Below, one piece after another: positions 1 to 48,241 of a DNA stretch of 48,241 bases. This DNA comes from Pseudomonadota bacterium (GTDB lineage Bacteria; Bdellovibrionota_B; Oligoflexia; Oligoflexales; CAIYRB01), in the NCBI GenBank assembly GCA_026390435.1, contig JAPLFY010000035.1, forward strand, positions 1 to 48,241, read 5' to 3'. The stretch's first letter is position 1, and each line of letters opens with the position of its first letter. Position numbers and translations under genes: made by a program. The notes below the pieces were generated by a model that saw nothing but the letters and a program-made list of their open reading frames with translations, ran no database searches and was not told the origin of the DNA.

Positions 1-253
1 TTTCTTCGAGAGATCCGCACTTTACTCGTTTCGCTTTTTTTGTCAACCCTTCACTTAACTTTTTTTCAAAGTCGTTCGGGGTCAGCGAACCGGCTCAGTG
101 CCGAGGAAGGTGAATGTACGCTCCTCGAATTATTTGTCAACCAGCACATTAATGTTTTTTCGCTTTTTTTATGGGTAGGTTAAGGTTCATACATAAGACA
201 GATCGAGCGGGATCCACGGCAGGAGAAAATCTGGTAAAATAAAAGACAAGGCC
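1..253. other. Left-edge gap, T-rich with small direct repeats
   Basis: No convincing gene is seen. Two short words occur twice in swapped order: TCGCTTTTTTT at 31-41 and 160-170, and TTTGTCAACC at 39-48 and 133-142. A 10-nt palindrome (ACATTAATGT, about 147-156) runs into a T tract. The stretch may be the trailer of a transcript lying left of the window, but no stem is strong enough to call a terminator. The short minus-strand reading frame at 149-349 overlaps the helicase start and has no family features. Confidence 0.35.
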
Positions 254-3160
254 ATGGCGGGCCAGCGACCGCAGAACCCCCCCTCCATTCCATGTCCGGC
301 TTCTACCGGCACAACTACCGAGTCTTCGTTGCAGAAAGCCGCTAAACAAAATTTATTAGATCATTTCTATGATTACCTGGATGAATCTGACTGGCTTGAG
401 GGAGTAGACCTCTATCACGCCGGAAAAGTGACCGGACTGCAGACATTTGATGGTCTGATTACCTCTAACGTATCAGCCTCAAGTCGAGCAGAAGTCCGCC
501 TCAAGATTCATCCAGCCGGCCACGTCATCCAATGGATTGAATGCACTTGTAGGAAAAATCGGGCACTTGGCCAATATTGTGAGCACATAGCCGCATTCAT
601 GATTCATGTGGATAGGGAGAGGTCCGAACTACTTCGCGGCTTGGATGCCGCAGCACCGTTGAAGCCACCATCTTCCCCTAAGCGCAGCAAAGTGGCGACG
701 CCAACGCCCGAAGCCGCTGAAAACAACAACCGCAAGAATGCCGCAGGCGCCACACAAACAATCATTGATCACTTAAAGGGAAACATTCAGGGTGTGTCCC
801 TGATCGCCCACGGCCCCGGTCTGCGAGTGCGCATCGAGGTTAAACCAGGGCACACAACCCACTATGACTTAGGCCTAGATGCCGCCGCTGCTTTCTTAAA
901 GTCTCATCCGGATCTGGCTAGCGCCACCGCTGAAGTGCGAGATTTAGTCATTAGTGACGAAGCTGTGGAATTAGGGACACGCCTTTACCAGCCCGATCCC
1001 GACAAGATCCTTGCCGAGCGCGGGGTCGCACTAAAGCTGAATTCCCGGAGTAAAGTCGCAGCCGATTCACGAATTACTTTTGAGCGCGGTAACTACCACC
1101 GACGCGCTAGCGATGTGCCACCCCCAGATAAAGCTGAGCATTTCTTGTTTGTGCAGGGAAAATCTGCGAATAAATTTCTGGGCGAGCAATTTTTCTTTTT
1201 ACCCGGATATGGCTACTATCCGGTAAACCGAACCCTTACTAGCAAGGCTTGGAATGAGCTGCCGCTTACTAAAACATATAAAGATGACGAGGCAGCAGAA
1301 TTTGTACAGCGAGGGTTCGAGGAATTTGCCCGTGTTGGCCCTCTTTACTTGGACGGCGCCCTAGCTGAGACAGCTATTGTTGAGGCACCCGAGCTTTCTG
1401 AGATTAAGTTTATTTCGGAGGAAGACGGCTGGTTTCGACTTGATCCCCGTTACGGCCTGGGTCGCGGCAGCATTTCGATGGCGACGCTCATGCAGCAGTA
1501 TCGCAGCAAAAGACGCCAATTTGTCCGGTCTGGCAATATATGGATGAAAATCCCGGAATTTGTCACCGCTCACAAATGGGAGCTCACTGATGACGGGCAG
1601 TCACTAAAAGTAGATGCTTTAGGTCTTATGCGGCTTAAAGCTGCTGTTGGCGACTTTGATCAGTTCGTTGGCAGCAAAAAAGCTTTAACTCAAATCCGTA
1701 GTCGCCTCGAGTTCACGCCGGAAACTATGGAGCCAGTCCTCCACGATGCGAAAGTCGAGCTTAGGGGGTACCAAGAAACTGGGCTACGCTGGTTATGGTG
1801 GCTTTACAAAAACGGCCTCCATGGCCTACTCGCTGACGAAATGGGACTTGGTAAAACGCATCAAGCTATGGCCTTGATGGCCGCCATTTTGAAGGAAAAA
1901 CCTAATGCTCGCTTTATGGTCGTGTGTCCAACTACAGTTCTCGACCACTGGATCGATAAAATAGAACAGTTTTTCCCGATGCTACGCGGCGTGAAATATC
2001 ATGGCCCGCGGCGGATGGGGCTGCTCACTCAGCTAGGTAAGAACGAGGAAGCACCCAAAACCTTGGTAACTAGCTATGGAGTATTACTGCGCGACATAAG
2101 ACACTTGTGCGCTATGGAATGGGATGCGCTGATTTTGGACGAAGCACACTTCGTCAAAAACAACGGAACTGCTACCTATCAAGCGGCCTGCAGAGTGCCC
2201 AGCAGAATTCGTATTTGCCTAAGTGGTACACCCATGGAAAACCACCTTGGTGAACTGAAGAACTTGTTTGATTTCCTGGTACCTGGTTATTTAGGATCAG
2301 ACGAGTACTTCCGCGATACTTTTATATCACCGGTATCAACAGGCGACGACCCAGAGGCGACACTTGCCCTACAAAAGCTTATTTATCCGTTTAAAATGCG
2401 ACGGACAAAAAACAACGTACTGAAGGAACTACCGGCAAAGGTAGAGGATCTGCGGCACTGTGCCCTATCCGACGAGCAGGTTAAACTTTACCGCGACGTC
2501 ATTGCACTTAAAGCGCAACCCTTAATCGCGAAGCTCCAAGACGAAGGTTCGCCGGTACCCTACTTGCACGTATTTGCGACGTTAACTTTACTCAAGCAAA
2601 TCTGTAATCATCCTGCATTAGTTACCAAAAATTCGACTTACAAAGATCACCACAGCGGCAAATTCGATCTGATGCAAGAATTAATCGAAGAAGCTCTAGG
2701 CTCCGGCCACAAGATTGTGATCTTTAGTCAGTACGTTGGCATGATTAAATTGATTACCAGTTACTTAAAAGACTCAAATATTGGACATGTGACCCTGACA
2801 GGCGAGACTCGCAATAGAGGAGCCGTGATCAAGTCGTTCCAAACCAATCCTGAACTCAAAATATTCTGTGGCTCACTTTTGGCTGGTGGTATCGGTATCG
2901 ACCTGACCGCCGCATCGGTGGTCATTCACTATGACCGCTGGTGGAACGCTACGAAGGAGAATCAGGCGACTGACCGTGTTCACCGTATTGGCCAAAACAA
3001 GAATGTACAAGTCATGAAGTTAGTGACCCGTGGCACGCTGGAAGAAAAAATTGACCGAATGATTCAAAATAAAAGGGCACTCTTCGAAAAATTCATGGAC
3101 CAAGACGACGAGGTCTTCAAAACCCTCTCGCGGCAGGAACTAATCGACTTACTCCAGTAA
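254..3160 (+). CDS. SWIM zinc-finger SNF2/RapA-type helicase
   Basis: Superfamily 2 DNA translocase of the SNF2 family, probably acting on protein-DNA complexes or stalled transcription. Near residues 95-117 a CxC...CxH SWIM zinc finger is visible (CTCRKN...CEHIAAF). The ATPase core starts around residue 515: motif I DEMGLGKT, motif II DEAH, motif III LSGTPMEN, and in the second lobe IFSQY, GGIGIDL and motif VI DRVHRIGQ. At 968 residues it has the usual length of bacterial SWIM/SNF2 proteins. The ATG at 254 has only a weak ribosome site (AAGG), and no better in-frame start is nearby. It stands alone; a decayed copy of its last exon-like segment lies just downstream. The ATPase class is certain, the cellular role is not. 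Confidence 0.93.
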   Translation: MAGQRPQNPPSIPCPASTGTTTESSLQKAAKQNLLDHFYDYLDESDWLEGVDLYHAGKVTGLQTFDGLITSNVSASSRAEVRLKIHPAGHVIQWIECTCRKNRALGQYCEHIAAFMIHVDRERSELLRGLDAAAPLKPPSSPKRSKVATPTPEAAENNNRKNAAGATQTIIDHLKGNIQGVSLIAHGPGLRVRIEVKPGHTTHYDLGLDAAAAFLKSHPDLASATAEVRDLVISDEAVELGTRLYQPDPDKILAERGVALKLNSRSKVAADSRITFERGNYHRRASDVPPPDKAEHFLFVQGKSANKFLGEQFFFLPGYGYYPVNRTLTSKAWNELPLTKTYKDDEAAEFVQRGFEEFARVGPLYLDGALAETAIVEAPELSEIKFISEEDGWFRLDPRYGLGRGSISMATLMQQYRSKRRQFVRSGNIWMKIPEFVTAHKWELTDDGQSLKVDALGLMRLKAAVGDFDQFVGSKKALTQIRSRLEFTPETMEPVLHDAKVELRGYQETGLRWLWWLYKNGLHGLLADEMGLGKTHQAMALMAAILKEKPNARFMVVCPTTVLDHWIDKIEQFFPMLRGVKYHGPRRMGLLTQLGKNEEAPKTLVTSYGVLLRDIRHLCAMEWDALILDEAHFVKNNGTATYQAACRVPSRIRICLSGTPMENHLGELKNLFDFLVPGYLGSDEYFRDTFISPVSTGDDPEATLALQKLIYPFKMRRTKNNVLKELPAKVEDLRHCALSDEQVKLYRDVIALKAQPLIAKLQDEGSPVPYLHVFATLTLLKQICNHPALVTKNSTYKDHHSGKFDLMQELIEEALGSGHKIVIFSQYVGMIKLITSYLKDSNIGHVTLTGETRNRGAVIKSFQTNPELKIFCGSLLAGGIGIDLTAASVVIHYDRWWNATKENQATDRVHRIGQNKNVQVMKLVTRGTLEEKIDRMIQNKRALFEKFMDQDDEVFKTLSRQELIDLLQ

Positions 3161-3204
3161 TTAAGACCAATCTGCCCGCTTAGGGATTCCGCCCTCCACG
3201 CGCC

Positions 3205-3285
3205 GACCCAGCGTATCGAGTGGCCGATAAAAATATTGATCGCATGATCTAAAACAAGCGGGCACAATTTATAAAGTTCCTGGTC
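3205..3285 (+). pseudogene. Remnant of a second SNF2 helicase C-terminus
   Basis: Reading 3205-3285 in one frame gives DPAYRVADKNIDRMI, a stop, then NKRAQFIKFL. This parallels the end of the intact helicase upstream (DRVHRIGQNKNV...KIDRMIQNKRALFEKF). The stop codon TAA replaces CAA (Gln) at 3250-3252. About 15 codons between the RIGQ-like and IDRMI-like parts are missing. Most differences in the matching stretch are third-position changes (AAT/AAC, AAA/AAG, AGG/CGG), as expected from an old coding paralogue rather than a fresh tandem slip. Nothing else is visible between 3286 and the murA start. The IDRMI part is convincing; the first eight codons are less so. Confidence 0.6.
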
Positions 3286-3360
3286 CGACACTGGGTGTCT
3301 TCACACCCAGCCGTGGCAGGAGTTGATAGACCTTTTCTGCCGTGAACGGATAGTCCAGAC

Positions 3361-4641
3361 ATGCATAAATTTGTAATTGAAGGCGGCCGCCCATTGCATG
3401 GCTCGGTTCGCCCCTCTGGTAACAAAAATGAAGCCCTACCGGCTCTCTGCGCTTGCTTGCTCAGCGATGAACCGGTGACATTGAGGCGAATGCCGCGCAT
3501 CGGCGATGTCCTGACCATGCTCGAGATCCTCCAGGGGATTGGGGTCCGAGTCGAATGGACCGACCTAGAGACCGTGGTTTTAGATGCGAGCAAAGCCAAT
3601 AGCTGGCACCCTAACTACGCCCTTTGCGTTAAGGTTCGGGCATCGATCATGCTCCTGGGGCCTCTACTCGCCCGCTTTGGCCAGGTTGAGCTGGCTCCGC
3701 CAGGCGGTGATGTCATCGGCGCCCGTCGGATCGATACCCACTGGGAAGGTATTGTGGCTCTTGGCGGGATATTGTCTTTGGACCGTGTCATCACGGGGCG
3801 TATGCCCAAAATCGTTGGCACGGACTTTTACTTAGATGAGCCATCGGTCACAGCCACTGAAAACCTGGTGATGCTCGCTACCCGCGCTGAAGGAACAACA
3901 ACGCTCCACAATGCTGCCTCGGAACCACACGTTGTTGGAATCTGCCGCCTGCTCAACTCCATGGGAGCTAAGATCACGGGCATTGGTACTAACAGATTGC
4001 AAATCGAAGGGGTCACTAGCCTAAAGGGTGCCGATCACACGATTGGCGCCGATTTTATGGAGGTGGGGAGCTTTCTCTGTCTAGGCGCCATAGCCAAAGG
4101 CAAAATAACCGTCAGTGACGTCAACGTTGAAGATATGCGTTATCCCTTAAAGGTCCTCGGGCGCCTTGGCATCAACCCAGAGATCGGCGAAAACTCGCTC
4201 ACCATAGATGGGACGCGCCCTTTAGTGATGCGTAAAGATATCGGAGACCGGATTGCATCGATCTACAGCGGCCCCTGGCCGGCATTCCCTACCGACCTTA
4301 TGTCGGTGGCCATCGTCGGAGCGACTCAGGCAGCCGGCACGCTCATCTTTTTTGAAAAAATGTTTGAGGGGCGGATGTTCTTCACCGACAATCTCATGCG
4401 CATGGGCGCGAACATCGTGCTTTGCGACCCGCATCGGATCGTAGTTACAGGTCCATCACAGCTATTTTGCGCCAATATGAGTTCGCCCGATGTTCGAGCC
4501 GGGATGGCCTTGGTTATGGCAGCATTAATTGCTTTGGGCAAAAGCGAGATCCACAACATTTATCAGATCGAACGCGGCTATCAAGACATAGACAAAAAGC
4601 TGGAAACCCTAGGTGCGGCGATAAGAAGAGTCACCGTTTAG
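3361..4641 (+). CDS. murA: UDP-N-acetylglucosamine 1-carboxyvinyltransferase (MurA), Asp117 type
   Basis: Catalyses the first committed step of peptidoglycan synthesis in the cytoplasm, adding enolpyruvate from PEP to UDP-GlcNAc. The N-terminal PSGNKNEALP carries the conserved Lys; PAFPTDL matches the catalytic Asp segment; RGYQDIDKKLETLGA is the usual C-terminal end. In the active-site loop the Cys of most MurA enzymes is replaced by Asp (PGGDVIG; residue 117, GAT at 3709-3711). The same change in Mycobacterium and Chlamydia MurA makes the enzyme insensitive to fosfomycin. Length 426 is normal. The ATG at 3361 has only a weak upstream GGAT. It converges with gltX. Confidence 0.95.
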   Translation: MHKFVIEGGRPLHGSVRPSGNKNEALPALCACLLSDEPVTLRRMPRIGDVLTMLEILQGIGVRVEWTDLETVVLDASKANSWHPNYALCVKVRASIMLLGPLLARFGQVELAPPGGDVIGARRIDTHWEGIVALGGILSLDRVITGRMPKIVGTDFYLDEPSVTATENLVMLATRAEGTTTLHNAASEPHVVGICRLLNSMGAKITGIGTNRLQIEGVTSLKGADHTIGADFMEVGSFLCLGAIAKGKITVSDVNVEDMRYPLKVLGRLGINPEIGENSLTIDGTRPLVMRKDIGDRIASIYSGPWPAFPTDLMSVAIVGATQAAGTLIFFEKMFEGRMFFTDNLMRMGANIVLCDPHRIVVTGPSQLFCANMSSPDVRAGMALVMAALIALGKSEIHNIYQIERGYQDIDKKLETLGAAIRRVTV

Positions 4642-4738
4642 CTCCTTCAGATCGACCCAATTGAATGCGGGCAGTCAGTAAGCAGACCAAGCCTGGGATA
4701 CGGATAAACTCACCGCAACGGTGGCTTAATCCAATATC

Positions 4739-4769
4739 CCGACTTAGACGCAGCTAAGTACTTAGTCGG
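4739..4769. terminator. Imperfect inverted repeat between convergent murA and gltX
   Basis: CCGACT at 4739-4744 pairs with AGTCGG at 4764-4769, with two further pairs after one mismatch and a 13-nt loop. A smaller hairpin, CACCG-CAA-CGGTG, lies at 4711-4723. Both sit in the 134-bp gap between convergent genes, where a bidirectional terminator is expected. Neither is followed by a clear T tract, so the call is weak. Confidence 0.2.
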
Positions 4770-4775
4770 CAGCAC

Positions 4776-6212
4776 TTACTGGCGCAGAAACTTAAGTGCG
4801 TCGCGTAAGCGAAAGCGCACCATTTCTCTGCCTAAAATCACCAAAGACTCAAAAAGTGGCGGTGAATCTTTGCGGCCCGTGACAATCAACCGCACGCTCA
4901 TAAAGTAGTCTTTTGGCTTCCAAGCAATCGCTTCGCGGTGGGCATCAAAGCAAGCCTTGAGGTGCTCCATGTCCCATGTGTATTCCTCGTCGAGACGCTC
5001 GACAAGCTCACTCACCATCGTGGCGAGTTCCGCGGCTGTCTTGCCGTTTGGCACTAGTGGCACCGCGTCATACTGCAAGGCACCGTTGAAGAAGAAGCTG
5101 TTCTTATCAACAAATTGATCTAGTCGGTCCATGCGTTCGACCACGAAGGGACGAAGAGCCTTGAGTATCTCCGGCGCGAACATCTGATCACGGATGAGGG
5201 ACACGAAACGATCGTCCGAAAGCTTCTGTAAGTACTGATTGTTCAGCCAGTTGAGTTTGGTCTGATCGAAGATTGGCCCACCCAGGTGGATGCCCTTCAA
5301 CTCAAATCGACTCGTCATCTCTTCGACATTGAATATCTCGATATTGTCGCCAAAACTCCAGCCCATAAGGCCCAGGTAGTTGAGTAAGGCGTCGGGCAAA
5401 ATTCCGGCGCGCTCATAGTAGCGCAAGGACGTCGGATTCTTGCGCTTTGAAATCTTAGAGTGATCCGTATTGCGCAGTAAGGGCAGGTGGCAGAAGACGG
5501 GCTTCTCCCAGCCAAAGGCTTCATAGAGCAGCACATGTTTGGGTGTTGAAGAGATCCACTCTTCAGCCCGCATCACATGGCTGATCTTCATCAAGTGATC
5601 ATCGACTACGTTGGCCAAATGGTAGGTCGGGTAGCCATCGGATTTTAGCAGCACCTGATCATCCAGGCGCTGATTCTCGATCTCGACGGTGCCACGTAGC
5701 GCGTCATCGAACTTGGTGACGCCAGTCAGCGGCATCTTGAGCCGGATGACAAAGGGCTCACCAGCAGCCACCCGACGCTCCGCCTCAGCTAGCGGCAAGT
5801 CCCTGCAATGACGGTCATAACCGGTAGTCTGGCCGTTCTCGCGCTGTTCTTTGCGGACCTCGTCCAACCGGGCGGCCGTACAGAAGCAGCGATAAGCCAA
5901 TCCGCGCTCCACCAGCTGCATGGCGTGAGCGGCATGGATTTCGCGACGCTCAGACTGGCGGTAAGGACCGTAGGGACCGCCGACGTCCGGACCTTCGTCC
6001 CAGCTCAGACCGAGCCACTTCAAGCTCCGGAGGATCATGTCCTCACTAGAACCGCGATATCGGCTCTGGTCGGTGTCTTCGATCCGAATAATGAAGTCGC
6101 CACCGTTTTTCTTGGCGAAAACATAATTGAACAACGCTACATATGCGGTGCCGACATGCGGGTCGCCGGTGGGTGATGGGGCAATACGCACACGGACTCG
6201 GTCAAAGCTCAT
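4776..6212 (-). CDS. gltX: Glutamyl-tRNA synthetase
   Basis: Class I aminoacyl-tRNA synthetase that charges tRNA-Glu. The HIGH-type motif is HVGT near residue 19 (PSPTGDPHVGT) and the KMSKS-type loop is SKISKRK. The zinc-binding CxC...YxxxC element of E. coli-type GluRS is present (CFC followed by YDRHC). Length 478 is typical. The start at 6212 places the nucleotide-binding motif at its usual distance from the N-terminus. It is transcribed away from the QueD-family gene at 6357 across a 144-bp divergent gap. I cannot tell from sequence whether it is discriminating (Glu only) or also charges tRNA-Gln. Confidence 0.95.
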   Translation of the reverse strand: MSFDRVRVRIAPSPTGDPHVGTAYVALFNYVFAKKNGGDFIIRIEDTDQSRYRGSSEDMILRSLKWLGLSWDEGPDVGGPYGPYRQSERREIHAAHAMQLVERGLAYRCFCTAARLDEVRKEQRENGQTTGYDRHCRDLPLAEAERRVAAGEPFVIRLKMPLTGVTKFDDALRGTVEIENQRLDDQVLLKSDGYPTYHLANVVDDHLMKISHVMRAEEWISSTPKHVLLYEAFGWEKPVFCHLPLLRNTDHSKISKRKNPTSLRYYERAGILPDALLNYLGLMGWSFGDNIEIFNVEEMTSRFELKGIHLGGPIFDQTKLNWLNNQYLQKLSDDRFVSLIRDQMFAPEILKALRPFVVERMDRLDQFVDKNSFFFNGALQYDAVPLVPNGKTAAELATMVSELVERLDEEYTWDMEHLKACFDAHREAIAWKPKDYFMSVRLIVTGRKDSPPLFESLVILGREMVRFRLRDALKFLRQ

Positions 6213-6356
6213 AAAGTTCCTTTAAGGTCCTACCGAAGATCTAATATGGGTCCAAGGTTCAAAGCATTACTTATTATTAGTTTGGATTTCAATGAGGAAG
6301 TCAGTATAAGGCTGGCTTTAAAGGCGCCCTAAGCGTCGGACAGGTGGTAAGCAAGC

Positions 6357-7316
6357 GTGAAAAATGCCTCCAATTCTAGTGACCTTAACGAAGATACCGG
6401 CATCCGCGGGACAGTCTTCCTCAACGACATAACAACAGTCGATTGTGCCATTTTCGACCCGTCCAAAGGGGTCCTAGGTCAGAGTTGGGATGTGGACGTC
6501 ACGCTGACTGGAACACTTGGCGACAATGGCTTCGTCTTCGACTTCGGACTTTTAAAGAAAATGGTCCGACAGGTGCTGAAGTCGAGCCTGGATCATGCCC
6601 TAATCATGCCTATTAACTCGCAAGCCGTACAGTTTAAGGGCATGGAATTCCGCGGCTCGGAAAAGAGCGAGTGGTGGCACATGAAGTCCCGCCTCAGCAA
6701 AGCCGGTGCCGAAGGGGACTGGGAATACCACAGCCCAAATGGCGCCGTGTTTCCCGTCCGCAGCGTGGCCATCAACCGTCCGGTCCTCGAGCAAGAGGTC
6801 GTGCGTAGCTTACGGCATCGCCTACCCCAAGAGATTTTAAGTATCAGCGTAACTTTGCGTGAAGAAGACATTGACGCAACGGAAGCTACGTTTCGTTATA
6901 CGCATGGTATTGCCGGGCACGAAGGCATGTGCCAACGACTCTTTCATGGTCACAGGTCGCGTTTGCAGGTCTTTGTTGGCGAGGAGCGCCGCCCAGACCT
7001 CGAGCACTATATCGCGCGTGATGTCCTCGGTGCCAACGTGCACATCGCCACCCCAGGACAATTCCGCAAAGGTGAGATCGCAACAGGCACCCGCGGCAAG
7101 ACGCGTGACCCGATAACCTTGGGATACCAGGCTTCACAAGGTTATTTTGAGGCCACCATGCCGGGCGAACGCATCTTCTGCGTCGAGCGCGAGACCAGCA
7201 TCGAGTGCATTGCAGCTGAGATCGCCCGGCTAGTGAAGCGAGAAGAGAACACCAACGAGCGCGTACGGGTCATCTGCTACGAGGGCATGTCCAAAGGTGC
7301 AATATCTGAGTGCTGA
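6357..7316 (+). CDS. Divergent 6-pyruvoyl-tetrahydropterin synthase/QueD-family protein
   Basis: Member of the T-fold pterin synthase family of the longer kind I associate with gammaproteobacteria. Recognisable pieces are an N-terminal INDITTVD-like strand (LNDITTVD), GQSWDVDVTL, the VFDFGLLKKMV segment followed by LDHALIMP, a GHEGMC...HGHRSRLQV metal-binding block and a final ETSIECIAAEIARLV. The order FDFG-LDH first and HGH later is reversed compared with the classical enzyme at 38624-39043. The start is GTG at 6357, behind AGGTGG. Length 319 is about twice that of QueD. Its 3' end overlaps pabA by 40 bp in convergent orientation. Whether it makes 6-carboxytetrahydropterin or another pterin product cannot be told. 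Confidence 0.7.
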   Translation: MKNASNSSDLNEDTGIRGTVFLNDITTVDCAIFDPSKGVLGQSWDVDVTLTGTLGDNGFVFDFGLLKKMVRQVLKSSLDHALIMPINSQAVQFKGMEFRGSEKSEWWHMKSRLSKAGAEGDWEYHSPNGAVFPVRSVAINRPVLEQEVVRSLRHRLPQEILSISVTLREEDIDATEATFRYTHGIAGHEGMCQRLFHGHRSRLQVFVGEERRPDLEHYIARDVLGANVHIATPGQFRKGEIATGTRGKTRDPITLGYQASQGYFEATMPGERIFCVERETSIECIAAEIARLVKREENTNERVRVICYEGMSKGAISEC

Positions 7317-7903
7317 GCCAATGCGGTGAGCCAATTTTGCCGGATCACACCGCTGCCCTCGCTGAGGAATGACTCCGGATGAAACTGCACCCCGAAAGCG
7401 GAAGCCTGACCTGGCACGTGCCGGGTCATAGCTTGAATCTCGCCAAATTCACATAGCGCGTTGATCTGCCATTCAGGACCTTGTGAATGCGGCAGCACAA
7501 CCAAAGAGTTATACACGCCAACACGGGGGCGATGGGCCATACCAGACAATAGTCCAGCGTCCGGCGCCAAATTAAGAGTTCGCGTTGAACCGTGTTGAGG
7601 TGACCTTCCGCGAGTCACCGTGCCGCCTGATGCTACAGCCAGCAACTGATGGCCCAGGCAAATACCTAAAATTGGCACCTTGCCAAGCAATTTTTGCGTT
7701 AATTGCAAGGTCGAAACCGCATCCTCGGGGTGCTTCGGACCAGGTGACAACACTAACGGACGCGGGGCATCAAGCAACTGACGCATCTTAGCCTGATCGT
7801 CAAAAGCCACATAATCGACCTCGATCTGACAGTCACTGCCAACCAGCCAATCTATGACGTTAAAACTAAAGCTGTCATAATGATCTATGAACGCAACTCG
7901 CAT
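7277..7903 (-). CDS. pabA: Aminodeoxychorismate/anthranilate synthase glutaminase subunit
   Basis: Class I glutamine amidotransferase that supplies ammonia to a chorismate-using synthase. The N-terminal DHYDSFSFNV, oxyanion-strand LSPGPKHPEDA, nucleophile GICLGHQ and the QFHPES His-Glu pair are all present. PabA and TrpG cannot be separated by sequence alone. No trpE or other trp gene is in the window, whereas a pabB-like gene lies at 30255-31508, which favours p-aminobenzoate and folate synthesis. Length 208 is slightly above the usual 190. The gene stands alone and converges with the QueD-family gene. Confidence 0.88.
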   Translation of the reverse strand: MRVAFIDHYDSFSFNVIDWLVGSDCQIEVDYVAFDDQAKMRQLLDAPRPLVLSPGPKHPEDAVSTLQLTQKLLGKVPILGICLGHQLLAVASGGTVTRGRSPQHGSTRTLNLAPDAGLLSGMAHRPRVGVYNSLVVLPHSQGPEWQINALCEFGEIQAMTRHVPGQASAFGVQFHPESFLSEGSGVIRQNWLTALAQHSDIAPLDMPS

Positions 7904-8016
7904 GCCCGCTTATATGGCACTCCCATTGAAGCAATGCCATGAAAAATGCAGCTAGCTAGACACACCTTCCCCACTTAGCGTGCCTACCCCCCTTTTGCCA
8001 GAGAGTGTAAGCCTCG

Positions 8017-8784
8017 ATGTCGATTAAGAAATTTTTACTGCTCTTAAGTTTATGGGCAGAATCTGGAATGGCCGCTCAAGCAACAAGATTGGACGACAGG
8101 GCAGAGGAAGTACTGCAGATATTAGCCACGATGAATAGCCCAAGTGCCCTCCAACCGGCGTCTTGCCACGGTTCTTTTGGTACCGATATTGGGGTTGGGA
8201 TCGATAGCTTTGAACTACCCACGTCTAATGCCTTACTTTTGGCCCAATTGGGCGCAACAGCCACAGACAACACAGAGCATTCTCGCTACGCAGCTCCGAG
8301 ACTATGGCTGACTAGAGGCCTGCCTTTGCCGATTGACGTAAGTCTTTCGGCCAGCGCTCCAGGGAAAGACGGAGGTATCTTTCAGGCAAGCGGCTTTATC
8401 CAATGGACCATCTATCAAGCTCTTGCGCGACCAGCACTTGCCGTCAGAGCCACCTACGGCCAACTTAGCGGCCACAACATCACCAAGCTAACATCCATGC
8501 GCGGAGAAACTGTCCTGAGCTACGGCTTTTGGCGCTACATAGGACTCTATGGACGCGGCGGTTTCTCGGTGCACCAGGGCAGCATAGGAATCACCCCAGA
8601 CCCGAGTACGAGCTACTCACTCACCTATGAAAACGAAGCGACTGCCATAACTAGAAGTTGGATCCAACCAGATATTGCCGCCGGCATAAGGCTGAATTTG
8701 GGGTCACCGTTTTTAGCAGTCACAACCGAAATCAATCTAGAAACTAGAACAAACTACACGGTGAAGCTAAGTTACCTGCTTTAG
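8017..8784 (+). CDS. Secreted protein, probable outer-membrane beta-barrel
   Basis: I do not recognise this family. The first 20 residues form a signal peptide (KKFLLLLSLWAE, cleavage after GMAAQA or nearby). From about residue 95 onward the sequence alternates polar and hydrophobic or aromatic residues, with Gly and Tyr turns (SYGFWRYIGLYGRGGFSV), and ends in a hydrophobic strand (VKLSYLL), as in small outer-membrane barrels. It lies alone between pabA and the M14 peptidase, converging with the latter across 6 bp. The ribosome site is weak. Confidence 0.6.
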   Translation: MSIKKFLLLLSLWAESGMAAQATRLDDRAEEVLQILATMNSPSALQPASCHGSFGTDIGVGIDSFELPTSNALLLAQLGATATDNTEHSRYAAPRLWLTRGLPLPIDVSLSASAPGKDGGIFQASGFIQWTIYQALARPALAVRATYGQLSGHNITKLTSMRGETVLSYGFWRYIGLYGRGGFSVHQGSIGITPDPSTSYSLTYENEATAITRSWIQPDIAAGIRLNLGSPFLAVTTEINLETRTNYTVKLSYLL

Positions 8785-8790
8785 TGCGCC

Positions 8791-9894
8791 CTACGGGTTC
8801 ACTCCCCCATACCAAAGCTGGCGAGCCAACTGCTCGTGCTCCTCAGTAAGCTTTTCTGGCGTTGCCCAGTTTTCGTGCGACATCACTGCCCGAATAAGAA
8901 AGTCTAGAAGTGCATGGTGACGCCGTAAGGTACGTTGAATCCGATGCGGTAAAACTGGATTAAAGATGCCCAACGATGAAAAGAGCTGGCGCGGATTTTT
9001 TTTAATCCAAATCCAAGAACCCATCTCCAAAGTAAGCGGCAATAGCACTCGATCAGGCATTTCGCGGCGAAACTCTAAGAACATGTAGTCCCAGAGATCA
9101 CCATGCGTCACATATTGCAGTGACTGCGGCTCCATCACGTAAACATGATTAGGTAGGCTGCGCTGAAGACGCGTCTTCAATGCATACATCATAGGCAAAT
9201 ATTCAAACGGGCGCCGCGTGTAAGCGTAGGGAAACCACAACCGATCCTGCATACCAAAGCCAGAATGCATATCGAGTGCTAAGGAAAAACGTGACGGAAA
9301 TAACTCGCGTTTTACAAACGAGATCAGCAATTGCGCCTCAGCCTCCATGGCGGCGCCCTCTTCACCTCGGTACCATGGCAACTTAGGCGATTTACGGTGA
9401 CCGCCTACCAAGGGGATATTCGGATCGATCTCTGCCTCGATAGGGGCATTTCGCATGAGATCGACGCCGTTTGCATTAGACCGTGTCTTAGCGAACATCC
9501 CCGCCGGATTCACGAGCGGCAAGAAAACTAGTCGACACTTGCCGAGTAGGTGTTGCAGCCCCTTATCCCACTGCAACAGTTCGACTATCGTTCGCAAATA
9601 GGAAATGGCAACATTAGTACCAATGCGCTCAAGCCCATGCACGCCACCGACAAAAGCTATGGTCGGATCAGAGGCAACAGAGCTGCCAAATACGAAGGAG
9701 TAAATCGGAAAGCGGTGCCCAAATGCATCGACCGTGCCCTCGACGGTGACCTTTCCAAGGTGCTGACAAAGTGCGGCTATGTCCTCAATCTCAAATAACT
9801 CTGGCAGACGCCGGCGAATATCCGGATGCGTCGCGATACGGGGCAATGCGGCCGCGGGCAATAAGTTCAGGGCGTTGGCACTATTGGGGGCCAA
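8791..9894 (-). CDS. M14-family zinc carboxypeptidase
   Basis: Metallocarboxypeptidase-type hydrolase related to the succinylglutamate desuccinylase/DUF2817 branch. Zinc ligands are His86 and Glu89 in GGVHGLERIG and His210 in LDMHSGFG; the catalytic Glu is Glu290 in TLEMGSW; Arg148 in VDLMRN fits the substrate-binding Arg. There is no obvious signal peptide, so it may be cytoplasmic. The start is a TTG at 9894 behind AAGAGGT. The substrate could be a peptide, a peptidoglycan fragment or an N-acyl amino acid, and the sequence does not decide between them. Confidence 0.82.
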   Translation of the reverse strand: MAPNSANALNLLPAAALPRIATHPDIRRRLPELFEIEDIAALCQHLGKVTVEGTVDAFGHRFPIYSFVFGSSVASDPTIAFVGGVHGLERIGTNVAISYLRTIVELLQWDKGLQHLLGKCRLVFLPLVNPAGMFAKTRSNANGVDLMRNAPIEAEIDPNIPLVGGHRKSPKLPWYRGEEGAAMEAEAQLLISFVKRELFPSRFSLALDMHSGFGMQDRLWFPYAYTRRPFEYLPMMYALKTRLQRSLPNHVYVMEPQSLQYVTHGDLWDYMFLEFRREMPDRVLLPLTLEMGSWIWIKKNPRQLFSSLGIFNPVLPHRIQRTLRRHHALLDFLIRAVMSHENWATPEKLTEEHEQLARQLWYGGVNP

Positions 9895-10142
9895 GGAGAG
9901 GGACCTCTTAATAGCTCAGAGTATTAGGTGAAGAGGGAGCAAAGTATCGATTTTGAGGAAGAAAAAGCAAAAAGCAGAGAGCCAAAAACTGAGAAGGGCG
10001 AACCCCAACTTGGTCGGGATAAGGTAACTCTATCATCTCATACCTGACAGAAAGTGGCACCCGCCAAGCGCAAGGAGGCACCAGCAGTGCTCTGGTTCAA
10101 GTTCGAACAGAGTTTTATTCCTGTGCCAAAATATTGACGGTC
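9895..10142. other. 248-bp gap with a plus-strand hairpin and a micro-ORF
   Basis: The gap separates two minus-strand genes. On the plus strand a strong AAGGAGG (10072-10078) sits 8 nt before a GTG that opens a 16-codon frame (10087-10137, ending ...PVPKY). A hairpin overlaps this frame. A TATCAT box at 10031-10036 is a possible -10 for a short plus-strand RNA, with only a poor -35 (TTGGTC, 15-nt spacer). None of this is strong enough to call a gene. Confidence 0.25.
10090..10112 (+). terminator. Terminator-like hairpin followed by T-rich tract
   Basis: CTCTG at 10090-10094 pairs with CAGAG at 10108-10112, and after one bulged G the stem continues as TTC/GAA around a 6-nt loop. TTTTATT follows at once. 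It is oriented for the plus strand, although both flanking genes are on the minus strand. Confidence 0.35.
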
Positions 10143-11024
10143 CTAAGTCAGCGTAGCTAAATGCTCAGCAATTTTCGCCCGAGCATCATCTGCTAAACGC
10201 TTACGCGACCTATGTCCGCGAAAGGCTACTTCACCCAACACCGACAATCTCACTTCGACCGATTTGGTCATCATTAACTGCCATAAATGAGGGAAGAACT
10301 GCATACTTCCATACCAAGCGATCGTATCCCTATTTGATGCGTCGAAGGTCTGTCCGTCGATCGTCTGATAACGAATGCACACAGGGACCACCTGGCAGCG
10401 ACTTCGCACAGCAGCTTCAAAGAGAGATTTCTTGAATGGTAGTAACTGTTCGCCTGCTGAAGTGGTCCCTTCAGGGAACAACGCGACATTGATCCCTTGA
10501 TTGAGAAGACTAGACAGCTGATCGATATCGCGGTGCAAACTCTGCTTATGACGTCGCTCGACAAAGGCACAGCCGGCACCGCTGGTGACTTGACCAAGAA
10601 CGGGGGTTTCTTCAATCTCGCGGGATGTGACAAAAACCGCGGGAAATAAGGCATTGACGACAATAACGTCAAGATACGAGATGTGGTTAGGAATGATCAG
10701 CAGACCTGAGTGCGTATCAAAGTTCTGACCCTCCGGAGCATCTATCTGGCAACGGATATCAAGGAAGCGCAGCATCGAACGCGAGTATAACTGCACCAGT
10801 CGTGTCATCCTGGTGACTCGGCGGTAGCGAGAGGTGCTGCTGAAACCGGCAGCAAAAGCGACCAAGGCCATCAGCACCAAAGACCCGCAGACTACGGCGA
10901 TCCTGTAGGACGCTCTTAATCGCGCATATACTTCTTGTCGTAAGCCGCCGTGACTGCCCGCATATCGAGTACGGTCAACCAATCGGCGCAGTTGAAGTCG
11001 CGGTCGATCACCGGCTGCGAACAT
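10143..11024 (-). CDS. PlsC-type 1-acylglycerol-phosphate / lyso-lipid acyltransferase (OlsA-like)
   Basis: Membrane acyltransferase that moves an acyl chain to a lyso-lipid. Motif I is NHISYLD and motif III is FPEGTTSAG, both spaced as in PlsC enzymes; a membrane segment (VVCGSLVLMALVAFAAGF) precedes them. It directly follows an OlsB-like gene, which suggests the second step of ornithine-lipid synthesis (acylating lyso-ornithine lipid) rather than, or beside, phosphatidic acid synthesis. The start is unclear: the ATG at 11024 overlaps the upstream gene by 109 bp. The arginine-rich run before the membrane segment (YARLRASYRI) looks family-like, so translation probably begins within the overlap; an in-frame TTG lies near 10984. 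Confidence 0.85.
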   Translation of the reverse strand: MFAAGDRPRLQLRRLVDRTRYAGSHGGLRQEVYARLRASYRIAVVCGSLVLMALVAFAAGFSSTSRYRRVTRMTRLVQLYSRSMLRFLDIRCQIDAPEGQNFDTHSGLLIIPNHISYLDVIVVNALFPAVFVTSREIEETPVLGQVTSGAGCAFVERRHKQSLHRDIDQLSSLLNQGINVALFPEGTTSAGEQLLPFKKSLFEAAVRSRCQVVPVCIRYQTIDGQTFDASNRDTIAWYGSMQFFPHLWQLMMTKSVEVRLSVLGEVAFRGHRSRKRLADDARAKIAEHLATLT

Positions 11025-11764
11025 ATCTTAGCTCCAGCTTTAATATAGGTCTTAAACAAGGGTGGCATCGCCTCTATCGAACCTGCCGACACCGATCTCG
11101 TGTTGGCAAACACTTGTTCGAATTGGTCTATCCGGTACTTGCGGCGGGGAGTGATGCCAAACTCACACTGGATCAGATCTTTCTCGGCAAAATAGCGGTG
11201 AATCTCGGCAATCCGCTTCACATCGACGGTCGTGATACTGCTAAGGCCGAAAAGGTGTTCAGTACCCGCCTTTTTGGCGTATTCCGCAATCCCCCGCCAC
11301 AACAAGCTGATCACTATGCCATTCCGGTAATCGCGGTTGATACAAGCACGGCTAAGCTCCAATTTTGAGCCACCTAAGCCTATGAAATGACTGATATCAA
11401 ACTCACTCGCTGAGTAAAAAGAGCGGCTGAAATCGCTAGCTATTAGGCGGTACACTCCAGCCACAACGCCGGTCTTCTCATCAAAAATTGCCAGATGATC
11501 GGCCTCGACATCAAAGGCATCTTGGTCGCTGCGTAGACTCAGCCATTTACCAGCGAACTCATAATGAAACACCGATCTACGTAAGGCTAACACCTGCTTT
11601 AACTCAGCAGGAGATTCAACGGTTTTGACCCGATAATCGCGCACCTTAAAGTCGATGGCTATTTTACGAGTAAAATCGCTCGCTCCACCCTTCAGAATGG
11701 TCCACGGGCGGATAAAATTTGGCACTAATGGTGCAACGTTATCGCGGACCAAAGCTGAGAGCAT
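10916..11764 (-). CDS. olsB: GNAT-type N-acyltransferase, OlsB-like
   Basis: The family transfers a 3-hydroxyacyl chain from acyl carrier protein to the amino group of an amino acid; in OlsB this makes lyso-ornithine lipid. Visible family features are LRRSVFHYEF near the N-terminus, DHLAIFDEKTGVVAGVYRL, and KLELSRACINRDYRNGIVISLLWRGI. I place the start at the ATG at 11764 (282 residues) because GGAG lies 6 nt upstream; a GTG at 11776 has poorer spacing. The gene is translationally coupled with the PlsC-type gene. Other members of this superfamily act on different acceptors, so the product is inferred from the pairing. Confidence 0.8.
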   Translation of the reverse strand: MLSALVRDNVAPLVPNFIRPWTILKGGASDFTRKIAIDFKVRDYRVKTVESPAELKQVLALRRSVFHYEFAGKWLSLRSDQDAFDVEADHLAIFDEKTGVVAGVYRLIASDFSRSFYSASEFDISHFIGLGGSKLELSRACINRDYRNGIVISLLWRGIAEYAKKAGTEHLFGLSSITTVDVKRIAEIHRYFAEKDLIQCEFGITPRRKYRIDQFEQVFANTRSVSAGSIEAMPPLFKTYIKAGAKICSQPVIDRDFNCADWLTVLDMRAVTAAYDKKYMRD

Positions 11765-11901
11765 ATATAACTCCACACCTTCTAAAGTTTTTCTATATTA
11801 ACTGAACGTACCAGTCTTTTTTGAAGATGGTGTTAACTATAGATAAATTTTCAGCAGTCTGTCACCAAGACAAACCACCGCGAAGACTTCATGTTCTCAG
11901 C

Positions 11902-12699
11902 TTAGCGATCATTACCGGGCAATGTCGCGCGTAGAATTTCGACAATTCGGCTAAACATCGACGGATATACCAACCATAAAGCCACTAAGCTCAGCATGGT
12001 GGCCAGCACTGCAATACGCACAGGCGACCACAACCCCACAGGCTTTGTCTTAATGCCCTGCATGAGCATACTTAAATTCAACGTCATCTGTGAGGAACGA
12101 ATTGGTTGCGGATGCAAAGCCAAATACGACTTCAAGTACGCGGAAACATCGGTAATACCGACTAACTCTTGGCGCAACAACACCAGTCCCTGGGAAAGCA
12201 ATTGCTCCAGATTACGCTCAGGTTTGCCAGTAATCTCACTAATCTCTGCAAGATCGAATCCGACTATGAGCGAGAGAAGCACAACCTCGCGCTGTTCACC
12301 AGATAAGGCCCGCATGGCTTTATCGATAGCCATCGCGGCTTTAGGATCCGCAACTTCGGTGGCTAGTACCTCGGGAGCGGTTGGTGGCCGAGGCGTCAGG
12401 GCCGCATTCAACAGCCTGCTGATGTCGGCATTCCAAATATCAGCATTAAATCGACGCGCCGTGGCATAGATGCAAATTTTTAGATCAGCAAAACTGTCTA
12501 GCGTTTCTATCGTTTCTTTCGTGATGGCCACGAAGACTTCATCAGTCGACTCTAGGGAGCGAGCCACTTGCCCAGTCATGCGCATGAGGTAATCAAATAG
12601 ATTACTTCTCTCGGCCTCCAAGAGGTCTACGAGTGCACTTTGATCGCCTTTCATCACTAGACGAAAGCGTTTTTCCTGATCTGCTTGAACCTTCTGCAT
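11902..12699 (-). CDS. Sigma-70-like (ECF-type) protein with C-terminal membrane anchor
   Basis: The N-terminal ~85 residues resemble sigma region 2 (KGDQSALVDLLEAERSNLFDYLMRM). Residues 128-180 resemble region 4 with a helix-turn-helix (LSGEQREVVLLSLIVGFDLAEISEITGK). Residues 226-248 form a single membrane-spanning helix (VRIAVLATMLSLVALWLVY) close to the C-terminus, so DNA-binding parts and an anchor share one chain. I start it at the ATG at 12699, four bases after the upstream stop and behind AGGGAG, giving 265 residues; the longer frame runs into the DUF4105 gene. It may be a self-tethered sigma factor released by proteolysis, or a sigma-derived protein with another job. Confidence 0.68.
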   Translation of the reverse strand: MQKVQADQEKRFRLVMKGDQSALVDLLEAERSNLFDYLMRMTGQVARSLESTDEVFVAITKETIETLDSFADLKICIYATARRFNADIWNADISRLLNAALTPRPPTAPEVLATEVADPKAAMAIDKAMRALSGEQREVVLLSLIVGFDLAEISEITGKPERNLEQLLSQGLVLLRQELVGITDVSAYLKSYLALHPQPIRSSQMTLNLSMLMQGIKTKPVGLWSPVRIAVLATMLSLVALWLVYPSMFSRIVEILRATLPGNDR

Positions 12700-12703
12700 G
12701 CCG

Positions 12704-13987
12704 TCATGGCTCCCTAGCAGCTGCGTGGCGAACAATCGTTCCATAATAAATAAGAGCACAGATTCCTGTCGAAGCTAACACTGGCTGAATCTCCTGGTGC
12801 AAGATCCCGGTCAAACACAGAACCGTAGCAGCCAGGAGCGCGGTCAAGTGCAGGGATCCCGTAAACAACACCGCTCGCGCAAGCCACCGCAGCCGATGCG
12901 GCCGCCGACGGGTCGCCAGGACCAGTAGACCATACCCTACAAACAACCAATCAATCGGCCACGCCAACCACAACACAGCGTTATGCTTGACCATTACATA
13001 GGCGGAAAGCAACCAATTCGAGAGTAACAAAGTTCCCCAGAGAGAGGACCAAAGCCCGAAGACCAAACTCATAATGCCAAGTAATAGTGCTGAGGTTGAG
13101 TCAGGAGGGTGACGCCCGACAGCGAATGCTAGGCCGACCAACACACCACCAACGATGATATTGAAAACAAAATAAGGGTCCACCGCTGCCGGTGGCTCAG
13201 GCATGTCGACTATAACCTCCGCACCTTCGATCAGTTTGTGATCAGTCGAAGGCTTCCCACTGTCATCAAGAGCCGGCACTGTGGTCAATAGCTCCCGCAG
13301 CCGTGACGGCAAGAACATTTCGTCCCAGTTACTCATCTTGGCGTCGAGAAAATCGTTGCTGCTCATATCCAAGCCTAACGCAACCCACCAATTAGGCCGA
13401 GCTGCGCCGCTAACATATTGTCTCCTGGTCACTATTGCAGGTCGATTGACGAAGAATAGCCGCAAAACATCTCCGACGACGGCATTCAGGTGATCTCTGG
13501 GACGTGTTGCACAGTTATCCAGAAATTGGCTGTATTGATAACGCAGGTTTTCAGGCAGCGCGTTATTGATCAGCCTTTCATAGAGCTTCTGCTTTTGCAT
13601 TAAAGTGAGAACGATTCGGTCCTGAATGATGCTGCGCCGCTCAACACGCCGATAATAATCCACCAGGGAGTCGGTATCTGAGATGGCGAGCGCGTAGTTG
13701 AGATCGCCACGGTAGAACTTCCAAGCAAAGAGAGGATCGGAGAAGTCAAAGATCCCCCAATTGAAGCTTAGATCCGTCGCGGACATACGATCTACAACGC
13801 GCAAAATGGTGTGACCGAATAGGGCTTCCGGCTGTGGTCCGCGACCGACCGTTAACAAATAAAAATCAACTTGATTGTAGTCCTGGGGCATCGGCAAATT
13901 GGACTGCACTGCAGCCTCAGCCTGGCAAAGGCCAAATCCTAAAGGCAGGCTCAGAATCAGTAGTAACGAGCGAAAAAATTTCTGCAA
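12704..13987 (-). CDS. DUF4105 membrane protein
   Basis: An N-terminal signal peptide (FFRSLLLILSLPLGFGLCQAEA) precedes a DUF4105-like domain from about residue 40 to 200. Its marks are GRGPQPEALFGHTILRV, FNWGIFDFSDP, FYRGDLNYAL and the FLDNCATRPRD segment. The conserved His (FGH) and Cys (DNC) recall papain-like hydrolase folds, but a catalytic role is inference. Residues from about 275 to the end form five or so membrane helices. The start is TTG at 13987 behind AAGGAA. It is followed within four bases by the membrane-anchored sigma-like gene, which suggests the pair works together at the envelope. Confidence 0.72.
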   Translation of the reverse strand: MQKFFRSLLLILSLPLGFGLCQAEAAVQSNLPMPQDYNQVDFYLLTVGRGPQPEALFGHTILRVVDRMSATDLSFNWGIFDFSDPLFAWKFYRGDLNYALAISDTDSLVDYYRRVERRSIIQDRIVLTLMQKQKLYERLINNALPENLRYQYSQFLDNCATRPRDHLNAVVGDVLRLFFVNRPAIVTRRQYVSGAARPNWWVALGLDMSSNDFLDAKMSNWDEMFLPSRLRELLTTVPALDDSGKPSTDHKLIEGAEVIVDMPEPPAAVDPYFVFNIIVGGVLVGLAFAVGRHPPDSTSALLLGIMSLVFGLWSSLWGTLLLSNWLLSAYVMVKHNAVLWLAWPIDWLFVGYGLLVLATRRRPHRLRWLARAVLFTGSLHLTALLAATVLCLTGILHQEIQPVLASTGICALIYYGTIVRHAAAREP

Positions 13988-14000
13988 ACTGGTTTCCTTA

Positions 14001-14498
14001 TTACGGCCCGGTTCCGTGTCGACGACTCGCCAGCGCAGCTTTCAACTCGAGACGTGACTTGCGCCTGGCTTGCCCCTCTTGAAAGCGCCGCTTCTCATCC
14101 GCAGTCTCTGGCTCTACCGGTGGAATGTCGGTTGGCCGTCCATAGCTATCCAAAGCAACAAACGTCAGATAAGCACTAGCTGTATGGTGACGCTCACCAG
14201 TCACGGGATCAAATGCCGTGACCTTCACGCCGATTTCACAGCTCGTTTTGCCTGTATAATTGACGCTAGCATCGAGACAGACAATCCAGCCTACGTGCAC
14301 TGGTGACAGGAAGGCCATGGCGTCGATCGATGCTGTTACCACCGGTCGGCTACAGTGGCGCATAGCGCAAGTTGCCGCGGCAATATCAACCCAAGACACG
14401 ACCTCACCACCAAACACCGAGTTCATGGCATTGGTGTGCTGCGGCCGCACAAGGTGCTCTTGATGGGTAACACTGGAGCTTGGTGGTTTACCTTGCAC
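14001..14498 (-). CDS. Acyl-CoA thioesterase, hotdog fold (YciA/ACOT type)
   Basis: Cytoplasmic hotdog-fold hydrolase that releases free acid from acyl-CoA. The signature region is NSVFGGEVVSWVDIAAATCA, with the Gly-Gly turn and catalytic Asp, followed by VVTASIDAMAFLSPVHVG and a TASAYLTFVALD strand. The final 30 residues are charged and helical. The start is a GTG at 14498 with GAGGAA upstream; it overlaps the end of the GGDEF gene by 11 bp. Length 165 is normal. Confidence 0.87.
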   Translation of the reverse strand: MQGKPPSSSVTHQEHLVRPQHTNAMNSVFGGEVVSWVDIAAATCAMRHCSRPVVTASIDAMAFLSPVHVGWIVCLDASVNYTGKTSCEIGVKVTAFDPVTGERHHTASAYLTFVALDSYGRPTDIPPVEPETADEKRRFQEGQARRKSRLELKAALASRRHGTGP

Positions 14499-15534
14499 GC
14501 TGTTCCTCGTCCTCTATCTGTGCGGAGCGGCTGACTACCGACACGCGATTCTTACCCCCACGCTTACTGCTATACATGGTCTCATCGGCAATCCTAAGGA
14601 GCGACGAGCGATCCCGAGCATGCTCGGGATAGGCGGCGACTCCTATAGATGCAGTAAGTCGAGCAGTAAAACCATCCTCTAGCTTAAACTCGCGCGCTTC
14701 TATCTGTCGCCTTACCCGTTCAGCTACTAAGACACCCTTAGAACACGATGCCCCAAGCAGTAAAACGACAAACTCATCGCCACCGTAGCGAATCGGGATA
14801 TCGATCTCACGAACCGCCTCACGGAGAACTTCCGCCACCTGTTTCAGCACAGAGCTACCCGAACAATGCCCATGTTCATCATTAATCGGCTTAAAACTAT
14901 CTAAATCAAGAAAAAGTAGACAAAAATTTGTTTGGAAGCGATCGGCGCGACGCAGTTCGTTATCAATCGCGATCTCAAGGTACCGGTAATTATAAAGTCC
15001 AGTTAACTCGTCGCGGTAAAGTTCTGCCTGGGTCCGCTCTAACTTGCGTAACCAGCGACCTTCGTTCTGCACTGTCCGGACAACCTGCTCAAGTCTGAGC
15101 TTCTGTAGCTGCTTTGCCTCAGGCTCTGTGGACGGCAGCTCCCAAACCAGCAGGGTTCCGGCACGGCTGCGCGGATCTTCGGTAACAGCTACCTGCAACA
15201 CCTTTGAGCCTACATGAAGCTCCGCAAAGCCGTCGCGAAGCTCTCCACGTAAGCCACCTGAATCATTGAGTAGAGATCCTATTCCCACCAGAGCTTCGTC
15301 ACTGAGAGGCGAAATGCCTGGTACGGGCACACGCCGGCGTTTTAACGCCACCTTGCCATTTACTTTAGTGATTTTGGCGGAGTCAAACAGCGTCACGTCG
15401 AATTGGTGGTGCAGCACCTCGCCCAAACGCCGATAAAGCGCCCGCGGACCAGGAGCGCCAGATAAGGTTCTAGTCGCGTCGTGCATGTTACGGAGCAACT
15501 GCACCATCGTCGCCGACTGCAAGTCTTGCGTCAT
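14488..15534 (-). CDS. Diguanylate cyclase with N-terminal GAF-like region
   Basis: Makes c-di-GMP from GTP. The active-site GGDEF is at residues 251-255 (RYGGDEFVVLL). An inhibitory I-site RxxD (Arg242-Asp245) lies exactly five residues before it, so product inhibition is expected. DELTGLYNYRYLE opens the GGDEF domain at about residue 175. The first ~150 residues form an unassigned sensor region that may be GAF-like, followed by a short coiled linker. No membrane segment is seen. The ATG at 15534 has AAAGG upstream. Together with the PilZ protein at 21238 it indicates working c-di-GMP signalling. Confidence 0.92.
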   Translation of the reverse strand: MTQDLQSATMVQLLRNMHDATRTLSGAPGPRALYRRLGEVLHHQFDVTLFDSAKITKVNGKVALKRRRVPVPGISPLSDEALVGIGSLLNDSGGLRGELRDGFAELHVGSKVLQVAVTEDPRSRAGTLLVWELPSTEPEAKQLQKLRLEQVVRTVQNEGRWLRKLERTQAELYRDELTGLYNYRYLEIAIDNELRRADRFQTNFCLLFLDLDSFKPINDEHGHCSGSSVLKQVAEVLREAVREIDIPIRYGGDEFVVLLLGASCSKGVLVAERVRRQIEAREFKLEDGFTARLTASIGVAAYPEHARDRSSLLRIADETMYSSKRGGKNRVSVVSRSAQIEDEEQRAR

Positions 15535-15553
15535 GTATACCTTTCGCTGTCAC

Positions 15554-16405
15554 CTATAAACCGCTGGGGTAGAGCAGCAGTTCCTGAAGGTATGGACCAA
15601 TGATTAGATGAATTATAGCACCCAATGCTAGAAAAGGGCCAAAAGGAATTGCGGAGCGCAGGGTTAGCTTGCGACTGACAAGCATAATACCGATGCCAGT
15701 AAGCGCCCCTGTGAGCGAACCGTAAAACACCGTCGGCAGAATGGACTGATAGCCAAGCCACCCACCGATAGCTGCAAGTAACTTAACATCGCCCATACCC
15801 ATACCGACTTCGCGCCGAATCAACCAATAGATCCAGGCTATGGCATATAAACTACCGCCACCGATAACAACCCCTAAGAGGGCACTTAACCAGTTAAGAT
15901 CTGGATGAAAAAAGACTACCGCGGGGGTCAGCGCCAGCATCGGAAGACTGATCACATCCGGAATAATCATGAGACGAAGATCAATCACGGCACAGACTAC
16001 GAGTAGGCTACAAAAAATGGCGGCATGCAGTGACCTTAGTAAATTTCCGTATTCAATTTGCCAGGCATCGCCGCGTTGAATAAGAAAGGGGAATCGCCAA
16101 TAAATCACCGCAAAAAGGCAACCAGTAAGGGCCTCGACCGCCGGATACTGCCAGCTCAATGGAGCTCCGCAGCAGCGAGCACGGCCACGCAGCATAAACC
16201 AGCTGAATATCGGAATATTTAAATAAAACGGAATAGGAGTTAAGCAGGCTGGACAAACGGAGCGCGTGTGCTTGAGGAATGTCTCTGCTGGTATCCGCAA
16301 AATACACACGTTAAGAAAGCTGCCGACCACAGAACCCCAAAGCACTGCTACCCAGGTAACCCAGGAACTAAGGTAGCTAATCAATTTTAGCCAAAAAATT
16401 TGCAT
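15554..16405 (-). CDS. Prepilin peptidase / N-methyltransferase (PilD family)
   Basis: Inner-membrane aspartic peptidase that cleaves and methylates type IV pilin or type II secretion pseudopilin leaders. The N-terminal GSFLNVCILRIP, CPAC and RCCGAP cysteines form the cytoplasmic methylase loop. The catalytic aspartates are in CAVIDLRLMIIPD and GMGMGDVKL. About eight membrane helices follow. I start at the ATG at 16405 (283 residues) behind a GAGTGAG; the first available start would add 11 arginine-rich residues. The second cysteine pair is altered: CC directly before GAP instead of the usual CxxC. No pilus genes are adjacent. Confidence 0.92.
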   Translation of the reverse strand: MQIFWLKLISYLSSWVTWVAVLWGSVVGSFLNVCILRIPAETFLKHTRSVCPACLTPIPFYLNIPIFSWFMLRGRARCCGAPLSWQYPAVEALTGCLFAVIYWRFPFLIQRGDAWQIEYGNLLRSLHAAIFCSLLVVCAVIDLRLMIIPDVISLPMLALTPAVVFFHPDLNWLSALLGVVIGGGSLYAIAWIYWLIRREVGMGMGDVKLLAAIGGWLGYQSILPTVFYGSLTGALTGIGIMLVSRKLTLRSAIPFGPFLALGAIIHLIIGPYLQELLLYPSGL

Positions 16406-16545
16406 GCATCTCACTCGCAGACGACCGCACGGCGGCAATTGCTCTTCATACCTGCGCCCACATCATATAAGTTGAGTATCGCACAGCGCCGCTTTTGCGG
16501 AAGAGCCAATTCCAGCAAATTCAGCGCCTCATTCCGGAAGGTTGC

Positions 16546-18693
16546 ATGCTCGCATTTGCCAGTGCCCAAACTCTAGAAAAACTCGAATGGCCTCTCCTTC
16601 TGAATGTCTTAGCCGACTTCAGCCAGACCCTGGATGGGCGAGATACCGCTCTGGCTCGGACACCGCATCTGTCATCTACGGAGGTTTCCGAACGATGGAC
16701 TGCCGTTGAGCCTTTAAAAATGCTCGCCGCTCAGGGTCTAAAGGCCCCCATCGGCGCCCTCATCCCACTGGCGCATGTTTTTCGCGCCGCCGCTAAAGGG
16801 CAAGTGCTCGATGGCCCTTCCCTAAGAGCCGTAGCGGAGCTTCTTGAGGCGACGCGGCGCGTCCATGCCTTTGCTGCAGGTTATGAAGCTCGCTGCTCCA
16901 CACTGAGGCGCACCCGGGCCAGGATACTGCCCCTACCTAAGTTGCTTGACGAGATTACTAGAGCCGTCGGCCCTGAAGGGGAATTACTCGACGATGCCTC
17001 GCCGGAATTGGCGCGTATACGGCGCGGCAAACAGCAAATGCGTCGCCGCATTGAAGAGACGCTCACCAAGCTCCTGCATGGTGATCAGGATCTCATGCAG
17101 TACCTACAGGACGATTTCTTCACCGTCCGTTCAGAACGTTACGTCGTGCCGATGAAACTTGACGGTCGCGGTCGCGTTAAGGGCATGATTCTCGACACTT
17201 CGGCCAGCGGTCAAACGCTTTACATAGAACCCCTGGCCATAGCCCCGATGAATGCGCACTTACTCGATCTTGATCTAGAAGAGAAACTTGAGATTGCTCG
17301 CATCTTCCGCGAACTTAGTGCGCAAGTTGAGGCAGACACGGAAACACTCGGTAACAACTATGAAGAGCTCATTAACTTAGACGTGCTAACGGCGGAAGCC
17401 TGCCTGGCAGCCGCTCAACAAGCGGGTCCAGTGCAGCTGAGTGACCGCCCTTGCCTAGATCTACGTGAGGCTCGCCATCCTCTGTTATCGCGCGACAGAA
17501 AAAGTGTAAGCAACGCCATTGGCCTTGAACAACATCACAACATCCTAATTGTCTCGGGTCCAAACGCAGGCGGAAAGACCGTTGTCTTAAAGACCGTAGG
17601 CTTACTCCACTTGATGGCTAAAGCTGGACTACTAATACCGGCTGATCCCACGTCGAATCTCTACTTGTTCGATCATCTGTATCTTGAAATGGGAGATGCT
17701 CAAAATCTAAGCGCTAATCTCTCGACGTTCTCTGGCCACTTACTCGGCCTAAAACCCATTCTTGAAACAGCAGGAGCACGCGACTTAGTTTTACTCGATG
17801 AACTCGCCGTCGGCACGGATCCAGAAACAGGAGCTGCAATCGGCGCGGCAATACTCGAGACTTTGGCCACGCGTGGCGTCCGCGGAGTTGTTACGACGCA
17901 CTTTGATGCCCTAAAAAGTATGGCGCTCACGGATCAACGCTTTCGCAACGGATCGATGGAGTTCTCGTTGGGCAATTTGCGACCAACTTATCGCTTGCTT
18001 TTGGACCTTCCCGGCCAAAGCTTTGGCCTGGAAGTGGCGGAGCAAATCGGCCTGCCCGCTGCAGTACTCCAACGCGCAAAAGAGTTGCGGCATGGCCAGT
18101 CATCCAGCCTTGACCAGGCGGTCAAATCCCTCATGTTAGCTACAGAAGAGGCCAATCAGGCCACTGCTAAAGCCACCGGTGAACGTCTGCAAGCTGAATC
18201 TGAACGACTTAGGTGGCAGCAAGAAGTGGAACACATGCAAGAGGCTCGCCGCAAGGCAGCCCAGCAACTAGCAGATCGCTACGATTCACGCCTTAGCGAC
18301 ATGAGGGGTGAATTCGAAGCTACGCTTAAAGAAATTAAGCAAGCAGCAAAAGAGCAAGATCAGGATAGCCGCGCGGCTGTACTGCAGGGACGACAGCGGG
18401 CAGATCAAACGCTTAAACAGATGGGCCAGACTGTAGGCGAGATCCAGCGCGGTTATGATATCGAAGGCAAGCTGCCCGGTCAGCCGGCCACTAGGGAGCA
18501 ATTGGCGCCCAATACGCCGGTATATATCTTGCCTCTGAAGAAAACCGGTCGTGTACTCCGCGTCGGTAGCGGAACCGGCACGGATGAAAGTATTGAAGTC
18601 GAGGTCGGAATCCTTAAGTTGCGAGTCCCGCTGCATGATCTTCGCATCCTGAGCCCTGGCGAAGGCGTTGCCAGCCCGCGTCCGAATCGTTAG
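16546..18693 (+). CDS. mutS2: MutS2-family ATPase lacking the Smr domain
   Basis: MutS2 proteins bind branched DNA or collided ribosomes. Walker A is GPNAGGKT at residues 338-345, Walker B is LVLLDELAVGTDP, and STFSGHLLGLKPIL and VVTTHFDALK follow as in the family. A long coiled coil spans about residues 520-640, and the last ~65 residues form the KOW-like VEVGILKLRVPLHDL part. The chain ends there, with no Smr nuclease domain, at 715 residues against a usual ~780. I choose the ATG at 16546 because GGAAG precedes it by five bases and LEKLEW falls at the family N-terminus; a TTG at 16495 is the upstream alternative. Confidence 0.9.
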   Translation: MLAFASAQTLEKLEWPLLLNVLADFSQTLDGRDTALARTPHLSSTEVSERWTAVEPLKMLAAQGLKAPIGALIPLAHVFRAAAKGQVLDGPSLRAVAELLEATRRVHAFAAGYEARCSTLRRTRARILPLPKLLDEITRAVGPEGELLDDASPELARIRRGKQQMRRRIEETLTKLLHGDQDLMQYLQDDFFTVRSERYVVPMKLDGRGRVKGMILDTSASGQTLYIEPLAIAPMNAHLLDLDLEEKLEIARIFRELSAQVEADTETLGNNYEELINLDVLTAEACLAAAQQAGPVQLSDRPCLDLREARHPLLSRDRKSVSNAIGLEQHHNILIVSGPNAGGKTVVLKTVGLLHLMAKAGLLIPADPTSNLYLFDHLYLEMGDAQNLSANLSTFSGHLLGLKPILETAGARDLVLLDELAVGTDPETGAAIGAAILETLATRGVRGVVTTHFDALKSMALTDQRFRNGSMEFSLGNLRPTYRLLLDLPGQSFGLEVAEQIGLPAAVLQRAKELRHGQSSSLDQAVKSLMLATEEANQATAKATGERLQAESERLRWQQEVEHMQEARRKAAQQLADRYDSRLSDMRGEFEATLKEIKQAAKEQDQDSRAAVLQGRQRADQTLKQMGQTVGEIQRGYDIEGKLPGQPATREQLAPNTPVYILPLKKTGRVLRVGSGTGTDESIEVEVGILKLRVPLHDLRILSPGEGVASPRPNR

Positions 18694-18808
18694 AGTCAGT
18701 CTCCTCCCCAAAGAGGTTGATTGATCATCCACCTGGTGGCCTCTGCTAGCCCCTGGAAGTGGCAGTTAACAGTGATAATTTGTAGTCGTTAGCAGAAGGA
18801 GTATCACC

Positions 18809-21217
18809 GTGGCAAAGACCGCTGAGTCGCAACCAAGCCAGACGCTCAAACTTACCAAATCTACGATTCTCGCTGACTACCGACTCGCCTGCGTGAGCCG
18901 GCAGGCCAGCCTGGTTGGCCGCAAAGAGGTGCTCACCGGCAAAGCCAAATTTGGCATTTTTGGTGATGGCAAGGAGGTCGCGCAAATTGCCATGGCGAAG
19001 GCCTGGCGAAAGGGTGATTGGCGCAGTGGCTACTACCGTGACCAGACGTTGATGCTGGCACTTGGCGTTTGCACGGTGAAGCAACTTTTTGCACAGCTTT
19101 ACGCCGACACTGACTTAAACCACGACCCGATGTCCGGTGGACGGCAAATGAATGCCCATTTTGCCACTCGCTATATTGATGCTGCTGGCCAGTGGTTAGA
19201 TCAATTGGCGCAACACAACACCACCTCCGACATCTCACCAACTGCAGCGCAGATGGCACGACTCGTAGGTCTAGGATATGCCTCAAAGCTATACCGGCAA
19301 AATCCACAGCTTCGCGATTACCGCAAATTCTCTGACAACGGTAACGAGGTGGCTTTTGGGACGATAGGCAACGCCAGCGCCGCTGAAGGCATTTTTTGGG
19401 AAGCACTGAACGCCTGCGGAGTCTTACAGGTACCAGTAGCCATTTCTGTTTGGGACGATGGCTTTGGGATTTCCGTCCCCAACAAGTACCAGATGACCAA
19501 GGACTCCATCTCGGCAGTCACTCAAGGGTTCGTCGCTGAAAAGGATCTTCCTGGTTACGATTTACATGTAGTGAAGGGATGGGACTACCCCGCTCTAATC
19601 GAAGCATACACAGGTGGTATCAAACGAGTTCGCGAGGAGCATAGGCCAGCTCTATATCACATCACCGAACTGACTCAGCCCCAAGGCCATTCGACTAGTG
19701 GCAGTCACGAACGCTACAAAACAGCCGAACGACTCCAGTTCGAACTCGAAGCAGATTGCTTAAAGCGGATGCGCGAGTGGATCCTTGCGAATGACATTGC
19801 TACTGATGCAGAGCTCAACGCTATAGAGAACGCGGCTCAAATTGAAGTCGAGACTGCACGATCTGAAGCCTGGCAGGAATACCTGAAACCCCTCAGCGAT
19901 GAACGCGAGGAACTGATGGCCATCTATGATCGCGTTGCCGCGACCTGCGAACGCAATGATCTACTAGATGAGGCGAAAAAATCTCTAAGTAAAATGCCGG
20001 CACTGCTACGGCGCGGGATTGTCAGCTCAGCTCGTCGGACACTGTTTGATTTAAACAAAGAGCCAAAGGAGACATGCTCACCACTGAAGGACTTTGTGGT
20101 GCGCTACCAACATGAGAATAAGGACCGCTACCAGCGCTGGCTAACCAGCGAGAGTGAGCGCTCGCCCCTTCACGTGGCAGAAATCCCGGCCATTTACGAG
20201 GATCAACCAGAATCCATTCCTGGCAATGAAATCATACAAAAATGCTTTGATGCGCTAATGCACAGGGATCCGCGGCTATTTATCATTGGTGAGGATGTCG
20301 GCAAACTAGGCGACGTTAACCAAAATTTCAAAGGTCTCCAGGAAAAGTATGGGGATTTACGTCTCACGGACACCGGGATCCGTGAAGCGACCATACTCGG
20401 GCAGGGCTTAGGTGCTGCGATGCGGGGACTGCGCCCAGTAGTAGATATTCAATACCTAGATTACCTGCTGTATTGCTTCCAACTTTTATCAGACGACTTA
20501 GCAACGCTACATTATCGTTCGGCGGGAGGCCAGATTGCTCCCGTGATCGTTCGTACGAAAGGCCATCGACTTGAGGGCATCTGGCACAGTGGCTCTCCAA
20601 TGGGAGTGATCACGAGCGGCCTGCGCGGCATGCACGTGTGTGTTCCACGGTCGATGGTACAAGCCGCTGGCATGTATAATACCCTTTTCAAAGGCGACGA
20701 TCCGGCATTGGTCATTGAGGTCTTAAGTGGATATCGCTTACGTGAGGCCGTGCCGGTAAATTTGGCAGAGTTTACGATACCTCTTGGTGTTCCAGAAATC
20801 GTAGTGCCCGGTACCGACGTTACCGTAGTCACCTACGGAGCCTGTGTGCGCATTGCCGAGGAAGCTGCCACCCGTTTAGCTACTGCTGGAATTAGCATCG
20901 AAGTGGTCGATGTCCGCACGCTATTACCTTTTGACAGACCACAAATCATCGCGGCTTCCATCAAAAAAACAAATGCTGTTTTATTTTTGGATGAAGACGT
21001 CCCTGGCGGAGCCTCTGCTTACATGATGCAGCAAGTCTTGGAGCACCAAGATGCTTATGAGCATCTTGATGCGCCGCCCCGAACACTTACTGCGCCGGCA
21101 AATCGCCCCGCATACGCCTCAGATGCCGATTATTGGTGCAAGCCAAGCGTTGAGGATATGGTCGAGTCTATTTATGCGATCATGAGTGAACGCGACCCAT
21201 TTCGATTCGGCCGCTAA
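18809..21217 (+). CDS. 2-oxoacid dehydrogenase E1, fused alpha and beta subunits
   Basis: Thiamine-diphosphate-dependent E1 that decarboxylates a 2-oxo acid and passes the acyl group to lipoyl-E2. The alpha half (residues ~15-400) has GRKEVLTGKAKFGIFGDGKE, SGYYRDQT, GGRQMNAHFATR and the diphosphate-binding VAFGTIGNASAAEG. The beta half (from ~470) has GEDVGKLGDVNQNFKGL, DTGIREATILGQGLG and LLPFDRPQII. A single chain of 802 residues with these exact motifs is the form I know from Bacteroidetes; elsewhere the halves are usually separate genes. The start is GTG at 18809 behind AGAAGGAG. No E2 or E3 gene is in the window. Pyruvate and branched-chain oxo acids are both possible substrates. Confidence 0.9.
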   Translation: MAKTAESQPSQTLKLTKSTILADYRLACVSRQASLVGRKEVLTGKAKFGIFGDGKEVAQIAMAKAWRKGDWRSGYYRDQTLMLALGVCTVKQLFAQLYADTDLNHDPMSGGRQMNAHFATRYIDAAGQWLDQLAQHNTTSDISPTAAQMARLVGLGYASKLYRQNPQLRDYRKFSDNGNEVAFGTIGNASAAEGIFWEALNACGVLQVPVAISVWDDGFGISVPNKYQMTKDSISAVTQGFVAEKDLPGYDLHVVKGWDYPALIEAYTGGIKRVREEHRPALYHITELTQPQGHSTSGSHERYKTAERLQFELEADCLKRMREWILANDIATDAELNAIENAAQIEVETARSEAWQEYLKPLSDEREELMAIYDRVAATCERNDLLDEAKKSLSKMPALLRRGIVSSARRTLFDLNKEPKETCSPLKDFVVRYQHENKDRYQRWLTSESERSPLHVAEIPAIYEDQPESIPGNEIIQKCFDALMHRDPRLFIIGEDVGKLGDVNQNFKGLQEKYGDLRLTDTGIREATILGQGLGAAMRGLRPVVDIQYLDYLLYCFQLLSDDLATLHYRSAGGQIAPVIVRTKGHRLEGIWHSGSPMGVITSGLRGMHVCVPRSMVQAAGMYNTLFKGDDPALVIEVLSGYRLREAVPVNLAEFTIPLGVPEIVVPGTDVTVVTYGACVRIAEEAATRLATAGISIEVVDVRTLLPFDRPQIIAASIKKTNAVLFLDEDVPGGASAYMMQQVLEHQDAYEHLDAPPRTLTAPANRPAYASDADYWCKPSVEDMVESIYAIMSERDPFRFGR

Positions 21218-21237
21218 TTTGGATCTGGAGGTCCACG

Positions 21238-22341
21238 ATGTCCAACCTGACAGAAAGCAATAAAGCTCCACACTCAGTATTCGCCGGTGAGATCGATGGC
21301 TACTCATCATTTTTTAAGCTTAGTCGGCGAGAGACAGAGGTGGTAGTCGCACTGATTCGGAATATTACAAATTCAGAAGAGATCGCTAAAACCCTGACGA
21401 TCAGTACCCACACCGTCAACAATCATCTCAAAAGTATTTTTGAAAAGACCAAGACAAGTAGCAAGACAGAGATCCTCGCCACATTCTTGCGTTATGCTGC
21501 CGAGTGTCTGCATCGACGCAGTCCATTTGTCAGGCGCCCTAGCTTACTTATCGTAAGCGAGGAAACCGTGCTGTCGAGTTTCATCGCTAATGGGCTGCGC
21601 GACCGTGGGATCAAAGCCTATACTCTGACAGATCCAGGGCAGATCACAGAGATGCTGCGAAAATTCGCCATAGATTTTGTCGTCTTTGACGCCTCCTGCA
21701 ATAATGCACGCGCCTTGGATTACGTGAAGCAAATACGCAGCGCATTCCCCAACTGGCCTCAATTTGTGCTACTCAATGCGGAAGCGGACTGTTCGACCGA
21801 GGACTGCATGCAAGTGGGAGCCGTAGGATACCTCACCAAGCCACTTGATATGGATCAACTTTTCCGCACCGTCATGGGTCACTTGATCGAACCCATTGAG
21901 GAGAAGGCCCGCTACTTGCGGCTGGACTTGAGCTCCGTCATCACCTTGCCTAAACCATGCCAAATCGGCGTACATGATCTCGGATATGGTGGTGCATTCA
22001 TCCCACTCGATGGCTCGATCCAGAAAAAATATCGCCTAAATGTAGGATGTATTGTCGAAGCTAATATTTCACCTCTGCAAGCAAGCGTATCCTTCAAGGT
22101 GAAAGGACGCATCGCATGGAAGCGCTCACCTGAGGACTCAGCCGAGCAGCCAGGGATCGGTTTACAATTCATTGAGGTTAGCGATCACGACCAATTCTTA
22201 CTTGACGAGTGGCTGAAAACGCACGAAGAAAAGGCATTCATTCCCAAGGGTCGCAGGGACGCGGAGCGTGGGGCAGAGCAGCTAAACTTGTTAGCAAGAG
22301 GCGACCACAACCCCGTGGTCTCTCACCAGGACACGCTCTAG
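21238..22341 (+). CDS. LuxR-type HTH / receiver-like / PilZ regulator
   Basis: Three parts can be read in order. Residues ~20-80 are a LuxR helix-turn-helix (SRRETEVVVALIRN...STHTVNNHLKSIF). Residues ~100-225 are receiver-like, with VVFDAS at the phospho-acceptor strand and YLTKPLD at the conserved Lys. Residues ~228-345 are a PilZ-like barrel (RYLRLDL, then HDLGYGGAFI, KGRIAWK). The HTH is at the N-terminus, opposite to usual NarL/FixJ proteins. The PilZ RxxxR and D/NxSxxG motifs are imperfect, so c-di-GMP binding is uncertain. The gene follows the E1 gene by 20 bp and is probably cotranscribed with it. Confidence 0.78.
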   Translation: MSNLTESNKAPHSVFAGEIDGYSSFFKLSRRETEVVVALIRNITNSEEIAKTLTISTHTVNNHLKSIFEKTKTSSKTEILATFLRYAAECLHRRSPFVRRPSLLIVSEETVLSSFIANGLRDRGIKAYTLTDPGQITEMLRKFAIDFVVFDASCNNARALDYVKQIRSAFPNWPQFVLLNAEADCSTEDCMQVGAVGYLTKPLDMDQLFRTVMGHLIEPIEEKARYLRLDLSSVITLPKPCQIGVHDLGYGGAFIPLDGSIQKKYRLNVGCIVEANISPLQASVSFKVKGRIAWKRSPEDSAEQPGIGLQFIEVSDHDQFLLDEWLKTHEEKAFIPKGRRDAERGAEQLNLLARGDHNPVVSHQDTL

Positions 22342-22979
22342 GATTTGCGGCCGCGCACCAGCGCCATACCGTTTAGGCGCCGATTGATTCGGCGCTGCAA
22401 TTTCACTAGATCAGCAACCAGCGAACTGTCCAGATCTTCGTCGTGGCACGCATGGATAAGTAGATGAGTTTTCTTAGATAATCGCCCTAAGCGCCTGACT
22501 CCACCAAGGATGAGACCCCGTTCACAATTGTCGACCAGATCAGCTGCACGAACTAGCAAAGCACCGTCACCATAGCTAGCGCAGCGCAAAACGCTATCAG
22601 CATAGCGCGCAATTGGATCTCGAATTCGAACATCATTGGTGGTAGCTTGCACGATCGAAGCGACCTCCAGTCCAAACCGTCGCAAGACTTGCCTGGGCGT
22701 CAAAACCGACTTTTCCAGTAAATCATGCAAGAGACCTGCGAGCACAATATCAAGGTCATAACCTAAGGACATCAGTTTGAAGGCCACGCGCAAGCTGTGC
22801 ACCACGACCGGTTTTCTGCCATTTCTTGGCTTTGCCGCTACTGCGTGCACGAGCAGGTGGACTGCCTGCTCTAAGGGCTCTTCGCATGCTATAATTTTAG
22901 GAAGATCAGCATTAAACACCGCCGCTGATGGCCGCACTAAATGCCGCAGTACTGTGGATCTTTTATTTGCCATAATCAT
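22338..22979 (-). CDS. Stand-alone HD hydrolase related to the RelA/SpoT (p)ppGpp hydrolase domain
   Basis: HD-superfamily metal phosphohydrolase. His61 (VVVHSLRVAF) and His85-Asp86 with Glu89-Lys90 (AGLLHDLLEKS) match the RelA/SpoT hydrolase pattern, and RAADLVDNCERG supplies the later Asp. There is no synthetase, TGS or ACT domain in its 213 residues, so it would be hydrolase-only, like Mesh1-type proteins. Its 3' end overlaps the regulator at 21238 by four bases in convergent orientation, and it diverges from ppk1. The (p)ppGpp substrate is inferred from the motif; other nucleotides are possible. Confidence 0.78.
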   Translation of the reverse strand: MIMANKRSTVLRHLVRPSAAVFNADLPKIIACEEPLEQAVHLLVHAVAAKPRNGRKPVVVHSLRVAFKLMSLGYDLDIVLAGLLHDLLEKSVLTPRQVLRRFGLEVASIVQATTNDVRIRDPIARYADSVLRCASYGDGALLVRAADLVDNCERGLILGGVRRLGRLSKKTHLLIHACHDEDLDSSLVADLVKLQRRINRRLNGMALVRGRKS

Positions 22980-23044
22980 AATGCTTGCCCGATTTCCATT
23001 TATAAATCAAGTACTGTCCGCGATTGCCGCGGGTGGAGGCCCAG

Positions 23045-25336
23045 GTGACTGTTGACCATACCTTGCCCAAAAACGCGCCCTCGCAGCTGCCAGAAATCTA
23101 TCTCAACAAAGAGCTAAGCTGGCTGGAATTCAACGCCAGAGTCTTGGACGAGGCGCTCTCGACCTCAACGCCGCTTTTAGAGCGATTGAAATTTTTGTCG
23201 ATCTTCACTTCCAATCTGGACGAATTCTTCATGGTCCGCGTTGCCGGTTTGAAGAAAATGTCGCAAGAGGGACTGAGACTGAGTGACTCTCCAGATTCTA
23301 TGGAGACGACTAGCGTCTTGGCAAATATCCGCCAGCGCACTGTTGAGCTACAAGAGAAGCAGTACCGATGCTTACTCGATCATGTTTTACCGGAATTAGC
23401 AGACCTCGGAATTCGCATACTTCGCCTAGAAGATCTCTCCATCCGACAAAAGACTGTCCTCGATGCCTATTTTGAATCCGATGTTAGTCCGGTTTTAACT
23501 CCCCTGGCTTTCGATCCAGCTCACCCATTCCCATTTTTATCCAATCAATCCCTATACTTAACAGTGAGAACGCTCGAGGACTCAGCCTCAGACGATGACC
23601 TTCCCGGCCTTGGATTTGTCGAGATTCCGCCGATTTTGCCGCGACTGATCCGATTACAAACCGAGAATCCGGGTGAAATGCAGTTTGTCCTGCTCGAGGA
23701 TCTCATCGCCCATCACCTGCGCAGCCTTTTCTTCGGCGTCGAGGTAACAGCAGCATTTACCATTCGAGTACTCCGCAATCTCGACTACAACTTGCTCGAA
23801 AACAAAGTGGTCGACCTTTTAAAATCAGTTCAAAAGGAAGTGGCCGAAGCCGAGCATCAAGAAGTGGTGCGTGTCGAGATTGATGGCGACGTACCACAGG
23901 CCATACTAAGTCTACTGCGTGAGCGTCTAAATATCACCGATGCTGACATATACAAATTACCAAAACCGCTATATATATCGGCACTTATGCCGCTATATTC
24001 AGCTGTTCCCTACGAAGAACTGCGCGATCCGCCGTTCAACCCTCGGCTCCCGCCCGCTCTCGCAACCAGCGAAGATATGTTTTCTGTGATCGCCAAAAAA
24101 GACCTGCTAGTGCATCACCCGTACGAAAGTTTTTACGCGGTTACTGAGTTTCTGCATTTAGCGGCACAGGACCCGCACGTCTTAGCGATCAAACAAACAC
24201 TGTACCGAACGGCTGGTGACTCACCGATCATCGATGCACTCATAACCGCCGCAGAGAACGGTAAACAGGTGACCGCCGTCGTCGAGTTGAAAGCGCGATT
24301 TGACGAACGCAACAACATCATCTGGGCACGACGCTTAGAGCGCGCCGGTGCCAACGTGGTGTTTGGATTTGTCGGTTTAAAGACCCACTGCAAAGCCACT
24401 CTAGTCGTACGCAAAGAGAAGCAAAAATTAGTGCGCTATGTGCATCTATCCACGGGTAATTACAACTCGACAACAGCGAAGCTTTATACAGACCTCGGTC
24501 TTTTTACGGCGAATGAAGCTATTGGGCGTGATATTGCCACTATTTTCAATCTCATCACCGGCTTTGATGTTTTGACGGGAGCACACAAGCTACCTGAAGA
24601 GGTCATCTTACAAAAGATAGAGAAACTAGCCCTTTCGCCACTAAACATGCGCAAAATGATCCTGCAGCTCATTGACCAAGAAATTGCCAGCCAGCGCGCA
24701 AAAGGCAGCGGCTTTATTGTCATCAAGATGAATGCTCTTGTAGATAAAGATATCATCGACGCACTTTATAGGGCCTCTCAGGCAGGGGTAAAAATCCAAC
24801 TGATAGTGCGCGGAATATGCTGCCTAAAACCAGGCCTACCTGGTATCAGCGAAAACATTGAGGTGATCTCAATCGTCGATCGCTTCCTAGAACACTCGCG
24901 AGTTTATTACTTTCACGCCGGTGGCGAACACAAGGTCTATCTAGCAAGTGCTGACTGGATGCCACGCAACATGGATCGACGCATCGAGATCGCATTCCCG
25001 ATTGAAAACTTAGAAATAAAAGCTCGTCTCATTAGTGAAGTCTTACAAACAGCCTGGAGCGACAACGTGAAAGCGCGGGTTCTAACCGCCGAGGGCAAAT
25101 ATGTGCCGAGGCCAGTAGCCCCTGACGAACCGCTAATCCGCTCTCAATTGAAATTTATTGAAATCGCTCGCAAGGGAGGGATTCAGTCCATTCCCTATGA
25201 CATAGCTATTCGGCATAATCCGATGCGTCAGCAAGGCAAAAGACCTATCGCACGCCGTCGCAGCAAACGCCCAGAAAAATCAAATACCGTCAGCATCGTT
25301 CCGAGTGCCAACACCGGAAAAGATGAAAAGAGCTGA
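23045..25336 (+). CDS. ppk1: Polyphosphate kinase 1
   Basis: Reversibly builds inorganic polyphosphate from ATP. The N-terminal NKELSWLEFNARVLDEA, SNLDEFFMVRVAGLK, the phospho-His segment VRYVHLSTGNYN (about residue 467) and the C-terminal ADWMPRNMDRRIEIAFP are all family landmarks. I start at the GTG at 23045, five bases after GGAGG, which gives 763 residues; a TTG at 23024 has no ribosome site. The C-terminal ~35 residues are basic and probably disordered. It diverges from the HD hydrolase gene, so two stringent-response-related enzymes share one short upstream region. Confidence 0.95.
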   Translation: MTVDHTLPKNAPSQLPEIYLNKELSWLEFNARVLDEALSTSTPLLERLKFLSIFTSNLDEFFMVRVAGLKKMSQEGLRLSDSPDSMETTSVLANIRQRTVELQEKQYRCLLDHVLPELADLGIRILRLEDLSIRQKTVLDAYFESDVSPVLTPLAFDPAHPFPFLSNQSLYLTVRTLEDSASDDDLPGLGFVEIPPILPRLIRLQTENPGEMQFVLLEDLIAHHLRSLFFGVEVTAAFTIRVLRNLDYNLLENKVVDLLKSVQKEVAEAEHQEVVRVEIDGDVPQAILSLLRERLNITDADIYKLPKPLYISALMPLYSAVPYEELRDPPFNPRLPPALATSEDMFSVIAKKDLLVHHPYESFYAVTEFLHLAAQDPHVLAIKQTLYRTAGDSPIIDALITAAENGKQVTAVVELKARFDERNNIIWARRLERAGANVVFGFVGLKTHCKATLVVRKEKQKLVRYVHLSTGNYNSTTAKLYTDLGLFTANEAIGRDIATIFNLITGFDVLTGAHKLPEEVILQKIEKLALSPLNMRKMILQLIDQEIASQRAKGSGFIVIKMNALVDKDIIDALYRASQAGVKIQLIVRGICCLKPGLPGISENIEVISIVDRFLEHSRVYYFHAGGEHKVYLASADWMPRNMDRRIEIAFPIENLEIKARLISEVLQTAWSDNVKARVLTAEGKYVPRPVAPDEPLIRSQLKFIEIARKGGIQSIPYDIAIRHNPMRQQGKRPIARRRSKRPEKSNTVSIVPSANTGKDEKS

Positions 25337-25349
25337 TCAGACAAGATAC

Positions 25350-26750
25350 CTAGAAACGATATATCAGACCGACCGGAAGGCTAAACTTGCGATATAAGTA
25401 GGCGCCCGGCAATTCGCCAGTACTATCTATACCCAGCGACGCATACGTATAAGCGATGCCCCACTCCACCATAAGCTGATAATACGGAGCACCGAGCTGA
25501 ATAGTTTGTGGGCTTTTTTCTAGTTTGGAACTTTGCGGAAGCCGCCCAGTATGCTTGGTAATTAGTCCCACCTGAACTCCAGCGGCTACCATTGTATATG
25601 GAGTCAACGGCGCTAAACCGGCAATAATCTGCACCAAATTAATCGTTCCGAAACCAACAAGTGACTCGGAACCGCGATTGCCCGGGCCAAGATTGGCTGG
25701 CTCATAGCGAAAACCCAGCAATAAATTTGTATTTGGCAAGACTCGCACTAAGGCGCCGGAACGGACACTCAAGGTATCGTGAAGATCCTGAGGCAGTGGT
25801 TTCAATGCAATTAGGGAGAAGCCAGTCTGGTCCTTATCAGCTTTGGTATAACGCATATCTGCCAGTAGGCGCACACGCGCACCGATGCTTAACTGGGTAC
25901 CTGCAAGAATAGAGCTAAGTGGGTTCAAACCTCGAGCTTTTGCCCCGTCACTTTTGCTCGGCCCCAGAGCGTCACCATCACCTATTAGTGGGGAACTGAC
26001 ATCTATGCTCTGAGACTGCAGCGTGGCTAGTGAAGCAGCGACACCAAACTGCAAGATGCCAGGGATGGCGATCATACGCGCACCAACAATCAGAGTCGTT
26101 TGACTCAATTTACCGTCAGCATCCGCCAGCGATGGACCACCAGCAGATGGGACTAAATTAGCTTTGAATTTTATCGCCTGGTAATTAACGCCAACGCCAA
26201 CACCGAGTCGCTCTGAGAGCCGAACTCCAAAAGTTCCGGATGCAAGACCCTCGACTTTCGCTGACACTTTTAAGTCGACATAGTTCTGGGTGCCGAGAAT
26301 TACCACGGGCACGCGACTTTTCTCTAAGTTTATTACTATGGGCAGAGGTGGCAGGATGAAACCACCGTAGCCGAATCTTTGATTAGGCTTAAAAATAAAA
26401 CCTGGCTTATTGCTTGGGACTGCGACCCCACTATTAACAATTTTTGTTGCTTCAAAACCTGGATAGCGAGCATCGATCTGTTCATTTTTAATCACCTCCC
26501 CAACAAAGGAGATTTGTGTTTGATCGATAAATGCGGCATTGGCTGGATTGTCTTCGGCAGCTTCCGCAGTCGAGTATGCGGCCATTGCATCCCCGAGGAG
26601 GGGGTCTGCATGAGCTTCTGATGTCACGAGGCTTAGAACCAAGCTCCCTAAGCAAACAAACTTCCAAAATACACACAAGTTGGGTGTGGCGCTGCGGTGC
26701 CGTGTACTTTGTCGTTGATACATCCTCGCCCCGGATAGCCCATCGCTCAT
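25350..26750 (-). CDS. FadL-like outer-membrane beta-barrel protein
   Basis: A signal peptide (FVCLGSLVLSLVTSEAHA) ends near residue 48 of the longest frame. The mature start, AAYSTAEAAEDNPANAAFID, resembles the N-terminal hatch of FadL/OmpP1 transporters, which carry hydrophobic compounds inward. The rest is rich in alternating strands and ends in LPVGLIYRF, a typical terminal Phe signature for barrel assembly. The start is unsure: ATG at 26750 or 26723, neither with a well-spaced ribosome site. It is the last gene of a four-gene minus-strand run with three unrecognised envelope proteins. The FadL assignment rests on the hatch and the architecture only. Confidence 0.65.
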   Translation of the reverse strand: MSDGLSGARMYQRQSTRHRSATPNLCVFWKFVCLGSLVLSLVTSEAHADPLLGDAMAAYSTAEAAEDNPANAAFIDQTQISFVGEVIKNEQIDARYPGFEATKIVNSGVAVPSNKPGFIFKPNQRFGYGGFILPPLPIVINLEKSRVPVVILGTQNYVDLKVSAKVEGLASGTFGVRLSERLGVGVGVNYQAIKFKANLVPSAGGPSLADADGKLSQTTLIVGARMIAIPGILQFGVAASLATLQSQSIDVSSPLIGDGDALGPSKSDGAKARGLNPLSSILAGTQLSIGARVRLLADMRYTKADKDQTGFSLIALKPLPQDLHDTLSVRSGALVRVLPNTNLLLGFRYEPANLGPGNRGSESLVGFGTINLVQIIAGLAPLTPYTMVAAGVQVGLITKHTGRLPQSSKLEKSPQTIQLGAPYYQLMVEWGIAYTYASLGIDSTGELPGAYLYRKFSLPVGLIYRF

Positions 26751-26800
26751 TGTTGAGTGGAATGGCTTTATCCTACCAGGAGGCTGAGTAGCAGCAAAGT

Positions 26801-27703
26801 TTAACCATCAAAATCGTAGTCTTTGACGGTCACTTCAATCTTTATATCCCCTAGCAATGGACTGACTGAGGAGCCTCCATTGCTGTTACCGATGAAATCA
26901 GTTAGTTCACCGTAAATCACTAGCTTTGGGATCATCACGGGCTGAACATTCCAAAACCATTCCATACGCTTAAAAATGAGGCCATCTTTGGCTGCAATAC
27001 CATCAAAACCAGAGGCAGAAACACTCCAATGCAGCACTTTATCAAAGGAATTTTTAGGGGATAGTTGGTTCGCGTAGCTTGTCAGCACCTCTCCCGTCGT
27101 CTGATCTGGAATCACTTCGACATCGAATTCACCGTTGGCGGTTTTATGCTCCTTTGTCTTGGCATCAACCACGTCTACGACGGTTGCAACGGAGCGGCTG
27201 AATCCCTTATACACGTTTACATCTTGAATCACTGGTCCGAGCAAGAAAGGGCGAGGCGGAGTAAATATAGCATTGCCAAGCGCAGCGGCAGATAACATTG
27301 CACCATCACTTGAAAAATTAGCTAGGCCGGATTTGGACCCCGTGAACCCTGCGCCAATCATGCTAGCAATATCGATCTTCAAGTTTAAACATTCCACCAC
27401 TGCCTCCGGAAAGCGCATGGTGAAATTGGACATAACATTGATAGTTGCATCGCCGGTGCAGATGCGATCCCCCGAATTGGATGTCACAGTAATAATATAA
27501 TTAGCATTCGCCACTTTAGTCGGCGCATCGAAACCGGCATCCAGTTTATTAGCTTTCATGAGAGCATCCTGAGTGGATACGGGCTTTACCTGCCTGCCTC
27601 CACCTGTGGAAAATACGGATGAGTCAGCTGCATTCGTACAGGCATAGGCCCAAAGGAGCGGCAATATGACTACGTGAACGACTGATTTCCCGGCTACTCT
27701 CAC
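26801..27703 (-). CDS. Exported protein, paralogue of the gene at 28646
   Basis: I do not recognise the family. The signal peptide (VVHVVILPLLWAYAC) ends in AYAC, a weak lipobox, so the protein may be a lipoprotein or simply secreted. It aligns by eye with the protein at 28646-29710: a Cys-Thr/Ser-Gly, then a second Cys followed by NLKIDIASMIGAG against FLGKIDLAQILGAF, then FTPPRPFL against YSPARPLL, and WSVSASGFD against FTITNSGFN. It is predicted to be mostly beta strand. Its start overlaps the end of the preceding gene by four bases, so the two are coupled. Confidence 0.7.
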   Translation of the reverse strand: MRVAGKSVVHVVILPLLWAYACTNAADSSVFSTGGGRQVKPVSTQDALMKANKLDAGFDAPTKVANANYIITVTSNSGDRICTGDATINVMSNFTMRFPEAVVECLNLKIDIASMIGAGFTGSKSGLANFSSDGAMLSAAALGNAIFTPPRPFLLGPVIQDVNVYKGFSRSVATVVDVVDAKTKEHKTANGEFDVEVIPDQTTGEVLTSYANQLSPKNSFDKVLHWSVSASGFDGIAAKDGLIFKRMEWFWNVQPVMIPKLVIYGELTDFIGNSNGGSSVSPLLGDIKIEVTVKDYDFDG

Positions 27704-28620
27704 GAATTGCCTCGCACAATCATCAGAGAATCCAACATACTCTTTAGACCAGTGCTTAAAAACGCGTTCAATTGCTTATCCAAAACTGATTGAAGGCCAA
27801 TATTATAAAAATCTACGTTCGAATATAGGTCGATGTAGACATCATTAGCGTACGGCGTGACAAACACGACAAATTCAATATTTCTAATGATTGACTCAGA
27901 GTAGGGCGCAGGATTTAAAGTTCTAATCACAACGGCTACAGAATTACCTAACAGCTTGCCGTCGATCTGGAGTATCTGGCTAGCCTTGACGATACCGCTT
28001 ACATTGATCTCTATCTGTGCTGAAAAAGATAAGTCTGAAATATCTAATTCAGGCTTTTTCACAATATTAATGGTCGTCTTCGCAAGATTAGCAAAATTTT
28101 TGCCCGCACTGTCCGGAAGGTCTACTACTCCACGGCCAAAATTCTGTTTATCTTTCATAAAATTTGTCAAAGCACCTGCTACATCGAGCAAAGATTTATT
28201 CAACCAAATTTGCGCCCGAGTTTTTCGACTGGAGACCGGAGGATCTGTAGATGGCACTGCAGAGGAGGCGCTGCCTACCGTTTCGGGCGCGAGGAGAAAA
28301 TCCTGCCTTAGATAAAAATTTGCGCTAGAACTGGTGCCTACTATGCTGCCGTCAATGTTAACGAAAGCAAAAGCATCTGCCTCTGCATAATTTAGCGCTG
28401 CTTGACCCGCTCTTTGACAGCCCTGCAAATTTAACTGCAACCCCTTCGCGGTCGGAGCTTCTGTTCGCGCCACTAATGTATCGCAGGCATGACTAAGTAT
28501 GTCCTGCAATGAATCAGTCGCTAAAAACAAAGAGCCAACACTTGCAGCCGGCTTAGTCGGTGCGCCGCAGCTCACAGGCAACATCGCAATTAATAATTTC
28601 AGAGTTGCAGACACCTTCAT
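27700..28620 (-). CDS. Putative lipoprotein of unknown function
   Basis: The family is not recognised. With the ATG at 28620 the N-terminus is a short lipoprotein-like signal (MKVSATLKLLIAMLPVSC), the Cys at residue 18. AAGGAACG lies about 11 bases upstream, and this start also avoids overlapping the preceding gene. The mature part is 290 residues; the end is an amphipathic helix (VLDKQLNAFLSTGLKSMLD), and central strands (FSAQIEINVSGIV) suggest a beta-rich fold. It is not clearly homologous to its two neighbours. Its position between two paralogues and before a FadL-like barrel suggests a shared envelope function. Confidence 0.68.
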   Translation of the reverse strand: MKVSATLKLLIAMLPVSCGAPTKPAASVGSLFLATDSLQDILSHACDTLVARTEAPTAKGLQLNLQGCQRAGQAALNYAEADAFAFVNIDGSIVGTSSSANFYLRQDFLLAPETVGSASSAVPSTDPPVSSRKTRAQIWLNKSLLDVAGALTNFMKDKQNFGRGVVDLPDSAGKNFANLAKTTINIVKKPELDISDLSFSAQIEINVSGIVKASQILQIDGKLLGNSVAVVIRTLNPAPYSESIIRNIEFVVFVTPYANDVYIDLYSNVDFYNIGLQSVLDKQLNAFLSTGLKSMLDSLMIVRGNS

Positions 28621-28645
28621 TTTTTTGTCACGTTCCTTACTTTGC

Positions 28646-29710
28646 TTAATGCGTCTCACCCAAGGTTTTAGTAGACAATGTTTCCGCATCAGCTATTTGG
28701 GACGCAAGGCCTTCTTGCTCAGCAAGAATCATTTCCACCGTTAGCGGAATGATATTTGCTGCACCAAGCACAATGCCCGTAGGGTCTTGTTTTGCAATCT
28801 GGGCACCGGCTCCTAGCAACCCAGTGACACTCCCCGTCTTGCTACCGCCGGCAACCAGCACTCCTTTGATACTCCCCTTAAGCGAAATACTTAAAATGGA
28901 CACTGGATTGGCATTCATTTTGAACCGGATCTCGTCGAATATAAAATTGCTCACTTTATCCAATTTATTGAAGCCAGAGTTCGTTATGGTGAAGTCCATA
29001 ACATTTTTAAATTCAACGCCCGTCTCGTGACTAACAAAGGCTTGATTATAGGAATTCATTTTCACTCTAACTGAGCCCTGGTCGCTGCCGCTTGGAGTTG
29101 TTAGGGTGATGTTGGGTTGCAGGTAATCGAGCTTTGCCATTTCTTCCGCAGTAACCGCAATGAATGATGGCAACAAGGGGCGCGCTGGCGAATAATTCCC
29201 GTCTCCCAACGTGGAAACACTGACGACATTGTGCGCAATGACTAAGGTTTCTTTCCCCGCCGGAGGTGGCTGGGAAAAGGCACCTAGGATCTGCGCCAAA
29301 TCGATTTTGCCTAGAAATCCGCAGTCGAGGCCGCCGGCCGGCACTTCGAACAATTGCGCCGTTTTAGTACCCGTAACTGCTGCATTAACTTTCATATTCA
29401 TGCGTCCACTGCACGCCTGAATACCCAAGGTTTTTGCCGTGAGCTTAAACTCTGCATTCACTAAATTAACGGTGTCGGGCACCACCGCGGTGGATGGGAC
29501 GTCAGTCGGTCCGTTGGTTTTGAGTGTCTCGTTATTGCTATCTAACTGGCCAGATACAGATGCGGCACGCAGTCGGCTACTAAGCTGCGAATCTCTGCCT
29601 GAACTGGCGGAGTTACTGCAGCCCAATGTTGCTAGGCAGAGCAGCGGATATAACAGGCACAGCAACCTGAGCCTACTGTGCACTTTCAGCAGTTTAAACC
29701 TAACGCCCAT
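28646..29710 (-). CDS. Putative lipoprotein, paralogue of the gene at 26801
   Basis: The signal peptide ends in the lipobox LATLGC, a good lipoprotein signal, followed by a Ser/Asn-rich linker of about 60 residues typical of surface-exposed or outer-membrane lipoproteins. The folded part shares a pair of cysteines and several segments with the protein at 26801-27703. I start at the ATG at 29710 (354 residues), behind GAGGAAGGGG; the longer frame adds 30 residues that would bury the signal peptide. It is the first gene of the run 29710 to 25350. Function unknown. Confidence 0.72.
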   Translation of the reverse strand: MGVRFKLLKVHSRLRLLCLLYPLLCLATLGCSNSASSGRDSQLSSRLRAASVSGQLDSNNETLKTNGPTDVPSTAVVPDTVNLVNAEFKLTAKTLGIQACSGRMNMKVNAAVTGTKTAQLFEVPAGGLDCGFLGKIDLAQILGAFSQPPPAGKETLVIAHNVVSVSTLGDGNYSPARPLLPSFIAVTAEEMAKLDYLQPNITLTTPSGSDQGSVRVKMNSYNQAFVSHETGVEFKNVMDFTITNSGFNKLDKVSNFIFDEIRFKMNANPVSILSISLKGSIKGVLVAGGSKTGSVTGLLGAGAQIAKQDPTGIVLGAANIIPLTVEMILAEQEGLASQIADAETLSTKTLGETH

Positions 29711-29865
29711 GCCGCCCCTTCCTCTAACGCCAAAGATATGAGCCTTTTCCGGCTCCTGGCTAAGGGGTTCGGCAGCTTCGGCACGCAACTTTAGCGCCAA
29801 GTTTAAAAAAGGCGAATACTTGAGTAATTTTGGGACACAGCGGCTTCACCGGAGGGTGCCGGCAA

Positions 29866-30225
29866 TCATTCTTTCGGCAGATCCGTATACTTTGCCGCAG
29901 TCCCACGCGCCAAATGCACTGGATACTTGGCAGCGTTTTTTTGTAACTTGGACCAGACTGCAGCCTCGACGTCGATTTTTAAGACATCTGCAAGCCGGAG
30001 ACAATAAAGTAGGATATCCGCTACTTCGTCTCTTACCCGCTCGGCAGATGCCGGTTCATTCATCACGGCGTCACTCTCGCCTGCAGTCAACCATTGGAAC
30101 AACTCAGTTAACTCGCCAGCCTCACCGCTCAGCGCCATGACTAAGTTCTTGGGGGTGTGGAACTGCTCCCAGTTTCGCTCGGCGGCGAATTGGCGCAAAA
30201 ATAAGGTGATTTTATTGATATCCAT
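29866..30225 (-). CDS. MazG-like nucleotide pyrophosphohydrolase
   Basis: All-alpha NTP pyrophosphatase of the MazG/DCTPP1 (RS21-C6) type that cleans up non-canonical or excess dNTPs. The metal-binding pattern is visible as SGEAGELTELFQW and then RDEVADILLYCLRLAD. At 119 residues it is a single-domain member. A GGGGGGA ribosome site lies just before the ATG. It follows pabB by 29 bp and is probably cotranscribed. Confidence 0.85.
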   Translation of the reverse strand: MDINKITLFLRQFAAERNWEQFHTPKNLVMALSGEAGELTELFQWLTAGESDAVMNEPASAERVRDEVADILLYCLRLADVLKIDVEAAVWSKLQKNAAKYPVHLARGTAAKYTDLPKE

Positions 30226-30254
30226 ACTATCCCCCCTGATTTAATTGCCAACTC

Positions 30255-31508
30255 TCAAGCCCGAAGACCAACCGCGCTGCCACCAGTGATAACTTGGCAC
30301 TTAGCTGCAATCTCGAGACGTTCAGCCTCGGGATCGCTACCTATCACGATACCGCTGCCGGCAGCATACTCATAGTGACCATCGCCACTCCCAACTAGAG
30401 TACGAATCAATAAGGAGGAATCGAACGAACCATGATCATCTAGGTAAAATGCATGACCCATAAAATACCCACGCGCACGCCCTTCATAGGCACGAATCGC
30501 GCCCATCACTTCCCGCTTGGGTGCGCCTGTGATCGATCCCCCGGGGCATATGTGCGCAAGCATACCGCCCAAGGTTTGCGGCAATCGCAGCTGAGCTTGC
30601 ACCTGCGCTTCCAAGTGGTGAACACCGTGGGCGCTCAATAAGTCACCGGCTGACCGCACGCGCACGCTGCCGGGCTGCCCCACACGAAAAAGGTCATTGC
30701 GCATCAAATCGACAATGATCGCCAGTTCAGCACGATCCTTGGCACTCTTTAGCAAATCTGCAGCAGCCTTTGCATCGGCTTCAGGTTGGCCTTCAAAACG
30801 AGCTGCTGTCCCTTTGATCGGACGCGTTTCGATGGTTGCTTTGGACTCACTACCCGAGCCGGCAAAGATACGGACAAATCGCTCCGGACTGAGCGATACC
30901 AGGCTTAAGCCCGGCAGCTCAAACCAGGCCCCAAATGGACCGGCGCAGGTATCTAGTCGCCCCGCCAGCCAGCTCCTGGAGAGTCGCTGCCTGACGCGGA
31001 AATATCTTAGCAAATTTAGCTGATAATAACGTCCCGCACGAATGTCCTGCAGGATCTGCCTTACCTGCTGCCGATAGTGATCATCGCCAGTAGTCGGTAG
31101 CAACTGCGTTAACTGCGACTCCGTTTCACCGACCTGAGCTGCGCGAATTAGGTCTTGGGCCAAGCCTTGAGGATCGACGTAAACATCACCCTCGTGTCGG
31201 CTCTGATTCGATTTAGGAATGTGAAGAAGTTGTAGGTCTCGATCGTAAACTAAAGCAGCCTCCACTCGCAACACCCGCGGCACTGCGCCCGAGGCTGAGC
31301 CTGCCTCAGCAAACTGGTCGTAACTCAGTACACCTAGCAAACCACGACCGAACGGCAATGCTGATGCCTGGGGTACCCGCAAGGGAATTGAGGCCGCTTG
31401 CTCCCAGCTAATTTCACGAAAATGGGTCGCGATAACGGTGTATCGACCAGTGCCCGCCAAACATGCCAGCGGCAACTTTTCAGGCCAGACCGTGGCCAGT
31501 TTAGACAT
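30255..31508 (-). CDS. pabB: Aminodeoxychorismate synthase component I (PabB) / chorismate-binding enzyme
   Basis: Converts chorismate plus ammonia to aminodeoxychorismate for p-aminobenzoate. The chorismate-binding C-terminal half has [26 protein letters not shown], the [11 protein letters not shown] motif and the closing [14 protein letters not shown]. The PIKGTA segment carries the Lys of PabB-type enzymes rather than the PIAGT of TrpE, supporting PabB over anthranilate synthase. I use the ATG at 31508 (417 residues); an ATG at 31544 is in frame but neither has a good ribosome site. Its amidotransferase partner is probably the gene at 7277. Confidence 0.88.
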
Positions 31509-31626
31509 GTATAGCTTTGACAGCCGCAGAGGTGGTAACCACATGGGCGAGTCTATATCACGACAGGCGCCCTACCGCGAGCATGGAGAGCGCCAATGCG
31601 GACCGTTAGCGATAGGAGTGGCTAAG

Positions 31627-32478
31627 ATGCTGGAACATGGATTTAAGCAGATCGGCGTCCTCGGGGCAGGGCAAATGGGCAGCGGCATCGCACAGGTATG
31701 CGCGAGCAGTGGTCTACCTGTGACTTTAGTCGATCACTCCCCGGCACAACTCGAAAAAGCGAAGACTGCGATCACCGCTAGCCTCGCAAAATTGGAGGCC
31801 AAAGGTTTAGTCAATGCCCAAAATGCTCTACTGAATTTGAAGTTTGCGACTGAAATCGTGGATTTAACTCAGGCTGATTTAGTGATCGAAGCAGTCGCCG
31901 AAGACGAGGCGCTGAAGACCAAGTTGCTAACGCAAGTCGATCGACTGGTATCTCCAGAGGCGATACTTGCCAGCAATACCTCTTCGATTCCGATTACTCG
32001 ACTTGCAGCGGCGACCTCTCGCCCCAGTCAGGTGATCGGCATGCATTTTATGAACCCCGTCCCACTCATGCGCCTAGTGGAAGTGATCCCCGGCATGGCA
32101 ACCAGTGAGGCCACGACTGGCCGCATTCTGGCGCTCTGCGGAGCATTAGGAAAAGAGGTGTCACGTAGCCAGGATTATCCAGGATTCGTGGTCAACCGGA
32201 TCCTGATGCCGATGCTCAACGAGGCCTTCAATGCGCTCATGGAGGGTGTCGCTAGCGCTGAAGATATCGATAAAGGGATGCGGCTAGGCACCAATCAACC
32301 CATGGGACCATTAGCTCTGGCCGATTTCATCGGCCTAGACACCTGCCTGGCCATCATGCAGGTGCTACACCAGGGTTTGGGCGACCCTCGCTATTTCCCT
32401 TCCCCGTTGCTCAAGAAATACGTCGAGGCAGGATTTCTCGGCCGCAAAAGCAAACGCGGCGTTTATACCTACAACTAA
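31627..32478 (+). CDS. 3-hydroxyacyl-CoA (3-hydroxybutyryl-CoA) dehydrogenase
   Basis: NAD-dependent oxidation of 3-hydroxyacyl-CoA to 3-oxoacyl-CoA in fatty-acid or butyrate metabolism. The Rossmann motif [14 protein letters not shown] opens the protein. [12 protein letters not shown] and [16 protein letters not shown] hold catalytic residues (HxxxP), and the C-terminal domain has [17 protein letters not shown] start at the ATG at 31627 with AGGAG eight bases upstream, which gives a normal 283 residues; the longer frame runs into the pabB leader. It is followed by an enoyl-CoA hydratase, the preceding step of the same cycle. Confidence 0.93.
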
Positions 32479-32526
32479 ATTAACCAACGTTTATGAATAG
32501 TTAACCATGAAAAGGCGGAATTCACT

Positions 32527-33327
32527 ATGAGCACCGAGCCACTCTATAAGACACTGATAGTTGAGCATGATGGCCCAGTCTGCCGCGTCACGATCAATCG
32601 CCCTGAACAACTAAATGCTCTAAGCCCTTTAGTTTTTGAAGAGCTACAAGAGGTGTTATTCGGTGGCACGCTTGAGGTGGACTCTACGCGCGTATTAGTG
32701 CTGCAAGGCTCAGGCCAAAAAGCTTTTGTCGCGGGTGCCGATATCAGCGCCATGCAAAACCTGAGTCCTGACGAGGCACGTGCATTTGCCCGCCACGGCC
32801 AATTGTTAACCAAAGGGCTTGAGACACTCAATATTGTTACGGTGGCAAAAGTTCAGGGCTATGCACTAGGTGGCGGCTGTGAACTAGCCATGGCTTGTGA
32901 CTTGATTATCGCAGGCCGTAGCGCCAAATTTGGCCAACCAGAAGTGAATCTCGGGTTGATTCCTGGCTTTGGTGGTACTCAACGACTAGTGCGGCGAGTT
33001 GGTATGCACGTGGCCCTGGACATGCTCCTTTGCGGCAGAGGCCGCTCGTTGAGTGGAACCGAAGCACATCAATTAGGCCTGGTTTCACGTGTTGTTGATG
33101 ACGATAAACTCGATGCGGAAGTGCAAAAAGTCATCGCTTCATTGCTGGCTGCGGGTCCACAAGCGATCGCAGACTGTAAGCGTCTCGTGCGGGATTCATA
33201 CAACATGAGTCTGGATGCAGGACTAAGTGCCGAGGCCACCAACTTCGCGCACTGCTTCGCCGGAGAAGAGGCGCAAGAGGGCATGACAGCTTTTCTAGAA
33301 AAACGAGCACCCGAATTTACTCTGTAG
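32527..33327 (+). CDS. Enoyl-CoA hydratase (crotonase family)
   Basis: Hydrates trans-2-enoyl-CoA to 3-hydroxyacyl-CoA. The oxyanion-hole segments are AGADISAM and GYALGGGCELAMACD. The catalytic glutamates fit CELAMA and GQPEVNLGLIPGFGGTQRL. At 266 residues it is a single-domain crotonase. The gene follows the dehydrogenase by 48 bp on the same strand, so the pair makes two consecutive beta-oxidation steps. Chain-length preference is not visible. Confidence 0.93.
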   Translation: MSTEPLYKTLIVEHDGPVCRVTINRPEQLNALSPLVFEELQEVLFGGTLEVDSTRVLVLQGSGQKAFVAGADISAMQNLSPDEARAFARHGQLLTKGLETLNIVTVAKVQGYALGGGCELAMACDLIIAGRSAKFGQPEVNLGLIPGFGGTQRLVRRVGMHVALDMLLCGRGRSLSGTEAHQLGLVSRVVDDDKLDAEVQKVIASLLAAGPQAIADCKRLVRDSYNMSLDAGLSAEATNFAHCFAGEEAQEGMTAFLEKRAPEFTL

Positions 33328-33349
33328 TTAAGTATTTTGGCCAATTACC

Positions 33350-33378
33350 TTGACCCGTCGGTCTAGAGGCCTTAAAAA
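33350..33378 (+). promoter_or_regulatory. Sigma-70-type promoter for the histone/phasin-like gene
   Basis: TTGACC (33350-33355) and TAAAAA (33373-33378) are separated by 17 bases, matching the consensus at 5 of 6 and 4 of 6 positions. The gene starts 58 bases further on, behind AAAGGAG. Confidence 0.4.
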
Positions 33379-33436
33379 TAAAAGGGTATTTTATTAATTC
33401 TTAGCTGCCGCTAAGCCGTAAAGGAGCATCATTACC

Positions 33437-33892
33437 ATGGCTTTAGAAAAACCCCTGAGTGACTTCTTAAACAACTTCCAAAAAGACCTGAAACAGCTAC
33501 AAAAAAAGATCAAACAAGAGGGCGATCATTTGGTCAGCAAGGCAAAAAATGCCGCGACCAAAGACAACTTGAACGCTAAACGCAAAGAAGTTGAGCACCT
33601 CGTCGAGCAAAAACTAAAAAAACTCGAACCCACAATCAACCGCTTCGTACATGAGCTCAACCAAACCGCTAAAAAAGCCGGCGTCGATCTAACCGACCTG
33701 GAAAAGAAAGTGCGGACAAATTTGGCAACAGCTCGCGGCCGCTTAGCTAAGGCATCGGGCAAAGCAGGCAGCAAAAAGACCACGGGCAAAGCGAAAAAAG
33801 CAGCACCTAAGAAAGCTGCTGTTAAACGCGCCCCTGCCAAAAAAGCAACCGCTGCTGCAAATTCCGCAGCATCGTCCGGAGAAGCGAAGTAA
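33437..33892 (+). CDS. Histone H1-like / phasin-like protein with Lys-Ala-Pro tail
   Basis: Residues 1-105 are charged, heptad-like helix without cysteine (FLNNFQKDLKQLQKKIKQ and VEHLVEQKLKKLEPTINRF). The last ~45 residues are a Lys/Ala/Pro-rich tail with KKAAPKKAAVKR-type repeats, as in bacterial histone H1-like proteins and in PhaF phasins. It lies behind two acyl-CoA enzymes, which makes a PhaF-like role at lipid or polyester granules thinkable, but no polymer synthase is present. It ends two bases before the mutY start, so the two may be coupled. The tail almost certainly binds DNA or another polyanion; the rest is open. Confidence 0.65.
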   Translation: MALEKPLSDFLNNFQKDLKQLQKKIKQEGDHLVSKAKNAATKDNLNAKRKEVEHLVEQKLKKLEPTINRFVHELNQTAKKAGVDLTDLEKKVRTNLATARGRLAKASGKAGSKKTTGKAKKAAPKKAAVKRAPAKKATAAANSAASSGEAK

Positions 33893-33894
33893 GC

Positions 33895-35118
33895 GTGAGC
33901 CCTTCCTTTGAGCAAAAGGCTAAGCACAGGTTACGTGTTGAAAAACGCGACGATCTGTGTTGGCCTTTTGCCCTTTCAGTCCCCCGAAAGGCCCTTCTAG
34001 CCTGGTACTTGCGCCATCGCCGCGCATTACCTTGGCGCCTTTTATGGGCTGAGACTAAAGATCCATTCGTAGTCTGGGTCAGCGAAATCATGCTGCAACA
34101 GACCGTCATTAAAGCCGTGATCCCAGTCTATGCGCGGTTTCTGCAGCTGTTTCCCGATCTCAGAACTTTCGCCGCTGCCAGCGAACAGGATGTCAGACAG
34201 GCTGTGCGCGGGCTCGGCTACTACCGCCGATTTGCCTTCATGCATAAAGCCGCTCAAGAGCTCGTAAGTTCCGGTGGCGACTGGCCTACTACATTTGCCG
34301 GATGGCTGGCACTACCGGGAGTCGGCGACTACACTGCATCAGCAGTTAGTAGCATTGCCTTTAACGTGCCGGCTGCTGTGGTCGATGGCAATGTTGAGCG
34401 GGTGTTTTGCCGCCTGCTAGACCTGCGCGAGCCGCCAAACGCGCCTGCGCTCAAGCGCGCATTTCAAGGAATGGCGGCGGAACTACTGGACGAAAAAAAT
34501 CCGGGAGATTTTAACCAAGCCTTAATGGAATTAGGACAGACTGTCTGTACTGTCGGTCAACCCGGATGCAACGCTTGCCCCATCAAATCGGTGTGCCTTG
34601 CCTATGCGCGCGACAGTCAATCTCTCGCTCCCGCTGCAAAGCTAAAAGGGCCACCCCCGATGAGCGTCCGCATGAAGCTTATTTTGCTTCGGCAGGGGAC
34701 CATGATTGGCCTGGTGGACCGGCCCAGGCAGGCACGATTCTTAGGCAGCACTTCGGGATTCGTGACTTTACTTGAAACAGCGGATGGAGAGGTACTAGGC
34801 GACGGCTGGTCCGGCACCTCCGTCCATGCGAAGCTCCACAAGTTATCCCTTAATAAGGGCGAAATTTTAGGATCGATTCGTCACAGCATTACCCATCATC
34901 GAATTCAGGCTGAAGTCCTACTTGTCGATGGTGAGACTGCCGGATTAGCAGTGACGTGGCTTGCTGCTGTAGACGTAGAACGACATTTGATTTCAAATCT
35001 GGATCGCAAAGCATGGACACTAACTCGATCAATTTTGGGCCACAGAGACATAAAACGGGACAAATCTAGTCCGGGCGCACGCCAAGCTAAGCCTAACGCC
35101 GCGCTTTTTGCCGACTGA
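33895..35118 (+). CDS. mutY: A/G-specific adenine DNA glycosylase
   Basis: Base-excision enzyme that removes adenine opposite 8-oxoguanine. RALPWR and SEIMLQQT mark the N-terminal domain, LPGVGDYTASAV is the helix-hairpin-helix, and VVDGNVERVF holds the catalytic Asp. The iron-sulfur cluster pattern C-x6-C-x2-C-x5-C is intact (CTVGQPGCNACPIKSVC). The C-terminal NUDIX-like recognition domain is shown by IRHSITHHRI. The start is GTG at 33895, immediately after the upstream stop. Length 407 is slightly long because of a basic C-terminal tail. Confidence 0.94.
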   Translation: MSPSFEQKAKHRLRVEKRDDLCWPFALSVPRKALLAWYLRHRRALPWRLLWAETKDPFVVWVSEIMLQQTVIKAVIPVYARFLQLFPDLRTFAAASEQDVRQAVRGLGYYRRFAFMHKAAQELVSSGGDWPTTFAGWLALPGVGDYTASAVSSIAFNVPAAVVDGNVERVFCRLLDLREPPNAPALKRAFQGMAAELLDEKNPGDFNQALMELGQTVCTVGQPGCNACPIKSVCLAYARDSQSLAPAAKLKGPPPMSVRMKLILLRQGTMIGLVDRPRQARFLGSTSGFVTLLETADGEVLGDGWSGTSVHAKLHKLSLNKGEILGSIRHSITHHRIQAEVLLVDGETAGLAVTWLAAVDVERHLISNLDRKAWTLTRSILGHRDIKRDKSSPGARQAKPNAALFAD

Positions 35119-35143
35119 AACAGCATCACTGCCGGTTCTGAGC

Positions 35144-35159
35144 TGGCATATCTCTTGCA
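35144..35159 (+). promoter_or_regulatory. Sigma-54 (-24/-12) promoter
   Basis: TGGCATATCTCTTGCA matches the sigma-54 consensus TGGCAC-N5-TTGCA with the required spacing; the invariant GG (35145-35146) and GC (35157-35158) are both present. Only the C after TGGCA differs. The expected transcript start is near 35170. A sigma-54 activator gene lies about 580 bp downstream. Confidence 0.7.
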
Positions 35160-35163
35160 GAAT

Positions 35164-35185
35164 CTAGCCCTCGAAGGAGGGCTGG
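35164..35185 (+). promoter_or_regulatory. Hairpin enclosing the Shine-Dalgarno of the AraC-type gene
   Basis: CTAGCCCTC (35164-35172), loop GAAG, and GAGGGCTGG (35177-35185) form a nine-pair stem with one G-U pair. The ribosome site GGAGG is buried in it and the ATG follows at once. An RNA starting upstream would hide the ribosome site; an RNA starting near 35170 would lack most of the 5' arm. Confidence 0.55.
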
Positions 35186-35665
35186 ATGAAACAGTCTCAA
35201 ACATTTACGGCTAACAATTCGTCTAGAGAGCTTGATGCAGCTGTAGCATTGATGGTCAGGTGCCCTGCCAACACGCCCTCTTTAGCCGAATTGGCGAAGG
35301 CTGCAGGTCTCTCAATAACTAGCTTAAATCGCAAATTTCACTACCAACTTGGGCTAACGCCCAGGCGATGGTTTTGGAAGTTCCGGACCCAATTGGCTGC
35401 AGAAATGCTCGCTACTGCACCGCAAGCTTCCTGCCTCAGCATCTCCAGGCGCTGTGGATTCGCCAGTATGGCGCACTTTTCCCGGCGCTTCCATGTCGCT
35501 TTCGAGCAGCCACCAAGAGCATTCAGAGCCCATTGCCAGCTAAATTGCACAAGCATCGACTCCCACGCTCACCCCGCTGATATTGACATAAACGAACTCA
35601 TCGAGCGGACACTTAATCTGATGGGCAAAGCAGAATGCCCTCCGGGCATTAAAACTCCACTCTAA
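35186..35665 (+). CDS. Small AraC-family transcription regulator (DNA-binding domain only)
   Basis: Residues ~27-115 hold the two helix-turn-helix units of AraC/XylS proteins: SLAELAKAAGLSITSLNRKF with TPRRWFWKFR, then ISRRCGFASMAHFSRRF and PPRAFRAHC. No N-terminal effector domain is present; about 25 residues precede the HTH and about 45 follow, with no known domain. It is preceded by a sigma-54 promoter and a hairpin over its ribosome site, and followed 71 bases later by a sigma-54 activator, so its expression is probably tied to that activator. Confidence 0.85.
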   Translation: MKQSQTFTANNSSRELDAAVALMVRCPANTPSLAELAKAAGLSITSLNRKFHYQLGLTPRRWFWKFRTQLAAEMLATAPQASCLSISRRCGFASMAHFSRRFHVAFEQPPRAFRAHCQLNCTSIDSHAHPADIDINELIERTLNLMGKAECPPGIKTPL

Positions 35666-35736
35666 ACGTCGACCTGCTCCCCAAATTATCTTAAGCTTTA
35701 CCTCGACGTTCTTTGATTCCATTGGAGGCCCGCTCG

Positions 35737-37242
35737 TTGCCTGCTGCATCCTCATTATCGCTTAAAGTTTTGCATTTGGATGACGATCCATTTGAGCTGG
35801 AACGGGTAAAAAATGCGCTGGAAAGACACGCGCTAGATTGTACCTTTCAGGTGGAATCTGTGAGCAATGTGAGCGATTACCGTAAAAAGCTCGCTAATTA
35901 TCCAGATCTAGTGATTTTAGATATTCATATCAACGATCCTGCTTTCACAGGTATCACCCTCACAAGAGAAACGCGGGAGTCCGCTCCCAACACCGTCATT
36001 TTGATGTGCTCAACTGCAGATGATGTACGCACGATTGCCGACTGCCTAAATGCAGATGCCGATGACTTCATTTCAAAACTGTCTGACAAAGGGGAGCTAA
36101 GCCTCAGAGTCTTCACCTCCTACCGCCTAGCTGCTATGAAGCGAGGTGGTAATTTTACTGCCCAGCCCATCAATAAAGATAGGCCTCTACCAGTCGGCGC
36201 AACTATGGAGCGGATAGCGCGCCGCATACCACTGATCCTCGATTCTGCAATCTCGGCTATATTCATCGTTGGCGAATCTGGAACCGGCAAAGAAGTGGTA
36301 GCAGATCTCATTGGTAGCGCCCTACCTCCAGAAACCCCGTTTATCAAAGTCAACTGCGGAGCCATTGCCCCAACCCTGCTCGAAAGTGAACTTTTCGGCC
36401 ACGTCAAGGGTGCCTTTACCGGTGCCACCGCCGACAAACGCGGTCTCCTGGAAGCGGCGTCCGGTGGCTTTATCTTCCTAGACGAAGTGGCCACGCTTAG
36501 CCCCTCAGCACAGGTGGCCCTGCTGCGGGTCCTTGAAGATCATACAATGCTCCGTGTCGGATCAACCAAGCCCGTACATCTTGACCTAAGAGTCCTATCG
36601 GCAACCAACGAGCCCCTTGAGACGCTGGTGGCGGAGGGTAAATTCCGCGCCGACCTTTGGCAAAGGCTCAGGGAAACTGAAATCAATCTGCCACCGCTGC
36701 GCCAGCGACCAGATGAAATACCGGCTTTAGTGGAGCGTTTTTGTAATAAAATGAACGGAGGTCCCTACACTGTGAGCGGGCCAGCAATGGCCGTACTCAC
36801 TAGCGCCAGCTGGCGTGCGGGAAATATCCGTGAACTCCGTAACTGTCTGCGTGCGATGACCGAAATGCATGTGAATAAGTTACTTACGCCACTTTCCATA
36901 CCGGAGAGACTCTGGGAGGAAATAGGCGAAAAGCCTGAAACACACACTCAAGTTCAAGCCGAACTAAAGCCACAGGTGCCACCTGACGATCCAGATGACA
37001 ACGGAATCGTAATTCCTTGGAAATATGACGACAAACAAACATATGATCACCTCACCGACCTTTTGCTACTAACCTTGACGCGCAAAGTAGCATCAAGGCA
37101 TGGGCGATTGTCACTGCGTAGCTTGGCTCAAACTATTGGAATCTCCCGCAGCACGTTATCTTCTCGGCTAAAAAATCTCGTCCATCGAAATTTGATTTCT
37201 ACTACTGAGCTCTCTCAACTCGTTGGAATTAATGAGGCCTAA
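35737..37242 (+). CDS. Sigma-54-dependent response regulator (receiver, AAA+, Fis-type HTH)
   Basis: NtrC-family activator that opens sigma-54 promoters using ATP. The receiver spans ~10-125, with LHLDDDPFE as acidic pocket and LVILDIHIND holding the phospho-acceptor Asp. The AAA+ core has GESGTGKE (Walker A), the sigma-54-contacting KGAFTGA loop, GFIFLDEVATL (Walker B) and LRETEINLPPLRQR. The last ~60 residues are a Fis-like HTH (LAQTIGISRSTLSSRL). I choose the TTG at 35737, eight bases after GGAGG; a TTG at 35713 lies upstream. It has no adjacent kinase gene, and the sigma-54 promoter at 35144 is an obvious candidate target. Confidence 0.93.
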   Translation: MPAASSLSLKVLHLDDDPFELERVKNALERHALDCTFQVESVSNVSDYRKKLANYPDLVILDIHINDPAFTGITLTRETRESAPNTVILMCSTADDVRTIADCLNADADDFISKLSDKGELSLRVFTSYRLAAMKRGGNFTAQPINKDRPLPVGATMERIARRIPLILDSAISAIFIVGESGTGKEVVADLIGSALPPETPFIKVNCGAIAPTLLESELFGHVKGAFTGATADKRGLLEAASGGFIFLDEVATLSPSAQVALLRVLEDHTMLRVGSTKPVHLDLRVLSATNEPLETLVAEGKFRADLWQRLRETEINLPPLRQRPDEIPALVERFCNKMNGGPYTVSGPAMAVLTSASWRAGNIRELRNCLRAMTEMHVNKLLTPLSIPERLWEEIGEKPETHTQVQAELKPQVPPDDPDDNGIVIPWKYDDKQTYDHLTDLLLLTLTRKVASRHGRLSLRSLAQTIGISRSTLSSRLKNLVHRNLISTTELSQLVGINEA

Positions 37243-37810
37243 CTTGTCTAAAGATCGTATTCAGTTGTCCCACGTGCGCCTGCATCTGATCATCGGAATT
37301 CTTCCCGCAGAAAGACTGATTCCACAGCCAGTGGATGTCGGTGTTGATCTAGAACTGGATCTAGGCAAAGCGGCCGTTAGTGGCAACTTAATCCAGAGTG
37401 TCGATTACGGAGACCTACTCAAGCAAGTCAGCTTTATCCTACATGCTGGGCACTTTTATCTATTGGAGACCGCAGCCCTTGCATTGGTTCACTTTTTGCT
37501 AACGCCTCTAAATAAAGACGCACAAGTCAGCCAAGCTCGAGTCAGTCTGAGCAAACGGGAAGCACCACGAGTTAGTCCAGCTATACCAAAAGTCACTGTT
37601 GCTAGAGACTTCGTCGATGTGAACGTAGCGGCAGAAAGAATTGGCGACACCACAATCCACCATATTTTCTCAGGACACAACGTCACCGTACAGCGACTGC
37701 ACGGTAATAACATTCCGACGGCGCAGTCTGACTCCAGACTTAAGGCACGAGTTGAAGATATGGAAGTAGCACCTGGCACCATCTTGCGCGTCAGATCTCT
37801 AGAGCTCTAA
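37232..37810 (+). CDS. folB: Dihydroneopterin aldolase/epimerase family with C-terminal extension
   Basis: T-fold enzyme of folate synthesis that cleaves dihydroneopterin. The first ~115 residues carry the family marks: QLSHVRLHLIIGILPAER, PQPVDVGVDLELDL, SVDYGDLLKQV and YLLETAALALVHFLL with the catalytic Glu. About 75 further residues are not part of FolB and are unrecognised (FVDVNVAAERIGDTTIHHIF and GHNVTVQRLHGNNIP). The start may be the ATG at 37232, overlapping the upstream stop, or a TTG at 37244 with GAGG six bases before it. It converges on the pterin operon. Confidence 0.8.
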   Translation: MRPNLSKDRIQLSHVRLHLIIGILPAERLIPQPVDVGVDLELDLGKAAVSGNLIQSVDYGDLLKQVSFILHAGHFYLLETAALALVHFLLTPLNKDAQVSQARVSLSKREAPRVSPAIPKVTVARDFVDVNVAAERIGDTTIHHIFSGHNVTVQRLHGNNIPTAQSDSRLKARVEDMEVAPGTILRVRSLEL

Positions 37811-37840
37811 AGGTGCGCCGTAGCAAAAACCACCGAGAGT

Positions 37841-38620
37841 TTAGGTGACAAGCATACCGCCATCGACCGGTAGTTCCACTCCGGTAATCCAGCCTGCTGC
37901 AGGACTCGCGAGAAACACCACCGCCATCGCGATATCCCGCGGCTGCCCCATCCGTCCGAGAGGATGTAGATGATCCACCGCGGCAGTGCTGTCAAGAAAG
38001 CTCTTTTCATCGACGAAACGACTACGGTACATCGGAGTGTCGACGATAGCTGGGAGGATCGCGTTCACTCTGACACCCTCGGGCCCTAGCTCGAGAGCAA
38101 GTGTCCGAGTAAGCTGACCAAGGGCGGCCTTGCTGGCGCTGTAGGCCGATGCACCCGGAATTGCTTTCTGCGCTAAAGTGGAACTTATATTGATCACCGA
38201 GGCATGCTTTGACCGGCTGAGTAAATCGAGCAAATCGCGAGTAAGGAAAAACGGTACACTCGCATTTAGTACAAAGCACTGATCCAAGCTGGCATCTTCG
38301 GTCTCCCGAATGGGAGCAGAGACAAAACAGCCGGCATTATTCACTAGCACATCCAAACTACCGAGCAGCTTGGCCTGCTCCACAACACGAGTACGGTCGG
38401 CATGAACGGCAAGATCCGCAGCCACCCGGTAAACCTGGCAACCAGCATTTATCGCACCAATAGCCTGTGCTGTGTGCTCGAGTTTTTTCGCCTCACGTCC
38501 TACCAAAATCAGCCTGGCAGTACCGGCTTTCGCCATTTCTACTGCAGTGGCTGCCCCGATGCCAGAACCCGCGCCCGTGATCAGAGCAGTATAACCATCT
38601 AAACTGAAAGCAGTAGACAT
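37841..38620 (-). CDS. SDR-family oxidoreductase, possible pterin (sepiapterin-type) reductase
   Basis: Classical short-chain dehydrogenase. The cofactor motif is TGAGSGIG, NNAG follows, and the catalytic Ser and YxxxK are in INISSTLAQ and YSASKAALG. VGREAKKLE after the second strand fits NADP binding. The end, GRMGQPRDIAMAVVFLASPAAGWITGVELPVDGG, is standard. It starts three bases after the 6-pyruvoyl-tetrahydropterin synthase stop, which suggests it reduces 6-pyruvoyl-tetrahydropterin or recycles dihydropterin; the fold alone would also allow many other substrates. Confidence 0.88.
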   Translation of the reverse strand: MSTAFSLDGYTALITGAGSGIGAATAVEMAKAGTARLILVGREAKKLEHTAQAIGAINAGCQVYRVAADLAVHADRTRVVEQAKLLGSLDVLVNNAGCFVSAPIRETEDASLDQCFVLNASVPFFLTRDLLDLLSRSKHASVINISSTLAQKAIPGASAYSASKAALGQLTRTLALELGPEGVRVNAILPAIVDTPMYRSRFVDEKSFLDSTAAVDHLHPLGRMGQPRDIAMAVVFLASPAAGWITGVELPVDGGMLVT

Positions 38621-38623
38621 GAT

Positions 38624-39043
38624 TTAGCTCCGTGTTTTGCGAACGCGATTGCTCGGTGTTTCATGAAGTACAATATCCTCTAGCCGCACATGAGGCGCTT
38701 CACGAGCTAACACGCTCACAATTCGTTCCCAGATTTTTTCTGCAAACATTTCAGTGGTTGGGACTACGCTTTGCATCCAAGAAACGTCAGTATTCAGATT
38801 CTTGTGATCCACGTCTGAGATCACTTGAGCAAACACGACCTCTTTCAGCTGGCGTAGATTCATGATCATACCCGTTTCAGGGTCCAGCGACCCGCTCACT
38901 GTAACTTCGAGAGTATAGTTATGGCCGTGCCCAGCAGGGTTAGCGCATAGTCCAAAAACCGAGGTGTTTTGCCTGTCGTCCCATTCAGGACGGTATAGCC
39001 GATGACCAGCACAAAATTGAAAGGCCCGAGTGATCGTCAGCAT
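38624..39043 (-). CDS. 6-pyruvoyl-tetrahydropterin synthase, eukaryotic-like
   Basis: Removes triphosphate from dihydroneopterin triphosphate to give 6-pyruvoyl-tetrahydropterin. Zinc ligands are His14 (CAGHRL), His39 and His41 (GHGHNY); the catalytic Cys33 is in FGLCANPAG; Asp79-His80 lie in VDHKNLN; Glu128 is in LHETPSN. The run FGLCANPAGHGHNYTLEV with SLDPETGMIMNL is close to the animal enzyme rather than bacterial QueD, whose Cys sits in a different context. It lies between aromatic amino acid hydroxylase and SDR genes, as expected for tetrahydrobiopterin synthesis. Confidence 0.88.
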   Translation of the reverse strand: MLTITRAFQFCAGHRLYRPEWDDRQNTSVFGLCANPAGHGHNYTLEVTVSGSLDPETGMIMNLRQLKEVVFAQVISDVDHKNLNTDVSWMQSVVPTTEMFAEKIWERIVSVLAREAPHVRLEDIVLHETPSNRVRKTRS

Positions 39044-39062
39044 TTATAAGTCCCTTTAAAGT

Positions 39063-40829
39063 TTAGTCTGCAGCCGTTGCCAGTGCTAGCCCCTGCTGCA
39101 CTAACCATCTTTTTTCCGTGCTTGAAGCTGCCGTCTCACGCTCAAGCCCTGCAGCGAGGTCATCGGCACCAGGTGCCTTAGTTCTCTTTGCAAGTTCGAC
39201 CAGCTCGAGCTGCAGGAGCCACTCATGCGGAAAACCAGCGCCAATGTCCTGGAGTAGCTGTGTCACCTGCTCGGCAAATACCTCAGGTCGCACAGAATTC
39301 GTGATTTTATCGCGTAGCTCTCGTACTTTCTGATAGGCGCCAAATGCGGCCAGCTCAGTGGCAGAGAAAGGTGAAGTCCTAGCAGGACTAGTTGCTGCTG
39401 TCCCGACATCATGCGAACCATATCGTTCAGGGTCGGCAGGGCCTCCAGAAACCGAGGTCACCGCTTCGCCGATAGCCATGTCAAAATCTCCCCACTCGGG
39501 AAGAAAATAGTCCTTTTCGCCTCTTTTAACGGAGCATCCGCGCCACTTTATAGCGAGTAAGGTCTGACTCTCGTCGCGCAATATTTCCGCAACTAAACCT
39601 ACAATTTCAAACCCGGTAGTGAGACGCAGCGTCGATTTTAAGCCGACCTCGATACCCAACTTAGTTAGATCGTATGTGTTGGCATAGCGCAGCGGCTTCT
39701 CGGCAAGGCCCACAGCACGCCCGAGTGGCGTGCTAAAGCCGAAAGCATGCTCACCTACGCTTTGCCCACGAAGTTCTCTGCCGTTTACACAAAGTTGTAC
39801 AGGTCCTTGCCACCTAACAAAATCTACGGACTGGTCGGCCTCGGACAAATATTCAGCGACTTCACCGCTAATCTGAATACCCGAATCCAAAGTGGTGGTG
39901 GTGACTGTGGCGCCACTTAACGCCTCAGACAAGCCATAAACACCACCCCGCTTGTAAGACAGTGTCTGCTCAAATTCGCGCAGCACTGCCTTCAAATGGT
40001 TAATGTCCTCAGCCACGAAAAGCTGCGGTTGCGGCTCGGTGATATCATATCCGGTCTCTACACAGTCGGCAGTCAATCGCAGTTTCTTGACCTTGGGCAT
40101 CAAACAAGCCTGGCTTTCGCCGACGGAAGACAAAAGACCCGCACCGTATATTTTAGGTGCCGCAAGTGAACCGATTAAACCGTACTCAACGGTCCACCAA
40201 TTCATCCGGGCTACTTTACTCGCCTCGGTTATGACTTTCACCGCAGCATTAGCCTGAGTCAAAGCCACTGTCGCAGATTGCACTTGCGAGGCAGTGCTAT
40301 CTGGATTCTCTTTCACATCCGACAGGGTCCGTATGGCCTCGTAAAGCTTTAAATCCTGCTTAGAGAAGATGGCTTTTTGTGCCATCGACGCATACATCTG
40401 AAGATATTCAGAATATTCCGGATCAGCGAGAATCGGAGCGTGTCCTGCAGCCTCATGCACAATATCCGGTGCTGGCGTATAGTGAATGTGATCTACAGAT
40501 CGCATATCCGAAGCAATTGGCAAAATTCGCCTAGCCTGAAAATCAAGAAAGGCTGCTGGCGGAATGAAGCCTTCCACTGGAACGGCTCCCCAGCCGAGAT
40601 CCCGTAGTTTGGCATCCATATCTGCGATACTTGGAATCCGATCCACGCTGATGCCAGTTCGACGCAGCCCCTCTAAATAGATGGGGACTGCGTGTTCCTT
40701 AAAATAAGCGCGTGACTGCCGCATGATGTAGCGCCAGCCAGCATGATCACGTGCCGAATACCGATCGGCACGCTGCTCGACACAGTATTTTTGCAGGTAG
40801 GCTGGTAGCTTGGCTATCGTTCGATACAT
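39063..40829 (-). CDS. Aromatic amino acid hydroxylase, long form
   Basis: Iron- and tetrahydropterin-dependent monooxygenase, most likely phenylalanine 4-hydroxylase. Iron ligands are His125 and His130 in PDIVHEAAGHAPILADP, and Glu215 in WWTVEYGLIG. GISVDRIPSIADMDAKL and IYGAGLLSSVGES complete the catalytic core, which ends near residue 310. There is an insertion at ~150-205. About 280 residues follow that I cannot assign (for example RWQGPVQLCVNGREL). Total length 588 is twice that of proteobacterial PhhA and like the long Bacteroidetes form. It is the first gene of the pterin operon, 19 bp before the synthase. Confidence 0.88.
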   Translation of the reverse strand: MYRTIAKLPAYLQKYCVEQRADRYSARDHAGWRYIMRQSRAYFKEHAVPIYLEGLRRTGISVDRIPSIADMDAKLRDLGWGAVPVEGFIPPAAFLDFQARRILPIASDMRSVDHIHYTPAPDIVHEAAGHAPILADPEYSEYLQMYASMAQKAIFSKQDLKLYEAIRTLSDVKENPDSTASQVQSATVALTQANAAVKVITEASKVARMNWWTVEYGLIGSLAAPKIYGAGLLSSVGESQACLMPKVKKLRLTADCVETGYDITEPQPQLFVAEDINHLKAVLREFEQTLSYKRGGVYGLSEALSGATVTTTTLDSGIQISGEVAEYLSEADQSVDFVRWQGPVQLCVNGRELRGQSVGEHAFGFSTPLGRAVGLAEKPLRYANTYDLTKLGIEVGLKSTLRLTTGFEIVGLVAEILRDESQTLLAIKWRGCSVKRGEKDYFLPEWGDFDMAIGEAVTSVSGGPADPERYGSHDVGTAATSPARTSPFSATELAAFGAYQKVRELRDKITNSVRPEVFAEQVTQLLQDIGAGFPHEWLLQLELVELAKRTKAPGADDLAAGLERETAASSTEKRWLVQQGLALATAAD

Positions 40830-40868
40830 CTTTGGACTCCGCCATCGCCATTCAGAAGCACTAAAGTA

Positions 40869-42392
40869 TTATTGATGAAACTTCATGCAAGATGCGACCA
40901 TCGTGCGCAGGCCAAAAGTCGATCCGCCTGCCGATGGGTAGCCAAGAGCCTGACAATTCCAACCGGTGCCTGCAATGTCCAGGTGAACCCATTTAGAATC
41001 ACCAACAAACTCCTTGAGGAACAGACCACCCATGATGGTGCCGCCTTTAACGCTCGGCTTGGCAATATTCTTCAAGTCAGCAATGTCGCCTTTAGTTTCT
41101 TTTTCCAGCTCGGCCCAAAGGGGTAGCTGCCATAGAGGCTCACCTTCAGACGCACCGGCGTCCAAAACATTTTGCGCGGAAGCTTGGTCATTTGACATGA
41201 CAGCAGCTCCGACACAGCCTAAAGCCATAAGAACGGCGCCAGTCAAAGTCGCGATATCGATGGTCAGTTGCGGCTTGTATTCGGTGATCGCATAGTGGAG
41301 CACATCGGCCAATACAAGGCGCCCTTCGGCATCCGTGTTGTGCACTTCAATGGTCTTGCCATTCATCGCCCGAACAACGTCACCTGGCTTGGTAGCGGTC
41401 CCAGATGGCATATTTTCCGTGGTTCCCACAATACAAACTACATTCACCGGCGGCTTCACTTTAGCGAAAAAGTGGGCTGCGCCTAGAACAGCCGCGCCAC
41501 CGGACATGTCGTACTTCATCTCTTCCATCCCGGCGGATGGCTTGATGCTGATGCCGCCGGAGTCAAACGTCAAACCTTTGCCCACGAGGGCTACTGTCTT
41601 GCTTTTGTCCTTGCCTTCGATCTCAATAACAATCGTGCGTGGCTCGGTGCCCCCACCATCGGAAACGCTCAAGAACGATCCCATGCCAAGCTTAGTCATT
41701 TGCTCTTTGTCGAGAATTTTGTGCTTTAGACCGTTATCCTGCGCAATTTCCTGCGCTATCTCTGCCAACTTAATTGGATTGATGTAGTTGGCCGGGGCGT
41801 CCTGGAGAAAACGAGTCAAAACTTGCGCTTTCGCAAACGCAATCTGCTGCGCAATAGCGTCGGCACTTACATCGGATCCTAGCAACGTGACGCGGGCGGG
41901 GAAGCTCTGTACGTCTCTCTTCCTCGTGCCCTTGAATACGGCTGAGGTGTAGAGACCAGTCGCATAACCATCGAAGACTTCTGTAGCACTGAGACCTTCA
42001 GCTGCAGCAAACGCTAGGTGACTGATTTTGAGTTCTTTAGTTGCTTTAGCTGCATCGAGACCGAGCTGGCGCGCGACTTGCCGCGCATGAACCTTCACCG
42101 TCGACTGCGGCACTAATGTAAAGGCACTGCCGTCAACGGCAAGGTGCAGTGGTCCAGCGCTGAGCTTCCAGCCTAGTGCTGTAGCGGCTGCAGTCAGTTT
42201 ACGCACTAATTCCGCATCGAGCTTCGGTGCGTTGAAAGCGAACGCATCCTTATTGTCATCTTGACCCTTCACAACGACGACAGTGTGGGCTCCCGTGGCC
42301 ACCTGACCAGCGGCAACCTGCACAACATTCAGCCAATCGCTACTATCCGGTAGCAGGTTTTTCCAAGATTCATTTTGTAGAGCGTGGCGCAT
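40869..42392 (-). CDS. pepA: Leucyl aminopeptidase, M17 family
   Basis: Di-metal cytosolic exopeptidase. VGKGLTFDSGGISIKPSAGM holds metal-binding Lys and Asp, KYDMSGGAAVLG the second Asp, and NTDAEGRLVLADVL the signature with the remaining ligands. The N-terminal ~170 residues are the usual alpha/beta cap. I start at the ATG at 42392 (507 residues), eight bases after AAAGGA; a TTG at 42413 lies upstream without ribosome site. It diverges from eno across about 180 bp. Some M17 proteins also bind DNA; nothing here shows that. Confidence 0.95.
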   Translation of the reverse strand: MRHALQNESWKNLLPDSSDWLNVVQVAAGQVATGAHTVVVVKGQDDNKDAFAFNAPKLDAELVRKLTAAATALGWKLSAGPLHLAVDGSAFTLVPQSTVKVHARQVARQLGLDAAKATKELKISHLAFAAAEGLSATEVFDGYATGLYTSAVFKGTRKRDVQSFPARVTLLGSDVSADAIAQQIAFAKAQVLTRFLQDAPANYINPIKLAEIAQEIAQDNGLKHKILDKEQMTKLGMGSFLSVSDGGGTEPRTIVIEIEGKDKSKTVALVGKGLTFDSGGISIKPSAGMEEMKYDMSGGAAVLGAAHFFAKVKPPVNVVCIVGTTENMPSGTATKPGDVVRAMNGKTIEVHNTDAEGRLVLADVLHYAITEYKPQLTIDIATLTGAVLMALGCVGAAVMSNDQASAQNVLDAGASEGEPLWQLPLWAELEKETKGDIADLKNIAKPSVKGGTIMGGLFLKEFVGDSKWVHLDIAGTGWNCQALGYPSAGGSTFGLRTMVASCMKFHQ

Positions 42393-42475
42393 GGTCTCAT
42401 TCCTTTGGTCCAAGTTGGCTTGACGGTCACGAATCTACCGGATTGGCCGAGCCAGGGCAAGACAGCGAGGAGGGC

Positions 42476-42504
42476 TTGAGACTTGCGGCCAGACCGTCTA
42501 CAAC
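42476..42504 (+). promoter_or_regulatory. Sigma-70-type promoter for eno
   Basis: TTGAGA (42476-42481) and TACAAC (42499-42504) are 17 bases apart, with 5 of 6 and 4 of 6 matches to the consensus. The enolase ATG is 70 bases further on, behind AGAGG. Confidence 0.4.
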
Positions 42505-42552
42505 TATAGCGCCGCCACACACAGACGGGGGCCACTGGCTAGAGTCCTGTAA

Positions 42553-43839
<1,287 letters not shown>

Positions 43840-43846
43840 TCCCGCT

Positions 43847-44956
43847 GTGGCGCGTAACTCTATCGCTCCAATATTATGGATGCTGGCACTAGGCCCTATG
43901 CTTGTTGCCAGCGATTGCGGGCAAAATCACTCAAATTTAGTAGACTCAGTGGCGGCAGAGCAAACTGCCGCCACTTTCGAGCTTGATGTCTCCCGTAGCC
44001 AAAGTGATCTCGCTGAGCTGACGAGACACCCACATCCACTAGGCTCAATCCGCCAGCGCGAGGTAGCTAGTTGGCTCGTGTCTAGACTGACTAGCGAGGG
44101 CATTCGCGCAGTCCAGGAAAATTTTAATGTTGTGACGCCAAATCCAGCAAATCGGCGCACAAGCGAGAAAACCTCCCTTACCGTCAATCTGCTCGGACAC
44201 AACATATATGCCACGGATGTCGGAAGACCTAATCCGCCTTGCGTCGTCGCTCTAGCATCACACTACGATTCAAAAGACATTGCCGGAGTAAAATATCTTG
44301 GCGCGAACGATAGCGGATCGTCGACCGCAGTCCTTTTACAACTCCTCACTCACATTAAGAAGCATAACGCTTACCATCAAATGAGTTGTGGCTTTGTGGG
44401 TTGGTTTTTTGACGGAGAAGAGTCCGTGCTGGCAAACTGGACTGACGGTGAACTATCCCACCCGTCAAAAATGATCGACCATACCTACGGTAGTCGAATG
44501 CTCGCGTCCAAGCTTATGCCATGCATATTCAGCGGCAAGCCGTCACGTTGCCTGCCAGCCGAAAATGGTCTAAATACAGGGCCAGCTGTCGCTGCTGTCA
44601 TCCTCCTGGACATGATCGGCTCACCCGGCCTTAAACTATCCCGCGACCTCCAGTCATCACCAGAGTTACAAAGAATCGCGCAGAGAGGAGCTGCGCTATT
44701 AGGACTTCCCGAAATTTTTACGGAACAAGCTACTAGCATCGAAGATGACCACAGGCCGTTCCGTGCCCTAGGTATTCCAGCCATAGACCTAATCGACTTT
44801 CAGCACCTTCAACACTGGCACCAGCCTAGCGATGACGTGGGGACACTTTCACCAGTCAGCCTAAATATTGCTGGATACCTAGCCCTTTACGTTGCCTCTA
44901 GCCTTGCCAATCCAGCCAACCCAAAGCCTCCCGCCAAGAAAATCAATCACCAATAA
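43847..44956 (+). CDS. M28 metallopeptidase, glutaminyl-peptide cyclotransferase-like
   Basis: Secreted zinc hydrolase. Metal ligands are His and Asp in SHYDSK and ANDSGSS, Glu in FFDGEES, and the late His in HWHQPSDD. WFFDGEESVLANWTDGE followed by YGSRMLASKL, and DHRPFRALGIPAIDL, resemble animal-type glutaminyl cyclase, which forms N-terminal pyroglutamate, more than bacterial aminopeptidases. The N-terminus is a hydrophobic signal (ILWMLALGPMLVAS). I choose the GTG at 43847, eight bases after the eno stop; an ATG at 43877 would remove most of the signal. An aminopeptidase remains possible. Confidence 0.8.
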   Translation: MARNSIAPILWMLALGPMLVASDCGQNHSNLVDSVAAEQTAATFELDVSRSQSDLAELTRHPHPLGSIRQREVASWLVSRLTSEGIRAVQENFNVVTPNPANRRTSEKTSLTVNLLGHNIYATDVGRPNPPCVVALASHYDSKDIAGVKYLGANDSGSSTAVLLQLLTHIKKHNAYHQMSCGFVGWFFDGEESVLANWTDGELSHPSKMIDHTYGSRMLASKLMPCIFSGKPSRCLPAENGLNTGPAVAAVILLDMIGSPGLKLSRDLQSSPELQRIAQRGAALLGLPEIFTEQATSIEDDHRPFRALGIPAIDLIDFQHLQHWHQPSDDVGTLSPVSLNIAGYLALYVASSLANPANPKPPAKKINHQ

Positions 44957-45046
44957 TATCAATATATTATCAAAACCCTTTAAAGTTTTTCCCACCCCCA
45001 CCGAAAAGTCAGCAGAAGAAAGATATTGCGTTTAGGAGTCATAGTC

Positions 45047-45556
45047 ATGCTGACTAGCACGGTGGATTTCGGAAATCTAACTATCGATATCCAACAAACT
45101 GCAAATGAAGTCGTCTATAAATTCGTCGGCGAAGTCGATGAACACTTCCGGCAAAAAGACGTGCCTAGAGTAAAGAAGGCAAATATCACCTTTGTCCTGG
45201 AAGACATTGCCACATTCAACTCCTGTGGTATCCGGGAATGGATATACCTGGTCCGCGATATCAGTGAGCTAGGGGCCTTGAAGTTTACCAAATGCTCTGT
45301 GGCAATGATCGATCAAATTAATATGGTCCCGGACTCTATCGGCAAAGGTACTGTTGATTCATTTTTCGCTCCCTACTACTGCAACTGTGGTGGCGAAGTA
45401 AATCGACTAATCAATGTCGGTGATTGCCTACCCCTCTTACTCAGGAAAAATGCTCCTGAGTTTAAATGCGAAGAATGCGGCAACAAACTCGAGTTTGATG
45501 CTTTAGAAGAAAGTTACTTTCTGTTTGCTGAAGCGGCACTACCTGAAGCCTCCTAG
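45047..45556 (+). CDS. STAS-like protein with C-terminal zinc ribbon
   Basis: Residues ~1-100 look like a STAS fold: paired strands, then VLEDIATFNSCGIREW, where Ser59 sits in the place of the phosphorylated Ser of anti-sigma antagonists. Residues 112-144 form a four-Cys zinc ribbon (CNC and CEEC, Cys112, 114, 141, 144). I start at the ATG at 45047 (169 residues), ten bases after TAGGAG. It leads the run with the CheA-like and CheW genes. A role as a switch or adaptor for that assembly is inference; I know no named family with this exact pairing. Confidence 0.7.
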   Translation: MLTSTVDFGNLTIDIQQTANEVVYKFVGEVDEHFRQKDVPRVKKANITFVLEDIATFNSCGIREWIYLVRDISELGALKFTKCSVAMIDQINMVPDSIGKGTVDSFFAPYYCNCGGEVNRLINVGDCLPLLLRKNAPEFKCEECGNKLEFDALEESYFLFAEAALPEAS

Positions 45557-45608
45557 GTCGGCCTAAGGGGCTCACCTTACTTACCACTATGAAATAGGAT
45601 GGTGATCA

Positions 45609-47018
45609 ATGGGCATGGATGCTCTGACGGCTTCAGCATTTACTGCTTTAGCCCGAACACAACTCCCTGATCTGCACAGAAAGTTAGCTGCCTTAGCTAA
45701 GCTACCAGTAAGCAAACGGGAAGCCGACTCGGAACTCGCACAAGCCGTCAGCGCTGTTCAGGCCTCCTTTTTTCGACTCAATGAATGGATCAACGGCCAA
45801 TGCGTTGGCACCACACCAGATCACCTGATCCAAAACGAGATCAAGCTCGATCATTCCCAAGCGGAGCTCACAAAGAGTGCGGAAGATGAATATGAGTCGA
45901 AGGCAGCCACCAATAAAGCCCATTTAGACTCCCTCAGCACTCTGGCCGCTGAGCTCGTCTTCGACCGAACAAGGTTTACCAGTATCGAGGAGGATATTCG
46001 CTCCATACTTCCCCGCAACATCGCAAATACTTTGACAGAAGCCATTCAACAACTTGACCAACACACAAAACAAATGCGTGACACTGTCATGAAAATAAGA
46101 ATGGTGCCACTCCGCCATGCATTCAGCAGATTACCCACATTGGTTCGGGAATTAGGCGCCCAGCTGGGCAAAGACATTGAGATTCAATTCATCGGAGAAA
46201 GTACTGCGCTCGACAAAACTATGGTCGAACAAATTGAAGACCCACTCGTCCGACTGATCCAGAATTCCTGTAGGCAGGGAATTGAGACTCCTGACACGAG
46301 ACATAAGGTAGGCAAACCTTCACCAGGGCTAATAAAAATATCCGCGCGACAAGAGGGCAATTATATACTTATCGTCATCAACGATGATGGACAGCCGCAC
46401 CGCGATGTTGACATGGATATCGTCCAAAGCCAAATATCCAAACTCCAAGGCACTTTGGAGTTAGATTCAACGCAGGCACAGGGCACCACCGTCACCATCA
46501 AGCTTCCGTTAACTCTAGCAATGGCTCAAAGCCTACTTGTGGAATCTGCGGGTGAGCTCTTCGCCATTCCGATGGGTTCAGTCATCGAGTCAAAGCGTAT
46601 CAATCCCGAAGAAATCCAAGTCAACGGCAACACAAGTTTCATCCAACAATACGATTGCAAGATACCAGTGATTTATCTTCATGAAGCTTTCAAACTGGAT
46701 TCTAAAAATGAAATTTCCTGGTACTCAAAAAATCAATACCAAAGGAACCAAACTCGATTACAGGACAAGCGCTTAGCACGCCGTGAGGACCGCCTGTATG
46801 TCGTAATTATTGGTTCAGGCGAGCAAAGATTCGGGCTTGTCGTCGACCAGGTTTTATACCAACAAGAGATCGCAATTAAATCACTTGGCCCTATACTACA
46901 CACGCTACCCTACATCGCTGGCGGATTTATTTCTGGCAATGGCGAGGTCGTATTAGTACTCGACCTCGAACAGATTGAATCACGATTTATATCAACCGTA
47001 AGGAGAAGGGCCGCATGA
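45609..47018 (+). CDS. CheA-like protein with degenerate kinase core
   Basis: The order of a chemotaxis kinase is kept but its chemistry is not. Residues ~8-60 resemble a P1 domain whose phosphorylated His position is Phe (VQASFFRLNEW). Residues 104-165 are the P3 dimerisation helices, with VMKIRMVPL. In the ATPase domain the N-box keeps Asn219 (RLIQNSCRQGIE), but after DDG (259-261) the chain jumps to VDMDIV, losing the F-box, the GRGVG loop and the ATP lid, about 45-50 residues. GTTVTIKLPLTLA and the CheW-like P5 domain (to ~465) are well kept. It overlaps cheW by four bases. A structural or adaptor role is more likely than kinase activity. Confidence 0.82.
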   Translation: MGMDALTASAFTALARTQLPDLHRKLAALAKLPVSKREADSELAQAVSAVQASFFRLNEWINGQCVGTTPDHLIQNEIKLDHSQAELTKSAEDEYESKAATNKAHLDSLSTLAAELVFDRTRFTSIEEDIRSILPRNIANTLTEAIQQLDQHTKQMRDTVMKIRMVPLRHAFSRLPTLVRELGAQLGKDIEIQFIGESTALDKTMVEQIEDPLVRLIQNSCRQGIETPDTRHKVGKPSPGLIKISARQEGNYILIVINDDGQPHRDVDMDIVQSQISKLQGTLELDSTQAQGTTVTIKLPLTLAMAQSLLVESAGELFAIPMGSVIESKRINPEEIQVNGNTSFIQQYDCKIPVIYLHEAFKLDSKNEISWYSKNQYQRNQTRLQDKRLARREDRLYVVIIGSGEQRFGLVVDQVLYQQEIAIKSLGPILHTLPYIAGGFISGNGEVVLVLDLEQIESRFISTVRRRAA

Positions 47019-47572
47019 ATCTCGACCTTAGCAGCAGCAGCGATTCGTTCGACTCCGACAAGGCCCAAAGCGAGCAGCAAAAACCAGTCTCTAATAAAGC
47101 TCATAAAGCGGTGCCCGAAGTCGAGAACGATAAGTTTTTTAGCTTCTTTATTAATGACGCTGAATACTTATTACCAGTTGCAAAGGTCGAGGAAGTTACT
47201 ATTTTGCCATCAATTTCTTTCTTGCCTAATGCAAACAGATACTTAGACGGTGCATTTCATCTACGCGGAAGTATACTGCCGGCAATCAACATGAGGAAAA
47301 TTTCCGGATCACCAAGAGGAGAGCCTTCGCCTGAAAGCCGCCTCATTGTGGTCCGTGAGGCTGGACTCGATTTCGGGTTAATAGTAGATAGGATTAATCA
47401 TGTGATCACTCTATCTGCGGACCATATAGAGTGCCAAACCCAATCCAGCTACCCTAACAGCGGGAATTTTTGCAGCCAAAACTTCAAAAACGGCAACCGA
47501 TTTATAGGCATTGTAGAGCTCAGCAAATTATTAACGCTGATAACCGGCGAAACTAATCTCGACCTTTCATAA
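47015..47572 (+). CDS. cheW: CheW-type coupling protein
   Basis: Adaptor that links chemoreceptors to CheA. After a ~40-residue Ser/Lys-rich leader the CheW double barrel begins at FFSFFINDAEYLLPVAKVEEV. The conserved LRGSILPAINMR holds the Arg needed for receptor binding, and LIVVREAGLDFGLIVDRI follows as expected. Its ATG lies inside the end of the CheA-like gene (ATGA overlap), so the two are translated together. The leader is longer than in ordinary CheW. Confidence 0.92.
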   Translation: MNLDLSSSSDSFDSDKAQSEQQKPVSNKAHKAVPEVENDKFFSFFINDAEYLLPVAKVEEVTILPSISFLPNANRYLDGAFHLRGSILPAINMRKISGSPRGEPSPESRLIVVREAGLDFGLIVDRINHVITLSADHIECQTQSSYPNSGNFCSQNFKNGNRFIGIVELSKLLTLITGETNLDLS

Positions 47573-47601
47573 AGGCAGGTGACCTGGTAGCCCCTGAGGA
47601 C

Positions 47602-47630
47602 TTTATTCTACAACTAAATCATGCCATAAT
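47602..47630 (+). promoter_or_regulatory. Possible sigma-70 promoter for the ParA gene
   Basis: CATAAT (47625-47630) matches the -10 consensus at 5 of 6 positions. The -35 at the right distance, TTTATT, is poor. The gap from cheW to the ParA start is 96 bp, so the gene may have its own promoter as well as read-through. Confidence 0.25.
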
Positions 47631-47668
47631 CCCCCAAATCAAAGTCTTGTTTTGGGAGGAGCACTATT

Positions 47669-48241
47669 TTGAAGCGATCGATCTTCAATCAAAAGGGCGG
47701 CGTCGGCAAAACTTCTATCACCTGTAACCTTGCCGCTGCCTTTGCCAAGGCTGGTCGGAAAGTCTTAGTCGTAGACTTAGATTCTCAGTCAAATAGCACC
47801 CAGTACCTACTGGGACCATTAGCTAAAGAAGTGACGAGCACAATTGCAGACTTTTTTGAATCAACACTCAGCTTCAAACTCTTTGGAGATTCATTAAAGC
47901 AAGCCCTCTATAAAACAAGCTTCGATAACCTCTGGTTAATCCCAGCCGAGCGCGGACTCTCTGAGCTGCAACAAAAGCTCGAAGGTCGATATAAGATCTT
48001 TAAATTAAGGGACGCAATTGACGATCTAGTCAAAGATCTAGGATTCGACGACGTGTTTTTTGACACACCGCCGGCGTTGAATTTCTATAGCATGAGCGCC
48101 CTGATGGCCTCTGACCGAGTGCTCATCCCCTTCGACTGCGACGCGTTTAGCGGAGAGGCTTTACTTCAAGTGATGGAAGTCATCGAAGAAGTGGCCTCAG
48201 ATCACCAACCGGATTTATACGCTGAAGGCGTGATTATAAAC
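47669..48241 (+). CDS. ParA/MinD-family ATPase, cut by the window end
   Basis: The deviant Walker A motif QKGGVGKTS opens the protein, followed by VLVVDLDSQSNST and the VFFDTPPALN Walker B region, as in ParA/Soj proteins that position DNA or protein clusters. The start is a TTG at 47669, eight bases after GGGAGGA; 191 codons are visible and the frame is open at the right edge. Downstream of chemosensory genes it may be a ParC-like partner that places the CheA-like/CheW assembly at the pole, rather than a chromosome partition ATPase. No parB is visible yet. Confidence 0.88.
   Translation, partial: MKRSIFNQKGGVGKTSITCNLAAAFAKAGRKVLVVDLDSQSNSTQYLLGPLAKEVTSTIADFFESTLSFKLFGDSLKQALYKTSFDNLWLIPAERGLSELQQKLEGRYKIFKLRDAIDDLVKDLGFDDVFFDTPPALNFYSMSALMASDRVLIPFDCDAFSGEALLQVMEVIEEVASDHQPDLYAEGVIIN

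Follow-up and report, generated by a model that had tools for sequence, protein, structure and literature searches.

In a survey of 13,673 CheA proteins, P1, P3, P4 and P5 made up the core of the protein and variation in the size of P4 was not substantial (PMC10782961). The CheA3 protein of Rhodobacter (Cereibacter) sphaeroides has a P4 domain that is without one helix and the ATP/Mg residues, together with a retained P5; it keeps a working P1 that is phosphorylated by the P1-less CheA4, and the pair is still a kinase (PMC10782961). ParP of Vibrio, which is encoded together with the ParA-like protein ParC, is non-enzymatic and both promotes arrays and positions them: its N-terminus binds ParC and its CheW-like domain builds arrays, and a ParP protein in which the P5 domain of CheA replaced its own domain brought array localisation back in a cheA mutant (PMC5706961). 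CheS of Sinorhizobium meliloti, which is of an alphaproteobacterial type, is a STAS protein from a chemotaxis cluster; it consists of a single STAS domain, binds CheA and affects transfer between two CheY proteins (PMC12654446). Here we describe a CheA homologue encoded in a stretch of 48,241 nucleotides (the window) from the genome of an uncultured bacterium that named relatives place in the Oligoflexus group. In a literature search no CheA pseudokinase was found.

The initial annotation had placed this homologue at positions 45609-47018 and proposed that it has lost its catalytic parts, and in both respects it is correct. The open reading frame, on the plus strand, encodes 469 residues without internal stops and comprises P3, a truncated P4 and P5 (Table 1). 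Pfam recognised the CheW/P5 domain (3.4e-19) and the H-kinase_dim/P3 domain (2.2e-07; 31.7 bits against a cut-off of 23), HATPase_c stayed just below threshold (25.8 bits, cut-off 26.4), and an Hpt domain was not matched. It had also been noted that the sequence jumps from DDG to VDMDIV; we found that 46 residues, including the second G1 glycine, the F-box and the ATP lid, are indeed absent between G1 and G2 (junction sequences DDGQPHRDVDMDIV and DDGQAQRDVDMDIV), and that the G2 motif GRGVGMD has become HRDVDMD, with its glycines replaced. That exactly 46 residues are missing follows from a comparison with 26 orthologues by motif scan, in which the G1-to-G2 spacing is 5 in the window protein and in its orthologue from genome G002 and 51 in every other orthologue measured, together with the conservation of the lid columns in 23 of 23 intact relatives (alignment A1). 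Alignment to solved CheA structures is likewise broken at the junction, the PDB chains matching to around residue 262 (DDG) and resuming at 265 with about 48 template residues skipped. The N-box carries damage additional to the lesions listed in the initial annotation, namely the four substitutions H215R, R218Q, D222R and H223Q at H, R, D and H residues that are otherwise invariant. When positions kept in at least 95% of intact relatives are taken as conserved, all 14 of those in the lid are changed, along with 14 of 31 in P3 and 5 of 39 in P5. The view that P3 and P5 are both well preserved can thus be upheld for P5, which is the best retained among the array-building parts, but P3 is recognisable rather than well preserved.

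Table 1. Features of the cheA locus, with positions in the window.
Feature	Position	Strand	Evidence and remarks
STAS-Zn, STAS-fold protein with C-terminal Cys pairs, directly upstream of cheA	45047..45556	+	AlphaFold, Foldseek; ORF start possible at 45026
CheA homologue (kinase-dead), 469 aa	45609..47018	+	ORF, Pfam, PDB chain alignment, motif scan
CheA N-terminal segment, residues 1-60	45609..45788	+	Family-specific; dN/dS 0.042, 98% identity to G002
P3 dimerisation domain, residues 100-163	45906..46097	+	Diverged; Pfam H-kinase_dim
Truncated P4, residues 164-302	46098..46514	+	HATPase_c below cut-off; pLDDT mostly 73-91; Foldseek to CheA P4 (1i58/1i59)
Altered N-box DPLVRLIQNSCRQGIE	46239..46286	+	Family consensus DPLIHLIRNSCDHGIE; motif scan, conserved-column comparison
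Deletion junction, 46 residues gone	46383..46424	+	G1 remnant DDG 46383-46391; junction 46392-46400; altered G2 HRDVDMDIV; same in G002
P5 CheW-like domain, residues 303-469	46515..47015	+	Pfam; conserved positions
CheW	47015..47572	+	Overlaps cheA stop by 4 bases; Pfam 2.2e-22
ParA-like ATPase, cut by contig end	47669..48241	+	Pfam AAA_31 1.4e-37; 258 aa in G002

The start of the protein had been read as P1-like, with Phe in place of the phosphorylated His, and this reading has to be abandoned. In three relatives from the same family that share the neighbouring genes (G001, G003 and G006), CheA is built in the order N-terminal segment, acidic repeat region, P1 with the motif HTLKGA, and P3-P4-P5. 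As the N-terminal segment exists there beside a separate, genuine P1, the P1 domain of the window CheA is wholly absent rather than mutated, and the acidic region is gone as well; by the same token the N-terminal 60 or so residues are ruled out as a P1 without its His. Species whose kinase is intact lack the His of the segment, too. In relatives from another family of the class, its counterpart in the alignment is an N-terminal Hpt that does bear the His, and the segment may be the remnant of an old Hpt. It occurs too in genomes that have no parA gene at the locus. In the full-length relatives (L038, L039 and L042), the acidic repeats between the N-terminal segment and P1, at CheA residues ~65-300, are of the type SDEEALRLLAEMD. 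In genome G034 (L070:1380-3683), the N-terminal segment and the acidic repeat occupy an ORF of their own that precedes the remaining CheA by about 25 bases, possibly representing a split gene or a frameshift. We also considered that the segment might be an obligate partner of STAS-Zn, and dropped this idea on finding that the G034 segment ORF has no neighbouring STAS gene.

Of the features that define a CheA kinase, the window protein has P5, a diverged P3 and descent from CheA, as its gene shares synteny with the family's full-length CheA genes and groups among them in a tree; it lacks a P4 domain with N, G1, F and G2 boxes and lid, and a P1/Hpt with a phosphorylatable His. It is a member of the CheA lineage in which two defining features of a CheA kinase are missing. 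We infer that it can no longer autophosphorylate, and the loss of kinase function is well supported because P1 is absent, the lid is deleted, G2 and the N-box are altered and a second species is in the same state. An AlphaFold model of the protein (26 sequences) had a mean pLDDT of 63, with block means of ~73-91 in P4 and mostly 55-83 in P5, which has a weak loop region, and with low confidence for the N-terminus, the linker and P3. CheA structures were the first Foldseek matches, both over P3-P5 and for P4 alone. The shortened P4 can thus still be modelled as a folded domain of the CheA P4 type.

The second species is represented by G002 (contig CAIWTN010000017.1, from an uncultured bacterium), which codes for the same CheA, 89% identical, with a full reading frame and the same in-frame absence. 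The lid is kept in 25 of 27 orthologues, the exceptions being the window genome (G000) and G002, and among the 58 genomes of the phylum that were searched only these two align through the junction. The genes at the locus are arranged, with some variation, as LAP - enolase - M28 peptidase - STAS-Zn - cheA - cheW - parA, followed by a gene on the opposite strand for a protein of ~2000 aa; this last protein (2002 aa at L037:10971-16979) is conserved in the family and gave only a weak TPR match.

It can be seen from these loci that parts of CheA were lost in steps. The protein is complete in G001, G003 and G006 (905, 902 and 914 aa, respectively). In G004 (638 aa) the acidic region is lost and P1 and the kinase are present; in G005 (518 aa; L041:15499-17052) P1 is lost, the lid is kept and the N-box is partly altered (H to Q), and in G000 and G002 both P1 and the lid are gone. 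G005 is thus a living intermediate. A reference tree of neighbouring genes (STAS-Zn, enolase, ParA and LAP) joins G004 with G005 (100%), and that pair with G000 and G002 (100%). Since G004, which has kept P1, groups with G005, P1 was lost at least twice independently. In a CheA tree made from P3-P5 with the lid excluded, the stem of G000 and G002 has a length of 1.03 substitutions per site, compared with 0.071 for the reference tree (~15-fold), and the G005 branch is 0.84 against 0.066 (~13-fold), whereas in intact lineages the CheA and reference branches differ 0.9- to 3-fold. The order of loss would have been the acidic linker, then P1 (twice in the genus), and then the lid along with remodelling of the receptor tips described below.

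The operon consists of STAS-Zn, cheA, cheW and parA, and holds neither an Hpt gene nor a second CheA. STAS-Zn was not recognised by Pfam, and its fold was found by Foldseek using an AlphaFold model (pLDDT 93), the best matches being anti-sigma-factor antagonists (4hyl, E 6.7e-5). Its 18 orthologues (alignment A2) lie beside cheA-cheW in Oligoflexales genomes; none of 41 conserved columns is changed in the window protein, and the Ser and Gly of a loop of the type NS(C/V)GIREW are invariant in all 18 sequences. STAS-Zn may belong to a CheS-like family of partner proteins. The ParA-like ATPase shows zero amino-acid changes relative to G002 over 191 aa. Elsewhere in the window, at 37223-40829, a FolB-like dihydroneopterin aldolase, an SDR protein, a 139-aa minus-strand ORF and a Biopterin_H-domain protein of 588 aa are grouped, possibly as a cluster for a pterin-dependent aromatic amino acid hydroxylase that includes the genes for its cofactor.

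There is no receptor gene at the cheA locus. A genome search found two receptors outside the second Che cluster, of which receptor A adjoins a divergent flagellin gene and receptor B adjoins motA-motB-TPR. The hairpin tips of these receptors are degenerate (one at L076:4357-7096, the other at L077:5236-10404), reading in G000 as NLVALNSSIQSARAGDPGQGESFAAFATEVSRLS, with a two-residue insertion, and NTTIGLARGGGEERVFRAVAEELIKIS. The alterations are limited to G000 and G002; in G004 and G005 the apparent orthologues of both receptors, whose neighbours are the same, have canonical tips. As the tip changes and the dead CheA coincide in these two species, we take receptors A and B to be its likely partners, a match that is correlation and not proof. 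The genome has FlhA and eight flagellin matches, and the organism very probably swims. The only other CheA found in the genome, on contig C54, is complete, with two Hpt, HATPase, two CheW and REC, and can presumably steer the cell.

Selection was assessed as dN/dS by the Nei-Gojobori method, comparing G000 with G002. The values were 0.233 for CheA (P = 1e-14), 0.301 for CheW (P = 2.8e-5), and 0.181 and 0.233 for receptors A and B, each of the four being significantly below 1 (P from 2.8e-5 to 1e-27), and no stop or frameshift is present in any of these genes in either genome. STAS-Zn gave 0.012 and ParA 0, and in the second Che system CheA, CheW and the receptor gave 0.058, 0.043 and 0.024, respectively. 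Constraint on the window CheA is therefore four-fold weaker than on the other CheA of the genome; relative to an intact pair from the same genus, with 0.098 for the whole protein, it is weaker by a factor of about 2.4. Within CheA, the N-terminal segment, P3, P4 and P5 gave 0.217, 0.000, 0.027 and 0.033 for the intact pair G001/G003, and 0.042, 0.340, 0.168 and 0.260 for the dead pair. The pattern is inverted and the N-terminal segment is now the most constrained part, with fewer changes than expected (P = 0.004, uncorrected, and from small counts with only one change there). In G004/G005 the segment is 95% identical, as against ~60-66% identity over P3-P5. We conclude that constraint has shifted to the N-terminal segment, the STAS protein and ParA.

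We give an even chance to the explanation that the window CheA serves arrays as a scaffold or tether without enzymatic activity, in a way comparable to ParP of Vibrio. The protein would persist in a structural role within a chemoreceptor array, in which P5 would pack with the neighbouring CheW and with the flagellin-linked and motAB-linked receptors, P3 would supply dimerisation and, more speculatively, the N-terminal segment would tie the array to STAS-Zn and/or ParA, leaving the signalling of the cell to be carried by the second, intact CheA system. This is favoured by the shared deletion in intact frames, the series of losses, the persisting purifying selection and the selective retention of P5, by the altered receptor tips in the same species, the inverted constraint, the holding of STAS-Zn and ParA and the folded P4 model, and by the intact CheA with two Hpt domains and an HATPase in the same genome. 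Against it counts the relaxation of constraint on CheA, CheW and the receptors relative to the second Che system, which is what decay predicts. Furthermore, the canonical packing may be gone, since the losses in the receptor tips include conserved residues that ordinarily make the contacts to CheW and P5, and a tethering role for the N-terminal segment is made less attractive by its presence in genomes without parA and by the G034 arrangement. A more specific proposal, that CheA became a ParA-positioned, ParP-like array tether whose core drifts, with the N-terminal segment, STAS and ParA held and the receptor tips adapted to a kinase-less array, we regard as rather doubtful. Slow decay is a serious possibility, although we would not expect it to be the correct answer: the pathway of CheA, CheW and receptors A and B would be dispensable, STAS-Zn and ParA would be kept for some other purpose and the frames would persist through recent divergence or mild use. 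It would fit with the joint rise of dN/dS in four components (0.18-0.30, where the second Che system has 0.02-0.06), with the alteration of receptor tips and CheA core in the same lineage, with the two losses of P1 and with the existence of flagellate Oligoflexales that have no close match to the window CheA (G020). However, decay accounts less easily for frames kept open in all four genes of both species, for the selective retention of P5 positions and for the tightened N-terminus, and the significant purifying selection on each gene and the in-frame lid deletion, fixed in both species, also speak against it. The suggestion in the initial annotation of selection for a non-kinase role is supported in so far as dN/dS departs strongly from neutrality and P5 is preferentially retained, but it is tempered by the weakened constraint, with which slow decay is possible.

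The remaining explanations appear much less probable. That the dead CheA acts in trans with the intact C54 CheA, as a regulatory or array-filling subunit of mixed arrays, is improbable; the C54 protein is complete and is the sole other CheA found, and precedents for split or cooperating pairs of CheA exist (CheA3/CheA4, PMC10782961), but P3-P5 of the two proteins belong to different CheA lineages (31-40% identity over matched pieces), the operon has its own CheW, and the putative partner receptors differ from the receptor of the C54 cluster. A split kinase, with the missing catalytic parts coming from other proteins, could draw on the stand-alone Hpt genes in these genomes, and the P1-less CheA of G005, with its intact lid, is comparable to CheA4; the lack of an Hpt gene in the operon and the additional alteration of the N-box and G2 make it very improbable. 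We know of no HATPase for which the ATP lid is supplied in trans. Least credible of all is an assembly or sequencing artefact: the source genomes are fragmented and apparently metagenome-assembled, yet the same 138-base in-frame absence is found in the assemblies of two species, with different junction codons.

Whether the window CheA is an array scaffold or is decaying, it is one CheA without either half of the phosphotransfer chemistry, still under selection, and one genus contains living intermediates. The case provides a natural test of the usefulness of chemoreceptor arrays that have no kinase output, and it can serve as a model for the transition from kinase to scaffold; if decay is the true explanation, the locus records the sequence of steps by which a chemosensory pathway breaks down.

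Comparison with the known systems brings out what is shared and what is particular to this protein. In common with canonical CheA (Thermotoga maritima 1b3q/3ja6, E. coli 6s1k) it has the order and fold of P3-P4-P5, but it is without P1 and the ATP lid and has an altered G2 and N-box. STAS-Zn resembles CheS in its STAS fold, the loop Ser and its location in a chemotaxis cluster, and a CheS-like protein would bind CheA; it differs in its added C-terminus with Cys pairs and in adjoining a CheA that is unlikely to phosphorylate. As with CheA3/CheA4, a CheA with a broken catalytic part appears to have been kept at the array; however, the window CheA alone lacks both P1 and the ATP site, and its operon has no partner Hpt or kinase. 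The likeness to ParP lies in the C-terminal P5/CheW-like domain recognised by Pfam, the constrained N-terminal segment, which might bind ParA, and the nearby ParA-like gene, whereas the window protein, unlike ParP, is a CheA with P3 and P4, whose best relatives are CheA proteins over P3-P4-P5 and whose gene is syntenic with cheA.
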